Below are positions 1-34,880 of a stretch of 34,880 bases of DNA, one piece after another (within the stretch, counting starts at the first letter, position 1; the number at the start of each line of letters is the position of its first letter). A model generated the notes under the pieces. It ran no database searches. It was not told where the DNA came from and saw only the letters and a list, made by a program, of their open reading frames with translations. The position numbers were made by a program, and so were the translations under genes. Location: positions 1-34,880 of the forward strand of contig JAQGJH010000068.1 of NCBI GenBank assembly GCA_028290705.1. The letters run 5' to 3'. The stretch comes from Hyphomicrobiales bacterium. GTDB lineage: Bacteria; Pseudomonadota; Alphaproteobacteria; Rhizobiales; Beijerinckiaceae.

Positions 1-16
1 GATGTGAGCGACGATC

Positions 17-1267
17 TCAGTGGTGGTCACCCATTTCACCTGCAATCTTTTGCGAGATTGCTTCCGAAGCGCGACGTAACGGGTCGTCTGCGAGATGAGC
101 GTACCTAGCTGTCGTAGACGCCTGCGCATGTCCAAGAAGTCGACCGATGACCGGGAGGCCAAGGCCAGATCCTGCTCCAACGCTGGCGAATGAGTGACGA
201 AGGTCGTGGATGCGCAAACCTTCAAGGCCCGCATGTTTGCGGATCGCCGTCCAGGGTCGCTTCAGATCAGATCTCGGCTTCATGGGGTCATCGCCAGGAA
301 TGACGAAGGGTCCAAGGCGAGGCAGCGTCTCCAGAACGCGAAGAGCAGGCGTCCCCAGAATGATCGTTCGACGACCGGTTTTAGAGTCGGGCAGGAACAG
401 AGCCGCGCGTTCTATGTCCACTTCCGCCCAACGGAGATGAAGGATCTCCCGTAGACGACATCCCGTGAACAGAAGAAGCCGGATGGCTCCCACGGCGTAC
501 GGTGAAACAAGTGTCGTCCTGTTCTCAGGCTTTGGAGCGTGTTTCGCCTTTTCGGCGCCCTCGTCGACCGCGTAAGGGAGGCCGGTTGTCTCGGCTAGAC
601 GAAGGGTGTCACCGAGCCGTCGAAGCTCGTCCGAGGTCAGGAACCGCTCCCGCCTCATCTCGCGAAACTTCACGACACCACGAGCCGGATTAAAGCCCTC
701 GGGGACAAGGCCTTGCTTGTTTGCCCACGTGTACATCGAGCTCAAGGACGCAATCGCGTAGTTTGCAACGAAGGGCGTCGAGGACAGAGAGGCATGGAGC
801 TTAGCCACATCTCCTTTGGTCAACTCCGCAGCACTACGAGTTCCCAAGCCGGCAGCATCGACCTTACTAAACGAGTGCCGGTAAGCAGACACCGTGGCCG
901 CCTTCCTCTTGGCCAGAACATGCTGATCCATAAATTGCCCGGCTAGCTCCTGGACCGTGAGCAACGTCGACCTAGAGTTCGCGACCTTGGCTGGATCTAA
1001 GCCAGCCGCAACATCCCCGAGGATCTTAAGGGCCCTGTCCCTAGCTTGATCAGGGGTGATCGGCCCATATAGGCCGATGGTCATGAACCTCTTGGAAGCG
1101 ACTGCACCTTTGGGGCGATAGCGAAGGATGAAGACCTTCCGGCCGGTAGGGGCCACCCGGAGGCCAAACCCAGGAAGAGTGCTATCCCAGATAACGTACC
1201 GCTCCACCGCGGCCTGAGCTGCGTCAACGACGCGCTTGGTAAGCTTGACCTTCGCCAGTTCGGACAT
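17..1267 (-). CDS. tyrosine recombinase / site-specific integrase
   Basis: A 416-residue phage-type integrase that would catalyse recombination between element and chromosomal attachment sites. The N-terminal ~100 residues resemble the arm-DNA-binding domain of P4-like integrases (PGFGLRVAPTGRKVF, then a GLYGPITPDQAR segment). A SAM-like core-binding domain follows at about 105-200, then the catalytic domain. The catalytic set is complete: Arg about 271 (TGCRLREI), Lys about 296 (SKTGRR), His-x-x-Arg about 354-357 (HDLRHSF), His about 380 (LLGHAQ) and the nucleophilic Tyr about 389 (TTARYAHL). I chose the ATG at 1267 because an AAAGG sequence precedes it and the protein then begins MSELAKVKLT; a TTG 36 bases upstream would add 12 unlikely residues. 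The gene is transcribed away from the tRNA fragment at 1435-1479. It appears intact and possibly active. Confidence 0.93.
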   Translation of the reverse strand: MSELAKVKLTKRVVDAAQAAVERYVIWDSTLPGFGLRVAPTGRKVFILRYRPKGAVASKRFMTIGLYGPITPDQARDRALKILGDVAAGLDPAKVANSRSTLLTVQELAGQFMDQHVLAKRKAATVSAYRHSFSKVDAAGLGTRSAAELTKGDVAKLHASLSSTPFVANYAIASLSSMYTWANKQGLVPEGFNPARGVVKFREMRRERFLTSDELRRLGDTLRLAETTGLPYAVDEGAEKAKHAPKPENRTTLVSPYAVGAIRLLLFTGCRLREILHLRWAEVDIERAALFLPDSKTGRRTIILGTPALRVLETLPRLGPFVIPGDDPMKPRSDLKRPWTAIRKHAGLEGLRIHDLRHSFASVGAGSGLGLPVIGRLLGHAQASTTARYAHLADDPLRRASEAISQKIAGEMGDHH

Positions 1268-1308
1268 TTCTGTCTTGCCTTTACATCGTTGACCAAACCA
1301 CAACAGCG

Positions 1309-1327
1309 GGTGACCATCTGGTGACCA
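1309..1327. repeat. paired GGTGACCA direct repeats between int and att
   Basis: Two copies of GGTGACCA sit at 1309-1316 and 1320-1327, 11 bp apart start to start, about one helical turn. An inverted copy (TGGTCACC) lies at 24-31 inside the 3' end of the integrase gene. Short phased repeats between int and the core site are typical of integrase arm-type binding sites, but an 8-mer could also recur by chance. Confidence 0.3.
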
Positions 1328-1434
1328 CCGGAAAGGAAGCCAGAGGACTTCAGAGATATCTAAGTACCACGAAATTGGGCAGTTTAGTCCTGCTGGATAG
1401 CTAGAAACGTGCTGTTACAGCAATGTCTTTGTAA

Positions 1435-1479
1435 TTCGTAATGAGGGGGTCGGGGGTTCGAATCCCTCAAGCGGCACCA
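1435..1479 (+). other. 3' fragment of tRNA-Thr(CGU), presumed attachment site
   Basis: The sequence reads as the 3' half of a tRNA: anticodon loop TTCGTAA (1435-1441) containing CGT, 3' anticodon stem TGAGG (1442-1446), variable loop GGGTC, T arm GGGGG-TTCGAAT-CCCTC (1452-1468), 3' acceptor strand AAGCGGC (1469-1475), discriminator A and encoded CCA (1477-1479). The expected partners upstream, acceptor GCCGCTT, the D arm and 5' anticodon strand CCTCA, are absent from 1321-1434, so this is not a functional tRNA gene. Lying just upstream of an integrase gene, it best fits an att site made by insertion into a tRNA-Thr(CGU) gene. Identity as Thr rests on the CGT anticodon and the acceptor sequence. 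Confidence 0.8.
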
Positions 1480-1520
1480 TTTTCCAGCTCCTCGTCGAAT
1501 GAACGCCAGCGTTCCCGAGC

Positions 1521-1536
1521 GAATGTCCGGACATTC
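1521..1536. repeat. 16-bp perfect palindrome GAATGTCC/GGACATTC
   Basis: GAATGTCC is immediately followed by its exact reverse complement GGACATTC, about 40 bp right of the att fragment and 135 bp upstream of the small gene at 1671. It could be a repressor operator. No regulator can be assigned to it. Confidence 0.35.
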
Positions 1537-1670
1537 CGGAACAGCCTCGAACGCGTCTTCAAGAATGCGGCACGTCGGGCTCGGCAGCGCATGAACATGC
1601 TGGTTGTACGGACATGTTTCCGCGATAAGTCATGCGAGATCCAGAGAATCCAGCCACAGGAAGCTACGAC

Positions 1671-1907
1671 ATGGCCAGCAACATCCGCCGCTTTATTTCC
1701 GCCCGCTCGGGCCGCGAGTTCGCCCTGAACATCGACCATGTGGTGCTGATCACGCCCGGAGACGTTCCCGACACCACCGAGTTGGACATGGTCGGAAAGG
1801 CTCGGAGCGTCCTCGGCTCCTACGCGGAAGTGCTGCTGCACATCGAAAGCGGCACGGCGGAAACGACGCCTCCGGGCGGCGAGAAGACTCCCAGCGAGAC
1901 GCCGTGA
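1671..1907 (+). CDS. small hypothetical protein (78 aa)
   Basis: I do not recognise this family. The ATG at 1671 has an AGGAAG sequence 7-12 bases upstream, which favours it over the in-frame ATG at 1632. The protein starts MASNIRRFISARSGREF and contains a hydrophobic strand-like core (ALNIDHVVLITPGDVP), then a charged helix-like segment (LDMVGKARSVLGSYAEVLLHIES), and ends in a Thr/Pro/Glu-rich tail. There is no signal peptide or membrane segment, so it is probably cytoplasmic. It is the first gene to the right of the presumed integration site and precedes the LLM-class oxidoreductase gene by 135 bp in the same direction. A chance ORF cannot be excluded, but the ribosome-binding site and alphaproteobacterial composition support a real gene. 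Confidence 0.5.
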   Translation: MASNIRRFISARSGREFALNIDHVVLITPGDVPDTTELDMVGKARSVLGSYAEVLLHIESGTAETTPPGGEKTPSETP

Positions 1908-2042
1908 GACCTCCGGTCGGCGCAAGCTCCGGCGCGCCCGTGTCGCCCGGCTTGCAGGCTGCCGGTCGGCCACTAGACTGAACGATGGACCTTCGCACGT
2001 GAGGTGCGCCCGTCCGCCAGCCCCAGTCTCCGGGAGTGAGCC

Positions 2043-3038
2043 ATGAAACTCGGTCTATGGGCGCCTCTGCCGCACACGATCCTCCCGGAGCCGGCGATCG
2101 TCGCCGCCCTGCAGGATCTCGGAGTCGCCGGGCAAGGGCTGCCGACCGACCGATCTTTTCGCTTCCTCGCAGAGACGGTTTGCCGCGCGGAAGAACTCGG
2201 GTTCGACATCACCCTGGTGGCGGAGCGGCTGGTCGCGCGCGACCTCGAGGCATGGGTCGTGTCCTCGGCGCTGGCGGTGCTGACGAACCGCATCCAGATC
2301 ATGACCGCCGTTCACCCCGGCATCGTCACGCCCCAGATGGTGGCGAAGATGGGCGCTTCACTCGACAGGCTCAGCGGCGGCCGCTTTGCCGTGAACGTCG
2401 TGCCCGGCCGACGCGCCGAGGAATTCGAACTGTTCGGCAACGGCAGCTGGATCGGCGACACGACCCGTCGCTACACGCGCATGGACGAATTCATTTCCGT
2501 CATGACGGCGCTGTGGACCCAGGACAAGGTCGATCACGAGGGAGAGTTCTACACGGTCCGCGAGAGCAGCCTGGCCACGCGCGTGATGACCCGGCCGCGA
2601 CCGCCGGTTTACGCGGCAAGCGGGTCCGATGCAGGCAAGGACATCATCGCACGTCGCTGCGACACGTGGTTCGTGTCCCACGAGCCCGGCCTCGAGGCCT
2701 ACGCATCGAATCTTCGCAGCATTGCCGCGGACATCGAGGACATGCAGCGGCGGGCCGGCGGACATGGGCGGACGCTCGGCTACGGCATCAGCACGCATGT
2801 GATCTGCGCCGACACCGCGGACGAGGCCGACGAAATCGCCGCGTCGTTGCGAGCCTATCCGGAAGCCAACGTGGTCTTGAAAGCACTCGGCGCCGGGCTG
2901 GTCGGCACCCCCGCGACGATCGCCGAGCGCATCGGTCGCTACGCCGACATGGGTGTGAATTGCCTCATGCTGCAATTCCACCCGATGCGCGAAGGACTCG
3001 AGACTTTCGCCACGAAGGTGATGCCCCTCTTGCGATAG
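2043..3038 (+). CDS. LLM-class flavin-dependent oxidoreductase
   Basis: A 331-residue luciferase-like (bacterial luciferase / alkanesulfonate monooxygenase superfamily) protein. Such enzymes are TIM barrels that use reduced FMN or F420, the flavin normally supplied by a separate reductase, to oxygenate organic substrates. Family marks are the first strand MKLGLWAPLP, the AEELGFDITLVAERL segment, MTAVHPGIVTPQMVAKMGASLDRLS-type helix, the SGGRFAVNVVPG loop, Tyr/Arg-rich DEFISVMTALWT, and the C-terminal VGTPATIAERIGRYADMGVNCLMLQF. Length fits the family. The ATG at 2043 follows a CGGGAGTG ribosome-binding site. It converges with a TctC-like binding protein gene (ends only 7 bp apart), suggesting a shared substrate, though no reductase is nearby. 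The substrate is unknown. Confidence 0.88.
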   Translation: MKLGLWAPLPHTILPEPAIVAALQDLGVAGQGLPTDRSFRFLAETVCRAEELGFDITLVAERLVARDLEAWVVSSALAVLTNRIQIMTAVHPGIVTPQMVAKMGASLDRLSGGRFAVNVVPGRRAEEFELFGNGSWIGDTTRRYTRMDEFISVMTALWTQDKVDHEGEFYTVRESSLATRVMTRPRPPVYAASGSDAGKDIIARRCDTWFVSHEPGLEAYASNLRSIAADIEDMQRRAGGHGRTLGYGISTHVICADTADEADEIAASLRAYPEANVVLKALGAGLVGTPATIAERIGRYADMGVNCLMLQFHPMREGLETFATKVMPLLR

Positions 3039-3045
3039 AATACCG

Positions 3046-4080
3046 TCACTTGGCGACCATGATGGCGCGCACGCTCTTGATGGTGTCGGGCGGTGTGCGA
3101 TAAATCTTCTCGACGAGCGCCTGGACCTCCTGGCCCGACAGCGGGCTCACGTCGAGTTGCAGCTTCTTCGCCTCGCTGATGAATTCCGGGCTCTTCATCA
3201 TCTCGGCGAAGGAGTCCCGTAGAATTTTCACGCGCTCCTGCGGCACCTTGGGAGGAGCCACGTACGGCCGGCCCATGGCGAGCCAGCTCAACGAAAATTC
3301 AAGCTGCTCTCGCTTCGAGGCATCCGAAATGAAGTCCGTCACCAGCGGCACATCCGGCAGTTCCGGGTGCTTCTCTGTCGCCAGCTGGACGAGAACGCGG
3401 ATCTTGCCATCGGCTATCTCTTTGCCTTGGGTCGCCAGCATCCCCGAAACGAACCAGCCGGTCCGTCCCATGATCTCGCCGCTCTCCGCGGCCAGCGTCA
3501 ATTCGGGATTGCCCTTGTAACCTTCGATGACCTTGAATTTGGTGCCGATGAGCGCGTTCATGAGCCGCGAGTAGACCGCATCGGCCGTCGCCGTGCCGCT
3601 CGAGCCGACCAGCATTTCCTGTTTGAGCGTGTCCTGGAATGTCCTGATCGGAGAATTGCTCCAGGCGACGACCACCGGGATTTCTTTGCTGGTGCTGCCC
3701 AGCCAGTTCATCGTCGTCCCGTCGAACCGCGCATTGGCGACCGGACCCGTCACGCCCATGATGGGCTCGACGCCGACGTGGTTCTGGACCGCGCCGATCG
3801 TGGTGCCATCCGCGGGCGCGGAATTCGCGAGCAGGTTCATGACGCTGAGGCTTCCGGCGCCCGGCATGTTCTGGACCACCATGCCGGGCTTGCCCGGGAT
3901 GAAAGCCGGCCAATGACGGGCCACCAGGCGAGCATATGTGTCATACCCGCCGCCGACCCCGGAACCGACCAGCAGATTGATCTGCTTCCCCGCGTAAAAA
4001 TCATCCGCCCGCACAGCAGGAGCTGCCAAGCAGACGGCGCCGATCACGGCTCCGGTGAATGCCTTGCGAATGGAATCCAT
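3046..4080 (-). CDS. TctC/Bug-like periplasmic solute-binding protein
   Basis: A 344-residue tripartite tricarboxylate transporter (TTT) type substrate-binding protein of the divergent subgroup with a DFYxGKxIxLLVG opening. A signal peptide (MDSIRKAFTGAVIGAVCLAAPAVRA) precedes DDFYAGKQINLLVGSGVGGGYDTYAR. Further family marks are the PGKPGMVVQNMPGAGS ligand loop, the VIEGYKGNPELTLAAESGE segment and the IRVLVQL and HPELPDVPLVTDF motifs. It would bind a carboxylate in the periplasm. I start at the ATG at 4080, which gives the signal peptide and has GGAGAGGA upstream; longer in-frame starts add an arginine-rich non-signal leader. No TctA or TctB membrane gene is adjacent, so the partner permease is elsewhere or the protein acts otherwise. 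Confidence 0.88.
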   Translation of the reverse strand: MDSIRKAFTGAVIGAVCLAAPAVRADDFYAGKQINLLVGSGVGGGYDTYARLVARHWPAFIPGKPGMVVQNMPGAGSLSVMNLLANSAPADGTTIGAVQNHVGVEPIMGVTGPVANARFDGTTMNWLGSTSKEIPVVVAWSNSPIRTFQDTLKQEMLVGSSGTATADAVYSRLMNALIGTKFKVIEGYKGNPELTLAAESGEIMGRTGWFVSGMLATQGKEIADGKIRVLVQLATEKHPELPDVPLVTDFISDASKREQLEFSLSWLAMGRPYVAPPKVPQERVKILRDSFAEMMKSPEFISEAKKLQLDVSPLSGQEVQALVEKIYRTPPDTIKSVRAIMVAK

Positions 4081-4324
4081 CGGCTTTGGTCCTCTCCTGA
4101 ACGCGGCGGGCTTTGTCTGGGTCTCCTGCGAAGGAGCAGCCGCCGACCGTAGCCAACCTCCGGCCGCATTCCAACCACCGATGGAGCCGAGCCCGTTTCG
4201 GCAGTCTTTGCCTCGGATTAACCGTGACCTCAGGACGCCCATGGTCTTTCACCGGACCGAAATGTCCATGACCCAATGATGAACGCATCGAGACAAATGC
4301 AACCGATCTGCACGGAGCCCGGAC

Positions 4325-4747
4325 ATGAACCAGACCCTGAACCTCATCGCTGCCCGTCACCCGGAACCCGAATTGACCGAAGGTGACGTCCGCGCGCTCC
4401 GGCAGGCGATGCTGGAGGAGGGTTTTGGCGACCGCGGGCAGGCCGAGGCCCTGTTCATGCTGGACGCTCGGGCCGGCTCGAAATGCGACGCCTGGACGGA
4501 GCTGTTCGTCGAGGCCATGACCGACTATGTCGTCTGGCAGCTCCGGCCGACGGGTGTCGTCACCCCGGACAAGGCGGACTGGCTGCTGGCCCTGTGCGAC
4601 GAGACGCAGACACCGGCGCGCCTCGCCCTGCTGGTCAATGTGCTGGCGGAAGCTCACCTGGCGCCAAAGGGGTTCATCGCCGAGGTGCGGAACCGGGCGG
4701 CGACATGGGCAGGCGTGGCTGCCCTCGCGACGCGCCGGGCGGCCTGA
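4325..4747 (+). CDS. conserved hypothetical protein, helical, acidic (140 aa)
   Basis: The protein is almost entirely predicted helical and acidic, beginning MNQTLNLIAARHPEPELTEG. Segments such as ALRQAMLEEGFGDRGQAEALFMLD and WTELFVEAMTDYVVWQL recall small TerB-like or tellurite-resistance-type helical bundles known from Rhizobiales. I make no firm family assignment. No signal peptide or membrane span is visible, so it should be cytosolic. The ATG at 4325 follows GGAGCCCGGAC. The gene stands alone; the uvrA relic begins 23 bp past its stop, so the downstream region may have been rearranged. The coding pattern is consistent over the full length, which supports a real gene. Confidence 0.7.
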   Translation: MNQTLNLIAARHPEPELTEGDVRALRQAMLEEGFGDRGQAEALFMLDARAGSKCDAWTELFVEAMTDYVVWQLRPTGVVTPDKADWLLALCDETQTPARLALLVNVLAEAHLAPKGFIAEVRNRAATWAGVAALATRRAA

Positions 4748-4770
4748 TCATCCCTGCCGGAGCTGGCTCT

Positions 4771-4991
4771 CGCGACAACGGGAAGCTGGACCTGAAGGTT
4801 CGGACCAATCGATCGCCGACATCCCTGGCATGACCGTCGAAGCCGCCCATGAGTTCTCTGCGGACGGTTCCGTCTTGCGGAGATCGCCGGGCGTGAGCCG
4901 GGAAGTCGTCTCGGCGCCATCCGGCCTTGGCCAGTCCGCCACGGAACTGTCGGGCGGCGAGGCGCAGCGGGCGAAACTCGCGACGGAATCG
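4771..4991 (+). pseudogene. uvrA: uvrA-like relic (C-terminal ABC signature region)
   Basis: The stretch carries no intact gene but translates into a run of UvrA-like segments in the right order. From 4771, one frame reads RDNGKLDLKVRT, matching the UvrA part before the second ABC signature. After a frameshift near 4805 another frame reads SIADIPGMTVEAAHEF, close to the UvrA consensus SIADVLDMTVEEALEFF. Then SGLGQSATELSGGEAQRAKL (ABC signature LSGGEAQRAKLATE at 4947-4988) matches the UvrA signature block. Similarity fades after about 4991, and Walker B does not follow. This is a short decayed fragment of the second nucleotide-binding domain of a UvrA paralogue, not a functional gene. The rest of 4748-5100 shows nothing else I can support. 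Confidence 0.75.
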
Positions 4992-5100
4992 CGGCAGGCG
5001 AACCGCGTCGGCGTGGCCGGTTCAGGTTGTCGCTTCCGCGATTGGGGGCAACCTTGTGACCGCGGCAGGCATTGGTCCGGTGAACCCAAAGGAAAAACCG

Positions 5101-5508
5101 ATGCAATTGCCCCATGGTCTAGTCGTCGCCGTCGTGGACGGAGAAATTCTGAACCTGTACTCGAACACCGGCGACGAACGCAGTCCCAAGCTCACCGCCA
5201 TGACGCCCAGCTCGCCCTCGGGTGAGAACAAGTCGTCTGGTTCGCGTCATCAATCCAGCTCTTCAAATCCGGACGAGAGCCGGCAGGAAGAAGACAGCTT
5301 TGCCGCGGCTGTCGCGGCTCACCTGAATGGCGAGGTCCTGTCGGGCAAGATCGAAAACCTGTTCGTCATCGCCGCGCCGAAGACGCTCGGTGAACTGCGG
5401 CTGCACTATCACAAGAGCCTGGAAGCCAAGCTTCTCGGAGAACTCGCCAAGGACCTCACCGGACACTCGATCGCCGATATCGAAGCGGCCTTGGCCAAGG
5501 CTGCGTAA
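5101..5508 (+). CDS. host attachment (Hat-type) family protein
   Basis: A 135-residue protein resembling the 'protein required for attachment to host cells' family, which is structurally related to the central domain of archaeal/eukaryotic release factor eRF1. Visible marks are the N-terminal VVAVVDGEILNLYSNTGDE strand pair, a variable Ser-rich linker, EDSFAAAVAAHLNGEVLSGK helix, the core strand IENLFVIAAPKTLGELR and the C-terminal SLEAKLLGELAKDLTGHSIADI segment. The true start is the ATG at 5101, preceded by AAAGGAAAAACCG; longer in-frame starts run back into the uvrA relic. There is no signal sequence, so it is cytosolic. The name comes from early Agrobacterium work and its molecular function remains unclear. 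It is monocistronic and converges with the FAD monooxygenase gene. Confidence 0.82.
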   Translation: MQLPHGLVVAVVDGEILNLYSNTGDERSPKLTAMTPSSPSGENKSSGSRHQSSSSNPDESRQEEDSFAAAVAAHLNGEVLSGKIENLFVIAAPKTLGELRLHYHKSLEAKLLGELAKDLTGHSIADIEAALAKAA

Positions 5509-5524
5509 GAGACTTGCAGTTTGA

Positions 5525-5565
5525 CGGCGCGTCGCGGGCGGCATTCACCCGCCCGTGACGCGTCG
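5525..5565. terminator. GC-rich hairpin between convergent genes
   Basis: Bases 5525-5541 pair with 5549-5565 in a 17-bp stem (two G-U pairs) around a 7-base loop, immediately downstream of the Hat-type gene. The stop codon of the convergent FAD monooxygenase gene (5545-5547) lies in the loop. There is no T-run, so it is a candidate transcription end or mRNA 3' stabiliser rather than a canonical terminator. Confidence 0.45.
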
Positions 5566-7128
5566 CAGGATGCCGCCCGCATCGGCGGGAGCGGCCTCGC
5601 CGGCCCAGACGACATATTGATCCGGCCGCACCAGCACCAACGCGGCCTCGTAGGCCTCGCGCCCGCCGTCGCGCGTATCGCGAATGACCTTCAGCGGGAC
5701 GCCCATGCCGTCGGCCGCCCGCTGAAACGCCGCTACCTCCGCATCCCCGGCTCCGAGCGCGAGAAGCGTGAAACCCTCGCCCAGCGCATTGAAGCTGTTT
5801 TCGCGGGACGTCAGCGGAACGGGAGCCAGATGGTGGCCGGCCCGCGCCTTGAAGGCGTGCACGCCATGGGCGCTGTTCACGCCGCCTTCCGGCCCGAAGA
5901 CCACGGGTGAGCCCTCGTAATTGGGTTCATATTGCTGGAACCTCGATCCGATGTCGGATTCCCGCGCCTTCCAGGCCGCTTCGAATTCCTCAACGTCGTT
6001 GTCAGGATTATATCGGCGCAGAAACTCGGCGTCCCGCTTGATCCGTGCGGTGATGAAGTCATCCGCCGTTTGCCAGAAGACCGGGCGGCGCTCGTTGCTG
6101 TAGCTTTCAAGCAGGGCTTCGCGTCCCCAGCCCTGCAGCACAGCGGCGAGTTTCCAGCCCAGATTGACGATGTCCTCGAGCCCGTTGTTCAGGCCGAACC
6201 CGCCGTAAGGCGGGTGAGCATGCGCGGCGTCTCCGGCGATGAAAACCCGGCCGACCTGATAGGCCTCCGCGACCGCAACCCGCATGTTCCAGAACGACAG
6301 GTGCTCGAACGCGCAGGCCACGGGAAATCCCGCCGCCTCGCGGATCAGCCCGAGCGCATCGAAGCTTTCCAGCTCCGAGTCTCTCGGCACGGGCGCATGG
6401 AAAAACCAGCCGTCCGGGACGCTGATGCGCCCGAAAAACTGCCAGTAGCCCTCGAGGTCGGGGCGGATGACACGATAGGTGGAGCGCTCCGGAAAACGCT
6501 TCAGACGCTCGTTGAGCTCGGGCGACTTGAACACCGCGAGCAGCATGGTCTTCTCATAATCCTGCTGCGACCGCTCGATGCCCATCTGGCTTCGCACCGA
6601 GGAATGCGCGCCATCGCAGCCCACCAGATAATCGGCCGACAGCACCGCGGTTTCGTCTCCTTCGAGACGCTTGATCGAGACACGAACGCCATCTCGGTCC
6701 TGCGTGATGTCGCCGGCCGTCCAGCCAAACAGCACGTCGGCGGAATCGAGCGTCGCGAGCTTCTTCCGCAGCACCGCTTCCATCTGGTACTGGGGCAGCC
6801 GTTCATTGTCCTGCGAGTAGAACCTGCGCACCAGCTCGCGGCCTGCCGGGGCATGCCAGTAGTCGCTCATCAGGTTGCCGTAAGCCGTCAGCTCGCCGAT
6901 CGGAAAACCGGGTGGCATGAGCCTCGACTCGCGCAGCTCCTTTTCGAGTCCCCATCGCGCGAAATGCTCGAGCGTGCGCTGCGTGAGATTCTGGCCCTTC
7001 GGAATCTGGCTCAGCGTCGCGCGGGGCTCGACCACCGCGCAGGAAATGCCGCGGAGCGCCAGGTTGACCGCGAGTCCGGCTCCGACCGGCCCACCGCCAA
7101 CGATGATCACCTGATATCTGGTCTTCAT
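5545..7128 (-). CDS. FAD-dependent aromatic-type monooxygenase
   Basis: A 527-residue flavoprotein hydroxylase of the FAD_binding_3 (PheA/TfdB/MhpA) type, which would use NAD(P)H and O2 to hydroxylate an aromatic or heteroaromatic ring in the cytosol. It shows the N-terminal Rossmann GxGxxG (VIIVGGGPVGAG, residues 7-18), a DG motif (VGCDGAHSSVR, ~175) and the second FAD-binding motif (VFIAGDAAHAHPPYGGFG, ~293-310), with a thioredoxin-like C-terminal tail (DGMGVPLKVIRDTRDG). The start at 7128 (MKTRYQVIIVGG) is typical of the family and has AGGA upstream; a longer in-frame start would add 15 residues. It lies 13 bp downstream of a TctC-like gene in one operon, divergent from an IclR regulator, so the binding protein may supply its substrate. 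The exact substrate is unknown. Confidence 0.92.
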   Translation of the reverse strand: MKTRYQVIIVGGGPVGAGLAVNLALRGISCAVVEPRATLSQIPKGQNLTQRTLEHFARWGLEKELRESRLMPPGFPIGELTAYGNLMSDYWHAPAGRELVRRFYSQDNERLPQYQMEAVLRKKLATLDSADVLFGWTAGDITQDRDGVRVSIKRLEGDETAVLSADYLVGCDGAHSSVRSQMGIERSQQDYEKTMLLAVFKSPELNERLKRFPERSTYRVIRPDLEGYWQFFGRISVPDGWFFHAPVPRDSELESFDALGLIREAAGFPVACAFEHLSFWNMRVAVAEAYQVGRVFIAGDAAHAHPPYGGFGLNNGLEDIVNLGWKLAAVLQGWGREALLESYSNERRPVFWQTADDFITARIKRDAEFLRRYNPDNDVEEFEAAWKARESDIGSRFQQYEPNYEGSPVVFGPEGGVNSAHGVHAFKARAGHHLAPVPLTSRENSFNALGEGFTLLALGAGDAEVAAFQRAADGMGVPLKVIRDTRDGGREAYEAALVLVRPDQYVVWAGEAAPADAGGILRRVTGG

Positions 7129-7141
7129 GTGATGCGTCCTG

Positions 7142-8179
7142 TCAGCGAGCGGCTTCGGCGATTTTCCGGGCACGCTCCACCACCGTCTCGGGGCTCTTGT
7201 AGACGCGGTCGAGAATCTCGGAAATTTCCTCGGCGCGCACCGGATCGACCTCGATCGCCTGCTTCTCGGCTTCGGCCTTGTAGTCGGGGTCCGTCATCGT
7301 CGCCTGGAAAGCGGCGCGCAACGCGGCGACCCGCTCCGGAGGAACACCGGACGGCGCGGCGAGAGGCCACGCGATCGCAAGCCTCGCGAGGAAAAGCTCC
7401 AGCAATGTCCTGTCCTCGTCATTGGCTGCGAGATCGAGCGCCGAAGGCACGTTCGGCAGATCTGGCGCGGCCTTCGCGCCGAGCTGCACCAGGATGCGGA
7501 TGGTCTTGTCGGCGATCCAGTTCGGCTTGCTGGCCTTGATGTAACCCCACGACAGGCCCGCCATTCCATCGGCTTCACCGCGCTCCACCGCCAGCAAGGT
7601 TTCGGTCGCTCCGGGATAACCGGTCACGACCTTCAGTTTGGTGCCCAGGATCGAGTTCATGATGAGCGGAAACGTCGCCGTATCGGCTCCCCCGCCCGTC
7701 GTCGCGACGACCATCTCGCGGGTTCTCAGATCGGTGAGCGAATTGAACGGCGTGTTGCTGCGAACGAAGACGAGATTGGTCTCGCGGCTCGGACTGCCGA
7801 TCCAGTTCAGCGCGCGCGGGTCGAATTGCGCGCTCTTGTTTCCCATCAGCGGCTCGAAGATCACGCCACGCGAGAAGGTCCCGATGACGGTGCCGTCCTT
7901 CGGGGCGATGTTGGCGAGATAGTTCACCGCCGTCAGGCTTCCCGCGCCGGGCATGTTCTGGACGATCACGTTCGGCTTGCCGGGAATGTGCCGGCCGATA
8001 TAGCGGCTGATCGTTCTCGCGTTCAGGTCGTATCCGCCGCCCGGCGAAAAACCCACGATGATCCGAACGGTCTTGCCCTTGAAGAAATCCTCCACAGCAT
8101 CCGCGCTCGCCTTCGTGCCCAGCGAGCTCATGGCCACCAGAGCCAAGGCAAAAATCGCAGTCCTGCGCATGCGAACCAT
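7142..8179 (-). CDS. TctC-like periplasmic solute-binding protein
   Basis: A 345-residue TTT-type binding protein and first gene of the operon with the FAD monooxygenase. A signal peptide (MVRMRRTAIFALALVAMSSL..., cleavage probably after KASA) precedes DAVEDFFKGKTVRIIVGFSPGGGYD. Family motifs include PGKPNVIVQNMPGAGS, APKDGTVIGTFSRGV, VTGYPGATETLLAVERGE and IRILVQL. It belongs to the same divergent subgroup as the proteins at 3046, 16610 and 23801. The ATG at 8179 has a strong CGGGAGGA ribosome-binding site. Transcription probably starts in the 8180-8337 interval, where two palindromes suggest IclR control. It should capture the aromatic or carboxylate substrate for the downstream monooxygenase; no TctA/TctB genes accompany it. 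Confidence 0.9.
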   Translation of the reverse strand: MVRMRRTAIFALALVAMSSLGTKASADAVEDFFKGKTVRIIVGFSPGGGYDLNARTISRYIGRHIPGKPNVIVQNMPGAGSLTAVNYLANIAPKDGTVIGTFSRGVIFEPLMGNKSAQFDPRALNWIGSPSRETNLVFVRSNTPFNSLTDLRTREMVVATTGGGADTATFPLIMNSILGTKLKVVTGYPGATETLLAVERGEADGMAGLSWGYIKASKPNWIADKTIRILVQLGAKAAPDLPNVPSALDLAANDEDRTLLELFLARLAIAWPLAAPSGVPPERVAALRAAFQATMTDPDYKAEAEKQAIEVDPVRAEEISEILDRVYKSPETVVERARKIAEAAR

Positions 8180-8221
8180 CAGAGTCCTCCCGTTGAGCAG
8201 CGCTTGTCTCGGCTGCCTTTT

Positions 8222-8238
8222 TTAGAACGTCGTTCTAA
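8222..8238. promoter_or_regulatory. candidate IclR operator 1 (TTAGAACG-T-CGTTCTAA)
   Basis: A perfect 17-bp inverted repeat, two 8-bp arms around one base, lies 42 bp upstream of the TctC-FAD monooxygenase operon start in the divergent interval with the IclR gene. It shares the GAACG-N-CGTTC core with a second palindrome at 8285-8295. IclR proteins commonly bind short palindromes next to their own gene. The assignment is inferred from position and symmetry. Confidence 0.65.
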
Positions 8239-8284
8239 TCTGCCACATGCCGTGACCGACGCGCAAGACGGCACGCGGAAAACA

Positions 8285-8295
8285 GAACGCCGTTC
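8285..8295. promoter_or_regulatory. candidate IclR operator 2 (GAACG-C-CGTTC)
   Basis: This palindrome has the same core as the site at 8222-8238 and a centre exactly 60 bp away (8230 and 8290), close to six helical turns. It lies about 43 bp upstream of the iclR-type start codon, so the regulator may control both its own gene and the divergent operon. Confidence 0.6.
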
Positions 8296-8337
8296 CGAAA
8301 ACTGGACGGCGCCGGACGCGACGTCTAGGCTGGCGCC

Positions 8338-9060
8338 ATGGATGACACTGAAACCAGGAGCGGCGTGGCGTCGGTCGAGCGGGCTCTCGCCCTGCTCCGC
8401 GCCTTCACGCGCGATCGGCCGCGACTGAGCCTCGCGGAACTTGCGGAGGCGACCGGGCTCTACAAGAGCACGCTGCTTCGCCTCGCCCAGACGCTCGAAG
8501 GAGACGGCTTGCTCAGCCGGACGCCCGGCGGCATCTATCATCTCGGACCCGCCTGCCTTCATCTGGCGACGATATATCAGCAAGCCGTCGAACCGGCCGA
8601 AATCATCCTACCGGCCTTGCGCGCGCTCAACCGGCTGACGGGCGAGAGCGCGTGTTTCAACATCCGGAACGGCGACAAGCGCGTCTGCGTCTACAGGATC
8701 GAGTCCGTTCACCGGCTGCGCGACCACGTGATGGTCGGCGACGTCATCCCGCTTGCACAAGGCGCCGCGGGTCACATCCTCAGCGCCTTTTCGGGCATGC
8801 CCGGCCGCAAATATGCATTGATCCGGAAGCGGGGGCTCGCGATCAGTCTGGAGGAGGTCACGCCCGGAGTCGCCGCCATCGCGGCGCCGGTCTTCGAGGC
8901 CGGCGAGAGCCTCGCGGGCGCGCTCGTGGTCAGCGGTCCGCGAACACGGCTCGACAAGATCGCCATCGACAGGATCGGACCTCTGCTGCTGGACTCGGCG
9001 CGGGATGTGACGCGACAGCTGGGCGGAAGCCTGGCGTTGTTCGAAGCGGGCGCCGGATGA
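8338..9060 (+). CDS. IclR-family transcriptional regulator
   Basis: A 240-residue regulator. An N-terminal winged helix-turn-helix (about residues 10-65: SVERALALLRAFTRDRPRLS, LAELAEATGLYKSTLLRLAQTL, LLSRTPGGIYHLGP) is followed by the IclR effector-binding GAF-like domain (about 80-235), including LNRLTGESACFNIRNGDKRVC and GVAAIAAPVFEAG. Such proteins respond to small aromatic or organic acid ligands. The gene is divergent from the TctC-FAD monooxygenase operon, with two GAACG-N-CGTTC palindromes in the 158-bp gap, so it most likely regulates that operon. The ATG at 8338 has only a weak AGG upstream. Whether it activates or represses cannot be read from the sequence. Confidence 0.93.
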   Translation: MDDTETRSGVASVERALALLRAFTRDRPRLSLAELAEATGLYKSTLLRLAQTLEGDGLLSRTPGGIYHLGPACLHLATIYQQAVEPAEIILPALRALNRLTGESACFNIRNGDKRVCVYRIESVHRLRDHVMVGDVIPLAQGAAGHILSAFSGMPGRKYALIRKRGLAISLEEVTPGVAAIAAPVFEAGESLAGALVVSGPRTRLDKIAIDRIGPLLLDSARDVTRQLGGSLALFEAGAG

Positions 9061-9229
9061 TCCGCGACGCTGCACGGCATGCCGGATGCGCCGGCCGTGG
9101 CTTGAACCTCCAAATGCGGCTGAAAAGGCACTGAGAGGAAACCTACGGGCCGATCGTGCATTGCCCCAACGTCGCCCGCGCTGACGCTGGCTCGCGGCCC
9201 TTTGCGGCCGAGGTTATGAGGATCCGCCT

Positions 9230-9661
9230 TTGGTCTCTCTATCTGCACCGGTCCTGTCCCGGCCGCTTCATCCGCTGCACGCGATCCTGCTGGCCTTCGC
9301 GTTTCCGCTCTTTCTCGGCGCCTTGCTGAGCGACATTGGCTATTGGGCGACCTACCACGTTCAATGGGCCAATTTCTCGTCGTGGCTGATTGCCGGCGGC
9401 CTGTTCATGAGCGCCTTCGCGGTGCTCTGGGCGCTCGTCAATCTTTTCCGCCGCGGCCCTGCCGGCAAAGGCCGGCTGCTGATCTATTTCGTCGTGCTTC
9501 TCGCCATGTGGGGACTGGGCCTCGTCAATGCGCTGGTGCACGCGAAGGACGCGTGGGCCAGCATGCCGGCAGGTCTCTACCTGTCCGTCGTCACGACGGC
9601 GCTGGCCCTGGTCGCCTCCTGGGTCGGCTATTCCGGATTTCGCAGCGGAGACTTGAAATGA
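9230..9661 (+). CDS. DUF2231 family membrane protein
   Basis: A 143-residue inner-membrane protein with four predicted spans: HAILLAFAFPLFLGALLSDI, the SSWLIAGGLFMSAFAVLWAL stretch, LLIYFVVLLAMWGLGLVNAL and YLSVVTTALALVASWVGYS. The RPLHPLHAILLAFAFPLF opening is typical of DUF2231. I use the TTG start at 9230 because a GAGG sequence sits 7 bases upstream and no in-frame ATG would keep the conserved HPLHA segment. Its stop overlaps the start of the PQQ-type dehydrogenase gene (ATGA), so the two are translationally coupled. DUF2231 proteins often accompany periplasmic PQQ- or cytochrome-linked dehydrogenases, so an electron-transfer or anchoring role is plausible but inferred. Confidence 0.85.
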   Translation: MVSLSAPVLSRPLHPLHAILLAFAFPLFLGALLSDIGYWATYHVQWANFSSWLIAGGLFMSAFAVLWALVNLFRRGPAGKGRLLIYFVVLLAMWGLGLVNALVHAKDAWASMPAGLYLSVVTTALALVASWVGYSGFRSGDLK

Positions 9662-10941
9662 GCCGATCCTCTCTCCTGATCGGCGTCATGGCGCTGAGCC
9701 TCGTGGCTGTCGCGGGCGGAACCGTGTCGGCGCAATATGGCGCCACGCCCAATTTGCCCGAGCCGCAGCGCGGTCTTCTGCCCTCGATGAAGATTCCGCG
9801 TCCCGCCCAATGGGGCAATGAACTTCCCACGGTGCCGCAAGGCTTCAAGATCGAAGCCATCGCGACGGATCTCAAAATTCCTCGCCAGACGCTCGTTCTT
9901 CCCAACGGCGACATTCTGGTCGCCGAGGGATCGGGCGGCCGCGCCCCGACGCTGCGCCCGAAGGACTTCATCGCCAATTTCATCAAGAGCCTCGGCAAGA
10001 CCTCGGTGAAGGGCGGCAATCGCCTGACGCTGCTGCGCGACAGCGATGGCGACGGCAAATATGAAGCCCAGGGCGTCTTCGCCGACAATCTCGATGCGCC
10101 TTACGGCCTGGCCTACGTCAACAACGCGATCTACGTCGCCACGCAGGATGCCGTGGTGCGCTTCGATTACACCGAGGGCCAGAGCCAGGCGGGCGGGCCC
10201 CCGACGAAGCTGACGGACCTTCCCTCGGTGATCAATCATCACTGGACCAAGGCGATGACCAGCAGCCCCGATGGCCGCTTCCTCTATGTCGGCATCGGCT
10301 CGAACAGCAACATCGCCGAGCGCGGCATGGACGCGGAGGAAGACCGCGCCATGGTCTGGCAGATCGACGTCGCCACCGGCATGCACAAGCCTTACGCCAC
10401 GGGACTGCGCAATCCGACAGCCTTCGCGTTTCAGCCGCAGACGGGACAACTCTGGGCCGTCGTGAACGAGCGCGATGAAATCGGACCGGATCTCGTGCCG
10501 GATTATCTCACCTCGGTGCGCGAAGGCGGTTTCTACGGCTGGCCCTACAGTTACTGGGGACAGAATGCCGATCCGCGCGCACAGCCGCAAAAGCCCGAAA
10601 AGGTCGCGGCGACGCTACGTCCCGATTACGCGCTCGGCTCGCATGTCGCCGCCCTCGGGGTGGCGTTCTCCAACCAGGCGTTGGGCGCGGAATTTGCCGA
10701 CGGCGCGTTCGTGGGCATGCACGGCAGCTGGAATCGGAGCAACCCCGTCGGCTACAAGGTGGTGTTCGTCCCCTTCCGCGATGGACGTCCGGCAGGTGAC
10801 GCGATCGACTTCGTGTCGGGCTTTCTGGTCAATGAAGGCTCCACGCGCGGACGCCCCGTCGGCGTCACGGTGGATCCGCGCGGCGCGGTGATCGTCGCCG
10901 ACGACCTGTCGAACACGGTCTGGAGAGTGACGCGAAACTGA
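9658..10941 (+). CDS. PQQ-dependent sugar (sorbosone-type) dehydrogenase
   Basis: A 427-residue exported beta-propeller protein of the soluble glucose dehydrogenase / L-sorbosone dehydrogenase family. A signal peptide (MSRSSLLIGVMALSLVAVAG..., cut probably after VSA) precedes propeller repeats. Visible marks are the first-blade VPQGFKIEAIATDLKIPRQ, a Ca-site-like LLRDSDGDGKYE, SPDGRFLYVGIGSNSN, GLRNPTAFAFQPQTGQLW with VNERDEIGPD, GGFYGWPYSYWGQN and the GMHGSWNRSNPVGYKVVF motif. The family oxidises sugars or aldoses in the periplasm and passes electrons to the respiratory chain via PQQ. The start overlaps the upstream DUF2231 stop (ATGA), defining a two-gene operon. PQQ biosynthesis genes are not in the window, and the actual substrate is open. 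Confidence 0.88.
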   Translation: MSRSSLLIGVMALSLVAVAGGTVSAQYGATPNLPEPQRGLLPSMKIPRPAQWGNELPTVPQGFKIEAIATDLKIPRQTLVLPNGDILVAEGSGGRAPTLRPKDFIANFIKSLGKTSVKGGNRLTLLRDSDGDGKYEAQGVFADNLDAPYGLAYVNNAIYVATQDAVVRFDYTEGQSQAGGPPTKLTDLPSVINHHWTKAMTSSPDGRFLYVGIGSNSNIAERGMDAEEDRAMVWQIDVATGMHKPYATGLRNPTAFAFQPQTGQLWAVVNERDEIGPDLVPDYLTSVREGGFYGWPYSYWGQNADPRAQPQKPEKVAATLRPDYALGSHVAALGVAFSNQALGAEFADGAFVGMHGSWNRSNPVGYKVVFVPFRDGRPAGDAIDFVSGFLVNEGSTRGRPVGVTVDPRGAVIVADDLSNTVWRVTRN

Positions 10942-10962
10942 GGTCTCGCGCGAAAGAACGCG

Positions 10963-10987
10963 ACGCCCGGCCTGAATGGCCGGGCGT
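10963..10987. terminator. hairpin in convergent intergenic gap
   Basis: ACGCCCGGCC (10963-10972) pairs perfectly with GGCCGGGCGT (10978-10987) around a TGAAT loop. It fills the 47-bp gap between the PQQ-type dehydrogenase and the convergent isochorismatase-fold gene, so it could end transcription from both sides. There is no T-run on either strand. Confidence 0.5.
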
Positions 10988-10988
10988 G

Positions 10989-11735
10989 TCAGGCCGACGT
11001 CGGCGGGCGCTTGGGCAAGTTGTCGAACAGATCGTTGTTGAGGCCGGCAACGAACTCCAAAGCCTCGTGCGAAGACACGACGTCGGCATATTTGGCGTTC
11101 ATGTCGGCCAGGCTGATGGCATGGCTCGCGTCGCAGCGGTCGAAACATCCGTCTTCCACCACCGACACACGGTAGTTGAAGCTGAAGGCGTCCACGACCG
11201 TTGCACGGACGCAGCCGCTCGTGCTCGTACCTGTCACCACAAGGCTGTCGCACCCGAGCAGGACGAGGTAGCTCAGCAGATTGCTCGCGTGAAAGCCGCT
11301 CGGCTTCTGCTTCAGCACGACCAGGTCCTGCGGCTCGGGAGCGATGTCCGCCACGATGTCGTTCGGGTCGATCCGGCGGTCGGCGCCCGTCGTCCATTCC
11401 TGCGTTCGGGCGTTCTTCCACGACCAGCTGCCGGCGTCCCAATTGTCCGGCCGAGCGACGCCGGTCGTGTAGATGACCGGAAGGTTCTTCGCCCGGAAAG
11501 CGGTCGCCACCGACTTGATGACCGGAACGGCGTCCCAGGCATCCTCGCCGCATGAGTTGGGCCATCGTTCGATCGACGTCATGACCGGCTCGCGCACGTC
11601 TCCGGTAAAACCGTAGCTGACATCGATGATGAGCAGCGCCGGCCGGCGGCCGAAACCCTGACGTGCCCCGTACCCCGACGCCGCAAACACCTGCTTGTCG
11701 CGTTCGGTGAGAAATCTCTCCCAGATTCTCGGCAT
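10989..11735 (-). CDS. isochorismatase-family cysteine hydrolase
   Basis: A 248-residue cytosolic hydrolase of the isochorismatase / N-carbamoylsarcosine amidase superfamily. The catalytic triad is visible: Asp38 (ALLIIDVSYGF), Lys144 (VLKQKPSGF) and nucleophile Cys175 (TSTSGCVRATVVDAF), with the usual cis-peptide region just before Cys. These enzymes cut C-N bonds in carbamoyl compounds, maleamate, nicotinamide and similar amides. The N-terminal extension (MPRIWERFLTERDKQVFAAS) resembles that of N-carbamoylsarcosine amidase-like proteins. The ATG at 11735 has AAGGA upstream. It lies 88 bp downstream of a family-5 binding-protein gene on the same strand, probably the same transcript, so it may act on the imported compound. 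The substrate is inferred only at the level of amide or carbamoyl bonds. Confidence 0.9.
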   Translation of the reverse strand: MPRIWERFLTERDKQVFAASGYGARQGFGRRPALLIIDVSYGFTGDVREPVMTSIERWPNSCGEDAWDAVPVIKSVATAFRAKNLPVIYTTGVARPDNWDAGSWSWKNARTQEWTTGADRRIDPNDIVADIAPEPQDLVVLKQKPSGFHASNLLSYLVLLGCDSLVVTGTSTSGCVRATVVDAFSFNYRVSVVEDGCFDRCDASHAISLADMNAKYADVVSSHEALEFVAGLNNDLFDNLPKRPPTSA

Positions 11736-11823
11736 CGAAACATATCCTTGTTGGCGGACGTGTTCGCAAACAGGACCGCCTCAGCCTCTGGGCCTGCCGG
11801 TCTTGTTCTCGCGTCGGGATGGG

Positions 11824-13347
11824 TCAGCGCATCTTCACATCGAGCCACCAGGCCTCGCCCGACGGATCGTTCGGCCAGTCGACATTGGAGCGAACGCCGT
11901 TGATCAGGCGGTGCGACCAGAGGAACTGCGCCGGGACGTCTTCGGCCAGCTTGTCTGCGACCTGTCGCATGATCTCGCACCGCTTCTCGGGCTCGAACGT
12001 CGCTCTGGCTTTCTGAAAAAGCCCGTCGACCTCGGCGCTCGAATATTTGATGCGCGGCGAAACGCCGGTCTCGAAATATTGCGACAATGCGACCGCCGGA
12101 TCGGCGACTTGCCCGCGCCCCATGTAATAGGCCGGCACGCGGCCGTTGCGGACGTTGGACCAAAGGTTCGCCCATTCGGGCGTCTTCAGCGAGACCTTGA
12201 ATCCGACCTGCTGGAGCATCTGCGCGACGGCCTCGGAGATCTGGCGGTCGGAGATGTAGCGGCCGGTCGAGGAATAGAACTCGACCTCCGGCCCGCCCTT
12301 TGCGAAGCCCGCCTCGGCCAGCAATTCCCGTGCTCTCTTCGGGTCGAACCTGGCCGCGCTTTTGGCGCCTTCCGTATAGCAGAACTGATGCGGCCCGAGA
12401 GGTCCGTCGAGCGGATCCGCGTAGCCGAGCAGCAGGCGCTGGATGATCGCATCACGATTGATCGCATGCGCGGCGGCCCGTCTGACGCGCACGTCGTCCC
12501 AGGGCTTCGATGCCGGGCTGAAGGCCACGAACATGATTTCGACCGATCCTGTGGGAACGATCTTCACGTCGGGCCGGCCCTGCAGCCGCGCGACGAGTTG
12601 CGGCGGAACCAGACGGGCGACCTGCACCTCGTTGTTCAGCAAGGCGGTGACCCGCTGCTCGGCCTCCCGCATCTGACGGTAGACGACGACATCGGGCGCT
12701 TCAGGACGCTTGTCCGGCCAGAGCTCGTTCTTGCGGATGACGTAACGCTGATCCACCGCGAAGTCTTCGTATTTGTACGGGCCCCAGCCGAACGGATGAC
12801 TCTTGTAGCCGGCCTTGCCGTGCGTCTCGTAAAGGTCGGCGCTCGTAATCGCGAACTGCCCGAAAATATCTGCCGGGAGCTGAGAACTCGGGGTCTTGGT
12901 GTTGATGTCGACGGTCTTGTCATCGACCGCGACGACGTCCTTCACGGATGCGAACAGGAACCTCTGCTGGCTGTCGGGATCGGTCATGATCCGGTTCCAG
13001 GAGTGGACGACGTCGCGGGCAGTCGGCCCAGGTCCTCCGTCGCTTCTCTTGAGATCCGTCCGCAGCGTGAATCGCCACGTATGGCCGTCGTTGATGACGT
13101 CCCATTTTTCGGCGAGCATGCCGACGAATGCTTTTTTCTCGTAATCGAGCCGTCCCAGACAGCCGTAGACCTGGCACCAGATGAAATAGAGCTGCGACTC
13201 GCTCTCCGCATAAGGATCCATCGTCGTGATCGTCGAGGTCGACGTCACGGTCAGCACGCGGTCGGCGGCCGCGACAGGTGCGCCATGCATCAGTAAACCG
13301 GCGGCCAGCAGAGATCCGAATCGTGTTCGCGCCGCGCCCTTGCCCAT
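11824..13347 (-). CDS. ABC transporter substrate-binding protein, family 5
   Basis: A 507-residue periplasmic binding protein of the peptide/opine/nickel (SBP_bac_5) class. A signal peptide (MGKGAARTRFGSLLAAGLLM..., cut after VAAA) is followed by DRVLTVTSTSTITTMDPYAE, the AEKWDVINDGHTWRFTLR motif, GWGPYKYEDFAVDQRYVIRK, the DDVRVRRAAAHAINRDAIIQ motif typical of the family, and the C-terminal lobe ending EAWWLDVKMR. The ATG at 13347 has an excellent GGGAGGAT ribosome-binding site. It would capture a short peptide or other amide-type solute. No permease or ATPase genes (DppB/C/D/F-like) are adjacent, so it is an orphan subunit in this window. The next gene downstream is an isochorismatase-fold amidase. 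Confidence 0.92.
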   Translation of the reverse strand: MGKGAARTRFGSLLAAGLLMHGAPVAAADRVLTVTSTSTITTMDPYAESESQLYFIWCQVYGCLGRLDYEKKAFVGMLAEKWDVINDGHTWRFTLRTDLKRSDGGPGPTARDVVHSWNRIMTDPDSQQRFLFASVKDVVAVDDKTVDINTKTPSSQLPADIFGQFAITSADLYETHGKAGYKSHPFGWGPYKYEDFAVDQRYVIRKNELWPDKRPEAPDVVVYRQMREAEQRVTALLNNEVQVARLVPPQLVARLQGRPDVKIVPTGSVEIMFVAFSPASKPWDDVRVRRAAAHAINRDAIIQRLLLGYADPLDGPLGPHQFCYTEGAKSAARFDPKRARELLAEAGFAKGGPEVEFYSSTGRYISDRQISEAVAQMLQQVGFKVSLKTPEWANLWSNVRNGRVPAYYMGRGQVADPAVALSQYFETGVSPRIKYSSAEVDGLFQKARATFEPEKRCEIMRQVADKLAEDVPAQFLWSHRLINGVRSNVDWPNDPSGEAWWLDVKMR

Positions 13348-13450
13348 GACATCCTCCCTGCACGCACTCCTCGTGACGGGAGCGACTGGCTCGATCTGAT
13401 GCCGCGACTCTTGTCCTGTCAAGACAGCCGTCCGCGCCGCCTCGGCAACC

Positions 13451-14449
13451 TCAATTCGGTTCGGCGAGCAACTTCCGGAACTTCTCGATCTCCGCCGGAA
13501 CCAGCGCCCTGACGTAGTCCGGCGACATTTCCTCGCTCGTCGCCGGCAGCGATCCCAGATCGTCCACGCGCTTGGCGAAGGCTTCATTGGCGACGGCGGC
13601 GCGCAGGGCCGCATTGAGCTTGGCGATGACCGGCTGCGGCGTCCCCTTGGGCGCGAACAGGCCGTTCCAGCCCTGCTGCTGGAAGCTCGGAAGTCCAGCT
13701 TCCACCGAGGTCGGCACGTCCGGCAGAGACTTCAGTCGCTGCGGAGAGGAGATCACCAGGCCGGTGAGCGTCTTGCCCTGGATGGCGCCCGACACGGACG
13801 CGGCCGCGTCGCACACGCCGTCGATCTGGCCGCTCACCGCGTCGTTGAGCGCGGGTGCGGCCCCGCGATAGCTGACGAGTTGCACCTCGACGCCGCTGGC
13901 CTGGATGAAGGCCCGGCAGATGAGATAATTCGATGATCCGACACCCGCGTGCCCCATGTTGATCTTGCCGGGATTCTTCTTCGCATAGGCGATGAATTCG
14001 GTCAGCGTGCGCGCCGGGAACTTGGCGTTGACGGCGATGACCGGCAGCGTCTTGGCGACGAGTCCGATCGGCACGAAATCATCGGACGTGTATTTGATGT
14101 CCTTGTAGATGCTGTAGGCCGCAGCATTGGTGCCACTGTTGCCGATCGCAATCGTATAGCCGTCGGGATTGGCGCGCGCCGCGCGCGTCAGGGCCGTGGA
14201 CCCGCCCGCCCCGGACGTGTTTTCGTTGACGATGTTCTGACCCAGGTCCGCGCGCATGTATTCGGCCGCAAGCCGCGCGATCACGTCGGATGTTCCGCCA
14301 GCCGCGAAAGGCACGATCATGGTGATGGGACGGGTCGGATAGGATTGGGCGAATGCGGGCGCAGCCGCGCAGCACAGGAGGACTGCCAGACCGAGCCGCT
14401 TCGCGAGCGCATGAGGTCTTGGGCGAGCGAAAGTTTCGGCTGACGACAT
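13451..14449 (-). CDS. Bug-family (TctC) periplasmic solute-binding protein
   Basis: A 332-residue canonical Bug protein. A signal peptide ending AAAPAFA precedes the classic QSYPTRPITMIVPFAAGGTSD opening. Other marks are the GAGGSTALTRAARANPDGYT loop, KKNPGKINMGHAGVGSSNYL and VQLVSYRGAAPALNDAVSGQ around the ligand cleft, SLPDVPTSVEAGLP, and WNGLFAPKGTPQPVIAKLN. It should bind a dicarboxylate or related acid in the periplasm. The ATG at 14449 has GGGAGAG upstream. It lies upstream of the family-5 binding-protein gene on the same strand (103-bp gap) and downstream of the LysR gene (97-bp gap). Unlike the proteins at 3046, 7142, 16610 and 23801 it belongs to the main Bug subgroup. No TctA/TctB genes are near. 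Confidence 0.93.
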   Translation of the reverse strand: MSSAETFARPRPHALAKRLGLAVLLCCAAAPAFAQSYPTRPITMIVPFAAGGTSDVIARLAAEYMRADLGQNIVNENTSGAGGSTALTRAARANPDGYTIAIGNSGTNAAAYSIYKDIKYTSDDFVPIGLVAKTLPVIAVNAKFPARTLTEFIAYAKKNPGKINMGHAGVGSSNYLICRAFIQASGVEVQLVSYRGAAPALNDAVSGQIDGVCDAAASVSGAIQGKTLTGLVISSPQRLKSLPDVPTSVEAGLPSFQQQGWNGLFAPKGTPQPVIAKLNAALRAAVANEAFAKRVDDLGSLPATSEEMSPDYVRALVPAEIEKFRKLLAEPN

Positions 14450-14546
14450 GTTTCTCTCCCGGCTTTTGCGCCATACTGGCCGAAGCCGGCAAGGTGCGCA
14501 ATTCAACGCCACGCTTTCGACGCCAGACTTTCGTCGGCTGCATCAC

Positions 14547-15467
14547 TCATGCACTGCGGGATGACGGGCCCGTCACCTTCAGCGACCGGACGAAGTCCCG
14601 CAGAATCTCCTGAAAGCTTTCCGCCAGCGTCGACGGCGGGACGGATCGCTTCGACAGGAGCCCGACCGTGCGGGTGATGCGTGGACGCGACAGCGGCACG
14701 GCGCGCAGATGCGGCGGCAGGTGCATGGTGGCGAGATAGGGTGCGATGGCGAGGGCCGTTCCGCCTTCCACCAGCATGAAGGCCGTCATGGTGTGCTGCA
14801 CCTCGTAGGTCCAATTCATCCGCTCCGCCCGCAACCCCAAAGCTTCGTCGACGATGATGCGGTTGGCGGTCTTTTCCGTCGCGCGGATCAACGGCAGGTG
14901 CATGACCTCCGCGAAGGTCACGACCTTGCGGTGCGCGAGCGCATGATCCTTCCGGCAGATCAGGAAATACTCGTCCGAGATGAGCGGCTCGGTCGCGAGG
15001 TTCCAGCGGTTCGACGCCAGGATGGCGATGCCGAATTCCGCCTGGCCCGACGCGATCGTCTCGCCGATCTCGGTCGCAGACTTGTCGAAGATCCGCACCT
15101 TGGCGCCCGGATGCTTTTGCATGAAGGCGGTGAAGACCGTCGGCAGCATGTGCACCGCCAACGTCGGCATGCAGGCGAGGCTGAGGACGTTCTGGTGGTC
15201 GCGATGGCGGTCGCAGATGAGGTCGAGCTGATGCTCGAAATCCTTCAGCAGCGCGCGCGCATGCGGCAGCAGGTCGGAGCCCGCCTGCGTCAGGCTGACG
15301 TGCCGCGTCGTCCGGGTGAAGAGCTTCACCCCGATGCTTTCCTCGAGCTTTCGCAAGCGGTGGCTGACCGCCGTCTGCGACAGGTTGAGATGCGCGGCGC
15401 CACGGCGAAAGCTGCCGAGATCGGCAATGCTGAGAAAGGCTTCGAGCCCCGGAACATCGACCTTCAT
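14547..15467 (-). CDS. LysR-family transcriptional regulator
   Basis: A 306-residue LysR regulator. The N-terminal helix-turn-helix (residues about 3-62: GLEAFLSIADLGSFRRGAAH, LNLSQTAVSHRLRKLEESIG, VKLFTRTTRHVSLTQAG) is intact, followed by the periplasmic-binding-protein-like effector domain (about 90-295). The ATG at 15467 follows GGGAGGG; an ATG 12 bases upstream would overlap that site. The gene is divergent from the amidohydrolase-TctC-alpha/beta hydrolase operon with a 242-bp gap, and LysR proteins usually control the divergent operon. An AT-richer patch near 15478-15500 (ATTG...CAAT) could hold its binding site, but no clean T-N11-A box stands out. The inducer is unknown. Confidence 0.93.
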   Translation of the reverse strand: MKVDVPGLEAFLSIADLGSFRRGAAHLNLSQTAVSHRLRKLEESIGVKLFTRTTRHVSLTQAGSDLLPHARALLKDFEHQLDLICDRHRDHQNVLSLACMPTLAVHMLPTVFTAFMQKHPGAKVRIFDKSATEIGETIASGQAEFGIAILASNRWNLATEPLISDEYFLICRKDHALAHRKVVTFAEVMHLPLIRATEKTANRIIVDEALGLRAERMNWTYEVQHTMTAFMLVEGGTALAIAPYLATMHLPPHLRAVPLSRPRITRTVGLLSKRSVPPSTLAESFQEILRDFVRSLKVTGPSSRSA

Positions 15468-15671
15468 GGTCCCTCCCATTGATGAACCGTATAGCGCAAT
15501 CGGGTCAAACAGACCACTTCCTGCATCAGTCCCGTTCCGGCAGACTGCTCTCGTCCACGCCGGCGCGCTTCCTGGAAGCCGAAGACCGGGGCGGGACGGG
15601 AGGATCGACACGCCGGCCGGCCGCTCGATGGCGACGCGGGCCCGACCGCGCCGCGACGCCCCGAGGAATGA

Positions 15672-15689
15672 GCCGATCCGCGGATCGGC
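15672..15689. promoter_or_regulatory. 18-bp perfect palindrome GCCGATCCG/CGGATCGGC
   Basis: A gapless perfect inverted repeat lies 21 bp upstream of the amidohydrolase start codon, in the LysR-divergent interval. At DNA level it could be an operator; as RNA, a stable hairpin just before the ribosome-binding region (AAGAGG, 15694-15699) could affect initiation. Either role is inferred. Confidence 0.45.
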
Positions 15690-15709
15690 GCGCAAGAGGT
15701 TCGCACGCC

Positions 15710-16555
15710 ATGATGGTCATCGACTCGCAAGTTCACATCTGGGCCGCCAACACGCCCGAGCGTCCCTGGATGGAAGGCATGGAGAAGCGCGCGCACATGC
15801 CCGTGCCGCTGACCGCCGACCTGTTGTGGAGCCACATGCGGGAGGCGGGCGTGACGCACGCCATTCTGGTGCCCCCCTCCCTCGACGGCGACCGCAACGA
15901 TCTCTGCCTCGCGGCCGCGCAGGCGCATCCCGACCGCTTCGCCGTCATGGGACGGCTGCTGTTGAACAAGCCCGGCGCGCGCGAAAAGCTCGTCGCCATG
16001 AAGAGCCAGCCGGGCATGCTGGGTGTGCGGCTGACTTTCCATCGCGACAACGATCGTCCCTGGCTCACGGACGGCACGGCCGACTGGTTCTGGCCGGAGG
16101 CCGAAAAGCTCGGCCTGCCCGTCATGGTCCACGCGCCCGAACGCCTGCCGAAGATCGCCGAGATCGCACGCCGGCATCCCGATCTCACCATCATCGTCGA
16201 CCACATGGGTTTCGCCCGTGAGACCATGGACGACGAAGCGCCGGGCGGCGCGGACCGCATCCTGCAACTGGCGGACCTGCCCAACGTCTCCGTCAAGGTC
16301 TCGGCCATGCCGTGCTTCTCATCGCAGCCCTATCCGTTCCGCAACCTGCACGAACCGCTGAAGCGCGTGATCGCGGGCTTTGGCGTCCAGAGATCGTTCT
16401 GGGGCAGCGACTTCTCTCGGCTGCCCGAAAACTGCAGCTACCGGCAGGCCGTCACGATGTTCACAGAGGACCTCGACTTCCTCAAGGGTCAGGATCTCGA
16501 ATGGGTCATGGGCCGCGGTCTCGCGACTCTGCTCGGCTGGCCCGCCCCGCGCTGA
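15710..16555 (+). CDS. amidohydrolase family protein (Amidohydro_2 type)
   Basis: A 281-residue TIM-barrel metal-dependent hydrolase of the 2-pyrone-4,6-dicarboxylate hydrolase / ACMSD-like group. The first strand carries MVIDSQVHIW, with the D-x-Q/H-x-H metal motif seen as DSQVHIW. Later come MLGVRLTFHR, LGLPVMVHAPE (second metal His), TIIVDHMGFA (third His) and the catalytic Asp region RSFWGSDFSRL. The typical barrel order is preserved. Substrates in this group are lactones or decarboxylated aromatic ring-cleavage products. The ATG at 15710 is followed by another ATG at 15713; AAGAGG lies upstream. It is the first gene of an operon with a TctC-like protein and an alpha/beta hydrolase, divergent from LysR. 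Confidence 0.9.
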   Translation: MMVIDSQVHIWAANTPERPWMEGMEKRAHMPVPLTADLLWSHMREAGVTHAILVPPSLDGDRNDLCLAAAQAHPDRFAVMGRLLLNKPGAREKLVAMKSQPGMLGVRLTFHRDNDRPWLTDGTADWFWPEAEKLGLPVMVHAPERLPKIAEIARRHPDLTIIVDHMGFARETMDDEAPGGADRILQLADLPNVSVKVSAMPCFSSQPYPFRNLHEPLKRVIAGFGVQRSFWGSDFSRLPENCSYRQAVTMFTEDLDFLKGQDLEWVMGRGLATLLGWPAPR

Positions 16556-16609
16556 TCACATCAATCACCCCGGCCAACGGGGGATCGCAACATCTCCGGA
16601 GGAAACGCC

Positions 16610-17686
16610 ATGACAGTGCAAGCGACGACACGCGTCTTCAGACCTGAATTCAAGGCCGCCGCGGTGAAAGCCGCCACGGTCCTTTCGCTCGGAATCCTCT
16701 TCGCCGCCAGCGCCGGCCGTCCCGCGTCGGCGGACGCGGTGGCGGATTTCTACAAGGGCCGCACCGTCGATCTGATGGTCGGCTTCTCGACCGGCGGAGG
16801 CTATGACGTGTCCGCGCGGCTGGTCGGACGCAACATCGGCAAGCACATCCCGGGCAATCCGACCGTCGTCGTCAAGAACATGGAAGGCGCGGGCAGCATG
16901 CGCCTGGCCAACTGGCTCTACGCCGTGGCGCCGAAAGACGGTTCGGTCTTCGGCAGCTTCGCGCGCGGCGTACCGCTCGATCCGCTCTTTGGAAATCCCG
17001 GCCCGCAGTTCAAGGACGGCTCCAAATTCTCCTTCATCGGCAGCGCCAACGACGAAGTCTCGATCTGCGGCGCATCCCGCAAGGCCGGCGTCAATTCTTT
17101 CGACGATCTGCTGACGAAGGAACTCGTCGTCGGCGGCTTCGGCGCCGGCACGGAATCGGAGCAGCACGTCAAACTGCTCAATGTTGCGCTGAACACGAAG
17201 CTGAAACTCGTGAAAGGCTATCCGGGCGGCAATGACGTCAATCTCGCGATGGAGCGCGGCGAAGTGCAGGGCCGCTGCGGCTGGTCGTGGACCGGCGTCC
17301 GCGCGCAATATATGGACCGGGTGAAGGACGGGTCGCTCGTCGTGCTGGTGCAGAACTCGCTGGCGAAACACGCCGACCTTCCGGACGTTCCGCTGATCAT
17401 GGACCTCGCGAAGGGCGAGGACGAAAAGCAGATGCTGCGCCTCGTTCTGGGTCCGCAGAAAATGGGCCGGCCGTTCATGGGGCCGCCGGATCTGCCGGCC
17501 GACAGGCTGGCGGCGCTGCGCCGGGCCTTCGAGCAGACCATGAAGGATCCGGAATTCCTGCGCGAGGCCGAAAAGTCCCAGCTCGAGATTTCGCCGATCA
17601 GCGGGGACGAGATGGAGAAGATCATCGCCGACGCCTACAAGACGTCCCCCGATCTGGTGAAGCGGACGGCCGAAGCCATCAAGTAA
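16610..17686 (+). CDS. TctC-like periplasmic solute-binding protein
   Basis: A 358-residue TTT-type binding protein, second gene of the LysR-linked operon (54 bp after the amidohydrolase). The signal region is long (cleavage probably after PASA, ~residue 42) and precedes DAVADFYKGRTVDLMVGFST with GGGYD. Other marks are PGNPTVVVKNMEGAGS, VAPKDGSVFGSFARG, VKGYPGGNDVNLAMERGE, HADLPDVPLIMDL and RLAALRRAFEQTMKDPEF. It is closest in motif pattern to the protein at 7142. The ATG at 16610 follows CCGGAGGAAACGCC. Located between two hydrolase genes, it likely imports the compound that those enzymes process. There is no membrane partner in the operon. Confidence 0.92.
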   Translation: MTVQATTRVFRPEFKAAAVKAATVLSLGILFAASAGRPASADAVADFYKGRTVDLMVGFSTGGGYDVSARLVGRNIGKHIPGNPTVVVKNMEGAGSMRLANWLYAVAPKDGSVFGSFARGVPLDPLFGNPGPQFKDGSKFSFIGSANDEVSICGASRKAGVNSFDDLLTKELVVGGFGAGTESEQHVKLLNVALNTKLKLVKGYPGGNDVNLAMERGEVQGRCGWSWTGVRAQYMDRVKDGSLVVLVQNSLAKHADLPDVPLIMDLAKGEDEKQMLRLVLGPQKMGRPFMGPPDLPADRLAALRRAFEQTMKDPEFLREAEKSQLEISPISGDEMEKIIADAYKTSPDLVKRTAEAIK

Positions 17687-17728
17687 GACGGCGCGCCGCG
17701 CCGGTTCAGCCACAAGGGAGAAGAAGCC

Positions 17729-18580
17729 GTGCCGGATCCGTCACATCGCACAGGAACGATCCAGTCTGGAGACGTCGCGCTCTTCTACCGGGCCTTCGGC
17801 AACCTCGAGCCCGGCGGGGCGACTCCGCTGATCATCCTGCACGGCAGCAATTATTTCGATTCCTACGACTGGATCGACGTGGCGGCAGGCGTGGCGCGCG
17901 AGCGTCCCGTGGTGGCCTTCGACCATCGCGGCTTCGGCCAGTCCGAGTGGAGCCGCGACAAGGACTACTCGCTCGACGCCATTCTGGCCGACATCTGCAA
18001 CGTGTCGGCGCATTTCGGCTGGGAGCGACCCGCAATCCTCGGCCATTCCATGTCGGGACGCCTCGCCATCTTCTTCGCCGCGCATTTTCCCGAACGCCTG
18101 TCGCAACTCATCGTCGTCGACAGCGCCATGGGCAGCGGCAATCCCGGCAAGTACCAGGTCGCGGTCGGCAAGGCCGAGAGAGTCTATCCGACCGTCGAGG
18201 ACGCCATGGCGACCCTGTCGAGCCGCCACTCCCCGCCGCGTTTCGCGCTCGACCGGCAGCGCGCCGAACGCGCGCTCCGCAAGGTCGAGGGCGGCTATGC
18301 GCTCACGCGCGATCCCGACCATCGCAACACGCAATCGCAAGCTCCCGGCGCGCCGCTTCCCCGGCTGCGCGACCTGGACGTGTGGCAGTCGCTGGGCCAG
18401 GTCTCCTGTCCGGTGACCTTCGTGCGCGGACGCCTGTCGGATCGCAACAAGCCGGAATATTACGACCGGATCGCCCGCGACGTTCCGCACTGCCGGATCG
18501 AGACCGTGGAAGCGCGGCACGACATTGCCCATGAAGCGCCCGCTGACCTGATCGCCCTGCTGGGACGCATCGTCCGGTGA
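17729..18580 (+). CDS. alpha/beta hydrolase
   Basis: A 283-residue alpha/beta-hydrolase-fold enzyme without signal peptide. The oxyanion-hole segment is PLIILHGSN (~34-41), strand-turn VVAFDHRGFGQSEWS (~61-75), nucleophile elbow GHSMSG with Ser107, and the C-terminal catalytic His within ARHDIAHEAP (~262-271). A helical cap region fills 140-215. It could act as an esterase, lactonase or C-C hydrolase on an intermediate of the pathway. The start is a GTG at 17729, supported by a strong AAGGGAGAAG sequence 8-17 bases upstream. It is the last gene of the amidohydrolase-TctC operon, 42 bp after the TctC stop, and converges with the TauE/SafE gene. Confidence 0.9.
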   Translation: MPDPSHRTGTIQSGDVALFYRAFGNLEPGGATPLIILHGSNYFDSYDWIDVAAGVARERPVVAFDHRGFGQSEWSRDKDYSLDAILADICNVSAHFGWERPAILGHSMSGRLAIFFAAHFPERLSQLIVVDSAMGSGNPGKYQVAVGKAERVYPTVEDAMATLSSRHSPPRFALDRQRAERALRKVEGGYALTRDPDHRNTQSQAPGAPLPRLRDLDVWQSLGQVSCPVTFVRGRLSDRNKPEYYDRIARDVPHCRIETVEARHDIAHEAPADLIALLGRIVR

Positions 18581-18590
18581 ACCCCTTCAC

Positions 18591-19382
18591 TCACCAGCCG
18601 AGCGTCCGCGCCGCCAGCTGACGCAGCGGGTTTTCGGGATCGGACACGAGTTTCGCCGTCAGGGCGATCGACATGACGACCAGCAGGGGCCGCACCCCGC
18701 GACCGCCGTAGCGCATGGCGAGCCGCGCGCCGATCTGGTTCCCCAGAACGTTGGCGCACGCCATGGTGAGCCCCAGGGCCCAGATCACCTGCCCGCCCGC
18801 GATCATGGCCAGCAGGCTCGCGACGTTGGTGGCGAAGTTCAGGAACTTCGTGTTGGCGATGGCCCGCACGAGGCCGAGCCCGCCCATGACGACGAAGAGC
18901 GTGGTGAAGAACGAGCCCGTGCCGGGGCCGAAAAACCCGTCATAGAAGCCGATGACCGCCGCCGCGGCCGTCAATGCTGCGGGTCCGAGGCGCGACGCAC
19001 GGTCGGCCTGCCCGAGCGGCGGCGCGAGCAGGAAATACAGCGCGATCGAGACCAGCAGCACCGGCACCAGGCCCGCCAGAAACCACGGATCGACGATCTG
19101 CACCGTCACGGTCCCGGCCGCCGCTCCCAGAAAGGCGCCGGCAGCCGGAAGCGCGAAGCGGCGCAGGTCCACGTGCCCGGCGCGATAAAAGGCCCAGAAC
19201 GCCCCGCCGGTGCCGAACGCGCCCTGCAGCTTGTTGGTGGCGAGCGCCGGCACGGGCGGCACGCCGGCCGCCATCAAGGCTGGCACGGTCAGCAGGCCGC
19301 CTCCGCCCGCCATCGCATCGATGCCGCCGGCCAGAAAGGCCACGCAGGCCAGGATCGCGAAAGTCTCGAACGTCAGTTGCAT
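18591..19382 (-). CDS. TauE/SafE family sulfite/organic anion exporter (TSUP)
   Basis: A 263-residue polytopic membrane protein with about eight hydrophobic spans and both TSUP repeats. The first repeat carries FLAGGIDAMAGGGGLLTVPA and the second GFYDGFFGPGTGSFFTTLFV. ALATNKLQGAFGTGGAFWAF and IANTKFLNFATNVASLLAM are the matching mid-repeat segments. Members transport sulfite, sulfonates or other organosulfur anions across the inner membrane. I use the ATG at 19382, which puts the first hydrophobic helix at the N terminus as usual, although its ribosome-binding site is weak; a longer in-frame start at 19451 would add 23 basic residues. It is convergent with the alpha/beta hydrolase gene (10 bp apart) and divergent from the fusion gene at 19495. 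Its ligand is unknown. Confidence 0.88.
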   Translation of the reverse strand: MQLTFETFAILACVAFLAGGIDAMAGGGGLLTVPALMAAGVPPVPALATNKLQGAFGTGGAFWAFYRAGHVDLRRFALPAAGAFLGAAAGTVTVQIVDPWFLAGLVPVLLVSIALYFLLAPPLGQADRASRLGPAALTAAAAVIGFYDGFFGPGTGSFFTTLFVVMGGLGLVRAIANTKFLNFATNVASLLAMIAGGQVIWALGLTMACANVLGNQIGARLAMRYGGRGVRPLLVVMSIALTAKLVSDPENPLRQLAARTLGW

Positions 19383-19494
19383 GCGCCGTCGATAGCCGGT
19401 CACGCCGCCAAAGGACAGTCGCGGGGCTTTCTGAGACGATCTGTGAACCACACATTCGCCGCTGCGTTGGTCGGCTCAACACCGGCGGAGCGCG

Positions 19495-21243
19495 ATGATT
19501 TATTATGGCGACGGGTCCCGCAGGCTGGATCTTTCCGCCTGGCGCCATCGATGCCGCCATGTCGGCGACGAACGGCCGGGCGAAACACCTCTGGCCCGGC
19601 ATGAGCGCCTCGTCGCGCTGCTGATCGAATCCGGCCAGGTCGCCCAGGCGCTCGCCGACCGGGCCTTCGAGGCCGCAGGCGCGCGCGACCTCGACGATCC
19701 TGCGTCATGCGCCGCGCTCGACATCGTCCGCGCGCTGGCTCGCGACGTCGCCCGGTCCTGGTCGAGCGATTTCGACGCGGCTCCGGGTCAAGTTCCTGAA
19801 GCGTCTCCCGATGCATGGCCCGAGACGGTCACGGTGCGCGAGCCGGAGGGCTTCGCGTTCTATGCGCTCTATCCGGAAGCCTATGCGGTAGCCGCCCGGC
19901 GGCTGCCGCCCTCCGACGCGCATGTCATCGGCCTGCGCAGCATCGGGATCGTCCTTGCCGCCATGGTGGCGGCAGCCCACGCGGGTCCATCTCTCCCGGC
20001 CGTCGACACGGTGCGGCCGCACGGCCATCCCTATCGCCGGCGGATCGATGCGCCCGATCTGATGCGCCGCCTCGCCCGCACGCGCCCGCCACGGATCTGT
20101 ATCGTCGACGAGGGGCCGGGCCGCTCCGGCAGTTCGATGGCGGCCGTTGTGGAAGCCCTCGTGGCGCACGGGCTCGCGGATTCGGACCTGCACCTGTTTC
20201 CCGGCCATCCCCACGGTCCCGGCCCCGAAGCCGGCCCCGACACACGGCGGATCTTCGAGACCCTGCCGGCGCATGTCGTGGATTTCGATGAGCTCGTGCT
20301 CGGGCGGGATGCGCCGGGCGGCGGCCTCGCGGGCTGGGTCTCGGATCTCACCGGCCAGGCGACCGCGCCCCTGGCCGACCTGTCGGCTGGGCGGTGGCGC
20401 ACCTTCCGATATGAAGCCCCGGCGGATTGGCCCGCCAGCGACATCCAGCAGGAACGCCGAAAATATCTCCTGACGTCGGACTCCGGGCGCTATCTTCTGA
20501 AATTCGTCGGGCTGGGGCGGCGCGGTGCGGAAATGGCCGAAGTCGCCCGTCAGGTCTCGGACGCGGGCTTCTCGCCCGAGCATTTTGGCGTGCGTCACGG
20601 CTTCTCGGTCGAACGCTGGCGCGACGACCTGCATCCGCCAAAACCGGGCGAGCGTCCGGCATGGCTGCGTTTCGTTGCTGACTATCTGGCGTTCCGCCGA
20701 TGCCGCCTGATCGCGCCCGGTCTCGCCGGCGCCGGGGCGGCGACGTTGCGCGACATGACTTTGCACAACGCCGGGGTGGCGCTCGGGCCGCAAATGCGCA
20801 CCGCCGTCGAGGCCAGGCTGCGGGATTTCGACGATGTCTTCGCGCAAGGCCGGCGGTGCTGCATCGACGGCCGGATGCATGCGCACGAGTGGATGTGCAA
20901 TCGCGAGGGCATCTTCAGAAAAGCCGATGCCACGGATCACCATGCGGGGCACGATCTCGTCGGCGCGCAGGACATCGCCTGGGACATTGCGGGCGCGGCC
21001 GTGCATCTTTCGCTCGACGAAGCTGAAGTTCAGGCGCTCTGCGACGCCGTGGAGCGCGGCAGCAGAAGCGCGGTTTCGCGCGACCTCGTCACCTGCTTCC
21101 GGCCCGTCTACCTGGCCTTCGAACTTGGCCGCCTCACGCTTGCGGAAGGCGGCGCATGGGAGGCCGACGAGAAGTCCCGCCTCGCCTTGCAGCGCCAAAA
21201 GATGGAGCGCCTTTTGTGCGCCGATCTCGACCGGGTCGCCTGA
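19495..21243 (+). CDS. uncharacterised two-domain protein: PRTase-like plus kinase-like
   Basis: A 582-residue cytosolic protein I do not recognise as a named family. The N-terminal half (about 1-300) has a helical lead-in, then IGLRSIGIVLAAMVAAAH and ICIVDEGPGRSGSSM (residues 201-215), which looks like the PRPP-binding loop of type I phosphoribosyltransferases. The C-terminal half (about 310-580) looks like an aminoglycoside-phosphotransferase-type kinase: KYLLTSDSGRYLLKFVGLG with a candidate ATP-binding Lys336, an EMAEVARQVSDAGFSPEHFG helix, and a C-lobe region with DGRMHAHEWMC and DHHAGHDLVGAQDIAWDIAG in place of the usual HxDxxxxN/DFG. The start ATG at 19495 has GGCGGAG upstream. The domain reading is inference from motifs. 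The gene is divergent from TauE/SafE and followed by a small hypothetical gene on the other strand. Confidence 0.7.
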   Translation: MIYYGDGSRRLDLSAWRHRCRHVGDERPGETPLARHERLVALLIESGQVAQALADRAFEAAGARDLDDPASCAALDIVRALARDVARSWSSDFDAAPGQVPEASPDAWPETVTVREPEGFAFYALYPEAYAVAARRLPPSDAHVIGLRSIGIVLAAMVAAAHAGPSLPAVDTVRPHGHPYRRRIDAPDLMRRLARTRPPRICIVDEGPGRSGSSMAAVVEALVAHGLADSDLHLFPGHPHGPGPEAGPDTRRIFETLPAHVVDFDELVLGRDAPGGGLAGWVSDLTGQATAPLADLSAGRWRTFRYEAPADWPASDIQQERRKYLLTSDSGRYLLKFVGLGRRGAEMAEVARQVSDAGFSPEHFGVRHGFSVERWRDDLHPPKPGERPAWLRFVADYLAFRRCRLIAPGLAGAGAATLRDMTLHNAGVALGPQMRTAVEARLRDFDDVFAQGRRCCIDGRMHAHEWMCNREGIFRKADATDHHAGHDLVGAQDIAWDIAGAAVHLSLDEAEVQALCDAVERGSRSAVSRDLVTCFRPVYLAFELGRLTLAEGGAWEADEKSRLALQRQKMERLLCADLDRVA

Positions 21244-21249
21244 TGCGGC

Positions 21250-21495
21250 TCACCCATGGGGCGAATTCGCCCCCTCGATGCTCCGAAGACAGCGCCCGAG
21301 CGCGTCCCTGAGCCGCTCGTGCGAGCTGCCTTGCTCGGTGGGATAGAGGGACTTCAGCCCGCGCCCGACCTGCCGCAACAAAAGGGCGCGGCCCTGCACG
21401 CGCTCCCGTTCGGTCAGGAGATCGTCCGTCGGCGTCTCCCTGACGCCAGCGTCGCGTCCATGTCCCGAGGCAAGCGAAACGTCCGTCAATGACAT
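21250..21495 (-). CDS. small hypothetical protein (81 aa)
   Basis: I do not recognise the family. The ATG at 21495 is preferred over the in-frame ATG at 21525 because a GGGGAAAAATC stretch precedes it. The protein starts MSLTDVSLASGHGRDAG and has a helical, Arg-rich body (LLTERERVQGRALLLRQVGR, LKSLYPTEQGSSHERLRDAL) of the sort seen in short conserved Rhizobiales proteins. There is no signal or membrane segment. It converges with the fusion gene at 19495 (6 bp gap). A 16-bp palindrome (GGGGCGAA/TTCGCCCC, 21258-21273) lies inside its 3' end and might mark transcription end for both genes. Confidence 0.55.
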   Translation of the reverse strand: MSLTDVSLASGHGRDAGVRETPTDDLLTERERVQGRALLLRQVGRGLKSLYPTEQGSSHERLRDALGRCLRSIEGANSPHG

Positions 21496-21583
21496 GATTT
21501 TTCCCCGCGGAATGCGCGTGTTCATCGCCCACGCTGGAGCGCTGGCCAGACGAAAGAAGAACCGGGATGCGGGCCGATATCGC

Positions 21584-21811
21584 TCACGGAAACTCGAAGA
21601 CGTCGCGGATCACCGAGGTTCGCGACAGTCGCGCCGGTGCACCGAGGATCTGCAGGGCGCATTCGTCCGGGGTCAGCCCGCTCCGCTGTGCCTTGCGGAT
21701 CGCATCCGGCTGGAGATGAAGTCTCCCCCGCTGCGCCAGGATGAGCTTCACCTCGAAGGCATAAGCCGCTTGGGGCGTCTGGTGGGTGACCAGTTCGAGC
21801 GTGTCCAACAT
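21584..21811 (-). CDS. small hypothetical protein behind a CtrA-type box (75 aa)
   Basis: The family is not recognised. I choose the ATG at 21811 because GATGAGG lies about 10 bases upstream; a start at 21823 lacks one, and a start at 21925 would run through the CtrA-type box at 21907-21921. The protein (MLDTLELVTHQTPQAAYAFE...) has a helical centre, an ILAQRGRLHLQPDAIRKAQR basic segment, and ends ARLSRTSVIRDVFEFP. It looks cytosolic and small enough to be a regulatory or adaptor protein. The box centre is about 103 bp upstream of the start, compatible with direct cell-cycle control. Downstream on the same strand lies the 81-aa gene, 88 bp away. Confidence 0.55.
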   Translation of the reverse strand: MLDTLELVTHQTPQAAYAFEVKLILAQRGRLHLQPDAIRKAQRSGLTPDECALQILGAPARLSRTSVIRDVFEFP

Positions 21812-21906
21812 CACGGGCCTCATCTCTCGACGTCCGGACCGCCGACCGAACGTTACGGAACCCAACACTCGAGCCCAGTATGGGTTTCCTGCCGCCAGCC
21901 AGAAAT

Positions 21907-21921
21907 TTAACGTTTCGTTAA
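21907..21921. promoter_or_regulatory. CtrA-type binding box (TTAA-N7-TTAA)
   Basis: TTAACGTTTCGTTAA fits the full-length CtrA consensus TTAA-N7-TTAA exactly and forms a longer inverted repeat TTTAACG-TTT-CGTTAAA (21906-21922). It stands in an AT-richer patch of the 170-bp gap between pit and the small gene at 21584-21811, both on the minus strand. CtrA is the cell-cycle/flagellar master regulator in Alphaproteobacteria. It could serve the small gene. Alternatively the hairpin could mark the 3' end of the pit transcript. Confidence 0.6.
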
Positions 21922-21981
21922 ACATTCCGGCTCGAAGCGACGCCCTGCGGCTGAAAAACTGCGCTCAGCCAGGCCAGCCGA

Positions 21982-22986
21982 TCAGGAAAACAGGCCGGAA
22001 AGCCAGTAGCAGGTGGCCGCGATCGCCGCCGAGGCCGGGATCGTGACGATCCAGGCGATCACGATGCTGCCCGCGATGCCCCAGCGCACCGCCGACACGC
22101 GCCGCGCCGCGCCCACGCCCACGATCGCGCCCGTGATCGTATGGGTGGTCGACACCGGAACGCCGAGCCCCGTCGCCATGAACAGCGTCAGCGCCCCGCC
22201 GGTCTCGGCGCAGAATCCCTGCATCGGATTGAGCCGCGTGATTTTCGAACCCATCGTGTGGACGATGCGCCAGCCGCCGAACAGCGTGCCGAGCGCCATC
22301 ACGGCCTGGCAGGTGATCACCACCCAGAACGGCACGTAGAACGTGTCTCCCAGCTGACCCTGCGAGAACAGCAGGACCGCGATGATCCCCATGGTTTTCT
22401 GCGCATCGTTGCCGCCGTGGCCGAGCGAATACATCGAGGCCGAGACGAACTGGCCGATGCGGAACTTCCGGTCGACCTCGTGCGGCGTGCTGCGCACGAA
22501 GATCCACGAGACCGCCAGCACGAAGATCAGCGCCAGCAGAAAGCCCACGAGCGGCGACAGGAAGATCGCCGCCGTGGTCTTCAGCACGCCCGACAGCACC
22601 ATCGAGGCGACGCCGGCCTTGGCCACGCCCGCGCCGATCAGCCCGCCGACCAGCGCATGCGAACTGCTCGACGGAATGCCGTAACGCCACGTGATGACGT
22701 TCCAGACGATCGCGCCCATGAGCGCGCCGAAGATCACCCGCGGGTCAACGATGTTCGGATTGATGATGCCGGTGCCCAGCGTCTCGGCGACGTGCAGCCC
22801 GAAGAACAGGAAGGCGATGAAATTGAAGAACGCCGCCCAGGCGACGGCGAATTGCGGACGCAGCACGCGCGTCGAGACGATCGTCGCGATCGAATTGGCG
22901 GCATCGTGCATGCCGTTCATGAAGTCGAAAAACAGCGCGACGCCGACGAGGCCGATCAGCAGCGGCAGAGCGAGAGTGGCGTCCAT
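21982..22986 (-). CDS. pit: Pit-family inorganic phosphate transporter
   Basis: A 334-residue inner-membrane low-affinity phosphate:H+ (metal-phosphate) symporter of the PiT/PHO-4 family, with about ten hydrophobic spans. Both family signatures are present: FFDFMNGMHDAANSIATIVS near the N terminus and GHGGNDAQKTMGIIAVLL in the middle. The paired serine-rich turns are GIPSSSSHALVGGLIGAG and GVPVSTTHTITGAIVGVG. Length is shorter than E. coli PitA but normal for the bacterial Pit-DUF47 type. The ATG at 22986 has AGGA upstream. It follows the DUF47 gene by 12 bp in one operon, the standard Pit-accessory arrangement. No Pho box was recognised upstream. Confidence 0.94.
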   Translation of the reverse strand: MDATLALPLLIGLVGVALFFDFMNGMHDAANSIATIVSTRVLRPQFAVAWAAFFNFIAFLFFGLHVAETLGTGIINPNIVDPRVIFGALMGAIVWNVITWRYGIPSSSSHALVGGLIGAGVAKAGVASMVLSGVLKTTAAIFLSPLVGFLLALIFVLAVSWIFVRSTPHEVDRKFRIGQFVSASMYSLGHGGNDAQKTMGIIAVLLFSQGQLGDTFYVPFWVVITCQAVMALGTLFGGWRIVHTMGSKITRLNPMQGFCAETGGALTLFMATGLGVPVSTTHTITGAIVGVGAARRVSAVRWGIAGSIVIAWIVTIPASAAIAATCYWLSGLFS

Positions 22987-22998
22987 TCCGGGCCGGTC

Positions 22999-23643
22999 CT
23001 ACACGTTCTCGATGACGATGCCGCTGATCTCGTTGGCGACGTCCTCGAACCGGTCCATCACCTTCTCGAGCTCGCCGTAGATCTCGCGGCCGATCATGTA
23101 CGCCATGGGATCGGAGCGTCCGAAACGCTGGAACAGATCCTTCAGTCCCTGCTCGTGCAACTGGTCGGAGGCGCCTTCGACCCGCGTGATTTCTTCGGCG
23201 ATTTCGGTCAGGCGCGGGACGTTCGAGCCCATGCGTTCCAGCAGCGGCAGGGCCTCGGCGACCAGATGCGCCGCCTGGACGATCATCGCGCCCATTTCGC
23301 ACATGCGCGGATCGAAGCTCGTCTGCTCGTAGAGCATCACGGTCTTGACCGTCTTGTGCATCATGTCGATGGTGTCGTCCATCGACTGGATCAGGTCCTT
23401 GATGTCACCGCGGTCGAAGGGCGTGATGAAGCTTTTGCGGGTCGCCAGAAGGACATCGCGGGTAATCGCGTCTGCCTCGTCTTCGAGCCGGATGATGGCC
23501 TGGCAATTCTGCGCCGCGTCCGGTCCGCCCTGCAACAGGCGTTCGAGCGCTTCGGCGCCGCCCACGACGGTTCTGGAATGACGGGCGAACAGATCGAAAA
23601 ATCGATCCTCCCGCGGCATGATCGCCCGAAACCAGCCCAGCAT
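22999..23643 (-). CDS. DUF47 PhoU-like accessory protein of Pit
   Basis: A 214-residue all-helical protein of the DUF47 (PhoU-related) family, which works with Pit transporters and probably modulates their activity. Marks are the opening MLGWFRAIMPREDRFFDLFA, AIIRLEDEADAITRDVLLA, SFITPFDRGDIKDLIQSMDD and the C-terminal VMDRFEDVANEISGIVIENV. Metal-binding acidic clusters of the PhoU fold (E-x-x-x-D in LEDEAD and DxxxD-type IQSMDDTID) are visible. The ATG at 23643 follows GAGGGACG. It is the first gene of the two-gene operon with pit. It is cytosolic and peripheral to the membrane. Confidence 0.92.
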   Translation of the reverse strand: MLGWFRAIMPREDRFFDLFARHSRTVVGGAEALERLLQGGPDAAQNCQAIIRLEDEADAITRDVLLATRKSFITPFDRGDIKDLIQSMDDTIDMMHKTVKTVMLYEQTSFDPRMCEMGAMIVQAAHLVAEALPLLERMGSNVPRLTEIAEEITRVEGASDQLHEQGLKDLFQRFGRSDPMAYMIGREIYGELEKVMDRFEDVANEISGIVIENV

Positions 23644-23766
23644 CGTCCCTCGCGCCGTTCACCGTCACCAGCCGGCGGATGTGCGGCCGCCGACGAATGC
23701 CTTGGTAAAAGGCTTCGGCCGCAGCCGCAACTCACCTGAACGGTTTTGCGGGGGACGACCTGGCGC

Positions 23767-23785
23767 GCCGGGCCCCCGGCCCGGC
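23767..23785. terminator. GC hairpin downstream of TctC-like gene
   Basis: GCCGGGCC (23767-23774) pairs with GGCCCGGC (23778-23785) around a 3-base loop, 16 bases past the minus-strand stop at 23801 and before the DUF47-pit operon. No T-run follows, so it is a weak terminator candidate that would separate the two units. Confidence 0.35.
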
Positions 23786-23800
23786 CCGATCAGCCGCCCG

Positions 23801-24850
23801 TCACTGGTTCGACTGCTCCTCCAGCGCCACCTTGACGCGCGCCACCAGCTCGGGTGTCGCGGACGAAAACTTGTTGGCGAGCTGCTGCAGGAATTCCCCC
23901 GTCTCGGGGCTGTAGGCATAGCCGCCGCGGTCGAGTTCCACCTTCAGCTCCGGATCCTTGAGCGCCGCATCGAAGGCCCGGCGCAGCGCCTCCAGCCGCC
24001 GGGGCGGCAGGCCCGGGGGTCCCGCGAACGCCACCCCGAACGCCGTGTAGGACGCCATGTAGTCGAGGATGTCGCGCTTGTCGGGATCGTCGGTCAGCTC
24101 GCGCAGCAGCGGCACGCCTTCGATGCTCGGCTGCTTTTCAAGGCTGAGTTCCGCCAGCGCGAAGGCGTCGCCGTTCTTCAGCCAGGTCGGCTGGGTCGCC
24201 ATGATGCTGTCGAGCGACCCGGTGCGGGCCTGGATCTCGCCGCGCTCCATCGCCAGGAACATCTCGGCCGCGCCCTTGTAGCCGTAGATCACGCGCGTCT
24301 TGTATCCCAGCACGGTGCGCATCAGCGTCGGCACGAAGGTCGATTGCGACGACTTCCCGGGCGAGCCGAACAACACCTCGGTGGTCTTCATGTCGGCGAG
24401 CGTCTTCACCGGCGCGGTCTTGTGCAGCACCACCAGCGAGGTCGACGAACTGATCCGGCCGATCCAGCTGAAGTCGCCGAATTTGTACCGCGCCTGCGTG
24501 CCGAGCGTCTGGTCGATGCCGGCGGTCTGGTAGACGAGTCCGAAGGCGGACCCGTCCTTCGGCGAGACATTGAACAGGTAGTTGCTCATCGTCATGCCGC
24601 CGCCGCCCGGCATGTTCTGCACCACGATGTTGGGGCTGCCCGGCAGATATTTGGACATGTAGCGCCCGAGCAGGCGGCTGCTGAAATCGAGATTGCCGCC
24701 CGCGCCGGCCGGCACCAGCAGCACGATGTTGCGGCCCTTGTAGAAGTCCTCGATCTCGTTCGACTGCGCAGCCGTCGGCGGCGCGAGGAGCAGCGCGGCC
24801 GCGAGTCCGGCCGCCGCGGCCCCGGTCCGGTCGATCCACATGTGACCCAT
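23801..24850 (-). CDS. TctC-like periplasmic solute-binding protein
   Basis: A 349-residue TTT-type binding protein. A signal peptide (MGHMWIDRTGAAAAGLAAAL..., cut after TAA) precedes QSNEIEDFYKGRNIVLLVPA with GAGG. Further marks are PGSPNIVVQNMPGGGGMTMS, FNVSPKDGSAFGLVYQTAG, VIYGYKGAAEMFLAMERGE, PSIEGVPLLREL and PPRRLEALRRAFDAALKDPE. It is the most divergent of the four DFYKG-type proteins here. The ATG at 24850 has AGGGAGAAC upstream; longer starts run through the dmeR-side promoter region. It is divergent from dmeR with a 142-bp gap. No substrate hint comes from neighbours, which are phosphate and metal genes. Confidence 0.9.
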   Translation of the reverse strand: MGHMWIDRTGAAAAGLAAALLLAPPTAAQSNEIEDFYKGRNIVLLVPAGAGGNLDFSSRLLGRYMSKYLPGSPNIVVQNMPGGGGMTMSNYLFNVSPKDGSAFGLVYQTAGIDQTLGTQARYKFGDFSWIGRISSSTSLVVLHKTAPVKTLADMKTTEVLFGSPGKSSQSTFVPTLMRTVLGYKTRVIYGYKGAAEMFLAMERGEIQARTGSLDSIMATQPTWLKNGDAFALAELSLEKQPSIEGVPLLRELTDDPDKRDILDYMASYTAFGVAFAGPPGLPPRRLEALRRAFDAALKDPELKVELDRGGYAYSPETGEFLQQLANKFSSATPELVARVKVALEEQSNQ

Positions 24851-24972
24851 CTTGTTCTCCCTGAAGGCGTTTCCCCGCAGCAATGTGCCGCCGAAAGGCT
24901 CGGCTTGGCAAAGCGAAACTCGTGCCATTCCGGACGCGTTCCCGGGCAAGACTGCTTGCCCGCCGCCTTGAG

Positions 24973-24994
24973 ATAGGGTACCCCCCTACCCTAT
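24973..24994. promoter_or_regulatory. DmeR/RcnR-type operator overlapping the dmeR start codon
   Basis: ATAGGGTA-CCCCCC-TACCCTAT is a perfect inverted repeat around a C6 (G6 on the other strand) tract. RcnR-type repressors are known to bind a G/C tract flanked by TA-containing inverted repeats. The right arm ends within the dmeR ATG (24993-24995). Metal-free repressor bound here would block transcription of dmeRF, so the site fits autoregulation. It also leaves almost no room for a Shine-Dalgarno sequence, suggesting a leaderless or nearly leaderless message. Confidence 0.8.
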
Positions 24995-25265
24995 GAGCCA
25001 TCTCGCCCACCAGAAGCCGCGCCTTCTCGCCCGCGTCCGCCGCCTCAAGGGGCAGATCGAAGCCGTCGAGCGCGCCGTCGAGACGGACGCCGAGTGCGCC
25101 GAGGTGCTGCACCTGCTTGCCTCGGTTCGCGGCGCCATCAACGGCCTCACCGGAGAGCTGATCGAAGATCACGTGCGCGAGCACGTCATGAACGAGCCCG
25201 ACGCGAATGCCCGCGCCAAAGGCGGCGGCGAGTTGATCGACGTCATTCGGAGCTATCTGCGATGA
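24993..25265 (+). CDS. dmeR: DmeR, RcnR/CsoR-family Ni/Co-responsive repressor
   Basis: A 90-residue all-helical CsoR/RcnR-family repressor. Numbering from the ATG at 24993 gives His3, Cys35, His60 and His64, which are the nickel/cobalt ligand set of E. coli RcnR rather than the Cys-His-Cys set of copper CsoR or the FrmR pattern. The family core LLARVRRLKGQIEAVERAVE, SVRGAINGLTGELIEDHVRE is plain. The start codon is fixed by His3 although no ribosome-binding site precedes it. The G/C-tract operator overlaps its start. Its TGA overlaps the dmeF ATG (ATGA), so the two are one translationally coupled operon, the arrangement described for dmeRF in Rhizobium leguminosarum. Metal binding should release the DNA and induce efflux. 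Confidence 0.93.
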   Translation: MSHLAHQKPRLLARVRRLKGQIEAVERAVETDAECAEVLHLLASVRGAINGLTGELIEDHVREHVMNEPDANARAKGGGELIDVIRSYLR

Positions 25266-26233
25266 CGGCGCACATCCACGATCCGGTCGAACCGCCATCG
25301 TCCGGCGGACACGATCACGTCTTTCTGGGCGAAGGCCACGCGCGCAACGAGAAGCGCACGCGTCTCGTCATCGTTCTGACGCTCGCCATGATGGTCGGAG
25401 AGATCGTCGCCGGCACGATCTACGGCTCGATGGCGCTGGTGGCCGATGGCTGGCACATGGCCACCCATGCGGTCGCCATGCTGATCGCCGCGCTGGCCTA
25501 TTATTTCGCCCGCAAGCACGCACGCGACAGCCGCTTCTCCTTCGGCACCGGCAAGCTCGGCGATCTCGCGGCCTTCGCCAGCGCGGTCGTGCTGGCGCTG
25601 ATCTCGTTGCTGATCGGCTGGGAAAGCTTTCTGCGCATCACCGCGCCGGTGCCGATCGAATTCAATCAGGCGATCGTCGTCGCGGTGCTGGGTCTGGCGG
25701 TCAATCTCGCCAGCGCCTGGCTGCTGCGGGGCGAGCACCATCACGACCATCCCGACCACGACCACGACCACCACCATCATCATCACGAGCACGGCGGGGA
25801 CAACAACCTGCGCGCGGCCTACATGCACGTGCTGGCGGATGCGCTCACCTCCGTCATGGCCATCGTGGCGCTTCTGGCGGGCAGCATCTACGGCTGGCTC
25901 TGGCTCGATCCGCTCATCGGCATCGTCGGCGCTCTCGTGATCGCCCGCTGGTCGTGGGGCTTGATGCGCGACGCGGGCGGCGTCCTGCTCGACTTCACGC
26001 CGCACGGCGCCGATCTGCCGGCCAGGCTTTCGGCGGCGATCGAAGCCGAGGGAGCCCGCATCGTCGACCTCCACGTCTGGCAGCTCGGCCCCGGCCACCG
26101 CGGCGCGATCCTGTCGATCGTTGCGCCCGATCCGCAACCGCCGTCGCACTATCGCCACAGGCTCGCGCATCTCCACGATCTGTCCCACGTCACCATCGAG
26201 GTCGAGCCGGCGTCCGCCTCTCAGTCCCGATAG
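25262..26233 (+). CDS. dmeF: DmeF, cation diffusion facilitator for Co/Ni efflux
   Basis: A 323-residue inner-membrane CDF transporter of the DmeF type that exports Co2+/Ni2+ in exchange for protons. It has six spans. The metal site carries D62/H65/H69 in LVADGWHMATHAVAM of TM2 and H189/D193 in MHVLADALTSVMA of TM5. A His-rich loop between TM4 and TM5 (residues 159-177) contains 13 histidines, and the N terminus has a further His cluster (AHIHD, GGHDHV). A cytoplasmic C-terminal domain (DLPARLSAAIEAEGARIVDL, HVWQLGPGHRGAIL) follows. The ATG overlaps the dmeR stop. The 3' end overlaps the convergent response-regulator gene by 13 bp. Regulation by DmeR is expected through the upstream operator. 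Confidence 0.95.
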   Translation: MTAHIHDPVEPPSSGGHDHVFLGEGHARNEKRTRLVIVLTLAMMVGEIVAGTIYGSMALVADGWHMATHAVAMLIAALAYYFARKHARDSRFSFGTGKLGDLAAFASAVVLALISLLIGWESFLRITAPVPIEFNQAIVVAVLGLAVNLASAWLLRGEHHHDHPDHDHDHHHHHHEHGGDNNLRAAYMHVLADALTSVMAIVALLAGSIYGWLWLDPLIGIVGALVIARWSWGLMRDAGGVLLDFTPHGADLPARLSAAIEAEGARIVDLHVWQLGPGHRGAILSIVAPDPQPPSHYRHRLAHLHDLSHVTIEVEPASASQSR

Positions 26234-26601
26234 GCACGGGGCAGAAGGTCGGACAGGTGCTTGAGCAGCGCGGCCTCGCCGAACGGCTTGCCGAGCCAGC
26301 AGGCCGACTGGAATTCGAGCCCACGCGCAATGAGCTTCGGATAGCCGGACGCCACCATGAAAGGGATGCGCATTTCCTTCAGCCGCGCCGCCGTCAGGCT
26401 GCTGGTCCCGTCCGCCACGTTGAAATCGAGGATCGCGGCGTCGGGGCGCGTACCGGCCAGATAGGCCAGGCAATGCGCATTGGTGCGGAAAGGCCCGCCC
26501 ACCTGCAGCCCATGCTCTTCCAGAATTTCCCGGATGATCGCCGAGGTTTCGACTTCGTCCTCGAGAACCAGAATCGTAGCGGTGGCGGTCTGCGCGGCCA
26601 T
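26221..26601 (-). CDS. single-domain response regulator
   Basis: A 126-residue stand-alone receiver domain. The acidic pocket is VLEDEVETSA (Asp15/Glu16), the phosphoacceptor Asp59 is in AAILDFNVADG, the switch Ser85 in FMVASGYP, and the conserved Lys105 in WLGKPFGEAAL. There is no output domain, so it would act by protein contact, like CheY- or Sma0114-type regulators common in Alphaproteobacteria. The ATG at 26601 gives MAAQTATATILVLEDE, with the acidic pair at the usual place; longer in-frame starts add Arg-rich unlikely residues. Its stop lies inside the end of dmeF (13-bp tail-to-tail overlap). No histidine kinase is adjacent, so its partner is unknown. Confidence 0.9.
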   Translation of the reverse strand: MAAQTATATILVLEDEVETSAIIREILEEHGLQVGGPFRTNAHCLAYLAGTRPDAAILDFNVADGTSSLTAARLKEMRIPFMVASGYPKLIARGLEFQSACWLGKPFGEAALLKHLSDLLPRAYRD

Positions 26602-26851
26602 GGGCAGTTCCCGAGACGCGGCCGCGCGGCAGGATCGATGCCGATCGTCGGGGCCGTGACCGGCCAAATCACGACACACGAAGTCTGACAGGCCTCGGAC
26701 GCGCTCACAACCTCCGCGTGAGTTCCGTGCGGTCTCGTTTGATGCGCGCCCGCAAACAAGCTCGTGACCGAGGGCCTGCGCGCGCGACTGAACGAACCCG
26801 CGCGACGCACGTTGCCGTGCCGACCCACCCCAAAACCGGAAGGCGCACAGG

Positions 26852-27280
26852 ATGAACATCAAGGACGTTTCGGAGCACATGCGCGACATCGACTTCGCCA
26901 TGCTGTCGACCCGCACCGAAGGCGGAGACATCGCCGCGCGCCCGATGAGCAACAATCGCGACGTCGAGTTCGACGGCGACTCCTGGTTCTTCACCTACGA
27001 ACAGGCCCGCACCGTCTCGGACATCGAGCGCGACGCCCATGTGGGCCTCAGCTACCAGGGCAAGAAGGGCCTGCTCGGCAAACCTCCGATCTTCATCGCC
27101 GTCGAGGGCAAGGCCGAGTTGATCCGGGACAAGGCCGCGTTCAAGGAGCATTGGACGAAGGATCTCGACTATTGGTTCAAGAATGGCGTCGACACGCCCG
27201 GCGTCGTGCTGATCAAGGTGCGGGCGTCGCGCGTCCACTATTGGGACGGCCAGGACGAGGGCGAAGTACCGCTGAAATAA
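26852..27280 (+). CDS. pyridoxamine 5'-phosphate oxidase-fold stress protein
   Basis: A 142-residue split-barrel flavin-binding-fold protein of the general stress protein 26 / PPOX-like group. Marks are the first strands DIDFAMLSTRTEGGDIAARP and MSNNRDVEFDGDSWFFTYEQ, VGLSYQGKKGLLGKPPIFIA, and the tail VDTPGVVLIKVRASRVHYWD. Such proteins bind FMN, FAD or F420 and are often induced by general stress, though the reaction is rarely known. The ATG at 26852 has GGAAGG about 10 bases upstream. It stands alone between the divergent response-regulator gene and the small gene at 27416. I found no clean general-stress (EcfG-type) promoter in the 250-bp gap upstream. Confidence 0.88.
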   Translation: MNIKDVSEHMRDIDFAMLSTRTEGGDIAARPMSNNRDVEFDGDSWFFTYEQARTVSDIERDAHVGLSYQGKKGLLGKPPIFIAVEGKAELIRDKAAFKEHWTKDLDYWFKNGVDTPGVVLIKVRASRVHYWDGQDEGEVPLK

Positions 27281-27347
27281 TCCAGTCACACCAAGCAATT
27301 GAGTCCTGCGTGCAACAGCAGCGCTAAATGCGTCAGGAACGCTGCGG

Positions 27348-27410
27348 CACCCCGCGAAGCCACGGATTCCACATGCCAGTCTGGTGCGTGGGATGTGTGA
27401 TTCGCGGGTG
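27348..27410. other. structured intergenic stem region
   Basis: CACCCCGCGAA (27348-27358) can pair with TTCGCGGGTG (27401-27410) with one bulged C, and CACAT (27370-27374) with ATGTG (27393-27397) inside it. The 63-nt fold ends 5 bases before the ATG at 27416. It may be a 5'-leader structure of the small gene or the 3' end of the PPOX-type message. There is no T-run, and the fold is read by eye. Confidence 0.35.
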
Positions 27411-27415
27411 TTCCG

Positions 27416-27631
27416 ATGAGCGGGCAGGATGCTTACGTCGTGGAAGTGAAGCCGCGCTGCTGGCGCGTGATCGTACCCCAGAGGGGCAAGCTGACGCCCC
27501 TCGTGCTGCGGGAGACTTTCGTCTCCAGGACCGAGGCGCTGTCCTGGCTGCGATCGTCCGATGGACTGACCGCGACGGCCGCGGCCCGGCCGGCTGCACG
27601 CGCGGCGCGCGCCATGGCAGCCCTGGCCTGA
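27416..27631 (+). CDS. small hypothetical protein (71 aa)
   Basis: The N-terminal two thirds look like a genuine small domain: YVVEVKPRCWRVIVPQRGKL, then TPLVLRETFVSRTEALSWLR, a beta-strand pair followed by a helix, as in short conserved Rhizobiales proteins. The last 20 residues are Ala/Arg-rich and may be low-complexity tail. The ATG at 27416 has no clear ribosome-binding site, and a possible RNA stem ends just before it. It is convergent with cfa, with stops 3 bp apart. No function can be given. Confidence 0.5.
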   Translation: MSGQDAYVVEVKPRCWRVIVPQRGKLTPLVLRETFVSRTEALSWLRSSDGLTATAAARPAARAARAMAALA

Positions 27632-27634
27632 CGT

Positions 27635-28945
27635 TCAGCGGTTGGCATCGGCCCTGACGCCGCCTGGCGTATCCTGCGCCATGGCGTCGTCGGCCGAGGC
27701 CCACAGCTTTTCAAGAAACGCCGGTTCGCGCGCCGCATAGGCGGCCTCTCGTTCGCCGATGTAGTCGCGATGCAGCGGCACGCCGTCGCGTTCCCGCGCG
27801 AGCTGGATCTGGAAGACGTGGCTCGAACCATAGTCGAACACGCATTCGCAGGTGGAGAGATAAAACTCCCACATGCGCTGGAAACGAGCGTCATAGGCGG
27901 CTGGCAGCAGGCCCTCGTCGCGCGCGGCCAGAAACCGGCGACGCCATTCGCGCAGCGTGCGGGCATAATGCACGCGCCAGATCTCGACATCGGTCGACCA
28001 CAATCCAGACCGCTCGATCTCCGCGAAGGTCTCGGACAGCGAGGGCGCATAGCCACCCGGAAAAATGTACTTGCGCAGAAAACTCGACGTGATGCCGGGC
28101 GGCGCCTTGGTCGAGATCGAGTGAATCAGCGCGACGCCGTCGGGCCCGAGCAGATCGCGCACGCGCAGGAAATATTCGCGCAGATGCGTCACCCCGACAT
28201 GTTCGAGCATGCCGACCGAGACGATGCGGTCGAACTTCTCCTCGACGCTCCGGTAGTCGCACAGCCTGAATTCGACGCGGTCCGCGAGACCGGAGGCCTG
28301 CGCGCGCGCCTGGGCGACGCGATGCTGCTCGACCGACAGCGTGACGCCCACCACCCGCACGTCTTCGACCGATGCGAGATACAGCGCCATGCCGCCCCAG
28401 CCGCAGCCGATGTCCAGCACGCGCTGGCCGGGCTTCAACGCCAGTTTCGCCGCGATGTGGCGTTTCTTCTTGGTCTGCGCATGCTCCAGCGTCTCGTCGC
28501 CATCGGGAAAATACGCGCAGGAATATTGCAGGTCGCGATCGAGGAAGAGTTTGAAGAGATCGTTGCCGATGTCGTAATGCGCCCGCGCATTGGCCCGCGC
28601 CCGCGCCACCGGATTGTGCTGCATGAACCGGCGCAGCCGGCGCGCATACATGTTCCAGACGATCTGCCCGCCGCTCATGTCGAACTGGCGCTTGTTGGCG
28701 AAGATCAGCGTCATCAGGTCATGCACGTCGCCCTTTTCGATGCGCAGCGTGCCGTCCATGAAGGCCTCGGCGGAATTCAGCTCGGGATCGAGCGCGATCT
28801 TCCAGTCGAGCGAGGGATCGAGGACACGCAGCGTCACTTCAGGCCCGCCGCCCGGCCCAGCCTCCTCGACCTTCCCGTCCGGCCCGATGAGCGTGATGCG
28901 GCCCCGGCGGACGATCTTGCGAAGCAGTTTCGGGAGCAGACGCAT
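27635..28945 (-). CDS. cfa: cyclopropane-fatty-acyl-phospholipid synthase
   Basis: A 436-residue SAM-dependent methyltransferase that adds a methylene group to unsaturated acyl chains of membrane phospholipids. The N-terminal lipid-associated domain (about 1-110) precedes ARAHYDIGNDLFKLFLDRDL and YSCAYFPDG, the classic CFA synthase segment. The SAM-binding loop is VLDIGCGWGGMALYLA (about 176-191). Later marks are RIVSVGMLEHVGVTHLREYF, the YIFPGGYAPSLSET substrate-site loop and WRVHYARTLREWRRRF. The start at 28945 (MRLLPKLLRKIVRRG, a basic amphipathic helix suited to membrane contact) has GGGAG about 11 bases upstream; longer starts add unlikely sequence. It is a single-gene unit divergent from the secreted-protein gene at 29102. 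Confidence 0.95.
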   Translation of the reverse strand: MRLLPKLLRKIVRRGRITLIGPDGKVEEAGPGGGPEVTLRVLDPSLDWKIALDPELNSAEAFMDGTLRIEKGDVHDLMTLIFANKRQFDMSGGQIVWNMYARRLRRFMQHNPVARARANARAHYDIGNDLFKLFLDRDLQYSCAYFPDGDETLEHAQTKKKRHIAAKLALKPGQRVLDIGCGWGGMALYLASVEDVRVVGVTLSVEQHRVAQARAQASGLADRVEFRLCDYRSVEEKFDRIVSVGMLEHVGVTHLREYFLRVRDLLGPDGVALIHSISTKAPPGITSSFLRKYIFPGGYAPSLSETFAEIERSGLWSTDVEIWRVHYARTLREWRRRFLAARDEGLLPAAYDARFQRMWEFYLSTCECVFDYGSSHVFQIQLARERDGVPLHRDYIGEREAAYAAREPAFLEKLWASADDAMAQDTPGGVRADANR

Positions 28946-29101
28946 GCAATGAAACTCCCGACGGCACGAAGGGCGGACTTCAGCATCCCAATCGCCGCCC
29001 CGGAGTGCAAGCTCGACCGCGGGCTTTCGGCGCTTTGCCACAGGGGCTTTGCCAAAGGGGCTTGGCCATGCTGAGATATTCTCCCAGCTGGAGGGTCGCG
29101 C

Positions 29102-29878
29102 ATGTTTTCGAGGCAGGTTCCCGCCGTCGCCCGTCTCGTAGCGCTCTGCGTCCTGGCAGCCAGCCAGCCTGCGCTCGCCGCGCCCCGGGTCGTCCACGGC
29201 GCCGAAGGCCGCACCGTCGTGGCGATCGAAGGGCTGGCCCGGAAGGGCGATTGCGCGATCGCGACGACGACCGGAACCGTCGGGGCGCGCCGCCTCCGGG
29301 GCGATGGCGCGATCGAGGACTTCGATTTCACCGACCGTTTCGGCAAGGCCAACGTCTATCTCGAGGACGAAGCGCGTCCGCGCGACGGCGGGCGCATCCG
29401 CGCGGCGCTGGACGAGGTTCTGAAGCCCGGCACGAAGATCTCGGCAACGATCCTGGGATGCGGCGCGGCGGGCAGCATCCAGAGCCTGATGGCCCTCAAG
29501 GTCCTGTCCGCGGGAGACCGGCCAGCCGTGGACGCGACGCAGCGGAAGGGCACGATCACCGGCGAACTCAGCTATCCAAGCGATTTCATTCCGTCCGACA
29601 TGACCGTCTGCGCCGAAAAGCCCGATGGCGCGCCCGCGGGCTGCACGAGCCGGCAGCGCCGCACCCGCAAGAACGTGACATACGCGCTCGATGTCGCGCC
29701 GGGCGAATATTTCGTCTTTGCGCGCACCAAGGAGATGCCGAACACCAAGGCCTATTGGTCCGAGTTCGTCCGCTGCGGCAACGACGCCTCATGCAAGTCG
29801 CACACGCGCCTGCTCGTCACCGTGCCGCCGGGCGGCAAGGTGACGGGCATTCACCCGCAGGACTGGTACGTCAACTGA
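29102..29878 (+). CDS. secreted protein with carboxypeptidase-regulatory-like domain
   Basis: A 258-residue exported protein of no clear family. A signal peptide (MFSRQVPAVARLVALCVLAA..., cut after ALA) precedes APRVVHGAEGRTVVAIEGLA. The middle part is strand-rich with two Cys (GDCAIATTTG, ILGCGAAGS). The C-terminal ~115 residues (ITGELSYPSDFIPSDMTVCA through YALDVAPGEYFVFARTKEMP, WSEFVRCGNDASCKSHTRLL) look like a Greek-key transthyretin/CarboxypepD_reg-like domain, with paired Cys that may form disulfides in the periplasm. The ATG at 29102 follows CTGGAGGG. It is divergent from cfa and convergent with the Bug gene (stops 7 bp apart). Function is unknown. Confidence 0.78.
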   Translation: MFSRQVPAVARLVALCVLAASQPALAAPRVVHGAEGRTVVAIEGLARKGDCAIATTTGTVGARRLRGDGAIEDFDFTDRFGKANVYLEDEARPRDGGRIRAALDEVLKPGTKISATILGCGAAGSIQSLMALKVLSAGDRPAVDATQRKGTITGELSYPSDFIPSDMTVCAEKPDGAPAGCTSRQRRTRKNVTYALDVAPGEYFVFARTKEMPNTKAYWSEFVRCGNDASCKSHTRLLVTVPPGGKVTGIHPQDWYVN

Positions 29879-29885
29879 TCCCGCG

Positions 29886-30890
29886 TCACGGCTGCTGCGT
29901 GATCCCCGCCGCCATCACGGCCTCGCGCAGGATCTTGCGCTCCTGCGCGACGATGCGGGCGAAGTCCTCCGGCGACGAACCCATGGGATCGATCCCGACG
30001 GACACGAGACGCGCCGCAAGCGCGGGGTCCTGCGACGCCTCGCGCGTCGTCGTCGCGATGGCCGTCACGATCTCGGCCGGAATGCCCGCCGGTCCGATCA
30101 CGCCGTTCCAGGACGTCACCTCGAAGCCGGGGAACAGCGACGCGACGGTTTGCAGGTCGGGAGCCTGCTTGAGAGGCTCGAGCGTCGACACCGCCAGCAG
30201 CTTCAATTTGCCGTTGGCCCTGTGCTGCAGCAATTCCGAAGCATTGCCGAAATAAATGTCGACCTCGCCGGCGAGCATCGCCGAAATCGCCGGACCGCCG
30301 CCGCGATACGGCACCGTCACCACGTCGAGACCCGCCCGCTTGGCGAGCAGCATGGTCGACAAATGCCCGAGCCCGCCCACGCTGGCGGTCGCGGCGTTGA
30401 GCTTGCCGGGATTGTTCTTCACATAGGCGATCAGTTCGGAGAGCGAGTTCGCGGGCAGCGACGCCCTGGCGCCGAGCACGAATGGCCCGGTCCCGAAAAT
30501 GCTCAGATGCTGCAACTCGGTCTCGCTGTCATACGACACCTTCTGCATCATCGGCACGATGATGGTCTGCACGGCCGCGCCGAACATCAGCGTGTACCCG
30601 TCCGGCTTGCTCTTCGCCAATTGCGCGGTGGCGAGCGATCCCGCGGCATTCGGCCGGTTGTCGACGATGAAAGTCTGCTTGTATTTGCGCGAAAAGAAAT
30701 CGGCCAGCATGCGCGCCATCGTGTCGGTGTTTCCGCCCGGCGGAAACGGCACGATCATGGTCACGCTGCGGTTTGGCCAATCGCTCGCAAGCGCGCGCTC
30801 CGGCATCGCCAGTCCGATCGCCGCGAGAGCCGCCGCCGCGAGCACGATGCCACGTCTCGAGACGCGCAGCTTCGATCCATGTTCCGTCAT
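29886..30890 (-). CDS. Bug-family (TctC) periplasmic solute-binding protein
   Basis: A 334-residue canonical Bug protein with a Tat-like twin-arginine leader (VSRRGIVLAAAALAAIG) cut after ALA. The mature part opens SDWPNRSVTMIVPFPPGGNT. Other marks are NRPNAAGSLATAQLAKSKPD, VKNNPGKLNAATASVGGLGH, VVTVPYRGGGPAISAMLAGE, and SWNGVIGPAGIPAEIV. The ATG at 30890 has GGAAGGAA upstream. It should bind a carboxylate. It stands alone without transporter membrane genes, divergent from the MCP gene at 31378 across a 487-bp gap. With the protein at 13451 it makes the two typical Bug proteins of the window. Confidence 0.93.
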   Translation of the reverse strand: MTEHGSKLRVSRRGIVLAAAALAAIGLAMPERALASDWPNRSVTMIVPFPPGGNTDTMARMLADFFSRKYKQTFIVDNRPNAAGSLATAQLAKSKPDGYTLMFGAAVQTIIVPMMQKVSYDSETELQHLSIFGTGPFVLGARASLPANSLSELIAYVKNNPGKLNAATASVGGLGHLSTMLLAKRAGLDVVTVPYRGGGPAISAMLAGEVDIYFGNASELLQHRANGKLKLLAVSTLEPLKQAPDLQTVASLFPGFEVTSWNGVIGPAGIPAEIVTAIATTTREASQDPALAARLVSVGIDPMGSSPEDFARIVAQERKILREAVMAAGITQQP

Positions 30891-31224
30891 GCCGTTTCCT
30901 TCCCGTCGATGTCTCGCGCCACGAAGCACGATCCATGCCGCAGGGTCTCGACGCCGGCATTGGAGTCCAGAGCGACCCGAATCCAATATTGTCGACAGGA
31001 ACACGGCTGCCGCGTCGCACCTCCGAATCGAGGCCGACTCTATACTTGCCAGGTCGGTGAGGCCGTGCGGCTTCCCGCGAGTCGTTTCAAGGGTTTGCGG
31101 CTCGGGTCTGATCGAGGTCTCGGACTGGACCTGCCCCCGCCGAGAGTCCCGTCGGAATCCAGCCGGAGTCTAGTGGCCGCCCTCGATCAATAAAGCAGAC
31201 CAAGAGTCCCGTCCCGTAGGAATT

Positions 31225-31254
31225 TTGTAAATATATGGCCGCTATAGCTAAATG
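31225..31254 (+). promoter_or_regulatory. candidate promoter upstream of the MCP gene
   Basis: The gap 30891-31377 (487 bp) has one AT-rich patch, 31221-31254. TTGTAA (31225-31230) and TAAATG (31249-31254) are spaced by 18 bp and could serve as -35/-10 elements for the chemoreceptor gene. The same gap contains an 11-bp direct repeat AGAGTCCCGTC (31143-31153 and 31203-31213) and nothing else I can name. Confidence 0.3.
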
Positions 31255-31343
31255 ACTTCGGATGGTCGGTCTCCCGCCCAAGGCATCATGCCGTTCCGTC
31301 GAGCCGGCCCGCCCGGAATGTCCCCTCCCCCAGTCACGCGTCA

Positions 31344-31361
31344 GGCCCGCTCCGGCGGGCC
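31344..31361 (+). promoter_or_regulatory. 5'-leader hairpin before the MCP ribosome-binding site
   Basis: GGCCCGC (31344-31350) pairs perfectly with GCGGGCC (31355-31361) around TCCG. The stem ends a few bases before the GAGG ribosome-binding site and 16 bases before the ATG at 31378. It may tune translation of the chemoreceptor. Confidence 0.35.
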
Positions 31362-31377
31362 ACTGCAGAGGCACGAC

Positions 31378-33351
31378 ATGAAACTCCGGAACATATCCAT
31401 TTCAGCGAAGATCGCCCTGGCGTTCTCCATCGTTCTGCTGGTGTCGCTCGCGACCAGCGCGCTTCTGTATGGATATCTGCGCCGGGTGAGCGAGGCCGAG
31501 GACCGCTCCTCGCAGGCGATCCTGCTCATGCAGGACGTCGACACCGCCTTCGACGCTCTCATCGAGCAGGGCGACCGCATCCACAACTATCTCCTGACCG
31601 TCTCCTCCACCGAGACCGACGCCTTCCAGGCGGCCGCCAAGCTCTTCGCCGACGCCATGACGGGCGCCCAGTCGCGCGCCGCCCTCCACCCGGACCCGGA
31701 GCGCATGGGCACGCTGCTCAAGGCCATGCGGGACGCAGGTGACGCCTGGCGCGTCGGCGTTCCCGAAATGCAGATCAAGTTCGTCAACGATCCGGCCAAT
31801 TACGACCGGGCCATGAGCCTGCCGATTTCCCCGCCCGCCATGGCGCGCATGAAGGATTTCCGCACATCCATGAACGCCGTGCGCAAGAGCGCCCGCGAAT
31901 GGGTCGTGCAGACCCAGGAGGTCAAGGCGACCGCGGTGGCCGAATCCCAGATGGTTCAACTCGGCGGCGCGGGCCTCGCGGCGGGCATCGCCGCCCTGAT
32001 GGCCCTGCTGCTCTCGCTCAGCATTGCCCGGCCGCTCCGCAACATCACCGGCGCGATGAACCAGCTCGCCGAGGGTGACGACACCGTGGCGATCCCCTCG
32101 TCGGACCGCCGCGACGAAGTGGGCCGCATGGCCGCCGCCGTCGCGGTATTCAAGGAAGGAGCCATCGAGCGCAAGCGTCTCGAAGCCGTCGCGGCCGAGA
32201 CCGCGAGCCGCATCGAGGCCGACCGGCTCGCCCGCGAAGCCGAGAACGCCGAGCGTCAGCGCCAGGCCGATTTCGCCGTCGCGACGCTGGGTGAAGCCCT
32301 CGACCGTCTGGCGCGCGGCGACCTCGTGCACCGCACCGAAATCCCGCTCTATCCGGCGGCCGAAGATCTCCGCATCAACCTGAATGCCTCGATCGACAAG
32401 TTGCACGACGCCATGGTGTCGATCGTCGGCGCGGCCCGCACCATCAACGGTGGCGCGAGCGAGATCTCGGCCTCGACCGACGACCTGTCGCGCCGCACCG
32501 AGCAGCAGGCCGCAAACCTCGAACAGAGCGCCGCGGCGCTGGAGGAAATCACCGTCACGGTCGGCAAGACCGCCGAAGGCGCCCAGCAGGCCGCCGCCAT
32601 CGTGGCCGCGGCCCAGAAGGATGCCCGCCGGGGCGGCGAGATCGTCGGCCGGGCCGTCAATGCCATGGGCCGCATCGAAAAGTCCTCGCAGGAGATCAGC
32701 CAGATCATCACGGTGATCGACGAGATCGCGTTCCAGACCAACCTGCTGGCGCTCAACGCCGGGGTCGAGGCGGCGCGCGCCGGCGAACAGGGCCGCGGCT
32801 TCGCGGTCGTGGCCTCCGAGGTGCGCAGCCTGGCGCAGCGCTCCGCCGATGCCGCCAAGGAGATCAAGGTCCTGATCAACTCGGCCAGCGTGCAGGTGGG
32901 CGAAGGCGTGGGCCTCGTGCGCGAAACGGGCGAGTCCCTGACCCGAATCCTGTCGCAGGTCGACGACGTCACCCGCGTGGTGTCGGAAATCGCCAGCGGC
33001 GCGAAAGAGCAGGCGACCGGCCTGCAGGAGATCAATTCCGCGGTCGCCCAGATGGACCAGATGACCCAGCGCAACGCCGCCATGGTCGAGGAAACGGTCG
33101 CGGCCAGCGAGACCCTGCGGATGGAATCCGACAAGCTCGTGAGTCTCGTGGGACGCTTCGAAGTCCGGCAGGAATCGGCCGCCGGTGGGACCCGTCGCGA
33201 CAATGTCGCGACGATCCGCGGCGCACGGACTGAAAAGAGCGCGACGCGGCCCCGCCCGCGGGTCGAGCGGGCCGCTGCCTCCCGCGGCCAGGCGGCCGTG
33301 GCCTACAAGCCTACCGAAAAGGCCGAGGCCGACGACTGGACCGAATTTTGA
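31378..33351 (+). CDS. transmembrane methyl-accepting chemotaxis protein
   Basis: A 657-residue chemoreceptor. TM1 is about residues 11-33, a helical periplasmic sensor about 34-190 (four-helix type, HBM/4HB-like), TM2 about 195-216, HAMP about 217-270, a second HAMP-like repeat about 300-345, then the cytoplasmic signalling domain about 370-600. The hairpin tip (IDEIAFQTNLLALNAGVEAA, RAGEQGRGFAVVASEVRSLA) contacts CheA/CheW. A Gly/Arg/Ala-rich linker leads to the C-terminal pentapeptide DWTEF, resembling the NWETF tether for CheR/CheB. The ATG at 31378 has GAGG upstream. A strong Rho-independent terminator follows at 33368. The ligand is unknown. Confidence 0.95.
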   Translation: MKLRNISISAKIALAFSIVLLVSLATSALLYGYLRRVSEAEDRSSQAILLMQDVDTAFDALIEQGDRIHNYLLTVSSTETDAFQAAAKLFADAMTGAQSRAALHPDPERMGTLLKAMRDAGDAWRVGVPEMQIKFVNDPANYDRAMSLPISPPAMARMKDFRTSMNAVRKSAREWVVQTQEVKATAVAESQMVQLGGAGLAAGIAALMALLLSLSIARPLRNITGAMNQLAEGDDTVAIPSSDRRDEVGRMAAAVAVFKEGAIERKRLEAVAAETASRIEADRLAREAENAERQRQADFAVATLGEALDRLARGDLVHRTEIPLYPAAEDLRINLNASIDKLHDAMVSIVGAARTINGGASEISASTDDLSRRTEQQAANLEQSAAALEEITVTVGKTAEGAQQAAAIVAAAQKDARRGGEIVGRAVNAMGRIEKSSQEISQIITVIDEIAFQTNLLALNAGVEAARAGEQGRGFAVVASEVRSLAQRSADAAKEIKVLINSASVQVGEGVGLVRETGESLTRILSQVDDVTRVVSEIASGAKEQATGLQEINSAVAQMDQMTQRNAAMVEETVAASETLRMESDKLVSLVGRFEVRQESAAGGTRRDNVATIRGARTEKSATRPRPRVERAAASRGQAAVAYKPTEKAEADDWTEF

Positions 33352-33367
33352 AGTCATGAATGGATGC

Positions 33368-33402
33368 AAGGGCCCGGACCGTAAAGTCCGGGCCCTTTTT
33401 TT
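33368..33402 (+). terminator. Rho-independent terminator
   Basis: AAGGGCCCGGAC (33368-33379) pairs perfectly with GTCCGGGCCCTT (33386-33397) around a CGTAAA loop and runs into seven T (33396-33402). It sits 17 bp after the MCP stop codon and is the clearest intrinsic terminator in the window. Confidence 0.95.
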
Positions 33403-33758
33403 GTGCAGAAAACCGCACCGTAATAAACCCAGGAAAACATTCGGCCGATTTCATGTAAAGACGCAGCTGAAGACGGTAGAAAGCGCGCGTACTGATCTTG
33501 TTGCCACGAGACATGCACGCCACGACCTTAAGAGCGGGCAAGATCTACTGAGAACACATTTTTAATGGTCAAGGTCACGCCATGCTGGAAATTTCCGTTG
33601 CGCGGGAGGATCTTGTCGGGAGTAAAATGGACCGGATGCGAAACGCCGTTCCAAATCCGGCCGTCGGAAGCCGCTGGCAGCCGTGCACGATTATTCGACC
33701 TTCGTGGTGGTTTCTTCAAATCGACACGCAAAAGACTTGTTTTTTACTATTTGTTTAC

Positions 33759-33800
33759 TTGATTCAAATCAACGTGATCAAGGTAAGTCACGGCTACGCT
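33759..33800 (+). promoter_or_regulatory. FNR/FixK-type box and promoter of the globin-coupled MCP
   Basis: TTGATTCAAATCAA (33759-33772) is a perfect TTGAT-N4-ATCAA match to the FNR/FixK/Anr consensus, in an AT-rich patch of the 490-bp gap 33352-33842. If the box is centred at -41.5, transcription would start near 33807, and TACGCT (33795-33800) sits exactly at the -10 position. The downstream start codon is at 33843. This is the layout of a class II FNR-activated promoter. Apart from the terminator at 33368, the rest of this gap shows nothing else I can support. Confidence 0.75.
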
Positions 33801-33842
33801 CATGAAAGTTCACAGCGATTCGTGCAAAAAACGGCGGGCCAC

Positions 33843-34880
33843 ATGTCCAGACGCAACGTTGATCTTTCAGAACGCCTAGACTTCATGCAGTTCGACGAGC
33901 GCTCCCGCACCGTCCTGCGCGACCTGCGTCCTTTCCTCAAGGACGCCATCGGCGAGGCCCTGACGGGCTTCTACGACCAGGTCCGGGCCACGCCCGAGAC
34001 CCGAAAATTCTTTCAGGACGAGCGCCTCATCGATTCGGCCAAGCGCCGGCAGGAAACCCATTGGGACGCCCTCGCCTCGGCCGAGTACAGCGACAGCTAT
34101 GCCCAGGCGGTCAAGCAGGTCGGCAAGACCCACGCGCGCATCGGACTCGAGCCGCGCTGGTACATCGGCGGCTACGCCCTGGTGACCGACAAGCTGCTCA
34201 AGCTGATCGTCAGCGACCGGCAGTCGAACCTGTTCAAGCGCGCCGCCGCCAGCCCCGAGGCGCTCGGCGAAACCCTCGGCGTCCTCGTCAAGGCCGTGCT
34301 GCTCGACATGGATCTGGCGATCTCGACCTATCTCGAAGAACTCGAAGATCGCCGCCGCGAGGCCGAGACCGCGCGCGCCGAACTGGCCCGCCAGCAGGTC
34401 GAGGCGCTTCAGGCCCTGACGGTGTCGCTGGGTGAAATCTCCGGCGGCAATCTGACGACCCGGATCGACCGCGAATTGTCGGCCGATTTCGCCGGCCTCA
34501 AGAATGATTTCAACGTCACGGCCGGAAAGCTGCAGGACATCATCGGGGCCGTCATCGCCTCCATGCAGACGATCGAAAGCGGCAATCACGAGCTGGCGCA
34601 GGCCTCCGACGACCTCGCCCGCCGCACCGAGCAGCAGGCCGCTTCGCTCGAGGAAACCACCGCCGCTCTGGCGCAGATCACCGAAGGCGTGAAGCTGACC
34701 ACCCGGGGCGTCGAGCAGGCCCGCTCGGTCGCCACCACGGCCACGCGCGACGCCGCCCACACGAGCGAGATCGTGTCGAAATCAAAGGCCGCCATGGAGG
34801 AGATCAAGAAGGCCACGGCGCAGATCGGCCAGATCACCGACGTCATCGACGAGATCGCCTTCCAGACGAATCTGCTGGCA
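33843..34880 (+). CDS. globin-coupled sensor chemoreceptor (HemAT-type), partial
   Basis: An open reading frame of 346 codons that runs off the window edge. The N-terminal globin-coupled sensor domain (about 1-170) has the proximal haem His97 in KTHARIGLEPRWYIGGYALV, a pattern shared by HemAT-type aerotaxis sensors, with the RKFFQDERLIDSAKRRQETH helix before it. A HAMP-like linker (about 190-245, VSLGEISGGNLTTRIDRELS) leads into the MCP signalling domain (LARRTEQQAASLEETTAALA, then VIDEIAFQTNLLA at the edge). There is no transmembrane segment, so it is a soluble receptor. It would sense O2 and feed the chemotaxis pathway. The start ATG at 33843 has only a weak ribosome-binding site. An FNR/FixK box lies 70 bp upstream. 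Confidence 0.92.
   Translation, partial: MSRRNVDLSERLDFMQFDERSRTVLRDLRPFLKDAIGEALTGFYDQVRATPETRKFFQDERLIDSAKRRQETHWDALASAEYSDSYAQAVKQVGKTHARIGLEPRWYIGGYALVTDKLLKLIVSDRQSNLFKRAAASPEALGETLGVLVKAVLLDMDLAISTYLEELEDRRREAETARAELARQQVEALQALTVSLGEISGGNLTTRIDRELSADFAGLKNDFNVTAGKLQDIIGAVIASMQTIESGNHELAQASDDLARRTEQQAASLEETTAALAQITEGVKLTTRGVEQARSVATTATRDAAHTSEIVSKSKAAMEEIKKATAQIGQITDVIDEIAFQTNLLA

Follow-up and report, generated by a model that had tools for sequence, protein, structure and literature searches.

The open reading frame at positions 19495-21243 of the analysed window (the whole stretch of 34,880 nucleotides from a Hyphomicrobiales bacterium, contig JAQGJH010000068.1) is a real gene of an unannotated bacterial family. 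Its product joins an N-terminal half with a probable PRTase fold to a C-terminal half for which a choline-kinase/APH fold is well supported, both according to predicted models. The family represents a new pairing of known folds with a well-supported pathway link and a predicted function. We tentatively propose that the fusion protein is a bifunctional tailoring enzyme in the pathway of an inositol-containing oligosaccharide or glycoside.

The gene is one open frame of 582 codons on the forward strand, and its ATG start agrees with the MIVYGD-like start of the family. An antisense frame of 497 residues is also open at 19705-21198 on the reverse strand. Open antisense frames are common in G+C-rich genes, and this one was rejected as the source of the conservation because relatives were found, and are conserved, in the forward frame. 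Family members comprise about 580 residues, and the 24 other sequences of our 25-row alignment, which includes the window protein and one row (L007) that ends at its contig end, are 30-40% identical to the window protein. The alignment leaves out L016, L024, L035, L038 and L039 as well as longer copies of included rows (near-duplicate, partial or N-holding). Within these 25 sequences, motif conservation goes far beyond chance, and E118, G119, Y123, R148, G151, R174, R182, R321, K323 and D458 are invariant in all rows. In agreement with its initial description as undescribed-looking, the window protein has no significant match among Pfam, NCBIfam or PADLOC profiles or PDB sequences; the 25 aligned members gave only scattered matches in Pfam, the best at an E-value of 0.0098 in one member. 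An AlphaFold2 model of the whole protein, made from ten sequences, reached a pLDDT of 83.9 and a pTM of 0.85. Its least certain stretch, residues 118-121 with a pLDDT below 50, contains the invariant E118 and G119. The gene and its features, with the evidence for each, are:

19495..21243, + strand: whole gene, encoding the 582-residue PRTase-like/choline-kinase-like fusion protein (open frame; 25-sequence family alignment)
19495..19806, + strand: N-terminal strand and helical region, residues 1-104 (AlphaFold2 secondary structure; conserved MIVYGD-like start)
19807..20364, + strand: PRTase-like domain, residues ~105-290, limits approximate (Foldseek of residues 1-312; hhalign)
19924..19947, + strand: VIGLRSIG, residues 144-151, candidate pyrophosphate loop (conservation; aligned with PRTase first core strand/loop)
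20011..20043, + strand: VRPHGHPYRRR, residues 173-183, hairpin at the presumed place of the PRTase flexible loop (conservation; model strands)
20104..20136, + strand: VDEGPGRSGSS, residues 204-214, PRPP-loop-like motif (conservation; aligned with VDDLIATGGT)
20392..21240, + strand: choline-kinase/APH-like domain, residues ~300-582, limits approximate (Foldseek; profile match to LicA, E 0.44)
20494..20517, + strand: LLKFVGLG, residues 334-341, N-lobe strand with candidate ATP-binding Lys336 (aligned with LicA IVKFFG)
20866..20892, + strand: DGRMHAHEW, residues 458-466, altered Brenner (catalytic) motif (aligned with LicA HIDLVPENF)
20920..20994, + strand: KADATDHHAGHDLVGAQDIAWDIAG, residues 476-500, candidate metal-binding Asp478 (DFG-like) and His/Asp block (conservation)

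The fold of the C-terminal half is well supported because Foldseek returned LicA (4r7b) as its best match at an E-value of 4.4e-9, among 64 PDB matches at E<=0.001. The best 50 matches are choline and ethanolamine kinases, APHs and related small-molecule kinases with identities of 6-15%, classed by title or, for some, as what we take them to be. The predicted model of this half is bilobal. None of the 25 aligned members, the window protein included, matched a kinase profile in Pfam, and the active-site positions given here stem from a weak profile alignment with LicA (E 0.44). In this alignment D458 falls on the Brenner Asp and E465 at the position of the motif's Asn, with two more residues between them than in LicA; D478 coincides with the DFG-like Asp, and IAWDVAG is paired with LicA DPMWDLA. 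A second metal-binding (DFG-like) Asp as well as an N-lobe Lys are found at positions derived from this alignment; position 336 is Lys in 20 and Arg in five of the 25 rows. The original prediction regarded the usual HxDxxxxN as replaced by DGRMHAHEW. This is correct with regard to the missing His and to the Asn, at whose place a Glu is found, but the catalytic Asp appears to be kept in the weak LicA alignment; the family motif reads DGR(M/L)xxxEW, with D458 in all 25 and E465 in 24 of 25 rows. The His- and Asp-rich block that had been pointed out in the same half, DHHAGHDLVGAQDIAWDIAG (residues 481-500), is a conserved element: in the 24 rows reaching them, H482, H486, Q492, W496, D497 and G500 of the block are identical throughout, as are K476 and D478 just before it.

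With LicA and APH enzymes the fusion protein shares the bilobal fold and the positions of the N-lobe Lys, the catalytic Asp and the DFG-like Asp, whereas it differs from them in the loss of the Brenner His and Asn, the Glu at the Asn place, the two extra residues, the His/Asp-rich insert before WD, the fusion to a PRTase-like half and the lack of a Pfam kinase match. As both phosphotransfer acids are kept, an active kinase appears more likely than a dead one.

The PRTase fold of the N-terminal half is graded as probable only, because no Foldseek match reached 0.001 and the hhalign match is modest. The model of residues 1-312 (pLDDT 78.5) gave no match at E<=0.001 in the PDB; its best match was HGPRT (3ggc, E 3.8e-3, probability 0.97), followed by XPRT, PyrR and others with unrelated folds between them (best 50 of 561). 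PRTases form the largest single group with 24 of the best 50 of 561 matches at E<=10, several being chains of one protein and three being PRTases as we take it, the others by title. B12-binding domains, eIF2B, aminotransferases and periplasmic-binding folds are interspersed among the same best 50 of 561. Pfam contains no PRTase profile that matched any of the 25 members at E<=1, PDB sequences gave no match to this half at E<=10, and the PRTase_2 family PF15609 matched in one of 41 genomes searched, below cut-off.

By hhalign, the fusion profile was compared with five PRTase groups of at least two sequences each from the relatives' genomes, ten cluster families serving as controls. The best group scored 25.0 (E 0.0043, probability 8%) and the controls 10.5-21.0; the other four groups scored 13.7-15.0, i.e., inside the control range. 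The APRT and XGPRT labels of these groups are our assumption from motifs. One of the five groups (L105 and L106) lacks a PRTase motif and was apparently taken in the wrong frame, as were the single sequences L111, L121 and L122; the singletons L111, L114, L121, L122 and L129 were left out of the comparison. The register with the best group is that expected for a PRTase, with VIGLRSIG aligned to the first core loop and VDEGPGRSGSS to VDDLIATGGT, and a second group has the same register over both loops at a score of 13.8, inside the control range. If the N-terminal half were some other Rossmann-like sugar-phosphate-binding domain, the protein would be a kinase of sugars or cyclitols that carries an accessory domain. 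Foldseek E-values that all exceed 1e-3 with other folds mixed in, the lack of a Pfam PRTase match at E<=1 in 25 members and an hhalign probability of 8% at best would suit such a domain. We nevertheless consider it quite unlikely in view of the position of PRTases as the largest single group (24 of the best 50 of 561) and of the register shared by two PRTase groups over both loops, even with the second inside the control range.

The original prediction had singled out a PRPP-loop-like motif, and it is indeed present as VDEGPGRSGSSM at residues 204-215, where eight positions (D205, E206, G207, P208, G209, S211, G212 and S214) are identical in all 25 rows; V204 occurs in 24 and S213 in 23 of 25, and position 210 is variable. 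The PRPP loop of type I PRTases consists of two acids followed by xxxTGxT, a motif also seen in the PRTases compared here. The loop-like motif of the fusion protein is one residue longer than DDxxxTGxT, with four instead of three residues between the acids and SG-S. In the VIGLRSIG loop G146, R148, I150 and G151 are identical in 25 of 25 rows and S149 in 24, while the VRPHGHPYRRR hairpin, modeled with strands at 170-173, 176-178 and 181-183, has R174, P175 and R182 in all 25. Type I PRTases (HGPRT, XPRT, APRT, PyrR) are the best fold matches of the N-terminal half among the best 50 of 561, and the two acids and SG-S loop of the fusion protein lie at the place expected from them. Unlike these enzymes, it has no Pfam match, a longer PRPP-like loop and a very short hairpin at the flexible-loop place, and its relatives are located among genes for glycans.

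PRTases of the PyrR type can act as regulators. The presence of PyrR structures among the best 50 of 561 N-terminal matches, the additional residue in the PRPP-loop-like motif and the stronger fold match of the kinase half would all be compatible with a PRTase-like half that is a non-catalytic PRPP or nucleotide sensor controlling the fused kinase, the latter being the sole pathway enzyme. This arrangement appears unlikely to us: E118, R148, R174, R182, D205, E206, S211 and S214 occur in every one of the 25 rows, which at the level of sequence suggests chemistry rather than mere binding. Structure prediction, advised at the outset as a check on the two halves, together with Foldseek supports a PRTase-like plus kinase-like build, strongly for the kinase half (LicA-type fold, E 4.4e-9) and moderately for the PRTase half (best E 3.8e-3).

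Searches of genome contigs yielded nine relative loci, which stem from a Sphingomicrobium, six Rubellimicrobium, a Methylococcaceae and an Ilumatobacteraceae assembly. Relatives are present in 90 of 72,556 plasmid records, i.e., 66 from Sinorhizobium, nine from Roseomonas, five each from Azospirillum and Rhizobium, three from Ensifer and one from Ciceribacter, the remaining match being a 15% fragment on a Comamonadaceae plasmid. This fragment (L044:7998-8309) contains only about the last 100 residues, is apparently a remnant and adjoins a UDP-glucose/GDP-mannose dehydrogenase family gene. The family also occurs on pSymB of Sinorhizobium meliloti 2011. In overlapping samples, each counting the window's own genome, the fusion gene was found in 5 of 51 genomes of the genus, 11 of 249 of the order, 4 of 385 of the class (one of the four a false match) and 8 of 398 of the phylum. 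A weak match in genome G325 was rejected, as the family profile gives nothing in that locus at E<=10.

The patchy distribution (5 of 51 genomes of the genus, own included) and the many copies on plasmids (90 records, 66 of them from Sinorhizobium) might recall a nucleotide-linked signalling or conflict system, a function also entertained in the original prediction. We now regard it as highly improbable, since neither the fusion ORF nor nine other ORFs of the window matched PADLOC at E<=0.1, no relative was detected among the 50,697 phage records searched or among the scanned viral contigs, and the context of the relatives is biosynthetic.

Many relatives are surrounded by a cluster encoding inositol-3-phosphate synthase (INO1), a histidine phosphatase, a TIGR04290 methyltransferase, a 'beta-xylosidase', glycosyltransferases and nucleotide-sugar enzymes, in some cases also a TIGR04295 radical-SAM protein. 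On plasmids of Roseomonas mucosa, Azospirillum brasilense and Ensifer adhaerens the fusion gene is accompanied by INO1, histidine phosphatase and TIGR04290 methyltransferase as well as by glycosyltransferases and epimerase/dehydratase-type enzymes. The Azospirillum and Ensifer clusters contain a gene annotated as 'beta-xylosidase', a UDP-glucuronic acid decarboxylase family protein is present in those of Roseomonas and Ensifer and a TIGR04295 B12-binding radical-SAM protein in that of Azospirillum; in Roseomonas, a hypothetical protein adjoins the methyltransferase. Similar gene sets recur around the S. meliloti copies and in other genomes. The TIGR04290 and TIGR04295 proteins score above NCBIfam cut-offs. 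INO1 is below the cut-off of TIGR03450 (528 vs. 638 bits) and above that of Pfam Inos-1-P_synth, and the histidine phosphatase, which is similar, below cut-offs, to MSMEG_4193 and to the alpha-ribazole phosphatase CobC, is below the cut-offs of TIGR03848 and TIGR03162 and above the one of Pfam His_Phos_1.

Phylogenetic spread and neighbours had likewise been named as a check. Three or more cluster families were located no more than 8 kb from the fusion gene in 16 of 29 loci examined, and the same is true of 14 of the 22 loci whose flanks extend 7.5 kb or more on each side. Because queries of the epimerase and glycosyltransferase types hit each other's genes, the family numbers are inflated for some loci; each of the 16 positive loci nonetheless shows matches at three or more separate places. 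The near-duplicate or short loci L023, L024, L043, L035, L038-L041, L054 and L056 were left out of the 29. INO1 is divergent from the fusion gene with 154-185 bp between match ends at eight loci (L027, L028, L030-L033, L042 and L058) and with 261 bp at L053, while at L009 it lies just upstream in the same direction. In the same-genus genome G988 the fusion gene is located beside INO1 and divergent from it, as in Sinorhizobium L042. The cluster set is absent around the window copy, L045 (Azospirillum), L005, L008 and L010 (Rubellimicrobium, with both flanks covered), L025 and L029, and also around L026, which has one UXS-like gene only.

The inositol cluster, which occurs mainly in alphaproteobacteria, is a conserved inositol/oligosaccharide-type set with TIGR04290 and in some cases TIGR04295 (e.g., L022:308-9854 and L042:10728-28612) that also exists without the fusion gene. 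Our literature searches found nothing on-topic for TIGR04295/TIGR04290, the inositol cluster, its product or the fusion. The stretches from Roseomonas, Azospirillum, S. meliloti Ak57 and Ensifer name no polysaccharide exporter or lipid-carrier sugar transferase (the plasmid gene table being incomplete), and the cluster product may therefore be soluble; a polysaccharide pyruvyl transferase family gene that adjoins the cluster in S. meliloti and Ensifer speaks against this. In S. meliloti Ak57 (L043:14777-15837) INO1 matches in two overlapping pieces where the gene table has no CDS, suggesting a broken gene or a sequence error.

The neighbours also bear on nucleotide or cofactor salvage, in which the PRTase half would make a ribotide from an unusual base, the kinase would phosphorylate it and the cluster would only use the product. 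The closest PRTase folds are purine salvage enzymes (best 50 of 561) and the cluster histidine phosphatase resembles alpha-ribazole phosphatase, below cut-off. The annotated or scanned cluster neighbours are, however, sugar, inositol and methyl-transfer enzymes with none for bases or nucleosides, and salvage thus appears improbable.

As cluster marker we used the Azospirillum 'xylosidase' (L022:8931-9854), which was sought in the 249-genome order sample; judging by its size and genome labels, this is the sample on which the fusion search was run. It matched in 20 of 249 genomes, 18 times strongly (E below 1e-150) and twice weakly (~1e-27 and ~1e-24). The strong marker is present in 10 of 11 fusion-positive vs. 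8 of 238 fusion-negative genomes (Fisher p 2.2e-12, or 9.3e-12 if the two weak matches are counted, relatedness uncorrected); these genomes are not independent, four of the ten with both genes belonging to one genus. The only fusion-positive genome of the order without the marker is the window's own 74%-complete assembly, which is also the exception in a second, overlapping set with the marker in 15 of 16 fusion-bearing genomes or records. Eight of the marker-positive set have at most one cluster-like gene beside the fusion gene within the stretch covered (L004, L005, L008, L010, L025, L026, L029 and L055, with short flanks at L004 and L055). The relatives of the fusion gene are genomically linked to the inositol cluster, and this link is well supported. 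Strong markers without a fusion match occur in eight genomes. Seven were read around the marker (G215 was left out): all seven stretches show INO1 and the cluster methyltransferase, and a six-frame profile search of these 19-kb stretches found no fusion gene. The eight genomes suggest that the fusion protein would perform an optional step, one of decoration or tailoring.

The window's own genome has a single copy of the fusion gene, which stands alone between TauE and PHO4 genes. It starts 43 bases from a divergent TauE/SafE gene (18591-19451, - strand) and is followed after ~0.7 kb by a PHO4 phosphate transporter gene on the other strand (21982-22986). Elsewhere in this 74%-complete genome, a piece of INO1 with 203 residues and 64% identity is cut off by the end of contig C26; the 'xylosidase' marker and one glycosyltransferase were not found there, with positive controls for the marker query only. 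The window itself, a 35-kb contig, also encodes three TctC-type solute-binding proteins (13451-14512, 16610-17686 and 29886-31004; one below Pfam cut-off), an amidohydrolase (15479-16555) and a protein resembling flavin aromatic hydroxylases (5545-7173), which might together serve the uptake and breakdown of aromatic acids. A DmeF-type Co/Ni efflux transporter is encoded at 25094-26233 (NCBIfam NF033827, above cut-off).

In the tailoring enzyme that we favour, the N-terminal half would transfer ribosyl-5-phosphate from PRPP to a hydroxyl of the inositol glycan or its precursor, and the C-terminal half, a kinase for small molecules, would use ATP to phosphorylate either that molecule or its acceptor, the order of the two steps being presumed. 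A pathway phosphatase, either the cluster histidine phosphatase or the HAD protein encoded downstream in Rubellimicrobium, might remove the ribosyl 5-phosphate, and the window copy would serve the same pathway as its relatives. Synthesis and phosphorylation of a ribosylated small molecule, as envisaged in the original prediction, is still the best reading and draws support from the biosynthetic context of the relatives, with the use of PRPP and ATP remaining putative. In butirosin biosynthesis, BtrL/BtrP carry out PRPP-dependent O-ribosylation of an aminocyclitol and subsequent dephosphorylation, with no kinase known to be involved. The step proposed for the fusion protein would amount to this chemistry, likewise acting on a glycoside of a cyclitol.

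In all six Rubellimicrobium loci (L003, L004, L005, L008, L009 and L010), the last part of the fusion gene overlaps a downstream gene of the HAD family. The two such genes that were scanned both match HAD profiles, and no adjacent HAD match was found in the other loci scanned for neighbours; among these loci, an adjacent HAD partner occurs only in Rubellimicrobium. At L005, alpha-amylase-family and nucleotidyltransferase genes come after the fusion/HAD pair. At L009, the pair lies together with genes for INO1, 'xylosidase', methyltransferase and histidine phosphatase, and this locus therefore links the HAD-partner and inositol-cluster settings. That bacterial glycans are ribosylated in a two-step, PRPP-dependent process involving a HAD phosphatase has been established (PMC10299916, PMC11231755, PMC11127046): CriT resembles PRTases and uses PRPP while CrpP is HAD-like (PMC10299916), and gPRT and PRP domains are described (PMC11231755) and defined (PMC11127046). 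The fusion protein resembles the gPRT-PRP systems (CriT-CrpP, Hib capsule polymerase Bcs3) in having a PRTase-like domain in a sugar setting and, in Rubellimicrobium only, a HAD-family gene next door; unlike them, it carries a kinase domain instead of a HAD domain within the polypeptide. Bcs3 is not among the best 50 of 561 N-terminal Foldseek matches and may not be in the library. By analogy, the family would work like gPRTs.

A type I PRTase-fold O-ribosyltransferase joined to a choline-kinase-fold kinase, ribosylating and phosphorylating an inositol-based oligosaccharide, would be a new enzyme class, which we consider possible, if doubtful. The unannotated family gains a concrete two-domain mechanism and a pathway for testing. 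Should the PRTase half indeed attach ribose to a hydroxyl of a glycan, PRPP-dependent glycan ribosylation, which has been recognised only recently, would extend to a new fold pairing, and this would help to reveal the product of the conserved inositol/oligosaccharide cluster.
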